DNA of 64,000 bases, taken from contig CAIIXF020000004.1 of assembly GCA_903813345.2 (NCBI GenBank), positions 7,895,525-7,959,524 on the forward strand, read 5' to 3'. Below the pieces are notes generated by a model that had not been told where the DNA came from, made no database searches, and saw only the letters and a program-made list of their open reading frames with translations. Every line of letters starts with the position of its first letter. The stretch's first letter is position 1. Of this stretch, positions 1 to 64,000 are shown piece after piece. Source of the DNA: Owenia fusiformis (Eukaryota; Annelida; Polychaeta; Sabellida; Oweniidae). The position numbers and the translations under genes are program-made.

Positions 1-693
1 TCTTTGACAACTAAAATTTTGAAATGCATTTTTCTCAGAACCATTTTCATGCACTGGTAAGTTCATTTCTCGCTTGTTTATCAACCGATTTTCTTAATTT
101 TTTCGGCAAAAACATGGGAGGATAAATGCTATGCATTGGTATGAATTGTGGCTAATTAGAAGATATGAGTGACCTCTAAAAGTTGGTTTTAAATAAATTC
201 ACAAATTTTGGTATCAAAAACCACTTTTTGAAATTAAAAAAAAAAAAAGTTTCACATATCACACTTTGATAACATTGGGTAAGACTACAATATAAGCCAA
301 AGTGGTTTAAACTTTACATGGGGCCTTTAAGATGAATTTTAGTGTTGTAAGTACAAGACTTGAGTGTACAAATCTACATAACTGGCCTACCTTAACTACT
401 CTCTCACTGAGATTTTCTAATTTGTTGTTGTTCTAGTGTGTTGGTCATGCTTTTAAGACTCAATTTTTTTGTAAAGTGTTTTTGATAAACCGATTTAGGT
501 CAAAGCAACGGCTGAGACCTAGAAATTTCAGAATCATTTAGAAAACACTGCGCCATGTGGAAAATTCTAAAAATCATGATTAATTAGGATAAATGATCAA
601 ATATTTAAGAGGAAATGTTCAAAAGCATGACAAACAATCTATTTCTTGAGCTAGATGTATTTACTATGCATTTTTCATGGTAACTATATTTAG
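1..693. other. Non-coding DNA before the first visible LRCH exon
   Basis: I see no exon or repeat with clear boundaries here. It is AT-rich and most likely intron of the LRCH gene, because the exon at 694 begins in the middle of a codon. Confidence 0.5.
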
Positions 694-3600
694 TAAGCTG
701 ACATCATCACAAAGTTTCCGTGACAACCGTACAACTGAAGCAAACCCTTCCCAGCAGGCATACAGGCGAACTGTCTCAGATACACACTTCCAGCAAAGAG
801 GAGGAGAGACTACTGGGATATCAGATCCTGTGTTACGAGAGGCCGTTCCAAATTCTGTCCCGACGCAGCAAACCTCCCCCACTGCCCCCTATTGGAATAA
901 ACAAGAGTTAGTTGTTGTTTTGATGTTGTTCATTTTCATTTAACTTTTGCGAAATTATTATCATTTTTTGACTTGCAAAAACATATATTTTGAATGGATG
1001 GACGATGCTTGATCTTATGTAGGGTCTTTCTAATTATTTTAAACTTCATTATTTTATTTGACTCTTATTTTACTATAATTAGATTATTTTATTTTATGGG
1101 TCCATAAGTAATGAAGTATATCTTGATTTGTATAGGAATATAGGACTTGTGGATGTTATTGCTGGTAGATTGATATAAGTTGTGCATTTTCCAGTTGATT
1201 TAAAAAATGACGTCAAAATCAAGTACATGTACAACGACAAGATTGAAAAATTACATTTTTTTGTTTTGTTTTCTAGGGGTAGTCCAGTTGGATCAGCCAA
1301 TGAAAGCAGTCCTAGTCCAAGATCCCAGCCACCGGCCACACAGGGTTCTAATCTTTCAACAGTAAGTTCTCACCCTCCTCTGGGTTTGATTTTTGTTAAT
1401 TCTGCTTCTGTTCATGAACTGATTTCCCATTATGTCATTTATTGTTTGGATGGTGATTTCATTATTTGTATGGTGATTGTGATTATTTGGATGGTTAACG
1501 TTTATCTTATCATTGATTGGTTGAATTGCACAGTCATAAAGGTGCCAACTATGCGAACTTGAGGGGACCTTATATTTCCCAATACATATATCAGGGTTGA
1601 AAAAGAAATTGCTTGGATTATTTGAAGATAGAGGAAATACATTCTGTGTGGTAATCATTGTATTTTGAATCAATTGATTAGAAAATGATTATTTTGTAGA
1701 AAAATAAATAGGGTTTTCTAATTTTAGGGTTGTATATAATTTTTGTGGCAGTTTGGCTCAATATGGAGAACATACTCTACATTTTATAGAACTTCATGGT
1801 TATTTATTTTGTTGATTAGAGTTGGAAAATATTTTGTTATCAAGTGTGAAAAGTAGAGAACCCTCAAGATCTAATTGTTTGCCCCCAGAAGCGAGGCACA
1901 AATAAAGCTTTGTTTTGTACTAATTTATTCTGCGTTTTCTCCAGCATTTCATTTTAATCCAGTGATCATTTTCACCAGTTATTATGCAACATTATCATTT
2001 TAATTAACTGCATTTATATATCTGTGTCAATTGAGCAACAGTGTCTTGTTTGCTCTATTTTCATGCCAGAATTGAGCGACAGTGTCATCTTGCTACCTTT
2101 GTTTTTAGAAAATCAGACCTGCTCTTACATGGACGTTTAAAATTAAACCCATAATGCAACACACGGTATGTACCAGAGGAGGTGTGTCAATCCCATGGCA
2201 CGTGGCACCTAATATTTCAAAGCATGCAGCAATGATGATACAGTTTTGCTAGCGCCCTCTTCCCCTGTTCTTTCCCTGTTTCGTCTGAAACTCACTTTAG
2301 TGTTGCGTCAAATCTCTTGTCGACCCCTATATCCCAGGCCTGTGTAATAGAGGAGGGATGATAAAGAGGTTTGATGCAAAGCTAATACAATACAATCCTT
2401 CATTTAGTAAAATCAGTCTTACAATAAAGCTTGACTAACAAAATATAATACTGTTTAGTTTCTCTAACTTTATATGTTGACTGATTTTCCCAAAGTTAAA
2501 CTAAAATATCGAGATTCTTTAATTTATGGCTGAATATATTATGACTTTTGAGTGTTTTAGGATCATTGTTAAAAATCAACCATTTTTGTGAATGAGATCA
2601 TGAGTAATTTTTTTCGCAATTGAATTACCTCAAACCATTATTGAAGATCAGCATTTCAGCATTTCCCTCCTGGACACTGTAGATTTCTAAGCATAGGCCC
2701 CGGAAACATGTTCCCGGGGCCTATGTTTCTAAGATTTTTTGGAAAATCAAAGGTCATTTATATGTGATAGATTAAAGAATCGTGGCCCTTGTTATGATTT
2801 TAATACAGGAATACAAACAAACAACCCAGGAGTCATTGTGCTTGAATTCAACCCACTAAGTCCATTATTCACAATGTATTGTGACATCACATATCTTGTA
2901 TGATGTAATATAAGGCACTTGGGTCCCTGGCAACCCCTCCTCAGATAATAGAACATCTCGGAAATAAATGTCAGTTAATTAATATATTGGGATATACAAA
3001 TACAGTATACATTTGTCGGGAAGTTCCTAAAAGCATGCTTTATTGTCATACTTTAAATTATAATATGCTATTTTTCAATTTTAACCAAAGTAATGAGTAT
3101 AATTGATTGGAATTTGGTAATTGATATTTTGTTTGTTGGGATTTGCTACTCCGCGGAGTTGCCGTTATCTAGTATGCTATTTTGAAACAGAAATTGGCTT
3201 CATCATTGCGCTTTCATGACTTTCCTAATTATTATTATTATGTTACGCTAGCTTCTGTCGCCTTTTTGCAATAAGAAGCTTTATCGATTTAGTTCCATCG
3301 TTTGTTCCTTCCTTCCTACCTTCAGATAAAATGTTACAATCTTGGTCTTTTCACTTAATTTTTGTAAATCCATCTCCGAATTCTTTTGGAAAACGGGTGT
3401 CCAAAGATTGACACTCTCTCAAAAATTGTCTACCCTAGGCGCGGATATTAGTTCTAAAGTAACCTTTGAACTGTTCAGGCAATTTTACAGTCGTCCTTCT
3501 GGCAACGACAAGCTCTGATTGGCTGGATGAGTTTCATAGCTTTCAAGAAGCTAGGCCAAATGGATGCCTAGGGTAGTATTTTGACATTCAAATGAAAGAA

Positions 3601-6600
3601 GAAAAAAGAGTGAAATAAGACCACTGTGATGTTTTACACAAAGGCATTTAATGCTTTGTGTTACCAAGGTTACTTAGGTATTACCATGGTTGTTATAGTT
3701 ACCAATGTTTTACCATGGTTATATTGTTTAACCATGGAGACTAATGTGTTACTATGAATGCTATGTTACCATGGTTACAATTGTGTTTCCATGGTTACTA
3801 ATGCATGTTTTTGTGGCGTTACTAACAGGAAGAAGAGTTCAAGCTAAGGCATGAGACGTTAGCCAATCAGAGAGCTCAAGAGGCAAAATTAATTCAGCAG
3901 CGTGTAGCTGACGATAAAGTACGGAGAAAACAGCTGCAAAAGGATGCTGTGTTTGATTTTGTTCGAAAGGTTTGTAACGACTCATCAGTATTGGTTTCCA
4001 TAATATTTTTTGCTTATTGTAAAAAACATTCGAAAGGTCTAATGCATGATTTGTGTGTGATCCAAGATTACCCCAGGATTCAACATAACGAACAAATTCA
4101 GCACGACCAATGAATTCAGCATAACTAATAAATTCAGCATAACTAATGAATTCAGCATTACCATTGAATTCAGCGAGAGCTTTTAAGCAGGCTTGCTTGG
4201 GCTTAGCCTTATGCCTAAATTCACATTTTTATTCTCTAATAATGATACATGTTCCAGGTTTATTATTTTGCCAATATAAGATCTCTCATATTGACTTGAA
4301 CATATAATTTGCCAGATAGTATGGAAATACTGGTTGCAATATAACCTTGTATTAGTGATATAGTAATCTCTCAATGGTATACATTCAACTTGCTTCAATT
4401 GATATTTTGTGAATGTTTTTTTCAGAAATGAATGCCATTTAACTATTATGTTTTTCTTTGTCGATAACTCATATTTTGTACAATGTCATTGCTTGTACGA
4501 TTTCAAAAAATATGCAAATGAGCTCATTTGCATATAATTATGACATCATACAGAGATTGATTGTTTTGTATTTCAGCGCACAAGCACCTCCTCCCAACAA
4601 GACAGTGATGACAGTTATAGTTACAGCCCTAACAATGGTAGCCCTAGCAACAGTTCCTACAATGCCCCTAGCAACAACAGTTCATACAGTAACCCTAGCA
4701 ATGTCAATAGCAACAATAGTTCATATAATGGTCCAAGTGGCAGCACCTATAGTGCTCCTAGCAACAGTACATATGGTGATGCACCTACCAGCAGTGTGCC
4801 CAGCAATGGTACATACAGTGCCCCTAGCAACGGTTCATACAATGGCTCTAGCAACAGTAACTATGGAGGACAATCCAGTATACCACATATAAAACCAAGA
4901 GGTGTATTAAACTATTATGGTAAGTCATATTGGAATAATTGTGTTACCAATAAATTTAGTTATCAAGCATGATTGATTTTGCCATAACCTTTCAGCTGTT
5001 TTACCTAGTATGGGATTCAACACTTTTATGTTGAAGTAGATTTTGAGAAATCTCGGTAACTTTGAATGTTGGCTCTCCCTTTTACCATAATACCTGGTAA
5101 CAGGAATAATGAAACCTTTTACACATGAATTGGCATAATAGTGTTATATATGCTATAGATCTATAATATAGCTCTATACAATGAAGTGGAGCACCTCTAT
5201 AAGGGGAACACTTTTCAGAGTCCCAAAACCAACTGACTTAATGTTAAATAAACCTCTATAAGTGGAACACCTCCAAGTAGAACATTTTCTAGAGGTACCA
5301 AAGGTGTTCCACTCAGACAGGTTTTACTGTATGTGTGTTTCTATTCTGCATTCAGGTTCGGGAAAGACAGCTGGAGATTATGAGAACCTTAATCCTAACT
5401 TTACAATGAGACGAGAATATGACTACATTCGCAAGGAACTTGAACAGATAGAGCAACTAAGAAAGGTATGTGGTGGACTTGTTCAGTACACAAAATTATG
5501 AATCGGCAACGAACAGGCGTATAACAGGCGTATAGGGAACACTGATTGTCGATGTCAGTAATCTTCAAAAGACTGATAAGCCCGTTTTTAAGGCAGATAT
5601 ATACTGTTGTTGTTCAGAAATGCAAGAAAAAATTGCAGTTCGATCAAGTTTAAAAGAAGAAAATGGAAAGCCAATACTTGAGAGAATGGCCAAGCATGTT
5701 GTTAACACCCTTAATTCTATAGAAATACTCAAATGAAGAACAATAAGAATAAGTAATTTTTAATTATTCATAAAAGCACCTAGTACATATCTTTGTATAA
5801 TGGAGAAAAAAATGTAATAAATTTTTTAGTGATTTTTCAAAGTCGGGTTGATTTTATTCATGTTATGTTATTTTTTGCAGACTATCGAAGGACGTCTTAA
5901 AGTGACGCTTCCAGATGATGTACCTGGAGCATTAAAAGATGGCGTTGTTCTTTGCCATCTAGCCAATCACATTAGACCACGATCAGTCAGCAGTATCCAT
6001 GTGCCGTCACCTGCTGTGGTATGTTTTGTTGCACATGCATACATTTTAAATACTGTACAGGGTGATCACTAAGTTCTGGGAATTTATCTGTCATATCATT
6101 ATTTTTCAACAAATTTACTTGAAATTTTCAAGGTAAATGGAGAATATAATTTTGGGTTGGATAAAAGAGTCTCATTGTCATCTGATGTCACAATGGATAA
6201 TTGCTGTTACTATAGCAACATGACAAATGGCGTAGCGGGTCAAGTAAAATTAAAATGAATTCAAATCTTGCTTGATTCAAAAGTATGGTTAATAAATACC
6301 TATTTGGTGGACATATTTCTGTGATTTTTCATATTTTCAAATACTTCTAACTTTAGTTTCTAAAGTAACATCTGTATTGTTATATAAGAGTGTACTTTGC
6401 TCTATTTTCGTATCATTCATTAGCATCTCAAAGTCACAATCATGACTCAAAATAGCGGGGAGTTATCTTCCATTATGAATATGCTTCTTCCCATTACTCA
6501 AGCTGCCCATTCTACTCTTGAAGAGCTAGGGTTCACACTAGTTATTACTGCCCCATATTCACCAGACAACATTCACCAGATGAAGCACCATTAGGCTTCA

Positions 6601-8864
6601 CCACATTTTGGGTGCTAAAGCATTATATGAGAGGTCATAAGTTTGATTCCGATATGGGACTGATTTCAACGGCTTGAGCAAATCTTCAAGGGATAACCAA
6701 AGGGAGGACTGGAACACATCTTTATGGACTAAGTTTGTCAACAACACATGTGTGTCCAGGCTAATGGAAACAATTATAAATGAAATGATCCTCTCAGCAA
6801 TGAAGAATACTTCAAGAGTACTGTTCTGCCTCTAGTACAAGTAGTGTGAAGACCATCTAGACAAGATGAATATGTTTTGGCAGGAAATTTTCAGATTAAC
6901 ATCAGTCAAAATTTGCTGACCCGCAGACCACTTTTACTTTTTTGTAATTACAATAAAATAAATTGTAGATGTGATATGTATATGAAACATTGCTTGTCAA
7001 TTCAGAATTATACAATGTATACCTGCTGAAAATTAACCTCTCAGATTAGACATTACTTATACAGAAATCAAAATATGTCAGGTTGCTTAAATACATTTTT
7101 CATATCTCAAAATTCTCTTATTGATCAGAATGAAAGAATCTGGCTTTATGTAAACGGCTTATTGTTCATAATGTGTTGCCCTCGTCTGCTATTCGTGTGA
7201 AAATAGGAGTTGTTTGGGAGTTTCTTCTTTCCCTGCACTTACAAGAATGTACTTACGAGACCATTTAAAACAGTGTACTTGAAAGGCAGTGCATTTACGA
7301 GACCTTGCACTTAAGACCATTAGTACCACTTATAAGACCATGTACTTACAAGAACATGAACTTATGAGACAGTGTGCATACTCCTATCCATCATCAGTTT
7401 ACTTATTCATTATTTATTTATTTTGTTTTTATTCCAGCCAAAATTGACAATAGCTAAATGTAGGAGAAATGTTGAGAACTTTCTAGATGCCTGCAGAAAG
7501 ATAGGGGTAGACCAGGTGGGTAGTTGCAACAGCTCTTAAATACCATGACGGTCTTGTTTTAAAATGCAAAATAGAGTGGAATTAGCAAGGAATAAAGTAA
7601 ACAGGCATGTAGTTAATACTCTAAATTGTATAGAAATGGAAGAAAATCAAACACTTCATTCAAATTTTAGAGAGAAATTCCATGAAATAACCATTCTGCA
7701 GACGGACATTCTAAGAAAGTTATGCTTTTTTTGTTCAAGTTGTAGAGAGAAATTCAAAGGGAATAAGCATGATTGGATTAATTATTTCAAAAATCTGGGA
7801 TATGTTTTTCAAAAGATTCTGAAGAAATAGTCATAAAATTGGAAATTATCTTTGGAAGTAATGTTTTGAGAAACATACCCCTGTTATTTGCACCTTGGGA
7901 TTTTCGCTTGTTACATTTTGATATTTTGATCATATTTTTCTTCTGCATCATGGTTTGATATATGATTTGGTAGTGAATCTTGAGGTGTCCCATATTCAAT
8001 CATGGGGTCATGTTAGGAAATGCAAAATAGAGTGAAAAAGAGTGAAATCAGCAAGGAATAAAATAAATAGGAATGTAGTCAACATTATGAATTATATAGA
8101 AATGCTAAAAAATCAGGCAATTCATTCAAATTTTAGAGAGAAAAAGTGTGGATTAGGCATGACCATATTTGTTTTTCCAAGAGTAGTTTTCCCCATTTTC
8201 CTAAAGATCACATCAAATTCAAACCACTTTGTCGTCCTTCACTTTTTCTAAACTTCAGAATTTTTAATTCTTAGATATGCCCCATCAAATTAAATTCTTG
8301 TGTTAATAAAATCCAATTCCTACTAAACATGTGTACACATTTAAGTTTTTAACCTCCGTCTGCTACTTAAGAATCCTTTGCGTGCAATAGATCAAACACA
8401 ACATAGGTCCACCAGTAATTAATTATGCCAATTTCTGGATGGATATTCCTTTGAAGTTGCCTCTATGCGTAAAGAATTCTTAGAAATCTGAAAGTATCTG
8501 AAGTTATATCATAACAGACCCCCTAAAACCGACTGATTCACTCCAATTACAAATAATTAATCGTCACAGTTTTATCTAATACTTACTCTTCACATCTTTT
8601 TATGCACTATTGGGGGCAGCCAATATAATTATGTTCCTAATGTTACATTTATGTTCATGACATATACATTTATGTTCATTACAGGTACATTTATGTTCAT
8701 GCGATGAGATCGTGGATGATTTCCGCGCGGATTGTGTGGCTAAAACTGTCCTCTACTTAGTCTCAATTCCTCAGAGTTCCAAGGACAAATATCTTTCCAT
8801 CTTTCTGCTCTTCTTTTTTATCTCTACCTGTCTCTATCTCTTCTTCTTCCCAGCACCCGAGTGA
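694..8864 (+). CDS. LRCH: LRCH protein (leucine-rich repeat and calponin-homology domain), 3' part, eight exons
   Basis: Exons 694-906, 1277-1361, 3829-3969, 4577-4919, 5356-5465, 5881-6018, 7438-7515 and 8685-8864 have AG/GT borders and join in one frame to a TGA at 8862-8864, giving 428 residues. Residues 1-99 are polar linker. Residues 100-146 are a charged helix (EEEFKLRHETLANQRAQEAK). Residues 147-261 are an Asn/Ser/Tyr/Pro-rich tract. Residues 298-397 form a calponin-homology domain with the family signature DGVVLCHLANHIRPRSV and KCRRNVENFLDACRKIG. A hydrophobic segment at 405-424 ends four residues before the stop, as in the membrane-anchored LRCH4 type. Known family members act as cytoskeletal or signalling scaffolds (DOCK8, septin and myosin VI partners for LRCH1/LRCH3, TLR4 regulation for LRCH4). 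The N-terminal LRRs must lie upstream. Which vertebrate paralogue it matches is unclear; the family call is strong. Confidence 0.9.
2692..2725. repeat. 34-bp near-perfect GC-rich palindrome in an LRCH intron
   Basis: The arms CATAGGCCCCGG and CCGGGGCCTATG flank a centre that is itself almost symmetrical (AAACATGTTC). Read as one palindrome it has a single mismatched pair. It is markedly GC-rich against AT-rich surroundings. It could form a hairpin or cruciform, or be a dimeric factor site. Function unknown. Confidence 0.7.
3655..3805. repeat. Degenerate cluster of TTACCATGGTTA motifs
   Basis: The palindromic core ACCATGGT recurs about five times with irregular spacing just before the LRCH exon at 3829, and a single related motif occurs near 42790. 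The spacing is too irregular for a clean tandem repeat. Confidence 0.6.
4094..4172. repeat. 18-bp minisatellite, about four units
   Basis: The unit AATTCAGCATAACTAATG repeats with period 18 (starts near 4094, 4112, 4130, 4148 and 4166) with a few substitutions, inside the LRCH intron after the exon ending at 3969. Confidence 0.75.
5155..5332. mobile_element. Fragment of a CAGTAAAACCTGT-type MITE
   Basis: It carries the words CCTCTATAAGTGGAACACCT and ends in CAGGTTTTACTGTA. The same words recur at 15074-15272, 18249-18375, 37060-38090 and near 62314. The termini CAGT...ACTG and adjacent TA suggest a pogo/Tigger-like (Tc1-mariner superfamily) non-autonomous element. The family assignment is inferred. 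Confidence 0.5.
5613..5717 (+). repeat. Dispersed repeat family R1, copy 1
   Basis: This stretch can be read as EMQEKIAVRSSLKEENG followed by VVNTLNSIEILK and a stop. Related sequence (AAATGCAA...GTAGT-AACACT...ATAGAAATG) recurs at 7561-7690, 8019-8145 and 20930-21030. It has no donor in frame and breaks no LRCH phase, so I treat it as a repeat and not an exon. Confidence 0.5.
7561..7690 (+). repeat. Dispersed repeat family R1, copy 2
   Basis: It starts AAATGCAAAATAGAGTG and contains AGCAAGGAATAAAGTAAAC and TTCAAATTTTAGAGAGAAA, nearly the same words as the copy at 8019. It lies in the LRCH intron after the exon ending at 7515. Confidence 0.65.
8019..8145 (+). repeat. Dispersed repeat family R1, copy 3
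   Basis: It shares AAATGCAAAATAGAGTG, AGCAAGGAATAAA and TTCAAATTTTAGAGAGAAA with 7561-7690, about 460 bp away and in the same orientation. It also shares AGCAAGGAATAAA and AATCAGGCA with 20930-21030. Confidence 0.65.
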
Positions 8865-9190
8865 TGTCATATTGAACATTGTGATGTCATATTGAAAATT
8901 GTGATGTCATGCTGAGAAAAATCTGTGTGACATCATTTTGAGCTCATGGTGATGTCATATCGAGCAGACTGTGTTGTCTTATTATTAAACATTGTGATGT
9001 CATGCTTAAAAAATCTGACATCATGTCGAAAAAATATGATGTGATGTCATGCTGAGAAAAATCTGTGTGACATCATTTTGAGCTCATGGTGATGTCATAT
9101 TGAGCAGACTCTGATGTCTAATTGAACATATAATAATGTCATGTTGAGACATTGTGATGTCATGTTGAGTAATGATGTCACATGAAATAA
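8861..9190. repeat. Degenerate TGATGTCAT minisatellite at the LRCH stop codon and 3' UTR
   Basis: The word TGATGTCAT (or its reverse form) followed by about 10-20 variable bases recurs more than ten times. A longer block containing GCTGAGAAAAATCTGTGTGA and TTTTGAGCTCATGG occurs near 8912 and again near 9052. The first unit overlaps the LRCH stop codon, so the array is probably transcribed as 3' UTR. Confidence 0.75.
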
Positions 9191-9614
9191 CATCACTCGA
9201 AGTGCTTGTGTTAGATGATACCTAACTGTCTGTTAAATGTTGTAGTGTAAGTTTGTATAAGTATTATAACAACATATAATTATAAAAACGTGTAACACTG
9301 AATAGCAACGCTTTGCACTTCAATTTCGATATATGATTACGATATATTTTGATTTCCACATATTTTTTCTGTAATTTTCATAATTTTTTTTTATTTTCAC
9401 TTATGTTAACTGTTTTTCAAATCCATTCCATGCTTCTTGAAATAATTCTGTTTTTTGGGGGTTGGGAGTAGAGACTTAAAAATCAAATCTGGTATTGTAT
9501 AAATCAAACCTTGATACATTTAATTGTATGTTTCCAAGACAACAGTATTATCTTGACCAAACTGTTTCCATTCCAAAATTTTAAAAAAATTATCAAATTC
9601 TGAATATTCATGTA

Positions 9615-9680
9615 CAGGGTGATCCAAAAGAGGTAGCCCACCTATTTATCTGATAGGATTACCTTTTTTGGCTCACCCTG
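9615..9680. mobile_element. 66-bp mini-MITE with mariner-like inverted ends
   Basis: It starts CAGGGTGATCCAAAAGAGG and ends with the inverse of CAGGGTGAGCCAAAAAAGG, with TA on each side. The ends resemble mariner-type terminal repeats. Only about 15-20 bp separate the two arms. Confidence 0.65.
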
Positions 9681-10645
9681 TACATAATATGAATATGAGT
9701 ATGTAAATAATTATATGGTAACTCCTAATGATAACCGGTGAACTAAGTACTATATCCAGTGACCTATATACTGTATACATTGTGACCTTAGTCTGAAACA
9801 CAAGTATTGTATTCATTAACTAGCTAGGCTGAGGTCCGAGGGGAGGGCCTTATAGCCTTTTGGAAAAGATTGATGAAAATCAAATATTCCATGCTCCAGA
9901 GCTTGTTTATATAAATAACTCAACGATACAAAATATGTCTAAGCTACGCTACTGCTGCATTATATTCTATGACCATTATATTATATTCAAGATTTTTGTC
10001 AGTAATTATATCTTATAATTTTTTTAATTATAAAAACACATTCCTTAAAAAGTTGTGATTTACAATGCATTGATACAACAATATTCATGCATGTACCTGT
10101 ATATGTAGTACAATAGATTTTAGTATTGTAAAATATTAGTTTAATAATCAAAACTAGTAATTTGATAGAAGTTAGGGTTTAATTTATTTAATGAAAGAGG
10201 ACTGCCGACTTTTTTTTTTTAAATTTTACTTATTATGTTTTATTACGTATAATTATTAGAAATTGAAAATTTTCAGAAATCAACTTTGTATTTGTAGCAG
10301 TTAGGTAGGGGATATTCAATCAAGGGGATGGGGGCCGGGAGTTGAAAAATGGACGTATGTAGGGTTGAAAATATTTACAACATTTGTGGCCATTTATGTC
10401 ATATTTCTGGCTGTCAAGACGACATGCTATTAAACAAATTGCATATGAATGTGAATACCTTTCACATCAAAAGAGTTTTGCTGCTTGCCGACATTTTTAA
10501 TTACCAAATTGGTGGAGATGAAATTAAATTGCAACATATTTTACCCTTCGGATGATACCTATAAGTTTAGATATAAAGTGAGATTTTTTAAAGGCTTTTT
10601 CATTTGACCAAAGTTTTACCACCTTCCAAATGTTACGTTCCAGTT

Positions 10646-11124
10646 AAGCCTCAGTCACATTTGCTCTATGGAGTGCGTACTGCAGCCATAGGTTCACAAA
10701 ATCGATATAGAAAATCCATATCGTACAGCTTAGTGTTTATCCCTATATTTTATGCTGCATATTTGTCTTGATTTTGGGAAGCTACGGCCACCCTACTGTT
10801 GCCGTAGATGAATGCTTCTCTAAAGCCTCAGTCGCATTTGCTCTACGGCAGCTGTATGGCAGCTATAGGTTCACAAAATAGACATAGAAAGTCTACATCC
10901 TACTGCTTATTCCTATATTTTATGCTGCATATTTCTCTCGATTATGGAATAAAGCCTCAGCCACATTTGCTCTACGGCAGGGTATAGTGACAGTAGCTTC
11001 ACAAAATTGATATAGAAAATCCACATCATACTGCTTATCCCTATATCTTATGCTGCATATTTTTCACGATTTTGGGAAGATATTGTCGCTGTAGATTGCC
11101 ATAGATCAAATGTGACTGCAGGCA
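10646..11124. repeat. Three tandem copies of a MITE-like unit
   Basis: Units start at about 10646, 10823 and 10951 with AAGCCTCAGTCACATTTGCT and share TTCACAAAAT, TATAGAAAATCCA and TTATGCTGCATATTT. The last copy ends with the inverse of the start (ATCAAATGTGACTGCAGGC), so the unit has inverted ends. The start word resembles that of the 149-bp units at 15543. Confidence 0.7.
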
Positions 11125-11340
11125 TTTATATTTTGATATTGTAAAAAAACAAAATCATGACCATCATCACTGTTCCACAACTAGATACTTTGATGGAACG
11201 TCAATGTAACAAAATGGATGAACTTCCTGGTTGCGAGTTTTTTGTTTTCTCGATTTAAACTTACGTGGAACAGTGATCATAGAAGCATGTTAATGTACCA
11301 TAGCTCACTTGCCAAAATTAACTCATTTACTCCCATGATG

Positions 11341-11430
11341 TTGTTTGTTTCCCATTTCTTTTGTTTGCTTCCCATTTCTTTTGTTTGCTTCCCATTTCTT
11401 TTGTTTGTTTCCCATTTCTTTTGTTTGTAT
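11341..11430. repeat. 20-bp minisatellite, about 4.5 units
   Basis: The unit TTGTTTGCTTCCCATTTCTT repeats head-to-tail with one recurrent C/T change. Confidence 0.9.
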
Positions 11431-12904
11431 CATAAACAATTTCTTCTTTCCATCTTCCACTTTCTACTCTTTAGTTCCTTTGTTAAAACTGTTGTTGCAT
11501 TTTTTGAAATTTTAGTATTTTTCGTTCCTTTTTTGCCAGAACTGAGCATTGTTTTTTTTATTATTAATATTGTTGACTAGTTTTGTTGAAATTATTCTGA
11601 ATTGCTGATAGAAATGATTGATTTTATCTTAAGGATATTATAGTGTATTTGATGCAATTGCTAGAGTTTTGTAAAATTCTTGATAAGTTTTGCTTGCATA
11701 TGTTATGATAATCTGTTCAGTTCGTAGGCAAGGGAGGTATTTACCTAAGTTGCTTCAAATGCCAGCTTATGGACCAGAAATTGAATGTCCTTTGCACAAC
11801 CCTTGCGAAATTCAACCAATGAGAAAAGAATTCAAACTGATTGTGCTTAACATGTTTCGTCCTTTTTCCTATAAAATTTGAATGAACTGCCTGAATTTAG
11901 AGACCATATACCTTTTTGCTTCATTCTTTGTAGATTCACAGATTTCTTGCTTATTCCACCCTTGTTCTTATAAAAAGCGAAATTATGATGGAATTTGAAC
12001 TTTGAGACTAATAGAGTGTCACAGTGCTAGCCATTGCATGTGTTACGTCATCTTTTTCATGAAAAATGCAATGTACTCGAATTGTGTTATTCATGAAAAA
12101 AAGCAATTATGCTAAAGCATGTATTGTAGTGGTCCCATGATGCAATTCTCTGAGAGTAAGGTGCATTATGGGATTTCATCTCTTTCATTTGATGATATTG
12201 TGTGCATGCAGCGAATCAGAATGCAGATGATATTAACCTCCTTTAAAGATTTAAAAATTTCATCTTTCCAAAATATTGTAACAAGATTGATTGTATTTAT
12301 TTTACTTTTAAAAAATCTTGATACTCAATTATGAATAATACAGAATTAATTTTTCTTGTAGTATACAACATTGGGATTCATGGCACGCACATAGTTTCAT
12401 TGCATCAAAAATAAATATCATCATCTATATTTTTTATGTTAAAATAAGACTATATAAGTTGGATTTTCTCATTTATTTTTTTCGATACATTTGCTTTTAG
12501 CTTTAATGTTCACCAAATTTTGAAAATTAAGTTGTAATTAAGCATGGCAAGGTTTGACCTTAAAGTTACAAAACATGTTGGCCAACCCTTGTATGCTAGA
12601 GCACCAAAAGGACTGTTCAAAAACTTTTGCCAAAATTCATTTTAGACCAGACATGCTACTAATGGGGTTTAGAGTAAAAGTTTCAGTGTCAAGGGGTTCA
12701 TATAAAGTATGACATATTCACTTTTCTTACAAGAAAAATCACAATTTAGAAAATGAAGTCTAATTTTGAAAGGTTTTCACTTCAAAAATGGAATTTTGTA
12801 ATTTGGGATGATGAGGGAAAATTCAAAAATCTCACGCATGATCCTTTAATATTTTATTTTTCTAAATGTTTTTGTTCAGTCCTTGTATGCTGTGTCTCGT
12901 CTGT

Positions 12905-12952
12905 TGTGCTTGTTTGTTTGTTTGTTTGTTTGTTTGTTTGTTTTTGTTTGTT
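12905..12952. repeat. (TTTG)n microsatellite
   Basis: This is a run of about ten TTTG units with one interruption. It makes a spurious Cys/Leu/Phe/Val-rich open frame that I do not accept as a gene. Confidence 0.9.
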
Positions 12953-13040
12953 TACTCTAGTTTATTTTTCTTACTCTATTAGGAAAGAATTTGTTCAAGT
13001 GGGGACATACTTGAAGAGAAGGGAATTTCGAGATTAACAG

Positions 13041-13260
13041 TGACAGTACAAAGCCTTTTACAACACACCACAGTGGCCAAACAATCTCAAGTATGATATC
13101 CATGCATATGAGCGTTATACCAGCGTGTACAAGTACGAATACACTTGAGAATGGACTATGGAGGCTGATGGTGGCAGTACAAAGCCTCTTACAACACACC
13201 ACAGTGGCCAAGCAATCTCAAGGCTGATCTCCATGCATACGAGCGTAATCTCACAAAGTA
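13041..13260. repeat. Tandem duplication with 131-bp period
   Basis: The block CAGTACAAAGCC...TTACAACACACCACAGTGG begins at 13044 and again at 13175, each followed by CAATCTCAAG and CCATGCATA.GAGCGT. Confidence 0.8.
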
Positions 13261-13514
13261 CCAGCATTTGAAGATAAGAGACTATTGTGATTGACAATGA
13301 CGGCTGTCAAGATCCATTTGCAAGTGTGATCTAGGTGTGTACTTGTGATGCACAGTACTGTATACCAGTATGATTGGTCGATTCCAGCATTGCCATGCAG
13401 TCTCAGATCAGAATCATATAAGACCATGTACAGTATGGCAAAATGGGGCAAAACAGTCTCAAGTTTGATCTCGTGACATATCCATGTGACTAAACAATCA
13501 ACTATAGCTAGAGT

Positions 13515-13600
13515 CAAGCGTGGCCAAACAATCTTGTATCAGACAAGCGTGGCCAAACAATCTTGTATCAGACAAGCGTGGCCAAACAATCTCAAGCCAG
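13515..13600. repeat. 29-bp tandem repeat, about 2.8 units
   Basis: The unit AAGCGTGGCCAAACAATCTT plus nine bases starts at 13516, 13545 and 13574. Its core GTGGCCAAACAATCT also occurs in the 131-bp duplication just upstream, so the two arrays are related. Confidence 0.85.
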
Positions 13601-13981
13601 AATCTCGCACAAACGTATTGTGTCCGATTAGACAAAATTGGTGCTGAGTCTAAAATGCAACATTTACGTGGCTTAAGTCATAAATGTGACATTGTTCAAA
13701 TCTGAAAATAAAGCGTAGTATGTATGGCTTAAACAGTATTTTGCCCTGATATTTCCCCTAATGTTTATACCATACCTGAATTAATTTTACTGGAGAATTT
13801 TCTTCATGCATATAGCTACTAAGACCATGTACGTGTATTCAGAAAAGTTTTTAGTCAAATGTCTGATTAATCAAGACAAATTTCTAGTAATTCTGAGAGT
13901 TGAATGATTTATATAGGAAAATTTCATAACTCAGTATTGTATTCACCTAACTGTTGATTACTGCCCCTGTGAAAATATTAA

Positions 13982-14082
13982 GAACTGTTCTGGAACTGTT
14001 CCTGAACTATTCTTGAATAGTTCCTGAATCGTTCCTGAACTGTTCATATCTATTCAAGAACAGTTCATGGATAGTTCTTGAA
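13982..14082. repeat. 11-bp array of GAANNNTTC dyads
   Basis: Six consecutive 11-bp units of the form GAACTGTTCCT (with GAATAG or GAATCG variants) are followed by two looser ones. Each unit is a small palindrome. The three-base gap between GAA and TTC differs from the two-base gap of heat-shock elements. Confidence 0.8.
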
Positions 14083-14153
14083 GTGCAAAATGGCACTATT
14101 TCACTGAACTATTCATTGAATTTCTATTGAATAATTTATTCTGCATATTGTAA

Positions 14154-14180
14154 ATACGAGGGTTGACCCAAAAGTTCTGC
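14154..14180. mobile_element. Solo mariner-like end
   Basis: ACGAGGGTTGACCCAAAAGT closely resembles the terminal repeats of the elements at 41808 and 48291 (CGAGGGGTGATTCAAAAGT). I did not find an opposite end nearby, so it is a relic or a truncated copy. Confidence 0.45.
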
Positions 14181-14362
14181 ACCATATGTACGCAAGACTT
14201 GCAGTATTTTATAATGTGTCTGTATGTATGTATTGTGAGTGTATGTACAATATAACTTGCAGTCTAGATGTTGTTATTATTAAATTATTTGTAGTAGGAA
14301 ATCTGTCCAAATGTCTGTTTAAAATAGGGGGGGGGTAGTGTATGAAGATCTCATCAGTAGAG

Positions 14363-14607
14363 AAAAAGTAGGATTGGCTCCCAGAATGCAATCTCGATAT
14401 TATCCAAAAATGACTCTGCTTTGGAAGGATGTTGTGATTTTCAAATTTTGAATCACAAGTTTTTCACTTTCAAAAATCAAGATATGAGCTTGAATCTTTT
14501 GAATTGCTGATTATGAATTTATAAACATTTAAAAGACAATAACGATCTTCTGACATTTTCATTGTTGGAAAATATCAAGATTGCATTCTGGGAGCCAACC
14601 CTCCTTG
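14363..14607. mobile_element. hAT-like MITE, copy A
   Basis: The inverted inner ends GGCTCCCAGAATGCAATCT and ATTGCATTCTGGGAGCC are flanked by the direct repeat AGTAGAGA (14356-14363 and 14608-14615), an 8-bp duplication expected for hAT insertions. The same family occurs at 17584-17843. Confidence 0.65.
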
Positions 14608-15073
14608 AGTAGAGAATGTTGTTATTAGCTCACATGGTGAGCTTTTGCAATCGCTCACTTTTTGAAAAATTCAAGTGAAAGGCAAATCAATATTTTAAAG
14701 GCTGCTTTATGGGAGAAGGGGAGATGTAAAAACAATGATATATATTTAATTTAAAAATCCTTGGCATTATGTAACTATGGAAACCAAATACTAAAATTCG
14801 TCATGTTATATTGGATTCATTAACTTAACTATACCTTACGAACAAAGTAAATATATCAATGTTCATATACCCGGATATGTAATTGTAATTAATCACATTT
14901 TTGGAGAGGGTAAAAGAAGAAAAGTACAATGATGTTACTTTAGCATATATTGTTTTTAAAGGAATTGATTTGTATTTTGAAAGAAATCAATGTATGGTTC
15001 AGTCTTCAAAAGATAATTACATTCTAGGATGCTCTGTTACATTATAAGGAACTATTCTTCATACTAAAATCTG

Positions 15074-15272
15074 CAGTAAAACCTGTCTTTATGGAACACA
15101 CTTTGCAAAGGCCAAATTTATTCCTAGTAAATGGGTGATCCTTATAAATAGACCGAGAGGGTGCTTTAATGTGTAAGACAATGGGACTTATGCTTCTTTT
15201 GAAAACTAATTCATTTTACCTGGTAAGTAGGTGTTTCATACAAAGAGATGTTCTGTCACACAGGTTTTACTG
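15074..15272. mobile_element. CAGTAAAACCTGT MITE with both ends
   Basis: It begins CAGTAAAACCTGTCT and ends ACACAGGTTTTACTG, giving 13-bp inverted termini around about 170 bp. The ends CAGT/ACTG suggest a pogo/Tigger-like family. Confidence 0.6.
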
Positions 15273-15542
15273 TAGTATAATATAATAATTAGAAATATTA
15301 ACTGAAATATTAATCATAATTAATAGCTGAAGGTATCCCTTTCAGTCCCCGAAAACAGTTTGTGCAACTGGTTGACTTTAAAGTTTGAAATCACATACCT
15401 GCAAGATATTCTATGTAATGTGTACCTCAGTGTATATATGTATGCAACTTAATAGAAAACACGGTCATGTAGAATCAAGAACAAATAAAGCTAGAATTTA
15501 ATATATGAATTTTATGTATTTTTTTTGTATTGACCACTCATC

Positions 15543-15989
15543 TAATGCCTGGGTCACATTTGCTCCGATCCATCGGCCGGCGCCTGGCCGATTGAATGTT
15601 TTGTTCAATATTGTATTCAATTTTGAACAAAATACTCAATCGGCCGGGCGCCGTAGTGAAAATCGGAGCAAATGTGACCCAGGCATAATACTAATGCCTG
15701 GGTCACATTTGCTCCGACTCATCGGCCGGCGCCTGCCCGATTGAATGTTTTGTTCAATATTGTATTCAATTTTAAACAAAATACTCAATCGGCTGGGCGC
15801 CGTAGTGAAAATCGGAGCAAATGTGACCCAGGCATAATACTAATGCCTGGGTCACATTTGCTCCGACTCATCGGCCGGCGCCTGCCCGATTGAATGTTTT
15901 GTTCAATATTGTATTCAATTTTAAACAAAATACTCAATTGGCCAGGCGCCGTAGCGAAAATCAAAGCAAATATGACCACTTATCTTACC
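15543..15989. repeat. Three tandem copies of a 149-bp palindromic MITE
   Basis: Units begin at 15543, 15692 and 15841. Each reads TAATGCCTGGGTCACATTTG at its start and the inverse (CAAATGTGACCCAGGCAT) at its end, so every unit can fold on itself almost completely. CGGCCGGCGCC is matched by GGCCGGGCGCC, and the centre is TTGTTCAATATTG. The last unit has a decayed right end. Head-to-tail triplication of a hairpin is unusual and probably arose by replication slippage. Confidence 0.85.
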
Positions 15990-16138
15990 AGTGTCAGTTG
16001 TCATGGTATCATTGGCTATTGGAGCATTTGAAGAACTACCTGGTTAAAACCATTTTTATACCACTTTGTCAAAGTCACCAAACTTCAAGGAAAACTGCAT
16101 GGCAGTTGGACTTTTTATGTCTCCACCACAAGTGGTGA

Positions 16139-16240
16139 CATATTGTTATGGTCACCAACTTTTTTGTGGAAAGATTCAGCGATTGGTTGTTGGTGTTTGT
16201 AACAAATGGTGTAACAGGTGGTGACGTTTTGCATGTTAAT
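16139..16240 (+). repeat. Dispersed repeat family R2, copy 1
   Basis: The words CACCAACTTTTTTGTGGA, TTGGTTGTTGGTGTTTGTAA, CAAATGG and GCATGTTAAT recur in the same order at 35525-35630 and inverted at 23080-23170 and 25640-25725. Confidence 0.6.
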
Positions 16241-16602
16241 GCCTTGTTTACACATATAAGAGGATACAAGTGCCAAGATCTGATAAAGTTTTGGGCAAGC
16301 TGGGTAAATTAATTGGTGGCCATTTTGAATTTTTATTACTGGGTCTAGTTTAATCCAGTTGTTAGTGTCAATTGACGGTCGGGCTACCACCCTCATTCAA
16401 AATCTGATACAAGACATCCATGCTTAAATTTATCCACAATTCCATTGAGCCCTGCACTTAAATCCTTCACTGAAAAACTCACTTTCCAAGTTTCAATATA
16501 ATGGACTGGCACACCATACAAGACCTTTCCATTGAACCCTTAGCCATCTTTTGATTGGCCAAAGAAGTGGGATGTCTTGGCAAGATTATGAAGTCATAAT
16601 TA

Positions 16603-17451
16603 CACCCTATGCAGACAGAGCCTGTGGGAAATATTGGGTGCGGAGCAAATGAGTGGAGGGTGCGGAGCTAACGGTTATTTTTTAATTTAAATTTGGGATA
16701 TTTCTGAAACTAAGCCGTTTTGGGACTTCAAATATACCAAGATATGTGTATTTGACACCAAATATCAATACAATTGTGAAAATAGTAGCGCAATTCATTC
16801 TATAGTGACGCAGTGTGCCTTAAACCTTTCCCAGACCTATATATTTTGAAATTATCCTTTTAATACTGAGTCCCCAGCATTCATAAAAAATGGTGTTCAA
16901 GGTACACTATCTATACAAATTATTTTTGCATCTTTGAAGCCAGGCAGTATCTGTGTGATTTTATAAAAATTCTGAAACTTTTTCAGATATGAGCCCCCTC
17001 TAAATATTGGGTGCGGAGCAGCTCCATAAACGTAGCTCCGCACCCAATATTTAGAGGGGCTCATATCTGAAGAACATTTCCGAATTTTTATAAAATCACA
17101 CAGATACTGCCTGGCTTCCAAGATGCAAAAATAATTTGCATGGGTAGTGTATCTTGAACACCATTTTTTATGAATGCTGGGGACGCAGTATTAAAAGGAT
17201 AGTCTCAAAATATATAGGTCTGGGAAATGTTTAAGGCATAATGCGTCGCTATAAAATGAATTGCACTACTATTTTCACAATTTTATTGATATTTGGTGTC
17301 AAATACACATATCTTGGTATATTTGAAGTCCCAAAACGGCTTAGTTTCAGAAATATCCCAATTTTAAATTCAAAAATGACCGTTAGCTCCGCACCCTCCG
17401 CTCATTTGCGCCGCACCCAATATTTCCCACAGGCTCTGTCTGCATAGGGTG
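16603..17451. mobile_element. 849-bp near-perfect palindrome (fold-back element)
   Basis: The left arm (16603 to about 17019) and right arm (about 17035 to 17451) are inverted copies of each other along their whole length, around a spacer of about 15 bp at 17027. The outer ends are CACCCTATGCAGACAGAGCC and its inverse, and the word GGGTGCGGAGC recurs near both ends of each arm. I see no open frame of note. It is probably a fold-back transposon or an inverted duplication of a MITE. Confidence 0.9.
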
Positions 17452-17583
17452 AAGTAGTATCTAATTAGCTAAGGTTATAGTTTGCATGTGTTCAAATTTA
17501 TAAACATAATTCCATGAAGTTTGAGAACATTAAAATTTTGACATCATAAATCTAGTTAATGTTCCACGATTATTTAGTGTACA

Positions 17584-17843
17584 CAAGGAGGAATGGCTCC
17601 CAGAATGCAATCTCAATATTTTACACAAATGAAAATGTCAGAATGTTGTTATTGTCTGAGATTAAACTCTATAAAGTCATAATCAGCAATCCAAAAGATT
17701 TGAGGTAAAATCGTGATCACTTCTTGTTGTCATAAGACCAAAACTTGTGATTCAAAATTTTAAGTGAACATCATGACATCCTTCAAAATCCGATTCACTG
17801 TTGGAAAACATCAAAATTGCATTCTGGGAGCCAAGCCTCCTTG
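17584..17843. mobile_element. hAT-like MITE, copy B
   Basis: The terminal inverted repeats CAAGGAGGAATGGCTCCCAG and CTGGGAGCCAAGCCTCCTTG bracket 260 bp related to the element at 14363. GTGTACA on the left and GTGTATG on the right may be a decayed target duplication. Confidence 0.7.
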
Positions 17844-18248
17844 GTGTATGAATGAAGAGGGTAGGATTAATTAGAACATGAACACTGGGAAATAACTTAT
17901 TCGGCCTATCAATTTGTCAATGAATTCTCAAAGTCCCAATAAATCTGACAGTACCAATGGACTAAAAATTTATGACGTTATGTAAGACTAGTGATTCATT
18001 ACATTACATTGGATTAGAGGAACATTCCCCCATATTGTATCCCTGGACTTGGAAACATTCATTTAGAATGACACAAGCAACAATTTCAAGACTCATAATG
18101 CATTATATAGCATTGAACTGAACACCCCCTCTGAATAAGAATACATAAGCATGTGATATTCTGTATGCCATATTTGAGTTTCAATGGAATGGGCTGGAAG
18201 TACTGCTGGACAAAGAATGTGAGGTAACAAAAGATCTACATTATCAAA

Positions 18249-18375
18249 CTATACAGTAAAACCTGTCTTAGTGAACACCTCACTCTAGTGGACACCCTTC
18301 CTCTGCACATACTGACTTCTCTATAAATTACCCAATCTGTAGTGAACACCTACCAACACTGAACATGGATATTTT
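18249..18375. mobile_element. CAGTAAAACCTGT MITE, left end
   Basis: TACAGTAAAACCTGTCTTAG, with TA in front, is followed by repeated GTGGACACC/GTGAACACC words like those in the MED12 intron array. No matching right end was seen. Confidence 0.5.
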
Positions 18376-18978
18376 TTCTTGATAAAAAAATGTTCAGTAT
18401 ACATGTACACAGAACTGTATATTAATTCACTTTCATACTTCTGCTTAGATACATGATATCCTTACTATCTTTCCAATAATAGAACAACTCAAACAATATA
18501 AAGTTTACAATGTGTATTACTATTTATAATATTTTGTTCTAAGTTATTACATCAATAAATGATTCAAAGAATTTTTTTAACAGGACATGTCATGCCATCT
18601 ATTTTGGACACAAATCTGCAGTCCATTCAGTGTGAGAACTTATGAGTTTTAACAAAATTTCGTTATCCTGGATGAAAATGTTCAATGTTTTTCTTGGTTG
18701 TAAGTATTCAACAGTTCAAGGGGCCAAACCTTACATATCCACAGTCCAATCAAATACTATATAGCATTATAGTCAAGGGCTCAGTTAGTATCTAAACACA
18801 AGTTGAATTTCCATTCACTGTGAATCCTTATTAATATCCACAATATAGGTATTTTCCAATAGTTCTAATTTCTTCAAAATGGACACATTTCTCAAATCTC
18901 CAAATTGTTCTCTTCATTAATTTTCACAAAATGAAATCACCAAACTATTTTATGGAAACGGGGTAATGATGGATATGT

Positions 18979-31451
<12,473 letters not shown>

Positions 31452-31930
31452 GATGATCTGCGCTGTAGTTTCGCAGAAAACGCGACTTTTAATGACAAAA
31501 AATTTTCACCGGCGATTTTTTTCCAAAATGGCGATTCTTATAGTCTCAAAACCAGGACCCTCAAAACCATTCTTAAACTATATCAGTTTATCTTAAAAAG
31601 CAAAGATTTTATCTTTGTGTGTATCAATTACTGTAAATACTTATTGAAACATTAGATTTCGCTTTTTTTAATCCTTTTAGGGTGAAATTACTAAAACGAT
31701 TCGTAATATTCTGCTGGAGACTATATAATGGTAGCACACACTAGTTTTAATTAATACTCATTGTAGTGGAACTTTTGATCAAATTTGGATAATTTTCTCC
31801 AATTATCAAATCAAATACAATGTTATGATCACATATTTACACATCATTATAATATTTATGCTATCTAGCTTCTGCATGTCAATATTTCAACTGAGGCTAA
31901 CTTACATAGTGCAGTAAGCCAGTAGCAGAA
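31452..31930. promoter_or_regulatory. Shared head-to-head promoter region of PSMD1 and MED12
   Basis: The two start codons point away from each other and are 479 bp apart, so both promoters and 5' UTRs must lie here or overlap. It contains CAAAATGGCGATT (31524-31536), close to the YY1 consensus, which is common in TATA-less housekeeping promoters, and a short CG-rich stretch (ACCGGCG, GAAAACGCGA). I see no convincing TATA box at either side. Confidence 0.65.
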
Positions 31931-34900
31931 ATGGCTTCTTATCCAAATCAAGAACAACGACCCCTAAAAAAGCCAAAATTGGGGCAGTATGGACCAGATA
32001 TTTATCCACAAGAGCCAAAACAAAAGGAGGTGAGTGTAATTCTTACTTATAAACAGCGATTTCAAAGCTAGAGATGGGTTTAAAGGATATATTTAGATTC
32101 AAGATTGTAAAATTAATAAAAAATCATTTTATTTTTGTGATGTGAAAACAATCACAAACATTTTCATGGATTGTTGGAAGTTTTCCATCTATTAGACCGA
32201 ACTTCCACAATCCATGGACATGTCATTCACATTCTGCATCGACTGAAGCTTAATAATCTCAATACCTCAATACCATGATGGTCATCATATGTATCACCCA
32301 TCAAACTATAGAACATTTGCTGTCGTGAGTATGTAAAGAAAATCTAATTCTGAAATTTGGTATAGAGCTCTCTAAAATACTTTTGTCTTGGTATCGTCAG
32401 AAGGAAATTCACTTCTAAGGTTTCCGCAGAAATTAGACTGAGTTGATGACTTGTCACCAGTCGACAAGATAACAGATGATATACAATGTTCTGGAAGCCT
32501 TTTTCATTACATTTAGACCCATGGGAATATTTTGTCCTAGGGCTGCTTCCTTAGACCCAGAGATCACGGTAGACGTTCGCCAATTGCGAATTTTCGAAAG
32601 AGGTGGCGAAAAATATGTAAAGGTATTTCGCAGTTATGGCGAATTAGAGTTGTCACGGTTTCCCGATATTGGACCGAATTTCGGTCCAGATGCTTCGGTT
32701 CGGGACATGGACAGAAAGGGTTAATATCGGTACATAGATTCCTTCACTAAAATGCATAAAAACGTGTATAAATAGCGAGGAACACCTCCGATTACGTTCT
32801 GAAATATTTTCACTTACCTCGTACCTAGATTACACTTCTTTGCATTGAAAAGTGTTATTAACGGACCCGCGATTTCAGGTAGATGGTAATGCTTGTTCGT
32901 AAATTTCTTCATCGTCGTTCGCAAATCTAGTGCATTATCAGTATGCCGGATGTAGGAAAGAAATTGAAAAATCGAGCCGGCATCTAAGTCGAAAAAGTCG
33001 GCAGTTTGGAAGTATTTTGGGACTCCGATATCACAAGGTAAACGAATTGGTAATATTACACCGTGCAGACTATGTGAAATGTCGATCACATTTGCGGCAG
33101 ATGCTTTACATTCAATTTTAATGGACGTTTTTTTATTCCTGAATATGATTTTGAAAAGTTAAACTGAAAGTGAAACTGTCATCATCAGACATTTCATCAT
33201 TTTTAATGTTCTGTCCCGTCCCGTCCCGAAAGTAACGTGTTGAGACCATTTGTACCGTTCCGTACCGTACCGAAATTTTCTTGGACCGTGACACCTCTAT
33301 TGCGAATTCCCTTTTTTACGGTTTTTCAAAATGGCTAATTCATATTTTGGTTGGCTAAAAATATTTTGGAAGATTTAGCCACAATGGCTAACAAGTTTTT
33401 TCAACTATCGTGATCTCTGTTAGACCCATGGGGATATTTTATCGTAGGGCTGCTGCTCACTTTGTTGGGCTATTTTGATCTTGCCCTAACATTTACATTC
33501 CGGTATTCTTGCCATCTTTGAAATTTAAAAAGATAAATTGAGTCTTCAACAGGAAGACTGGAAAAAGGTTGGGGATGTTGATTATTGGCCAAGGTTGAAG
33601 AACTGAAGCTTTAGGCACCAGGACAAATGTTCCATAATTTGATGGAAACCCCCCAGTTCAATAGCTGGATTAATGTAGAGTCTCCTCTTGTGAGTATAAA
33701 GGAGGGGGAGGGGGGGGGGGGGTTGATGCAGGATATAGGTCCATGGTATAATCAACAATGTTTTTCAACCATTTTTTCCAAAATGCTATATATTTGTATA
33801 TGGAATAAATATTATGATGAAATATCTAATCAGTCGTGATTGCTCTCAGACATACTAAATCGCAAGTTGAACTTAAAATTAGAAAAATTTAGGAAACTCA
33901 GTAATATTATTAAGAAATGCCCATTGTTTGTTTACAGGATGAACTGAACACAGAGAATGTAAAGAAAGGATTCAGTAACAATCTCGTCTTCAATGATGAG
34001 GTAAGTCAGCTTCAGGTAGATGCACAAAGGCCAAATGCGACACAAATGAAGAAGATTGCAAACATGATAAAAATCACGATAAAAAAGCATGATAAAAAAC
34101 CATGGGTTGCACTTATGCGTCTGCATATTGTTTATACAATGTATAGATAAATGTTGCGTAGGACGTTGCTATGATCACCAGTGCCTCTAGCGGAAGATTG
34201 TTTGTAACGCATTTGTCACGTGTGTGGATCTTCATGATGGGAATTATGTTATTTTCATTTTTAGAATTACCAATAATTCATGTAAGAGATTTTTTTTTTT
34301 TAATTAATTTATTAACTTATTTAATTAATTTATTCATGAAAGAGATATTTACATGCACTGGTAGGATACATAGTTAAAAATTGAAAAATATCTTGATTGG
34401 ATTTTGAAATGACATTTCAATTTTTTTTGTTTTCAATTTTTTTTAAAGTGTGGAACTACCTTAAGAACCCTTTACAAAAATGAATAAACTTATCACACTC
34501 TTAGAATAAAGATAAACCTCTGAATTAATTGAATAAATCATCAGACTGTGTTGTAATTATGTATTGGAATCCAAAAATTGTTTAATCATCTGAAACCAGG
34601 ATATCATAATCTATTGTTTAAAATTATACATTTTTCTACTCAGTTATTTCTTTCCAAAAATAATGTATAATAAATTTGGCGTTTCTAACAGCTTTCGTTA
34701 TCTGTCCATGATAATCTTTATATGATAATATTTTTAACATATCATATTCATTTGAATTATGTATTATGTGAATGACATCATCGATTGTTTTGAATTGTTG
34801 TTTTTATTATTTTTAGTATGGAACAGCCAGGCATGTTAACATAACACAAGCAAAGGTGAGTTCTTTTTATAAAGTGAAAAACAGTAGTAAGTAATCTAAT

Positions 34901-37900
34901 GTTAAAGATGTGCTGCAGGTAAAAATGCAGGCCATTTGATTCTTTCATAGATGAAATCACTGTATTTAATATGTTCACTCATTCTAGTCTTCAATAATGA
35001 ACTATACACAAACAATATAAATTGGTTTAGTATCGATTCAACACCTTAGGATATGTACACAACCAAAAAATAGTGATTCATACAAAACATTCTCAAAGTT
35101 ATTCAATTCAATTCAATTCAATTTGGAAATCCCTTATATGGTTTGGTATCCATTCAACACCTCATTTCACCCCTTTGAAACACACTGCCCTTTGCCTCTC
35201 TATTTGCCTCTATAATTGCCTCCTTTGCCTCTATATTGTTAAAAAAAATTAAAAAACATATTTTCCAGTTTGGGTCATATTTTGACATGACGATTGCCAA
35301 GAAGACGGAGCTCAACACATTTGGAGATACAGGAAAGAAAAAACAACAGATAAACCGGGAAAATTTCTGGCATGTAACCCCAAATCAAAAAGCGCAGCAA
35401 TCTGTGAATAATTGGTTTAGAGACCTTGCTGGGAATAGGAGTCTAGCCACATTGTCTAAAAAAGTAAGTGAGGCCTCTAAACAGGTCACAGTTGTAGACT
35501 GCTATTGAGGTCATATATTATATAGTCTTCAACTTTTTTGTGGACGGTGGCAGTTGGCATTTTGATGGTTGGTGTTCGATGTCTGCAACAAATGGCATGA
35601 AGTGACATTTTGCATGTTAATTCCTTGTATGATAACAATATTAAAAAAATCATGTGATTTATGTTACCCACCTTCTCTTGAAAACCTGATTGTCTAGTTA
35701 TTTTTCAAAAAATATGGCTGCCTGACAGTACCAAAGAAATGCTCCTAGAACCGAAATATTGGGATACATTCTTCTCCTTTATAGTTGTAAATCCCAAAAA
35801 TATATCATGTAATTTTTGATTTCCCACAACTACACATTTGATATTAGTACCCGTGTTAAGCCAAATATCAACTAACGTTGGATTGAAATACCATAGTAAC
35901 CTTATTTTTGACCAATCAAATAAGAGATGCTGATATTATAAGAATCGATCAGAAAGAATTTTTTGTTTGTACATTGTGTGAAAATTTCATCAGAAAATAT
36001 CAAAAATCTTTGAGAGCATTTTTCCGGGAACTTATAGAACGACCTGGTACATGGACTTATTTTTTGCCTTAAAGGTTCCACATTTCAACAAGAAGGAGGA
36101 GTTGATCTCTACTTTAGTTGAGAATGAAGTTCCAATGCAAAGAGCCACATGGGCAATAAAGATGGCGTCGGCATACAACATGGCCATGTTTGAGGGGAAG
36201 GCAAAGAAAAGCCGTCAAGTCATGGACCCTTCAACAGGTAAAATATAAACAGTGTCAAGATATAGGGAGAGAAAATATTCTAGCATAGTAAGAGCATTCA
36301 ATATACAGTTAGGAAGTGTAACACAGGCATTGAGTTTATTGATTTTCTCCCTATATCATGACATGTATAAAAATATATACCAAAATGTGTCACTGAATTT
36401 TAAACTACATATGCTCTAACTTTCACAATGTTCAGGGTTCTCGCCAGGAAAATTTCAGACCCCGGATCTTTCGTGGTATCGTGACAACTCCTCCCCTAAG
36501 TGAGATCAGAGATATCCTTTAAGTATACTTTTCAAAATACTACTTTAGATTATCTTCCTATTTTAATTAAAATACACATTTCTAAAAGGTTTCTGACTTC
36601 CTATTCCTTGTCTTATCCAGTTTTACCACAAATAATATGACAAAAATGTAAAATTAGACTCTGGAAAAACACTTTAGACCTTGGGAAAGCTATTAGACTC
36701 TGGAGCAAGCAGGTCTAAGTACATTAGACTCCGGAGAATCTCCAGAGTCCAAAAGCGCACTGAGAACCCTGATGTAAATTCAGATGATTTTATAAATGTA
36801 CATATGTAGGTGATGTAATCTTTACTACTTTTACCAAAATGAACATTGCATATTATCACCACTTTGCAAGGCCTGTTCTCGGAGTAGTGTTCTCAGGGTT
36901 TTAGTACTAGTTTAGAAGGCTATATTACTATATTACATGTACTATTATTACTATATATTTATTATATATATTGACTTGAGCAATATGTGATGTCATAGTG
37001 GCAGGCCGTGTCGCCATAATGGTCATTTCTGTCCTGGTTCAGGGCAAATGACTTTACGTTAAATGGACCTTAGTAAGTGGAACACCCCCCTAAGTGGAAC
37101 AGTATTTAGAGTTCCTTGACCAATTGACTTTATGGTAAATGGACCTTAGTAAGTGGAACACCTCCTAAGTGGAACAGTATTTAGAGTTCCTTGACCAATT
37201 GACTTTATGTTAAATGGACCTTAGTAAGTGCAACACCTCCTAAGTGGAACAGTATTCAGAGTTCCTTGACCAATAGTATAGTTTCCATATAGCTTTTGAA
37301 ATCTCGCTAAATCTCGTTTTTCGTGAGATTTTAAGAGACTTGCATATTAGACCTCTAATGACTTACATTACCTTCTTTTAAATGGTATATTTGAATTCAG
37401 TGGAATGTTTTCTCCTAAAATAGCTTTGATTTACACAGTTATGTAATTTGAATAATTTTCTATGACAATTTAAAAAAAGTTGGGCCAAATGTCCATAGAT
37501 GCAATGCTAAAATTCTTTAAAACCGTGGATTATTTGTATGTCAATCAACATTAGCATGTTTAATCACAACATGTTCATAAACAGGGTCATCATGTGGTAT
37601 ATTATTCAAGTTTTATACAGATTCAACAAACACACTTTGATAAATCATGAAATTAAGCCACTTTTCCAAGATTTTAGCATGTAAGTGAATGGAGCTCTAG
37701 CCAGAGTTAAAAGCTGAATAAAAGATGGCAGCACGAGATTTCATTGATTTTTCTGCTATTTAGAAACTATCCTATTGACTTTATGTTAAATGGACCTTAG
37801 TAAGTGCAGCACCTCCTAAGTGGAACAGTATTCAGAGTTCCTTGACCAATTGACTTTATGTTAAATGGACCTTAGTAAGTGGAACACCTCCTAAGTGGAA

Positions 37901-39211
37901 CAGTATTCAGAGTTCCTTGACCAATTGACTTTATGTTAAATGGACCTTAGTAAGTGCAACACCTCCTAAGTGGAACAGTATTTAGAGTTCCTTGACCAAT
38001 TGACTTTATGATAAATGGACCTTAGTAAGTGCAATACCCCCTAAGTGGAACACCTCCCAAGTGGAACACCTCCTAAGTGGAACCAAATTTGTTTCATTAA
38101 CTCAGGTCTTGCTATTATTAAATGAAATTTTGAAATGTTTTTCAGAATGGACACAGGTGTTATGTCGGTTTTGCAGAGAGCAAAATGTGAAAATGCATGA
38201 CCATTATCACGGCGGACCACCTGTGCAGCAGACAGGATTCCTCACGGCGACTCAGCCAACGCAGCTTATTGATATCCAGGCTGTGATGAAAATCTGGGAC
38301 TACTGTATGGGTCTTATAAGACACATGTATGAGGTATGGATACCATTTATCCCATAATATGTTTTGTTTTGAAATATCCCCAGTAAAAAGAATGTTCTCT
38401 TGACAACATCCCTCGTATATAATGCTGCATATCATTCATGAGAATCTTAATTCAGTACATTTAGATGTGAAATGTCCAGATTTTATCTTGAAATAAATCC
38501 CATATTGAATCCCCATCATTAAAATAACCCATATTTACTTTCAGGAGGGTCTCCTAGACAGACAAGAATTCTTACAATGGCTCGTAGAACTGTTGGAAAA
38601 ATCGAAAATATCGGAAGACATCGTCACAAAAGTTGTCATGTTACAAGTCTTACAGGTCTGTTGAGATGATTCTCTTAAAGCTTGGCGCTTTGTCACCTTT
38701 GTTAGCAATACATGTACATACATGTATATGAAAATTATAATGCGGTATATAACAGGAGCCTTTATATGAAGAGGGAAGGGGGCTAATTTCGAATAAGAAA
38801 TATGAAAGTCAAAATTCCATCATGAAAATGACCATTTGAACTTTTTCTAATAATGCCATTAGCATTAAACCCCCCCCCATGAACTGAAATTTTTCCCTCT
38901 ATGCCATGTAAAAATGAACATTTACAGTGATAAAAGGCACCAATTCATAATTGATGATACATAAGGTTGCTTAGCTTAAACTGTTGCATTGTTTATTTTT
39001 AATCAAAAATATTTTAAAATGTGAAATAAATAAATATTTAAATGAAAACTTGAACCTGAATTTTTCAGTACCTCGATGAGTTTAGTTTATCAACACTACT
39101 CAGCAGACGCCTTGCACATTTTTGCGCTAAGAAGATGGCGCACCTATGTAACGAGTCAGGGTGTCTCTCCCCCAGAACACAATCACCATTGGTTACCGCA
39201 GGAAGTAACGG
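31931..39211 (+). CDS. MED12: Mediator subunit MED12, N-terminal part (exons 1-8)
   Basis: Exons 31931-32029, 33938-34000, 34817-34855, 35269-35463, 36075-36237, 38146-38333, 38545-38655 and 39069-39211 join in one frame (333 residues plus two bases). MED12 belongs to the Mediator kinase module and activates cyclin C-CDK8. The start RPLKKPKLGQYGPDIYPQEP matches the conserved MED12 N-terminus. Later matches are FWHVTPNQKAQQSVNNWFRD, EEL...LVENEVPMQRATWAIKM, DYCMGLIRHMYEEGLLDRQE and LLSRRLAHFCAKK. Human functional residues E33, L36 and G44 fall at identical positions (E33, L36, G44 in NVKKGF). Human MED12 has about 2,180 residues, so most of the gene is absent. The open phase at 39211 demands a further exon, which I could not find before 64,000. 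Confidence 0.93.
32559..33419. mobile_element. hAT-like non-autonomous transposon in MED12 intron 1
   Basis: The ends AGAGATCACGGTAG and CTATCGTGATCTCTG are inverted copies (14-15 bp), and the 8-bp direct repeat TTAGACCC flanks them (32551-32558 and 33420-33427). The flank TTAGACCCATGGGRATATTT also occurs both upstream (32514) and downstream (33420), so the target itself seems duplicated. The interior has many CGs and no intact transposase. Confidence 0.7.
35525..35630 (+). repeat. Dispersed repeat family R2, copy 4
   Basis: It contains TCTTCAACTTTTTTGTGGAC, GGTTGGTGTTCG, CAACAAATGGC and ATTTTGCATGTTAATTCCTT, in the same order as 16139-16240. It lies in the MED12 intron after exon 4. Confidence 0.65.
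37060..38095. repeat. 75-bp tandem array in MED12 intron 5, split by an insertion
   Basis: The unit AAATGGACCTTAGTAAGTGG...AGTATTTAGAGTTCCTTGAC repeats with period 75-76 from 37061 to about 37273, and resumes at about 37766 to 38095. The words GTGGAACACCTCC link it to the CAGTAAAACCTGT MITE family, of which it is probably an amplified inner part. It ends 50 bp before exon 6. Confidence 0.85.
37273..37765. mobile_element. About 490-bp element inserted in the 75-bp array
   Basis: The array word GACCAATTGACTTTATG is interrupted after GACCAAT by AGTATAGTTTCC, and resumes with ATTGACTTTATG after GAAACTATCCT. The ends AGTATAGTTTC and GAAACTATCCT are inverted. The uninterrupted repeat units serve as the empty site, and the target duplication is about 2 bp. 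Confidence 0.7.
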
Positions 39212-40024
39212 GTAAGTTGTGTCACTTAAAATATTGATCATGTCACTTGTAGTAATTGTAGTCACTTTAAATAACAGGTTGTGGATTTGCATGACTTTTT
39301 CCAAAGTCTTTCTCAATGCGTGATAAATGAAATACAGTGTAGTGTGTGCCATGCTCGGAGATGTCAAAGTAGGCTTTTATTGTATCCTTTCTCGTAGAAT
39401 GCAGTGTAGATTTTTACTGAGTGTCGTACTTCTCATTGCCTGGAACTTTCAGGGTTTTCTGGACTTTTATCCCCTATCCCAGGAAAAATGGTAAAACATG
39501 GAAAAATGGAACATATTGATAAAATGCCACTTAACTTCTTGACTCCCCAGAGTGACAAGATTTCTCGTCACCTCAGAAATAACCTTGAAACCCAGAGTGA
39601 CAAGATACCAGAATGTCACAAAATTTGTCACTAAATAAAAATTGCTCTTATTTGAACAATTTTTATCCAATTTAAACAAAATACATTTTGAAACGTGTAG
39701 AGATGATCTCTGTTGACTAACCTCACTTAATTGAGCATCACTCGTTGGATGTCAAAATCTGGCAAAAATGAAAAAATCTCTGGTTTCAAACCATTGCAGA
39801 TATTTCTCGCCATAAGCAACATGTAATGCTATCAACATACACCCACCCAGTGTAAGACATATAAAACTGTGATCAAAAGAAGGCAGTTACATCATTCAAA
39901 TCATCGTTGTCTGGTTTATGGACACCAGACAAATATCTGAGCAGGTGTGTGGTCTAATTATTATGTTTAATAATGCATTCATCAATTACAGTATATCATA
40001 AGAGTAAAAAGAAGAAATTACACT

Positions 40025-41005
40025 TTTTTTGGCTCACACAGTGAGCCTATGGGAGTGACTAGGCCTCCTTTGGTCTGTCTGTCCATCCGTCCGTTGGTCC
40101 GTAAACATCGGCTGTACAATTTAAAACTGCTATTGGTATTAAGTCATCATTTTATGTATTATCCTTAGTGCCTACAGTCTGTTACACTGCTTCACAGGCA
40201 AGCTGTTAAACCTGAAATATAAGAAATCTAAATAATATTGTGCAAAAATATTTAGAAAAATATATTCATATTGCACACGAATGACATTTGTATATGTTGG
40301 ATTGCTTGTAAATTGGCTCATAAAGTCTGTAACCTCTTATATTTTGATGCTTCTCTACCATGTTAATTCTCAAAAAAAGAACATGGCGGACAGACCTCAA
40401 ATTACAAGAGGGCACAGGCTTATTGCACTAAACACTAAATAATCTGAAATATACAAATGTCATTTGTGTGCAATATGAATATATTTTTCTATATATTATG
40501 GCACAATGGTCTATAGATTTCTTATTTTTCAGGTTCAACTGCTTGCCTTTGAAGCAGTGTAACAGACTGTATTTGACCTGTCATCGCCATTTCCCAAGTT
40601 CGCCCAGTTTCCGAGAAATTGCCAACTTTGACAAGTCAAATTTTCTTTGAATATCAGACACTTTATTGAAGTAGAACTTTGATATAACTGTTAGTAGTCA
40701 AAAATTGTGGTCATAAAAAAAGGATAGGTTTTCAAATCAGTTTTTTCCTTTAATTTCTCTTTTTCTAGAAATGAATTCAAATTTTCTAAGCCCCTATCAT
40801 TTAAAACAATATGTTGGGCACATTTTCTAAAAAATTTCTGTTCAATGACCTTTCCAACAAGCTGACTTTTAACTTTTTTCAGTCACCTTTTTAGAGGGCT
40901 GAAAAAGCTATTTCAGTATGGTAAGGGTCATTTGGACCATGAATATTGTGATCCTGTAGCATGTCACTTTGTGAGCATGGGGCCGCGGGCCCTTTATTTG
41001 TTTAT
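40025..41005. repeat. Dispersed repeat with an internal hairpin, related to the array's fold-back element
   Basis: It starts GGCTCACACAGTGAGCC and ends near TTTGTGAGCATGGGGCC. Inside, 40175-40295 and 40440-40575 are inverted copies (for example CAGTCTGTTACACTGCTT and AAGCAGTGTAACAGACTG). The part at 40800-40970 (GACCTTTCC, GAGGGCTGAAAAAG, TATTGTGATCCTG) matches the fold-back elements at 53964 and 57713. Confidence 0.7.
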
Positions 41006-41807
41006 TTTACTTAAAATACACTATGAATTTGTATTTTCTTTTTATAAAACATCAGTTATTAATACAGTTATCATGGTAAAATGTGGTAAATGTTATGGTA
41101 ATATGCCATGAAGCACAGTAGTCCCTCACTATGACACCAACAAGTGCAAGTACCGGTATTACCAATTCTGAATTTAATTGATGTAGTATTGTTTTCCGCA
41201 TGACCTTATTTTAAATTACTTAAATCGTTTGTAATTTTACTCAAATAGTCTCTGCATGATTGATGCATCAAGCTTTAGGGTGTATTTTTATATAATAGTT
41301 GAGCAAAGTAATATTGAAGCTGTTTAAAACGCAAGTATTATTGATTTCAATCTAACCCCAATCTATATAAAAGCTAATTTTTAGTATTAAAATATTGCTA
41401 GTGGTAAAAAAATTGTGTACAAAAATGTAGCTTTTGTTCTATTGATATATTATAGGTTAATATTTGAGGGTTCATTGAACTTTTAACTGTAAAGCTTATA
41501 TCATGAATTGACACTTTACTAAACCTAACCCCTAGAAATGCATAAGATACTCTGTTTGTCCATTATTGTATTGTTTAGAATATTTTTGAAAGTACCTTAT
41601 TAACATCTAACAGTCATCTGTTAAACCATTCATAAGCAGCAGACAAATAAAAACAAATACATAATCATTACTGATAAACCAAATGGGTTGCTCATGTACA
41701 CCAAATGCAAGGTATAGTAGAGTGATGACTTTTGTAGGTCATGTCTATATATGGTGCTAAATATACCCTGGTGGCTTTACCCTGTTCAATGAGACTACAT
41801 TTATATA

Positions 41808-42957
41808 CGAGGGGTGATTCAAAAGTAATAGACAAAATTTTATAGGCATGCTTACTCTCACCCAATTTGTATGAAATTTGATATATATGAATATCAACCA
41901 ATTATCTATAAGTTGTGAAAACTGTGTTACATCAACAGAAATACATTTCAAGATATATGGTACATCTCCCGCATTAGGGTGCTTATACCCGGAATTGACT
42001 TTTTAAGCACATTGACATCATGACAAGCCCATAGCCAGGGGGGGGGGGGTTCGCAGGGTTCGGGCAACCCCCCCCCCCTTGGCCAAAAATTCTTTCAAAA
42101 TCATGCAGTTTGTCACCATTTTGAGCACTTCTCAAGTGATTTTAGGCATATATTGGCCAAAATTGTCAAATGTGAACCCCCCCCTGGAAATCTTTGAAAA
42201 CTGAACCCCCCCCCCCCCTTGGCAAATACTGGCTACGGGCCTGTCATAATAACATGGATATTCATGAACAGTTAGCTGGTGCAGTACATTTTTCAAGATG
42301 GTAGCACAATAAGTACAACCATAATTCACATCATTCCTGATCATCCATTTACATTCAATTTAATATTTAAATCACCTGTAATAGCACTTATTTCCCTCAG
42401 TGTCAATCACCTGACTACATTTAAGATGGCTTCTACAAGATGAATATTGTTATCATTGTGATCAGGGTGACCAAGTCTGTGGTCTTCCAGAACACTTAAG
42501 ATTCAGCACCTTCTCATAACCTCAACCGAAGTGCTTGTACAATCTTTAAAGTCTTACCATGAAATAGCCTTGTCTCCATGTGTGTCTTTGATTTTCTTGA
42601 CAACAGCCTGCCTTGTGTCTCCAGTTGCTACCAATAAGACTATAGCAATTATACTATAGCAATGTTTTACATTAGTTTGTTGTAAAAGATTTTAATTACC
42701 ACAAGTGTGTTGAGTCATCAAATGAAATGAAAGAGAAATGACTAAAATATTCAATTATCATTCAAAAGTGGACTCCGCCCATGCTTACCCTAGTTACCAT
42801 GGTTACGCATTACTGAAAAAATATTGAATGTTGTTTATTAGGAATTTGACACTTAGTAGATAATTGAATGATCTAATGTCTGTGAAAAAATTAGACTGAT
42901 TGGTTAACGTTAAGTATGCCTATAAAATTTTGCCCATTACTTTTGAATCACCCCTCG
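41808..42957. mobile_element. Mariner-like non-autonomous element, 1,150 bp
   Basis: The terminal repeats CGAGGGGTGATTCAAAAGTA (and about 27 further bases with few mismatches) are inverted at the two ends, and TA flanks each side. No intact transposase is seen. Another element is nested inside at 42021-42246. Confidence 0.85.
42021..42246. mobile_element. Nested short TIR element with poly-G/poly-C runs
   Basis: The left end GACAAGCCCATAGCCAGG and right end CTGGCTACGGGCCTGTC are inverted copies. The interior carries G and C homopolymer runs. It sits inside the mariner-like element at 41808-42957, so it is the younger insertion. Confidence 0.7.
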
Positions 42958-43227
42958 TATTTTATACTGACAGTGATTTATTTTTGTTCCATACTAATTG
43001 CATGCTAGAAACTTAACCCCGACTGCAAGGTTCAATAACCAAATTGTAAACATATCAAAATATAAAGCAATCAGTTGAATAAAGAATATCCTGAATTAGT
43101 ATGCCATATGGTAGACGAGAAAAACAATCTATTCTTGAATGTTAAAAATTTGACAGACAACAAACAACATAGTAACACAAGAAATATTTATAAAAACAAA
43201 TTTATAATTTTCACATATTAAAGTGAT

Positions 43228-44650
43228 ATGCAAAATATATTTCACTAGTGGTAGGAATGCTTGGTGTGTTCATTGCATCAATAATATATAGTTTTAACAC
43301 ATATGCAATTGCCCTGAAAAAGACTTTCAACTATACACAGACAGAAGTTGAGACTATAGCGTCAAGTGGAGACTTAGGCCAGTACTTAATGCTTCCAGCG
43401 GGACTTATGTATGATAGATTTGGACCAAGACCTCCATGTATAGTCAGCCTTATTCTCACTGGAGTTGGATTTACATTATTATGGATAGGTACAATATTTA
43501 ACAGATTTTTCGCTGCCAATTCTTGGCTTCAAAATGTCATATATTTCGCAGCATCATTTGGAACATCATTTCTGTTTATAACAAGTGTAGGTTTAAACAC
43601 AAAAAACTTTGAAGGGAAACATAGAGTTAGAGTCTTAGTGTTTTTTGGTTGTGTATTTTGGATTGCCCCAATGATATTCAGTGCCATCTATCAAGGCTTT
43701 TTCGTACAAGGCCACATAAAAGATGCAGAGAATCAAAAATATGGAGATTTTATGCTATTCTTAGCAGTGCTGTCCGTGATCGTTAATTTGTTAGCCATTG
43801 CGCTGCTGAAGGAAATTCCAATGAATGAAACATATCAAACAGATGAAACTGAATTAAATGAGCTGTTCAAAACTTTAGAAGAAGAAAGAGATGTGGGAGA
43901 AGCTGATGACAAAGTAAATAGTGAGCACTTCAATGAAAAGACAGAATTGATGTCAAAAGAAAATTGTGGAGATAGCAGTGCTAGTCAACCTGATCTGAAT
44001 AGCTGGCAAATGATATAAATTTTATTACCTCTTTCTGATAGTTATTATTCTCGGTGGAACTGGCGTTACGTTTATTAACAACATCACCATAATTTTGAAA
44101 TCTGTTCACCGAGAATATGACATCGCAGTTTTCACTATATGCCTTCCAATATTTTGTACATTAGGGAAAATTGTTATCACATTTACAAATTATTACATCC
44201 TCCAAAAATGGGATAATATTCCTAAATCAGTGTTTCCACTCCCATGTGCACTGTTAATGTGCATGGGTCTGATTGCTATAATTGTCTTTAATAAGGGGTT
44301 CTGGGGGTTATTTTGTAGTACTTTTTTATTGGGTGTTTCATATGGCGGACTTTTTTTTACAAATACAGTGCGTCTCTATTGAATTATTTGGTATAAAATA
44401 TTTTGCACAGAATGATGCTGTTTTTCTCATTGCACAAAGCATTGGACTGTTTGGGTTTCAACAGTTGTTTGGGTTTAGCTATCAACTCAACAGCCTACCA
44501 GGATCAAATGAGTGCTATGGTGAATCTTGCTCAAAGTGGACATTTGTTCTACAAGCAATTTTATGTTTTTGTGCATTGTTCTTAAACATTTGTCTCATCA
44601 AAATTGAAAGAGATGATAGAATGAAGCAAAAAGAATCCCAGCAAATCTAG
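43228..44650 (+). pseudogene. Transporter array copy 1, nodulin-like MFS pseudogene
   Basis: It is homologous over its length to the intact 487-residue copies but broken. Translation from the ATG at 43228 is disrupted at once by a one-base loss in the A-run after ATGCAA. Near 44013, eight bases are missing after GGCAAATGATA, creating a TAA. Near 44350 an extra base shifts the frame again, and the reading then continues to the normal C-terminus (ERDDRMKQKESQQI, stop at 44648). It also lacks the first 11 codons of the other copies. It is the most diverged copy (for example FIASIIYSF where others have FLVGKIYSF). The gene fragments at 50285, 53893 and 57643 resemble this copy's start, so a copy-1-like gene was once present in each unit. 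Confidence 0.85.
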
Positions 44651-46637
44651 TTTCACATATATAATCTGTTTTTCCAGTTTTATTTGAGAAATCTTAAATT
44701 ATAAAATGGAGGTGCCTATCAATGCCAGACAGTTTTATTTTTGTTGTAGCTATTTTCCATACTTCTCACTAACTGGAACTTTTTTTTGTTTTCATTTGTT
44801 TGAAACGAGAATGTGATTTGACTTAAATTAAACATTTATTTCTTTTATATGCTATAATATTATTAATCATTATAAATTGCAATGCATCAGATATGATATT
44901 TGATATTTTCATTTGCTTCAACTGTGATTCTCTTCTGTAATTAAAAACATGTTTCTATATTTCCAATCAAAATAAACACGAAATTAACAATATGTCAACT
45001 TGTATGTTATGTATATCATTTTATTGCAATTTTAATCATATGATAAAGCTCTTTCAATTATTCATAATTTTTTGGATGTGAGATTTTTCATGTGTGTAAA
45101 GTTTCTATTAATTTTAATCAATAAGTGATGATCATTCATCTTACATGTTTGTCTAGGTGCATTAATACACCTAGATTATTATTTGAGGGTTTATAATTCT
45201 TTTGATTGTCTGTATAACTAGAATATTTAGTACTCTACTTTTCAAAATAGCACAAAACTTCTGAGCACACAAAATCATATGAAGTGACAATGTCCAGGCC
45301 CAGAAGAAGTGAGTAGCTCCCATAATTCTTTCATATTCTATCATATTTTGGGATGGCTCGGGGATTCCCCATTATACGATCTCCAATCAAATTGCAGGAT
45401 GTGATCACGTGATCAATCATGAGTATGTGCTTTCTCAGTGCCGCGTATGCTCAAAGTAAAATTTGAAAACGTTGAAATGGCGTTTATTTCAGTTTGACAT
45501 CAGTTCAGCATCATCATTTCAAAACTATAGGGTAATACTATTTAAGTTACTCGATCCAAACTTTCAGAGAATACACAATTACTCAAGAAATGGTATAATT
45601 AAATTGGCAATGAACTCACAATTTTTTCACTTGGCACCTTTTGAGGTGGATCCCCGCTATGGCATTAATGGTTGAGAAATAGGGATCGAAACCAGCCATA
45701 GTTTTCTCCTGATGACCATTGTGAATTGTTGTGTTTTATGGATTATGATGACGACTTTGCGAATGGATGTTGACCCTTTGAATTGCCTATGGACTTCGAG
45801 ACTGGATTTTATCTATCCCACATCATTTGAGACTGAATACTCTATCTTTTATAAGTACTAGTATCTACAACTATTTTTGATGTTATGAGTATTGGCTATC
45901 AATTTTTTCATTTTTTCTTCAACATGTATTGTAATGACTTCAGTATGAATGAAATGTCCCTTGGTGTTCTGGTCCTGGATTGTGATATTGGTTCTCGATT
46001 GGAGGGGGGAGGGGGATGTTAGACATTGTTTCTTTTCACGTTAGATCATGGTTTTGGGATAAATAGGGTCTACTTTTCTTATGACAGATTTACACTTACA
46101 GTTTGCTTTTCTTGTTGGGTTTCTTTAAAGTTTTTATTCACCCTTCCCTTTGGCATTTGTGCTTATATATTCATAAAACACAAGCGAACATTGAGAGATC
46201 CATTTCAATGGCAAATGAGGCCTGTTTATAAAATTGGTTATCGAACCTGTCAATATGAAAGGTGATCTTTGGGAAATTTCCCCCCCCCCCCCCTTGGTCA
46301 AGGCCCATTCATGGTGTCTCACAAGTGTTCTTGACTGAAAAGACCCCAGGAAACATTGGCAAACATTCAGAAATCATAGGGTAATCCATTATGTTGGAAA
46401 TATTAGCTGTTTATAAATTGACTGCAAATCTACCAACCTCTGATTGCTTAAAAGGCCACCCTCTGATTGCTTAAAAGGGTACCCTCTGATTGCTTAAAAG
46501 GAGTGGACAGTTGAAGTTACGTTTCAGCATATACACCAAAAAACTAACTGTTCATGAAAATTAATAATTTGAATTAAATAAATACAATCTTTAGACAACA
46601 AAACAACAAAGTAACAATAGAACTACAATATTACAAA
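44651..46637. other. Spacer between array copies 1 and 2
   Basis: I see no gene. A polyadenylation-type AATAAA lies near 44972. A 23-bp triple repeat (CCTCTGATTGCTTAAAAGG) is at 46437-46501, and a C-run at 46281-46294. This spacer does not resemble the spacers between later copies. Confidence 0.6.
46437..46501. repeat. 23-bp tandem repeat, three units
   Basis: CCTCTGATTGCTTAAAAGG plus four bases occurs three times in a row, about 140 bp before the start of transporter copy 2. Confidence 0.9.
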
Positions 46638-48101
46638 ATGGTTTATATTTTTAAAATCCAAAAAGAGAACATGCAAAAATATGTTTCACTTATGGTAGGA
46701 ATACTTGGTGTTTTTCTGGTAGGAAAAATATACAGCTTTAACACATATGCAATTGCCCTGAAAAAGACTTTCAACTATACACAGACAGAAGTTGAGACTA
46801 TAGCGTCGAGTGGAGACTTAGGCCAGTACTTAATGGTTCCAGCGGGACTTATGTATGACAGATTTGGACCAAGACCTCCATGTATACTCGGTCTAATTCT
46901 CACTGTACTAGGATTTACGTTATTATGGATGAGTACAATGTTTAATGCATTTTTCGCTGCCAATTCTTGGCTTCAAAACTTCATTTATTTTGCAACATTA
47001 TTTGGAACATCATTTCTGTATATGGCAAGTACAGGAGTCAATGTTAAAAACTTTGAAGGAAAACAAAGGGTTAGAGTTCAGGTGGGTCTTGGTTGCGTAT
47101 TTGGAATTGCCCCAACAATATTTAGTGCCATCTATCAAGGCTTTTTCGTCCAAGGCCACATAAAAGATGCAGAGAATCAAAAATATGGAGATTTTATGCT
47201 ATTCCTAGCAGTGCTGTCAGTGATCGTTAATTTGTTAGCCATTGTGCTACTGAAGGAAATTCCAATGAATGAAACATTTCAAACAGATGAAACTGAATTA
47301 AATGAGCTGTTCAAAACTTTAGAAGAAGAAAGAGATGTGGGAGAAGCTGATGACAATGTAAAAAGTGAGCACTTCAATGAAAAGACAGAATTGATGTCAA
47401 ATGCGAATTGCAAAGACAACACTGCTGGTCCACCTGATCTGAATATATGGCAAATGATACAAACATTGCAATTTTATTACCTCTTTCTGATAATTATGAT
47501 CATAGGTGGGACTGGCGTTACATTTATTAATAACATCACCATAATTTTGAAATCTGTCCATCGGGAATATGACATCACGGTTTTTACAATCTGTCTTCCA
47601 ATATTTTGTACATTAGGAAAAATTGTTATCACATTTCCGACTAATTATATCCTCCAAAAATGGGATAATATTCCTAAATCAGTGTATCTACTTCCATGTG
47701 TACTGTTAATGTGCATGGGTCTGATTGCATTAATTTTCTCCAATCAGATGTTCTTTGGATTATTAAGCGGTACAATTTTAATGGGTTTTTCATATGGGGC
47801 ACTTTTTATACAACTACAATGTGTCGCTATTGAACTATTTGGTATAAAATATTTTGCACAGAACTATGCAGTCTTTTTCTCGGCACAAATCATTGGTATG
47901 TTTGGCTTTCAACAATTGTTTGGATTTAGCTATCAACTTAACAGCCTACCAGGATCAAATGAGTGCTATGGTGAATATTGCTCAAAGTGGACATTTGTTT
48001 TACAAGCAATTTTATGTTTTTGTGCATTGTTCTTAAACATTTGTCTCATCAAAATTGAAAGAGATGATAGAATGAAGCAAAATGAATCCCAGCAAATCTA
48101 G
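46638..48101 (+). CDS. Transporter array copy 2: nodulin-like MFS transporter, 487 aa, single exon
   Basis: This is an intact intronless frame. About twelve hydrophobic segments lie near residues 17-38, 55-73, 80-100, 110-132, 148-170, 185-206, 279-304, 312-334, 348-368, 370-392, 405-430 and 451-471, with a polar, acidic loop at 207-275, the usual MFS layout. GLMYDRFGPR (71-79) after helix 2 is the MFS motif A. The N-terminal part (YSFNTYAIALKKTFNYTQ, then SSGDLGQYLMVPAGLMYDRF) resembles the nodulin-like/MCH group known from plants, fungi and protists. The substrate is unknown. The start context ACAAAATGG is favourable and conserved among copies. Known MFS families elsewhere (SLC43, SLC16) are alternatives. 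Confidence 0.85.
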   Translation: MVYIFKIQKENMQKYVSLMVGILGVFLVGKIYSFNTYAIALKKTFNYTQTEVETIASSGDLGQYLMVPAGLMYDRFGPRPPCILGLILTVLGFTLLWMSTMFNAFFAANSWLQNFIYFATLFGTSFLYMASTGVNVKNFEGKQRVRVQVGLGCVFGIAPTIFSAIYQGFFVQGHIKDAENQKYGDFMLFLAVLSVIVNLLAIVLLKEIPMNETFQTDETELNELFKTLEEERDVGEADDNVKSEHFNEKTELMSNANCKDNTAGPPDLNIWQMIQTLQFYYLFLIIMIIGGTGVTFINNITIILKSVHREYDITVFTICLPIFCTLGKIVITFPTNYILQKWDNIPKSVYLLPCVLLMCMGLIALIFSNQMFFGLLSGTILMGFSYGALFIQLQCVAIELFGIKYFAQNYAVFFSAQIIGMFGFQQLFGFSYQLNSLPGSNECYGEYCSKWTFVLQAILCFCALFLNICLIKIERDDRMKQNESQQI

Positions 48102-48446
48102 TTTCATATTTGTTTGAAGCTAGCATGTGATTTGACTTAAATTAAACATTTATTTCCTTTATATGCTATAATATTATTAATCATTATAAATTGCAATTCG
48201 TTGTCACAAAAATGACAACCAATTGTATGATAATGAAAATGAAAACAAAAATGTTGTCAATTTCTTCATATCAGTGTAAATACCATTATACGAGGGGTGA
48301 TCCAAAAGTCTTGGACGCCCTGCTCTAATTTTGTTTGTTTTTGATAAAATTACTTTTAACTTTCCAATAATAAAGACCAACAACCTAACTACTTTGTGTA
48401 TTAATTTCATGGAGAAATGATATATTCTATGTAGTTTTCTAGATAG

Positions 48447-49226
48447 TTTTTAATATAGGGACCCTGCCACCCGGAACGGTATTCGCACATGGCAACTTTC
48501 AGCCTTAAATGTTGCCGCCGTTTCACTTGTTTCGCAAGTCTTGACCACTATCTTTTTTTGAATTTTGAATGTTAAACCATGCTAGTTTACTTCATTTGTT
48601 ACTACTCAACCAATTAATTGTGTTTTAGTTATAATGTCACATATGACAATGGCCGTATATGTCAAATTCTAAGAAAATGACATCAGACAAGCAACCCTCA
48701 TTCTGGTATCATTTTTGCTGCAAGATGGCTGCTGAAATGCAGAACATGAAAGAAATCAAAGTGGAACAAAGAATAGTTCAAGATATTTTCACTATTATTG
48801 ACCTTGAGCAGCTACCATATGCACGATACAGTCTAGATATGGCTCTGTGTGATTTTCTTCCTTTTCTCCAGAAAAAGGAGGGTTGAAAGAAATTTTTTAT
48901 TGCTCATTGTATGAGGTTTAGAGTGGCACCCCAGCAGCATTTGTATCACATAAGCAATGGCGGTTTCATAAATGACTTCTATTCATTGGTAAAGCGGTAT
49001 GAAAGATGAGTTCAAATTCGCGGAAAATATGTTGAAAAGTAGGTCTTAATATGTGAAGATGATGATGGCATATGGCACTCAGACTGAAAATTGGAAATTC
49101 TCTCATATCATGACTGGTGTTAGGTTGTGCACCTGCACCTAAAGTATTTGCCATACTATAACAGTTGTGACGTGATTTGCTATATTTAAATACCGTTCCA
49201 GGTGGCAGGGACCCGGTATTAAAAAA
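48447..49226. mobile_element. Inner TIR element nested in the mariner-like element
   Basis: TTTTTAATATAGGGACCCTG...CCGGAACGGTATT on the left pairs with an inverted copy at 49190-49226, giving about 35-bp ends. It contains the decayed transposase at 48659-48886. Confidence 0.65.
48659..48886 (+). pseudogene. Decayed mariner-type transposase fragment
   Basis: The translation contains LPYARYSLDMALCDFLPF, close to the conserved mariner transposase stretch around YSPDLAPxD near the catalytic centre. Only about 75 residues remain open. The rest of the transposase is not recognisable, so it cannot be active. Confidence 0.55.
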
Positions 49227-49506
49227 CATTTAGAAAAGTAGCTGAAATATATTATTTTCTGTTGAAACTTATACAAAAAGTTGTTAAGATGTTGATCCTT
49301 ACTCTCTGTAACTTTCAGGTAATTATATTAGGAAATAGCAAAGTTAGAGCGAGGCGTCCAAGACTTTTGGATCGCCCCTCGTATTGCACTTTTATTTACT
49401 TTATGTTATAGTTTTCGTATTAACGTTAAACAATTATATATTTATGTGTTAGCATTGTATATACCATCCCTTTTATTTGGAAAACACATTAACAGTTATC
49501 ACTCTG

Positions 49507-49694
49507 AATTGTTTGGATTTAGCTTTCAACTTAACAGCCTGCCAGGATGAAATGAGTGCTATGGTGAATCTTGCTCAAAGTGGACATTTGTTTTACAAGC
49601 ACTTTTATGTTTTTGTGCATTGTTTTTAAACATTTGCCTCATCAAAATTGAAAGAGATGATAAAATAAAGCAAAAAGAATCACAGCAAACTTGA
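49507..49694 (+). pseudogene. 3' fragment of an array transporter gene, unit 1
   Basis: It matches the last 190 bp of the transporter genes (LFGF...SLPG region to the C-terminus), but GATCAAATGAG is changed to GATGAAATGAG by loss or alteration of a base, and it ends in TGA where the genes end in TAG. It is a gene relic. Confidence 0.85.
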
Positions 49695-50284
49695 TTCCAT
49701 ATTAAATGGAGGGGAGGATAAAACCATGACAGGAAAAAAATTCAATGTACCGATTTTAATTATTTTTCTCTGGTGGGCACATAAGACATTGTGCTTTGAA
49801 GTAAGGGTGATGATTGATTATAAATTCGATCTGTTTTTTCTTGAGGACATTGGAAGTTAACATTACGGCTTATGGTAAAATAATTGTGGTGTGCATTCAC
49901 ACTCTTTTGAATGAAAATTAAACCCTTCCAATAGTGATAGGACCTTAGTTCACCAATGTCATCGCAAGGACCTTAGGTTGGCATGCCAAAATGTAAAATC
50001 TCTATTTTTAACCCTGACTACAAGGTTCAGTAACCAAATTGTAAACATATCAAACTATAAAGCAATCAGTTGAATAAAGTATATCCTGAATTAGTATTTT
50101 AACTAAGGCACTGTTTATATCCTTAGCATTAATAGGAACAGTTTATACAAAGAAGTGGAAAGTTGAAGTCATGATATGCCATATGGTAGACGAGAAAAAC
50201 AATCTATTCTTGAATGTTAAAAATTTCACATACAACAAACAACATAGTAACACAAGAACTATTAAAACGGATTTATAATTTTCA

Positions 50285-50354
50285 CATTCAAAATATATTT
50301 GACTAGTGGTAGGAATGCTTGGTGTGTTCATTACATCAATAATACATAGTTTTA
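50285..50354 (+). pseudogene. 5' fragment of a copy-1-like transporter gene, unit 1
   Basis: ACTAGTGGTAGGAATGCTTG and GTGTGTTCATTACATCAATA match the start of copy 1 (43248-43300). The match stops exactly where the fold-back element begins. Confidence 0.8.
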
Positions 50355-50943
50355 AGGTGCAGTGGTAGTTAACAGGAAATGACAAAACAGGAAGTGACAA
50401 AAAATGTGTCATTTCTAGACATTTTTTGAACAAAGATAACAGAGTTCTGTTTTGACTGGAGCAGTCAATTCAAATAGTTCCACATATTATTTACAGGACA
50501 AGAATCACAATGTACATGGTCAGAATGACCCAAAACATGATGAAATAACGTTTTCAGCCCTCTGAAAATGTGACTGGAAATAGCTAAAGGTAGGAGCTTA
50601 GGAAAGGTCACTGAACAGAATCTTTTGAATTTTTCAGAAAATGTGCCCAATATATCGCTCTAAATAATGCAATCTTTGAAAATGTGATATCATTCGTAGA
50701 AAAAGAAAAAATGAAAAAAACTGAATTGAAAGGTGATCTTTTTTCCTTTTTATGACCGCCATTTTTGTTTCAGACAATTTTCATGGACATTGTGATCCTG
50801 GTCATGTAAATGATATGTGGAACTATTTGAATTGACTGGAGGTCAAAACAGAACTCTGTTATTTTTGTTCAAAAAATGTCAAAAAATGACACATTTTTTG
50901 TCACTTCCTGTTTTGTCATTTTCTGTTAAGTACCACTGCACCT
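50355..50943. mobile_element. Fold-back element, unit 1 (589 bp, internally deleted)
   Basis: It starts AGGTGCAGTGGTAGTTAACA and ends TACCACTGCACCT. The arms are inverted over hundreds of bases (for example GAGTTCTGTTTTGACTGGAG and its inverse near 50844). Compared with the copies at 53964 and 57713 it lacks about 140 bp of the right arm. Confidence 0.9.
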
Positions 50944-51323
50944 AAGGTTCAGCTGGAAAGTAACAGTTTGGTAAAAAATTGCTATACTTGCACATTTTAT
51001 TTTCTAGTACAAAATTAAGTATGAAGGCATGTGTATATTTCCTTGCTTTGTTCTGGAAAGTATCATTACATTGTCTCCTTCTAGTAAACCTGGAAACAGG
51101 TCAATGTTAGCTCCTGTGTTGTCTGGAAACTTTGAAAGAAAATTGGAAAAATAGAAAGTATGAAATATCAGAATTTCCTGGAGTTCCCATTGACCTCTTA
51201 ACAGATATACTAAAAGAAGACAATGTTATGATACTTTCCTAAAAAAAAGCAAGGAAATTAACACATGCCTTCATACTTCATACTTTAGACAACAAAGAAA
51301 CAATAGAACTACAGTATTACAAA

Positions 51324-52787
51324 ATGGTGCATATTTTTAAAATACAAAAAAAGAACATGCAAAAATATATTTCACTTATGGTAGGAATACTTGGTGTTTT
51401 CCTGGTAGGAAAAATATACAGCTTTAACACATATTCGATTGCCCTGAAAAAGACTTTCAACTATACACAGACAGAAGTTGAGACTATAGCGTCAAGTGGA
51501 GACTTAGGCCAGTACTTAATGGTTCCAGCAGGACTTATGTATGATAGATTTGGACCAAGACTTCCATGCATACTCAGTCTAATTCTCACTGTACTAGGAT
51601 TTACGTTATTATGGATGAGTACAATGTTTAATGCATTTTTTGCTGCCAATTCTTGGCTTCAAAACTTCATTTATTTTGCAACATTATTCGGAACATCATT
51701 TCTGTATATGGCAAGTACAGGAGTTAATGTTAAAAACTTTGAAGGAAAACAAAGGGTTAGAGTTCAAGTGGTTCTTGGTTGCGTATTTGGAATTGCCCCA
51801 ACAATATTTAGTGCCATCTATCAAGGCTTTTTCGTCCAAGGCCACATAAATGATGCAGAAAATCAAAAATATGGAGATTTTATGCTATTCCTAGCAGTGC
51901 TGTCCGTGATCATTAATTTGTTATCCATTGTGCTGCTGAAGGAAATTCCAATGAATGAAACATTTCAAATAGATGGAGCTGAATTAAATGAGCTGTTCAA
52001 AACTTTAGAAGAAGAAATGGAAGTGGGAGAAGCTGATGAAAACATGAATAGCGAGCACTTCAATGAAAAGACAGAATTGATGTCAAATGCTAATTGCAAA
52101 GACAACACTGCTGGTCTACCTGATCTGAATATATGGCAAATGATACAAACATTGCAATTTTATTACCTCTTTCTGATAATTATTATCATAGGTGGGACTG
52201 GCGTTACATTTATTAATAACATCACCATAATTTTGAAATCTGTCCATCGGGAATATGACATCACAGTTTTTACAATCTGTCTTCCAATATTTTGTACATT
52301 AGGAAAAATTGTTATCACATTTACGACTAATTATATCCTCCGAAAATGGGATAATATTCCTAAATCAGTGTATCTACTTCCGTGTGTACTGTTAATGTGC
52401 ATGGGTCTGATTGCATTAATTTTCTCCAATCAGATGTTCTTTGGATTATTAAGCGGTACAATTTTTATGAGTCTTTCATTTGGGGCACTTTTTATACAAC
52501 TACAATGTGTCGCTATTGAACTATTTGGTATAAAATATTTTGCACAGAACTATGCGGTCTTTTTCTCGGCACAAATCATTGGTATGTTTGGCTTTCAAGA
52601 ATTATTTGGATTTAGCTATCAACTTAACAGCCTGCCAGGATCAAATGAGTGCTATGGTGAATATTGCTCAAAGTGGACATTTGTTTTACAAGCAATTTTA
52701 TGTTTTTGTGCATTGTTCTTAAACATTTGTCTCATCAAAATTGAAAGAGATGATAGAATGAAGCAAAATGAATCCCAGCAAATCTAG
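51324..52787 (+). CDS. Transporter array copy 3: nodulin-like MFS transporter, 487 aa, single exon
   Basis: This is an intact frame with the same twelve-segment layout and motif A as copy 2. By my reading it differs from copy 4 at only two residues (Lys/Glu at 10, Leu/Pro at 265). Against copy 2 it carries changes such as A39S, P80L, G85S, G150V and K176N, with a cluster at 216-245 in the acidic central loop. It begins about 380 bp after the fold-back element, in a unit of 3,750 bp that is repeated next door. Confidence 0.88.
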   Translation: MVHIFKIQKKNMQKYISLMVGILGVFLVGKIYSFNTYSIALKKTFNYTQTEVETIASSGDLGQYLMVPAGLMYDRFGPRLPCILSLILTVLGFTLLWMSTMFNAFFAANSWLQNFIYFATLFGTSFLYMASTGVNVKNFEGKQRVRVQVVLGCVFGIAPTIFSAIYQGFFVQGHINDAENQKYGDFMLFLAVLSVIINLLSIVLLKEIPMNETFQIDGAELNELFKTLEEEMEVGEADENMNSEHFNEKTELMSNANCKDNTAGLPDLNIWQMIQTLQFYYLFLIIIIIGGTGVTFINNITIILKSVHREYDITVFTICLPIFCTLGKIVITFTTNYILRKWDNIPKSVYLLPCVLLMCMGLIALIFSNQMFFGLLSGTIFMSLSFGALFIQLQCVAIELFGIKYFAQNYAVFFSAQIIGMFGFQELFGFSYQLNSLPGSNECYGEYCSKWTFVLQAILCFCALFLNICLIKIERDDRMKQNESQQI

Positions 52788-53098
52788 TTTCATATTTGTT
52801 TGAAACTAGCATGTGATTTGACTTGAATTAAACATTTATTTCCTTTATATGCTATAATATTATTAATCATTATAAATTGCAATTTGTTGTCACAAAAATG
52901 ACAACCAATTGTATGATAATGAAAATGAAAACAAAAATGTTGTCATTTTCTTCATATCAGTGTAAATACCATTATATTGCACTTTTATTTACTTTATGTT
53001 ATAGTTTTCGTATTAAGGTTAAACTTATTCATCTATGTGTTAGCATTGTATATACCATCCCTTTTATATGGAAAACACATTAACAGTTATCACTCTAA

Positions 53099-53286
53099 AT
53101 TGTTTGGATTTAGCTATCAACTTAACAGCCTGCCAGGATGAAATGAGTGCTATGGTGAATCTTGCTCAAAGTGGATATTTGTTTTACAAGCAATTTTATG
53201 TTTTTTGTGCATTGTTTGTAAACATTTGTCTCATCAAAATTGAAAGAGATGATAAAATAAAGCAAAAAGAATCACAGCAAATTTGA
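53099..53286 (+). pseudogene. 3' fragment of an array transporter gene, unit 2
   Basis: It is the same relic as at 49507, here with an extra T in the TTTTTTGTGC run that shifts the frame. It ends AAATTTGA. Confidence 0.85.
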
Positions 53287-53892
53287 TTCCATATTTCATA
53301 GTGGGGGAGATAAAACCATGACAGGAAAAAAATTCAATGTACCGATTTTAATTATTTTTCTCTGGTGGGCACATAAGACATTGTGCTTTGAAGTAAGGGT
53401 GATGATTGATCATAAATTCGATCTGTTTTTTCTTGAGGACATTGGAAGTTAACAATGCGGCTTATTGCAAAATAATTGTGGTGTGCATTCATACCCTTTT
53501 GAATGAAAATTAAACCCTTCCAATAGTGAACTGACCTTAGTTCACCCATGCCATTGCAAGGACTTTAGGTTGGCATGCCAAAATGTAAAATCTCTATTTT
53601 TTACCCTAACTGCAAGGTTCAGTAACCAAATTGTAAACATATCAAACTATAAAGCAATCAGTTGAATAAAGTATATCCTGAATTAGTATTCTAACTAAGG
53701 GACTGTTTATATCCTTAGCATTAACAGGAACAGTTTATACAAAGAAGTGGAAAGTTGAAGTCATGATATGCCATATGGTAGACAAGAAAAACAATCTATT
53801 CTTGAATGTTAAAAATCTGACAGACAACAAACAACATAGTAACACAAGAACTATAACAAAACGGATTTATAATTTTCACATTCAAAAGTGAT

Positions 53893-53963
53893 ATGCAAAA
53901 ATATATTTCACTAGTGGTAGGAATGCTTGGTGTGTTCATTACATCAATAATACATATGTTTTA
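53893..53963 (+). pseudogene. 5' fragment of a copy-1-like transporter gene, unit 2
   Basis: The translation MQKYISLVVGMLGVFITS matches the start of the family, with the A-run intact, unlike copy 1. It is cut off at the fold-back element after ACATATGTTTT. Confidence 0.85.
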
Positions 53964-54694
53964 AGGTGCAGTGGTAGTTAACAGGAAATGACAAAACAGG
54001 AAGTGACAAAAAATGTCATTTTTAGACATTTTTTGAACAAAGATAACAGAGTTCTGTTTTGACTGGAGCAGTCAATTCAAATAGTTCCACATATCATTTA
54101 CAGGACAAGAATCACAATGTACATGGTCAGAATGACCCAAAACATGATGAAATAACTTTTTCAGCCCTCTGAAAATGTGACTGGAAAATAGCTAAAGGTA
54201 GGAGCTTAGGAAAGGTCACTGAACAGAATCTTTTGAATTTTTAGAAAATGTGCCCAATATATCGCTCTAAATAATGCAATCTTTGAAAATGTGATATCAT
54301 TCGTAGAAAAAGAAAAAATTGAACAAAACTGAATTGAAAGGTGATCTATTTTCCTTTTTATGACTGCCATTTTTATTTCAGACAATTTTCTAAAATTTCG
54401 AAGATTGTATCAGGGTACATTTTCTGAAAAAATCAAAAGATTCTGTTCAGTGACCTTTCCTGAGGGCTACTTTTAGCTATTATTCAGTCACATTTTCAGT
54501 GGGCTGAAAAAGTTATTTCTTCATGTTTAAGGTCATTCTGACCATGGACATTGTGATCCTGGTCATGTAAATGATATGTGGAACTATTTGAATTGACTGG
54601 AGATCAAAACAGAACTCTGTTATCTTTGTTCAAAAAATTACACATTTTTTGTCACTTCCTGTTTTGTCATTTTCAGTTAAGTACCACTGCACCT
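53964..54694. mobile_element. Fold-back element, unit 2 (731 bp, full arms)
   Basis: The outer ends AGGTGCAGTGGTA and TACCACTGCACCT enclose two long inverted arms, including CACTGAACAGAATCTTTTGA and its inverse near 54440. No open frame. It is part of the duplicated unit. Confidence 0.92.
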
Positions 54695-55073
54695 AAGGTT
54701 CAGCTGGAAAGTAACAGTTTGGTAAAAATTGCTATACCTGCACATGTTATTTTCTAGTACCAAATTAAGTATGAAGGCATGTGTATATTTCCTTGCTTTT
54801 TTCTGGAAAGTATCATTACATTGTCTCCTTCTAGTAAACCTGGAAACAGGTCAATGGTAGCTCCTGTGTTGTCTGGAAACTTTGAAAAAAAATTGGAAAA
54901 ATAGAAAGTATGAAATATCAGAATTTCCTGGAGTTCCCATTGACCTCTTAACAGATATACTAAAAGAAGACAATGTTATGATACTTCCCTAAAAAAAAGC
55001 AAGGAAATTAACACATGCCTTCATACTTCATACTTTAGACAACAAAGAAACAATAGAACTACAGTATTACAAA

Positions 55074-56537
55074 ATGGTGCATATTTTTAAAATCCAAAAA
55101 GAGAACATGCAAAAATATATTTCACTTATGGTAGGAATACTTGGTGTTTTCCTGGTAGGAAAAATATACAGCTTTAACACATATTCGATTGCCCTGAAAA
55201 AGACTTTCAACTATACACAGACAGAAGTTGAGACTATAGCGTCAAGTGGAGACTTAGGCCAGTACTTAATGGTTCCAGCAGGACTTATGTATGATAGATT
55301 TGGACCAAGACTTCCATGCATACTCAGTCTAATTCTCACTGTACTAGGATTTACGTTATTATGGATGAGTACAATGTTTAATGCATTTTTTGCTGCCAAT
55401 TCTTGGCTTCAAAACTTCATTTATTTTGCAACATTATTCGGAACATCATTTCTGTATATGGCAAGTACAGGAGTTAATGTTAAAAACTTTGAAGGAAAAC
55501 AAAGGGTTAGAGTTCAAGTGGTTCTTGGTTGCGTATTTGGAATTGCCCCAACAATATTTAGTGCCATCTATCAAGGCTTTTTCGTCCAAGGCCACATAAA
55601 TGATGCAGAGAATCAAAAATATGGAGATTTTATGCTATTCCTAGCAGTGCTGTCCGTGATCATTAATTTGTTATCCATTGTGCTGCTGAAGGAAATTCCA
55701 ATGAATGAAACATTTCAAATAGATGGAGCTGAATTAAATGAGCTGTTCAAAACTTTAGAAGAAGAAATGGAAGTGGGAGAAGCTGATGAAAACATGAATA
55801 GCGAGCACTTCAATGAAAAGACAGAATTGATGTCAAATGCTAATTGCAAAGACAACACTGCTGGTCCACCTGATCTGAATATATGGCAAATGATACAAAC
55901 ATTGCAATTTTATTACCTCTTTCTGATAATTATTATCATAGGTGGGACTGGCGTTACATTTATTAATAACATCACCATAATTTTGAAATCTGTCCATCGG
56001 GAATATGACATCACAGTTTTTACAATCTGTCTTCCAATATTTTGTACATTAGGAAAAATTGTTATCACATTTACGACTAATTATATCCTCCGAAAATGGG
56101 ATAATATTCCTAAATCAGTGTATCTACTTCCGTGTGTCCTGTTAATGTGCATGGGTCTGATTGCATTAATTTTCTCCAATCAGATGTTTTTTGGATTATT
56201 AAGCGGTACAATTTTTATGAGTCTTTCATTTGGGGCACTTTTTATACAACTACAATGTGTCGCTATTGAACTATTTGGTATAAAATATTTTGCACAGAAC
56301 TATGCGGTCTTTTTCTCGGCACAAATCATTGGTATGTTTGGCTTTCAAGAATTGTTTGGATTTAGCTATCAACTTAACAGCCTGCCAGGATCAAATGAGT
56401 GCTATGGTGAATATTGCTCAAAGTGGACATTTGTTTTACAAGCAATTTTATGTTTTTGTGCATTGTTCTTAAACATTTGTCTCATCAAAATTGAAAGAGA
56501 TGATAGAATGAAGCAAAATGAATCCCAGCAAATCTAG
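55074..56537 (+). CDS. Transporter array copy 4: nodulin-like MFS transporter, 487 aa, single exon
   Basis: This is an intact frame almost identical to copy 3 exactly 3,750 bp upstream, with coding and spacer DNA equally similar. That points to a recent tandem duplication or gene conversion. Features are as for copies 2 and 3. If expressed, copies 3 and 4 would make functionally equivalent proteins. Confidence 0.88.
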   Translation: MVHIFKIQKENMQKYISLMVGILGVFLVGKIYSFNTYSIALKKTFNYTQTEVETIASSGDLGQYLMVPAGLMYDRFGPRLPCILSLILTVLGFTLLWMSTMFNAFFAANSWLQNFIYFATLFGTSFLYMASTGVNVKNFEGKQRVRVQVVLGCVFGIAPTIFSAIYQGFFVQGHINDAENQKYGDFMLFLAVLSVIINLLSIVLLKEIPMNETFQIDGAELNELFKTLEEEMEVGEADENMNSEHFNEKTELMSNANCKDNTAGPPDLNIWQMIQTLQFYYLFLIIIIIGGTGVTFINNITIILKSVHREYDITVFTICLPIFCTLGKIVITFTTNYILRKWDNIPKSVYLLPCVLLMCMGLIALIFSNQMFFGLLSGTIFMSLSFGALFIQLQCVAIELFGIKYFAQNYAVFFSAQIIGMFGFQELFGFSYQLNSLPGSNECYGEYCSKWTFVLQAILCFCALFLNICLIKIERDDRMKQNESQQI

Positions 56538-56848
56538 TTTCATATTTGTTTGAAACTAGCATGTGATTTGACTTGAATTAAACATTTATTTCCTTTATAT
56601 GCTATAATATTATTAATCATTATAAATTGCAATTCGTTGTCACAAAAATGACAATCAATTGTATGATAATGAAAATGAAAACAAAAATGTTGTCATTTTC
56701 TTCAAATCAGTGTAAATACCATTATATTGCACTTTTATTTACTTTATGTTATAGTTTTCGTATTAAGGTTAAACTTATTCATCTATGTGTTAGCATTGTA
56801 TATACCATCCCTTTTATATGGAAAACACATTAACAGTTATCACTCTAA

Positions 56849-57036
56849 ATTGTTTGGATTTAGCTATCAACTTAACAGCCTGCCAGGATGAAATGAGTGC
56901 TATGGTGAATCTTGCTCAAAGTGGATATTTGTTTTACAAGCAATTTTATGTTTTTTGTGCATTGTTTGTAAACATTTGTCTCATCAAAATTGAAAGAGAT
57001 GATAAAATAAAGCAAAAAGAATCACAGCAAATTTGA
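56849..57036 (+). pseudogene. 3' fragment of an array transporter gene, unit 3
   Basis: It is nearly identical to 53099-53286, with the same frame-shifting extra T and terminal TGA. Confidence 0.85.
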
Positions 57037-57642
57037 TTCCATATTTCATGGTGGGGGAGATAAAACCATGACAGGAAAAAAATTCAATGTACCGATTTTA
57101 ATTATTTTTCTCTGGTGGGCACATAAGACATTGTGCTTTGAAGTAAGGGTGATGATTGATCATAAATTCGATCTGTTTTTTCTTGAGGACATTGGAAGTT
57201 AACAATGCGGCTTATTGCAAAATAATTGTGGTGTGCATTCACACCCTTTTGAATGAAAATTAAACCCTTCCAATAGTGAACTGACCTTAGTTCACCCATG
57301 CCATTGCAAGGACTTTAGGTTGGCATGCCAAAATGTAAAATCTCTATTTTTTACCCTAACTGCAAGGTTCAGTAACCAAATTGTAAACATATCAAACTAT
57401 AAAGCAATCAGTTGAATAAAGTATATCCTGAATTAGTATTTTAACTAAGGGACTGTTTATATCCTTAGCATTAATAGGAACAGTTTATACAAAGAAGTGG
57501 AAAGTTGAAGTCATGATATGCCATATGGTAGACAAGAAAAACAATCTATTCTTGAATGTTAAAAATCTGACAGACAACAAACAACAAAGTAACACAAGAA
57601 CTATAACAAAACGGATTTATAATTTTCACATTCAAAAGTGAT

Positions 57643-57712
57643 ATGCAAAAATATATTTCACTAGTGGTAGGAATGCTTGGTGTGTTCATTACATCAATAA
57701 TACATAGTTTTA
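57643..57712 (+). pseudogene. 5' fragment of a copy-1-like transporter gene, unit 3
   Basis: It is the same fragment as at 53893, ending at the fold-back element after ACATAGTTT. Confidence 0.85.
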
Positions 57713-58445
57713 AGGTGCAGTGGTAGTTAACAGGAAATGACAAAACAGGAAGTGACAAAAAATGTGTCATTTTTAGACATTTTTTGAACAAGGATAACAG
57801 AGTTCTGTTTTGACTGGAGCAGTCAATTCAAATAGTTCCACATATCATTTACAGGACAAGAATCACAATGTACATGGTCAGAATGACCCAAAACATGATG
57901 AAATAACTTTTTCAGCCCTCTGAAAATGTGACTGGAAAATAGCTAAAGGTAGGAGCTTAGGAAAGGTCACTGAACAGAATCTTTTGAATTTTTCAGAAAA
58001 TGTGCCCAATATATCGCTCTAAATAATGCAATCTTTGAAAATGTGATATCATTCGTAGAAAAAGAAAAAAATGAACAAAACTGAATTGAAAAGTGATCTA
58101 TTTTCCTTTTTATGACTGCCATTTTTGTTTCAGACAATTTTCTAAAATTTCGAAGATTGTATCAGGGTACATTTTCTGAAAAAATCAAAAGATTCTGTTC
58201 AGTGACCTTTCCTGAGGGCTACTTTTAGCTATTATTCAGTCACATTTTCAGTGGGCTGAAAAAGTTATTTCTTCATGTTTAAGGTCATTCTGACCATGGA
58301 CATTGTGATCCTGGTCATGTAAATGATATGTGGAACTATTTGAATTGACTGGAGATCAAAACAGAACTCTGTTATCTTTGTTCAAAAAATGTCAATTTTT
58401 TGTCACTTCCTGTTTTGTCATTTTCAGTTAAGTACCACTGCACCT
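57713..58445. mobile_element. Fold-back element, unit 3 (733 bp, full arms)
   Basis: It has the same outer ends and arms as the copy at 53964, with a few base differences (for example GGATAACAGAG against AGATAACAGAG). Confidence 0.92.
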
Positions 58446-58820
58446 AAGGTTCAGCTGGAAAGTAACAGTTTGGTAAAAAATTGCTATACCTGCACATGTT
58501 ATTTTCTAGTACAAAATTAAGTATGAAGGCATGTGTATATTTCCTTGCTTCTTTTCTGGAAAGTATCATTACATTGTCTCCTTCTAGTAAACCTGGAAAC
58601 AGGTCAATGGTAGCTCCTGTGTTGTCTGGAAACTTTGAAAAAAAATTGGAAAAATAAAAAGTATGAAATATCAGAATTTCCTGGAGTTCCCATTGACCTC
58701 TTAACAGATATACTAAAAGAAGACAATGTTATGATACTTTCCTAAAAAAAGCAAGGAAATTAACACATGCCTTCATACTTCATACTTTAGACAACAAAGA
58801 AACAATAGAACTACAATATT

Positions 58821-60836
58821 TCAATTTCAATTTTCAATTTTATTCTTTAATAATACATATATGGTTTACATAATTACACATAGTAGGTGGCATCATTTTC
58901 AGACGCTTATACCCACACATACGAGAACGGAATATGGTGTACAAAAATTTAACATAAGAATCAACTCAATCTTGATCAGTGGTATTGTCAAATTATAGCG
59001 ACACTATAGTTATTCATTTGCAAGTGAGTGGAAACTGGATATCTCAGATAATGTAAATAGATATGTGAATATATTAAGACATAAATGTATATGCACATTA
59101 AGACAAATACTCAAACAAAATATGTGACATAAACTAATAACTGATATCAATAGCCAGTAAATATATACAGAATATTGATAATGCACCAAACTGTAAACAG
59201 TTAATGTCATACAAGACTTGTATGTAGATGAAGGAGTTATTGTAGCTATCATAGCACAATGGCAGAAATTACATTTATATGGTACATAAATGTAGTGTGA
59301 AGTGAGGTTATTCCAGTCATAGTTTTTTTTGTTTTAGTAACATTTTCGACCGTACCGTGATATTAATAAGAATTCAATTAGCCAATTAATCTAGTTGGTT
59401 CTACTGTTAATAAGTTGTTGATAGATTTCATGGGGATTAGAATTAATGTCCACTTCAGTACGGTGACATCTGTTGTCAAACCCTTGAAAAGAACAGAAAA
59501 CTTTCCCATTAAACATCCAACAGTCTTTCACAAAATCCATATTCCTAACTGTTTTCATCAGCTTGACATTCTTTCCAGTGGCATCCTCATGGATAGCAAT
59601 ACCTGTTTTGACAAGTTTCTTCCTGTTTTTTATCATACGGTGCCTAGGCTCATTAGTGTTGAACTTTGCAATCAGTGCCCTCTTTCTACCTGGTACTTTA
59701 AGTCCAACTCTATGCGCAATATCAATATCTGATTTGGAAATATTAGCTTCAATTCGCTCGGCAACTTCAAGAACTAATGATATACAATCTTCATTTTCCG
59801 TTTCCTCGATTCCACTAATCTTAATGTTACTTTTCCGAGAATATTGTTCATTTTTATTTGATTCTGCTTCAACTTCTGCCAAACGTTTATTCAAACCAAT
59901 AATTTCGTCATTGGCCTGAATAAGATCAGATTCGAAAGAATCATTGATGTATTTTAGTTGTTGTATTGATGTTTCAGCATTTGATAGTCTTTGATTATAT
60001 GCTGCCATAGAGCTGTTGATTGATTGCGGAATTAATTCATTCAGAGAAGTGTTGATTTGAGATTCTATAGCAGTTACAATTTCACTAATATTTGAGCTTG
60101 AGATTTGGGAAGTACATTCATTGTCTTGTGGTAGCGATGAATCTGCGCGAAATGGTGTTGAGATCGGATGGGAACAAGGTTGGTGTGGGGATTCTGAGAC
60201 CGAGTGGAAACTTCCCGACATATAGTCGATGGTTGGAACGGTGAATGTCATATTGGCTGATGAGGCTGTTGATGATATAACACTAGTTGTAATGACTGAT
60301 AAAAAGGTGGAAGACATAACAGGTAGACAGGGTTGAGACAGTCCTTCTTGATCTGCTGGTTTTGTTATTGTTGTTGCATACTGGGTAATAGGTGCTTGTG
60401 TTAAATGTGACATGGTATTATATGTGTTTGATTGCACCCAAAACACTATATCCTATTTGAGTGAAGTCAGTCTGGTAAAGTCACACTGGTCTATAAATAG
60501 TGAGCTGGCAAATCCAATAAATAGCTGATTATTAGTGTTACTGTATTATGACACAGTCTGGTACATGTGTACTGCTTTTGAACTATGTCATTTATAAATC
60601 CATAACATAATATGTGTATTTTTCTTCTGCAAATATCTTTAAAACCACAAGTAATATTCCTATAATTCACATCTGTCTATCATGCCTATTCATTCATGAA
60701 TCTAGAGGTGTCCATATTTTTGTCGATATAATCCTAAATAATATCCTTCTATTTCACATAATAACAGGAGCAAAATAAGTGTGTCTGAACTCAGTTATAC
60801 TACACTACATATCACAAATATATATATTACAAATAT
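58821..60836 (-). mobile_element. ORF1-only LINE-like insertion 11 bp before the start codon of copy 5
   Basis: The host leader, continuous in copies 2-4 as CTACARTATTACAAAATGG, is split after CTACAATATT (58820) and resumes with AATATTACAAAATGG (60837), giving a target duplication of about 6 bp. On the minus strand the element has a leader, one open frame (59391-60446), then about 570 bp ending with AATAAAATTGAAAATTGAA, a polyadenylation-type word followed by a short AAATTG tail. No reverse transcriptase frame is present, so it is non-autonomous. Confidence 0.8.
59391..60446 (-). CDS. LINE ORF1-like protein, 351 aa
   Basis: This is an intact frame. Residues 1-110 are Ser/Thr/Pro-rich. A heptad-rich stretch of about 60 residues follows (SNAETSIQQLKYINDSFESD and NKRLAEVEAESNKNEQYSRK). 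The C-terminal half reads SNIKISGIEETENEDC, DIDIAHRVG, RALIAKFNTNEPRHRMIKNR and WMFNGKVFC, the pattern of ORF1p-type nucleic-acid-binding proteins of invertebrate non-LTR retrotransposons (coiled coil, RRM-like domain, C-terminal domain). Such proteins bind the element RNA. The intact frame suggests recent activity. I call the protein class, not the exact clade. Confidence 0.75.
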   Translation of the reverse strand: MFWVQSNTYNTMSHLTQAPITQYATTITKPADQEGLSQPCLPVMSSTFLSVITTSVISSTASSANMTFTVPTIDYMSGSFHSVSESPHQPCSHPISTPFRADSSLPQDNECTSQISSSNISEIVTAIESQINTSLNELIPQSINSSMAAYNQRLSNAETSIQQLKYINDSFESDLIQANDEIIGLNKRLAEVEAESNKNEQYSRKSNIKISGIEETENEDCISLVLEVAERIEANISKSDIDIAHRVGLKVPGRKRALIAKFNTNEPRHRMIKNRKKLVKTGIAIHEDATGKNVKLMKTVRNMDFVKDCWMFNGKVFCSFQGFDNRCHRTEVDINSNPHEIYQQLINSRTN

Positions 60837-60847
60837 AATATTACAAA

Positions 60848-62287
60848 ATGGTGCATATTTTTAAAATACAAAAAGGGAACATGCAAAAATATGTTTCACT
60901 TCTGGTAGGAATACTTGGTGTTTTTCTGGTAGGAAAAATATACAGCTTTAACACATATGCAATTGCCCTGAAAAAGACTTTCAACTATACACAGACAGAA
61001 GTTGAGACTATAGCGTCAAGTGGAGACTTGGGCCAGTTCTTAATGGTTCCAGCGGGACTTATGTATGATAGGTTTGGACCAAGACCTCCATGTATACTCG
61101 GTCTAATTCTCACTGTACTAGGATTTACGTTATTATGGATGAGTACAATGTTTAATGCATTTTTCGCTGTGAATTCTTGGCTGCAAAACTTCATTTATTT
61201 TGCAACATTATTCGGAACATCATTTCTGTATATAGTAAGTACAGGAGTTAATGTTAAAAACTTTGAAGGAAAACAAAAAGTTTGAGTTCAGGTGGTTCTT
61301 GGTTGCGTATTTGGAATTGCCCCAACAATATTCAGTGCCATCTATCAAGGCTTTTTCGTACAAGGCCACATAAAAGATGCAGAGAATCAAAAATATGGAG
61401 ATTTTATGCTATTCCTAGCAGTGCTGTCCGTGATCATTTATTTGTTAGCCATTGCGCTGCTGAAGGAAATTCCAATGAATGAAACATTTCAAATAGATGG
61501 AGCTAAATTAAATGAGCTGTTCAAAACTTTAGAAGAAGAAAGAGACGTGCGAGAAGCTGATGAAAACATGAATACCGAGCACTTCAATGAAAAGACAGAA
61601 TTGATGTCAAATGCGAATTGCAAAGACAACACTGCTGGTCCACCTGATCTGAATATATGGCAAATGATACAAACATTGCAATTTTATTACCTCTTTCTGA
61701 TAATTATTATTATAGGTGGAACTGGCGTAACGTTAATTAATAATATCACCATAATTTTGAAATCTGTCCATCGGGAATATGACATCACAGTTTTCACAAT
61801 CTGTCTTCCAATATTTTGTACATTAGGAAAAATTGTTATCACATTTACGACTAATTATATCCTCCGAAAATGGGATAATATTCCTAGATCAGTGTATCTA
61901 CTTCCGTGTGTACTGTTAATGTGCATGGGTCTGATTGCATTAATTTTCTCCAATCAGATGTTCTTTGGATTATTAAGTGGTACATTTTTTATGAGTCTTT
62001 CATTTGGGGCACTTTTTATACAACTACAATGTGTCGCTATTGAACTATTTGGTATAAAATATTTTGCACAGAACTATGCAGTCTTTTTCTCGGCACAAAT
62101 CATTGGTATGTTTGGCTTTCAAGAATTGTTTGGATTTAGCTATCAACTTAACAGCCTGCCAGGATCAAATGAGTGCTATGGTGAATATTGCTCAAAGTGG
62201 ACATTTGTTTTGCAAGCAATTTTATGTTTTTGTGCATTGTTCTTAAACATTTGTCTCATCAAAAGAAAAGAATCACAGGAAGTTTGA
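60848..62287 (+). pseudogene. Transporter array copy 5: MFS gene with one nonsense codon and altered 3' end
   Basis: The frame is otherwise continuous, but codon 146 (Arg, AGA, in copies 2-4) is TGA at 61283-61285. A valid reading resumes in the same frame to 62287. The C-terminus is LIKRKESQEV where the intact copies have LIKIERDDRMKQNESQQI: about 24 bases are missing and the downstream sequence (TTTGATTCCATATT) matches the 3' fragments at 53286 and 57036. The LINE-like element at 58821-60836 separates it from its normal leader. A truncated 145-residue product (four helices) or an internal start at about 61292 are possible but unlikely to be functional. Confidence 0.88.
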
Positions 62288-64000
62288 TTCCATATTCCAG
62301 CTTTTGATATGCAGTAAAACCTGTGTATAGTTTTTTGCCGAGAAAAACAGTTGGTAGATGTTCATTACAGCAAGGATTTGATTTCGCAGCATGTTGCCGT
62401 ATTATATAAACACCCTTGGTATACACAGCTAACGAAAATTGACCGGTACGGGTCAAAAGCTGGACCGGTACGGGTTAACGGTTTTATTTGAATTTAAAAC
62501 AGCCATAACTTGCTCAATATTGACTTCCTAGTGTCTAACTTGAAATATATGATGCCTCCCGATGCTTTTAAGTACCCCAATTTTTTACAGATTTTTAAAC
62601 GGACCAAAGCTCTCTTAATGCGCATTTATGCTATTTTCTCTCGAGAACGACTGTCTCATTTTCAGATAACTTTTATTTAGTACTTCTAACATATAAGATC
62701 TATTTTTCCCCATCAAGGTATGATGTAAATGACATGCTATTTACATCTTGTGAGTTTCAATGACTCGCGTTTGATTTTATAAAAAATGCCAAACTTTGTG
62801 ACAAAGAATTTCATCCTGCTTGCAGCGAGAAGATGGACCGGTTCGGGGCAATAGCATGAACATAATTTAGGAATCTTTATACATGTGTGTTATTACCATT
62901 GAAACATATTACTCACACACTCGCTCAAATATAAAACAAAGTTTGATTTGCTTTAATATTGAACCAATGAAAAAATAACTCACATAGAAAAAGCATTTGA
63001 AGTTCAGAGATCATTAGACATGCATGCACATGATAAACAAAGTGCATGTTTTTAACACTTGTAACACTTCTATAAAAATGAATGTATCATGTTATACAAC
63101 AATTTTGCCATCTTTCAATGACACTGATAAAAACTTGATATATAAAGCTTGACAGATTGAAAAATTTTTTTGATTAGTTATTGTAAGCTTTGATGTGGTC
63201 CGTTAGAGCTGTTGATGGTGTCAAATGAAAGATAGGGTTCTTATCAGTACATTGGACATTCTATAGAATTCAAATAAAAGTCTTTATTTTGCCCAAAAAC
63301 ATTGAAAATACGCAAAGTGGGCCTTTAATTATAGATTTTAACTCATCACTTTAAGGCTATCATGAATGTGATTAAAGTATTAAAGCTTTTTGAGACATGT
63401 ATACAACAGTATTGTGTACAGAAATGGCTCGATTGTACCAGTAAGTGAATTTACCTATTATCGTCCAACCATTTTTTCGAATAAATTATATTTTTTCTTG
63501 ATTTTTGTTACTCAAGTTGGCAGAGTCTTTCATGAAAATCCAGGGTTTGCATTTATCAATGTGCGTCTTTTAGAGAGAATATGGTAGTATATAGTATACA
63601 TGCATTAATACTGAGGTGAAGGCTGTATATTTCTTTTATTGCCAAAAGTGTCAGAGCATAACCCATTAGTCTATGTACAAACTAAAAAACTAAAAACTAA
63701 CTAACTACAAACTATGAGAATAGTAGTAGTATGTATAAAATTAACTCTAAAATAAAACTATAAAAAGGAAGTACTTAAGTGACTCCAAGCCTATTGCTTT
63801 TTATGTTTCTTATATATCCAAACAAAATAAACAACTTACATTACTCCTAATGTTTCATTTACTTGTTGAACCATGATCAATATAGATAATATAAATTGAC
63901 ATTTCAATTTCTCAATTAGTGGGCCTTTTTGGGCATAACTTGGCCTTTTTGGGCCTTATTAGGCCAAATTATCAATAAATGTGTTTAAATTTTCAAAATG
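62288..64000. other. DNA after the transporter array
   Basis: I recognise no gene. The start carries CAGTAAAACCTGTGTATAG (a MITE end). GACCGGTACGGGT occurs twice (62442 and 62463) with a third variant near 62834. GGCCTTTTTGGG repeats near 63920-63960. No MED12 exon was recognised. Confidence 0.55.

Follow-up and report, generated by a model that had tools for sequence, protein, structure and literature searches.

The five tandem transporter genes found in the window, by which we mean the whole 64,000-nucleotide stretch of Owenia fusiformis DNA that was analysed, are a small part of a large genome-wide family of major facilitator superfamily (MFS) transporters. Judging from sequence, we consider it fairly probable that an intron-less founder arose from an SLC16/nodulin-like animal gene with introns, and that this founder multiplied into a mostly selected set of putative carriers for amino-acid-like solutes or small organic anions.

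The array itself consists of five head-to-tail, single-exon MFS genes on the plus strand (43155-62287). Copies 2 (46638..48101), 3 (51324..52787) and 4 (55074..56537) are intact, each with a single open frame of 487 amino acids running from ATG to stop. Copy 1 (43155..44658) is broken by one frame shift near 44016 and a second somewhere from 44282 to 44355, while copy 5 (60848..62287) carries one in-frame stop (61283-61285) and encodes a protein 92% identical to that of copy 3. The youngest tandem duplication in the region (50782..58824, plus strand) holds copies 3 and 4, and the 98.7% identity across 4.3 kb puts the repeat unit at some 3.75 kb. An earlier note on this DNA had described a young tandem array of five single-exon copies, three of them intact, with two residues separating copies 3 and 4 and with multi-exon genes alongside, and all of this was confirmed, including the exact number of residue differences. 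The multi-exon neighbours are PSMD1/RPN2, on the minus strand, and an exon of MED12; a CH domain, scoring below its cut-off, marks a further neighbour.

The intergenic stretches of the array hold decayed gene ends and starts together with foldback repeats. Three decayed C-terminal fragments (49506..49703, 53098..53296 and 56848..57046) and two decayed start-region fragments (53767..53964 and 57517..57713) were located, all on the plus strand, and both start-region fragments adjoin a foldback inverted repeat. Between copies 4 and 5 sits a frame that, judged by eye, resembles LINE ORF1; with 115 of its 198 candidates scored, it had at least 91 matches in the genome at E 1e-10, and it reached no Pfam cut-off. 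Neither these relics nor the genome-wide family had a place in the earlier account.

The genome was searched as a 498 Mb assembly comprising twelve contigs of 32 to 62 Mb plus small contigs. Of the four Owenia primers printed in PMC8111721, the two forward ones were compared with it: that for syt1 matched exactly once, in a frame resembling, by eye, the membrane region of a synaptotagmin, and that for elav1 had no exact match, for which a variant or an exon junction could be responsible. COX1 had no match in the assembly. The DNA is taken to be from Owenia fusiformis or a species very close to it. With copy 3 as the query, at least 90 matches were obtained (87 of 109 candidates scored), and a search with the Pfam profile PF06813 returned at least 74, every one of them over the cut-off. 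From these searches we assembled a set of 77 loci (72 cut outside the window and the five window copies), the genome counts being lower bounds. The set comprises 58 intact single-exon genes encoding 467 to 511 amino acids, 18 broken or partial loci, and a single gene whose coding region is split into three exons. Every one of the twelve large contigs carries loci, and one further locus lies on a small contig; 32 of the 77 fall into 12 same-strand clusters (gaps <50 kb), the window array being one of these, and the other 45 are solitary. In two of the broken loci, L068 and L019, long gaps were considered as introns and ruled out, since inverted repeats bound both of them; these gaps look like DNA-element insertions.

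Median pairwise identity within the family is 40% (62 rows). An alignment of 42 of the 58 intact members contains 18 invariant columns, and in the set of 59 proteins formed by the 58 intact members and the spliced product of the multi-exon gene, His174, Asp177, Asn180, Gln181, Asn299, Cys443 and Cys448 are identical throughout. The paired cysteines Cys443 and Cys448 may form a disulphide in a loop.

The four window copies scanned scored 46.8 to 52.2 bits for PF06813 (Nodulin-like; cut-off 24.7) and 62.7 to 93.3 bits for MFS_1 (PF07690; cut-off 33.4), and copy 5 reached 50.0 for PF06813 in the genome-wide profile search. The nodulin-like resemblance suspected in the earlier note is thus borne out by Pfam. 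At E 0.001, MFS_1 was matched by all 42 members, Nodulin-like by 36 and NFD4_C (PF23262) by 14. Since PF06813 found matches in none of 14 prokaryotic control genomes and matched neither of two OFA proteins, the Nodulin-like label exceeds general MFS similarity; absence from the protein scan in which the OFA proteins were included is, however, weak evidence, because L053 and L056, with 36.3 and 54.9 bits for PF06813 in the genome search, were also unmatched there, a disagreement between two tools that their speed filters may have caused. NFD4_C was over its cut-off in L053, L056 and L060, yet a Vibrio OFA protein exceeded that cut-off too; the profile occurs at 19 places in the genome. Copy 2 scored 24.2 and 27.1 for this profile in two scans (cut-off 27), and copies 3 and 4 showed no NFD4_C match in the Pfam scan.

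When the 42-member profile was compared with solved structures, the SfMCT lactate transporter ranked first (3e-12), then OxlT (2e-7), a sugar efflux transporter (2e-4) and the monocarboxylate transporters MCT10, MCT2, MCT1 and MCT8, at 3e-4 (MCT10) to 0.02; the 16 PDB matches included no SLC43 or ApiAT chain. Among NCBIfam models at E 0.01, NF049980 (SfMCT) matched all 42 members and TIGR00890 (OFA) 36 of them. In bits, copy 3 stayed far under both curated cut-offs (68.4 versus 320 for NF049980, 46.5 versus 374.85 for TIGR00890), and that of NF049980 was exceeded nowhere in the Owenia genome. Oxalate is bound in OxlT by Arg272 and Lys355. Aligned with OxlT, the basic residue in TM8 of the family falls on Arg272; it is kept in 52 of the 59 proteins (R in 44, K in 8) and absent from 7. 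The TM11 position corresponding to Lys355 varies, with H in 21 of the 59, Q in 9, N in 8, and other residues besides. Helix count, fold and pocket were taken from profile alignments, structure prediction for three window proteins having reached a pLDDT of 31.6 (unusable). We infer that the family may comprise carriers for carboxylates or related small metabolites, amino-acid-like solutes included, and that their substrates may have diversified; this assignment is weakened because the SfMCT model is loose, finding matches in 13 of the 14 prokaryotic controls and exceeding its cut-off in one, because other MFS models match as well (for example nitrate carriers in 10 and bile salt carriers in 15 of the 42 members), and because the sugar efflux transporter scored much like MCT10 among the solved structures.

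How the copies spread was approached through five young interchromosomal pairs (dS 0.09-0.13). In these, the shared block begins only 10, 24, 67, 94 and 174 nt before the ATG, and its far end lies 2, 65, about 420, about 425 and 1281 nt beyond the stop codon. Serial retroposition, in which every dispersed copy would have been made anew from mRNA, could account for so close an upstream start and for the single exon of all 58 intact copies. However, at the edges of the ten young copies no poly(A) was seen by eye and there was no sign of target-site duplication, the longest shared words being 4 to 6 nt, as in random pairs. Moreover, one block extends for 1.28 kb beyond the stop and includes interspersed repeat DNA, another ends 2 nt after the stop codon, and all 12 clusters are same-strand. 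We therefore regard serial retroposition as unlikely; the lack of poly(A) and target-site duplication, together with the block containing repeat DNA, favours short DNA-level duplication for the five young pairs. No mobile element was shared among the ten flanking stretches and the window. A shared TATA box was not apparent either (14 of 58 upstream stretches, compared with 16 of 58 downstream ones and a shuffled expectation of 12.4), and 31 representatives yielded no strong shared upstream word.

Selection was assessed in 25 pairs, hand-picked from the most similar. In 23 of these close pairs dN/dS lay between 0.10 and 0.49; the other two gave 0.63 and 1.08, values resting on 10 and 15 substitutions, and the pair at 1.08 includes a copy without a start codon. 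With rounded counts, departure from neutrality had a Fisher p of 8e-5 for copies 2 and 3 and of 0.006 for copies 3 and 4. Most copies thus appear to have remained under purifying selection. The earlier note had also suggested that recent amplification may reflect a need for dosage. The near identity of copies 3 and 4 fits such a reading, which would hold at most for that pair: the family is diverse, with its median identity of 40%, the array is just one of 12 clusters, positions aligned with the pocket differ among copies, and two of the five window copies are broken. Recent amplification for the dosage of one transporter is accordingly an improbable explanation.

The origin of the intron-less genes is illuminated by the multi-exon relative, for which the earlier note had proposed looking in the same genome and which was located on contig C1. 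It has three coding exons separated by GT-AG phase-1 introns of 2036 and 173 nt. Its third exon, used as a query (at least 143 matches, read by eye; 95 of 162 candidates scored), revealed no second multi-exon member, in a search that could miss genes cut into short exons. For comparison, four SLC16-type genes with a long exon were taken from the genome via a search for SfMCT-like genes; the third exon of one of them matches MCT1/MCT2 at 3e-21. In an alignment made without fitting to introns, the second intron of the relative (column 153, phase 1, GT-AG) was common to all three SLC16-type genes in which the junction could be followed on either side, and in the fourth, for which only the acceptor was read, this lay at the matching place. 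The first intron of the relative did not fall at the nearby SLC16 intron position. Since its column and phase agree with those found in the worm's own SLC16-type genes, the second intron probably dates from the ancestor and has disappeared from the 58 intact single-exon genes.

When 39 of the 59 family proteins were placed in a tree with four OFA proteins, the family formed one clade (100/100), within which the multi-exon gene had no firm position (92/49); a single clade of the intron-less genes was not rejected (p-AU 0.385). A single intron loss is therefore proposed as the simplest reading.

The earlier note had offered a retrocopy or a transferred ancestor as the source of the intron-less array. 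An intron-less founder is supported by the relative on contig C1; the transfer is not supported. If a bacterium, alga or protist had donated a gene that later multiplied, the absence of introns would follow, and the Nodulin-like Pfam family is indeed best known from plants, fungi and protists. There are also weak matches to prokaryotic OFA carriers: a tblastn search of plasmids with copy 2 returned 7 records (18-25% identity), of which two bear an OFA carrier annotation, while L061 as the query gave no match. On the other hand, a viral and a prokaryotic collection, each scanned by pattern, produced no donor relative, although distant relatives escape such scans. The probably ancestral second intron, shared in column and phase with the SLC16-type genes, points to an animal gene, copied without its introns, as the founder, and we consider horizontal transfer very improbable. 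It is likewise very improbable that the family is mostly a dead multicopy repeat, or that the assembly has falsely duplicated copies 3 and 4: 18 of the 77 loci are broken or partial and relics lie within the array, but 58 frames are open with invariant motifs, dN is below dS, and the window contains no N characters.

We thus prefer a scheme in which an animal gene with introns, SLC16/nodulin-like in kind, would have yielded an intron-less copy, either as a processed copy or by intron loss, and most simply once. Short DNA-level duplications, dispersed as well as tandem, would then have multiplied this founder, and most of the duplicated copies would have been kept under purifying selection. The proteins would move small organic anions or amino-acid-like solutes by alternating access, with the Arg or Lys of TM8 (OxlT Arg272 position) binding the carboxylate and the variable position in TM11 (OxlT Lys355) tuning specificity. 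The 58 genes would accordingly be carriers of differing substrate and not one gene amplified for dose. More tentatively, a single-exon repertoire of 58 genes with divergent pockets, on the scale of a chemoreceptor family and derived from one intron-less SLC16-like founder, could possibly serve the combinatorial uptake (or sensing) of organics dissolved in the sediment.

If expressed, these genes would make up a single-exon transporter family of very large size for an animal, and the species serves as a reference for annelid evolution. They also offer a case of intron loss polarised both by a relative that still has introns and by the worm's own SLC16-type genes, and a natural variant series at two positions known from OxlT. 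In searches of the open-licence literature, we found no description of the family and, under 'nodulin-like' and 'invertebrate', no animal nodulin-like carriers; no paper in the open-licence literature was found to name both 'Owenia fusiformis' and 'major facilitator superfamily'. According to the Owenia genome paper, the genome spans 505.8 Mb in 12 chromosome-scale scaffolds, and 5,779 gene models overlapping repeats were discarded (PMC9977687). Because of this removal, and because repeat masking can catch multicopy single-exon genes, published gene sets may under-count the family.

Compared with known systems, the family resembles SLC16 in its profile similarity to MCT10, MCT2, MCT1 and MCT8 and in the second intron, though not the first, of its multi-exon relative, which SLC16-type genes have in common with it. 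It differs in that the 58 genes lack coding introns and in that the SLC16 model TIGR00892 was matched at E 0.01 by only 3 of the 42 members, copy 3 not among them. The DGGxGW motif typical of TM1 in SLC16 monocarboxylate transporters is likewise absent from the 42-member consensus, whereas one of the SLC16-type genes of Owenia does have it. To SfMCT and the OFA carriers, OxlT among them, the likeness lies in the NF049980 (42/42) and TIGR00890 (36/42) matches and in the mostly basic Arg272 position (52/59), set against the scores of copy 3 far under the curated cut-offs and a Lys355 position that is not kept. With the Nodulin-like/NFD4 group the family shares PF06813, over the cut-off in the window copies and at E 0.001 in 36 of 42 members, but 28 of the 42 have no NFD4_C match at that threshold and the profile is not exclusive; the Owenia genes are moreover animal and single-exon, and their likeness to this group is one of profiles. 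Finally, the ApiAT amino-acid transporters of apicomplexans, which are SLC43-like, are described as MFS carriers with lineage-specific expansions (PMC6386423), and in this respect the Owenia family is like them.

A three-gene cluster of a divergent subfamily (L053-L055) lies at 26036241-26043917 of contig C12, with modest Nodulin-like scores of 36 to 43 bits in the genome profile search; for its member L053, profile search also gave an NFD4_C match above the cut-off. A 653-aa open frame on contig C9 is possibly an additional single-exon carrier: within it, at 14440554-14441081, positions 2-176 gave a match of SfMCT type at 112 bits.

Within the array, two foldback inverted repeats, each approximately 80% self-complementary (window positions 53964-54694 and 57713-58445), adjoin decayed starts of the transporter gene. 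Between copies 4 and 5 lies a 353-aa frame on the minus strand (59391-60452), for which at least 91 genome-wide matches were found at E 1e-10, with 115 of the 198 candidates scored. By eye, this frame looks like a LINE ORF1.

Inverted-repeat elements interrupt two family members elsewhere in the genome, L019 (contig C4, 7.23 Mb) and L068 (contig C2, 22.66 Mb); in L068, the terminal inverted repeats of the insert are near-perfect and lie next to a TA. At the family locus L080 (5260-5780; contig C11, 18.918 Mb), we observed an interspersed repeat of approximately 340 bp, in places tandem, with at least 66 matches (40 of 1908 candidates scored). It is accompanied by a separate 44-bp piece, a layout that may resemble that of non-autonomous rolling-circle elements.
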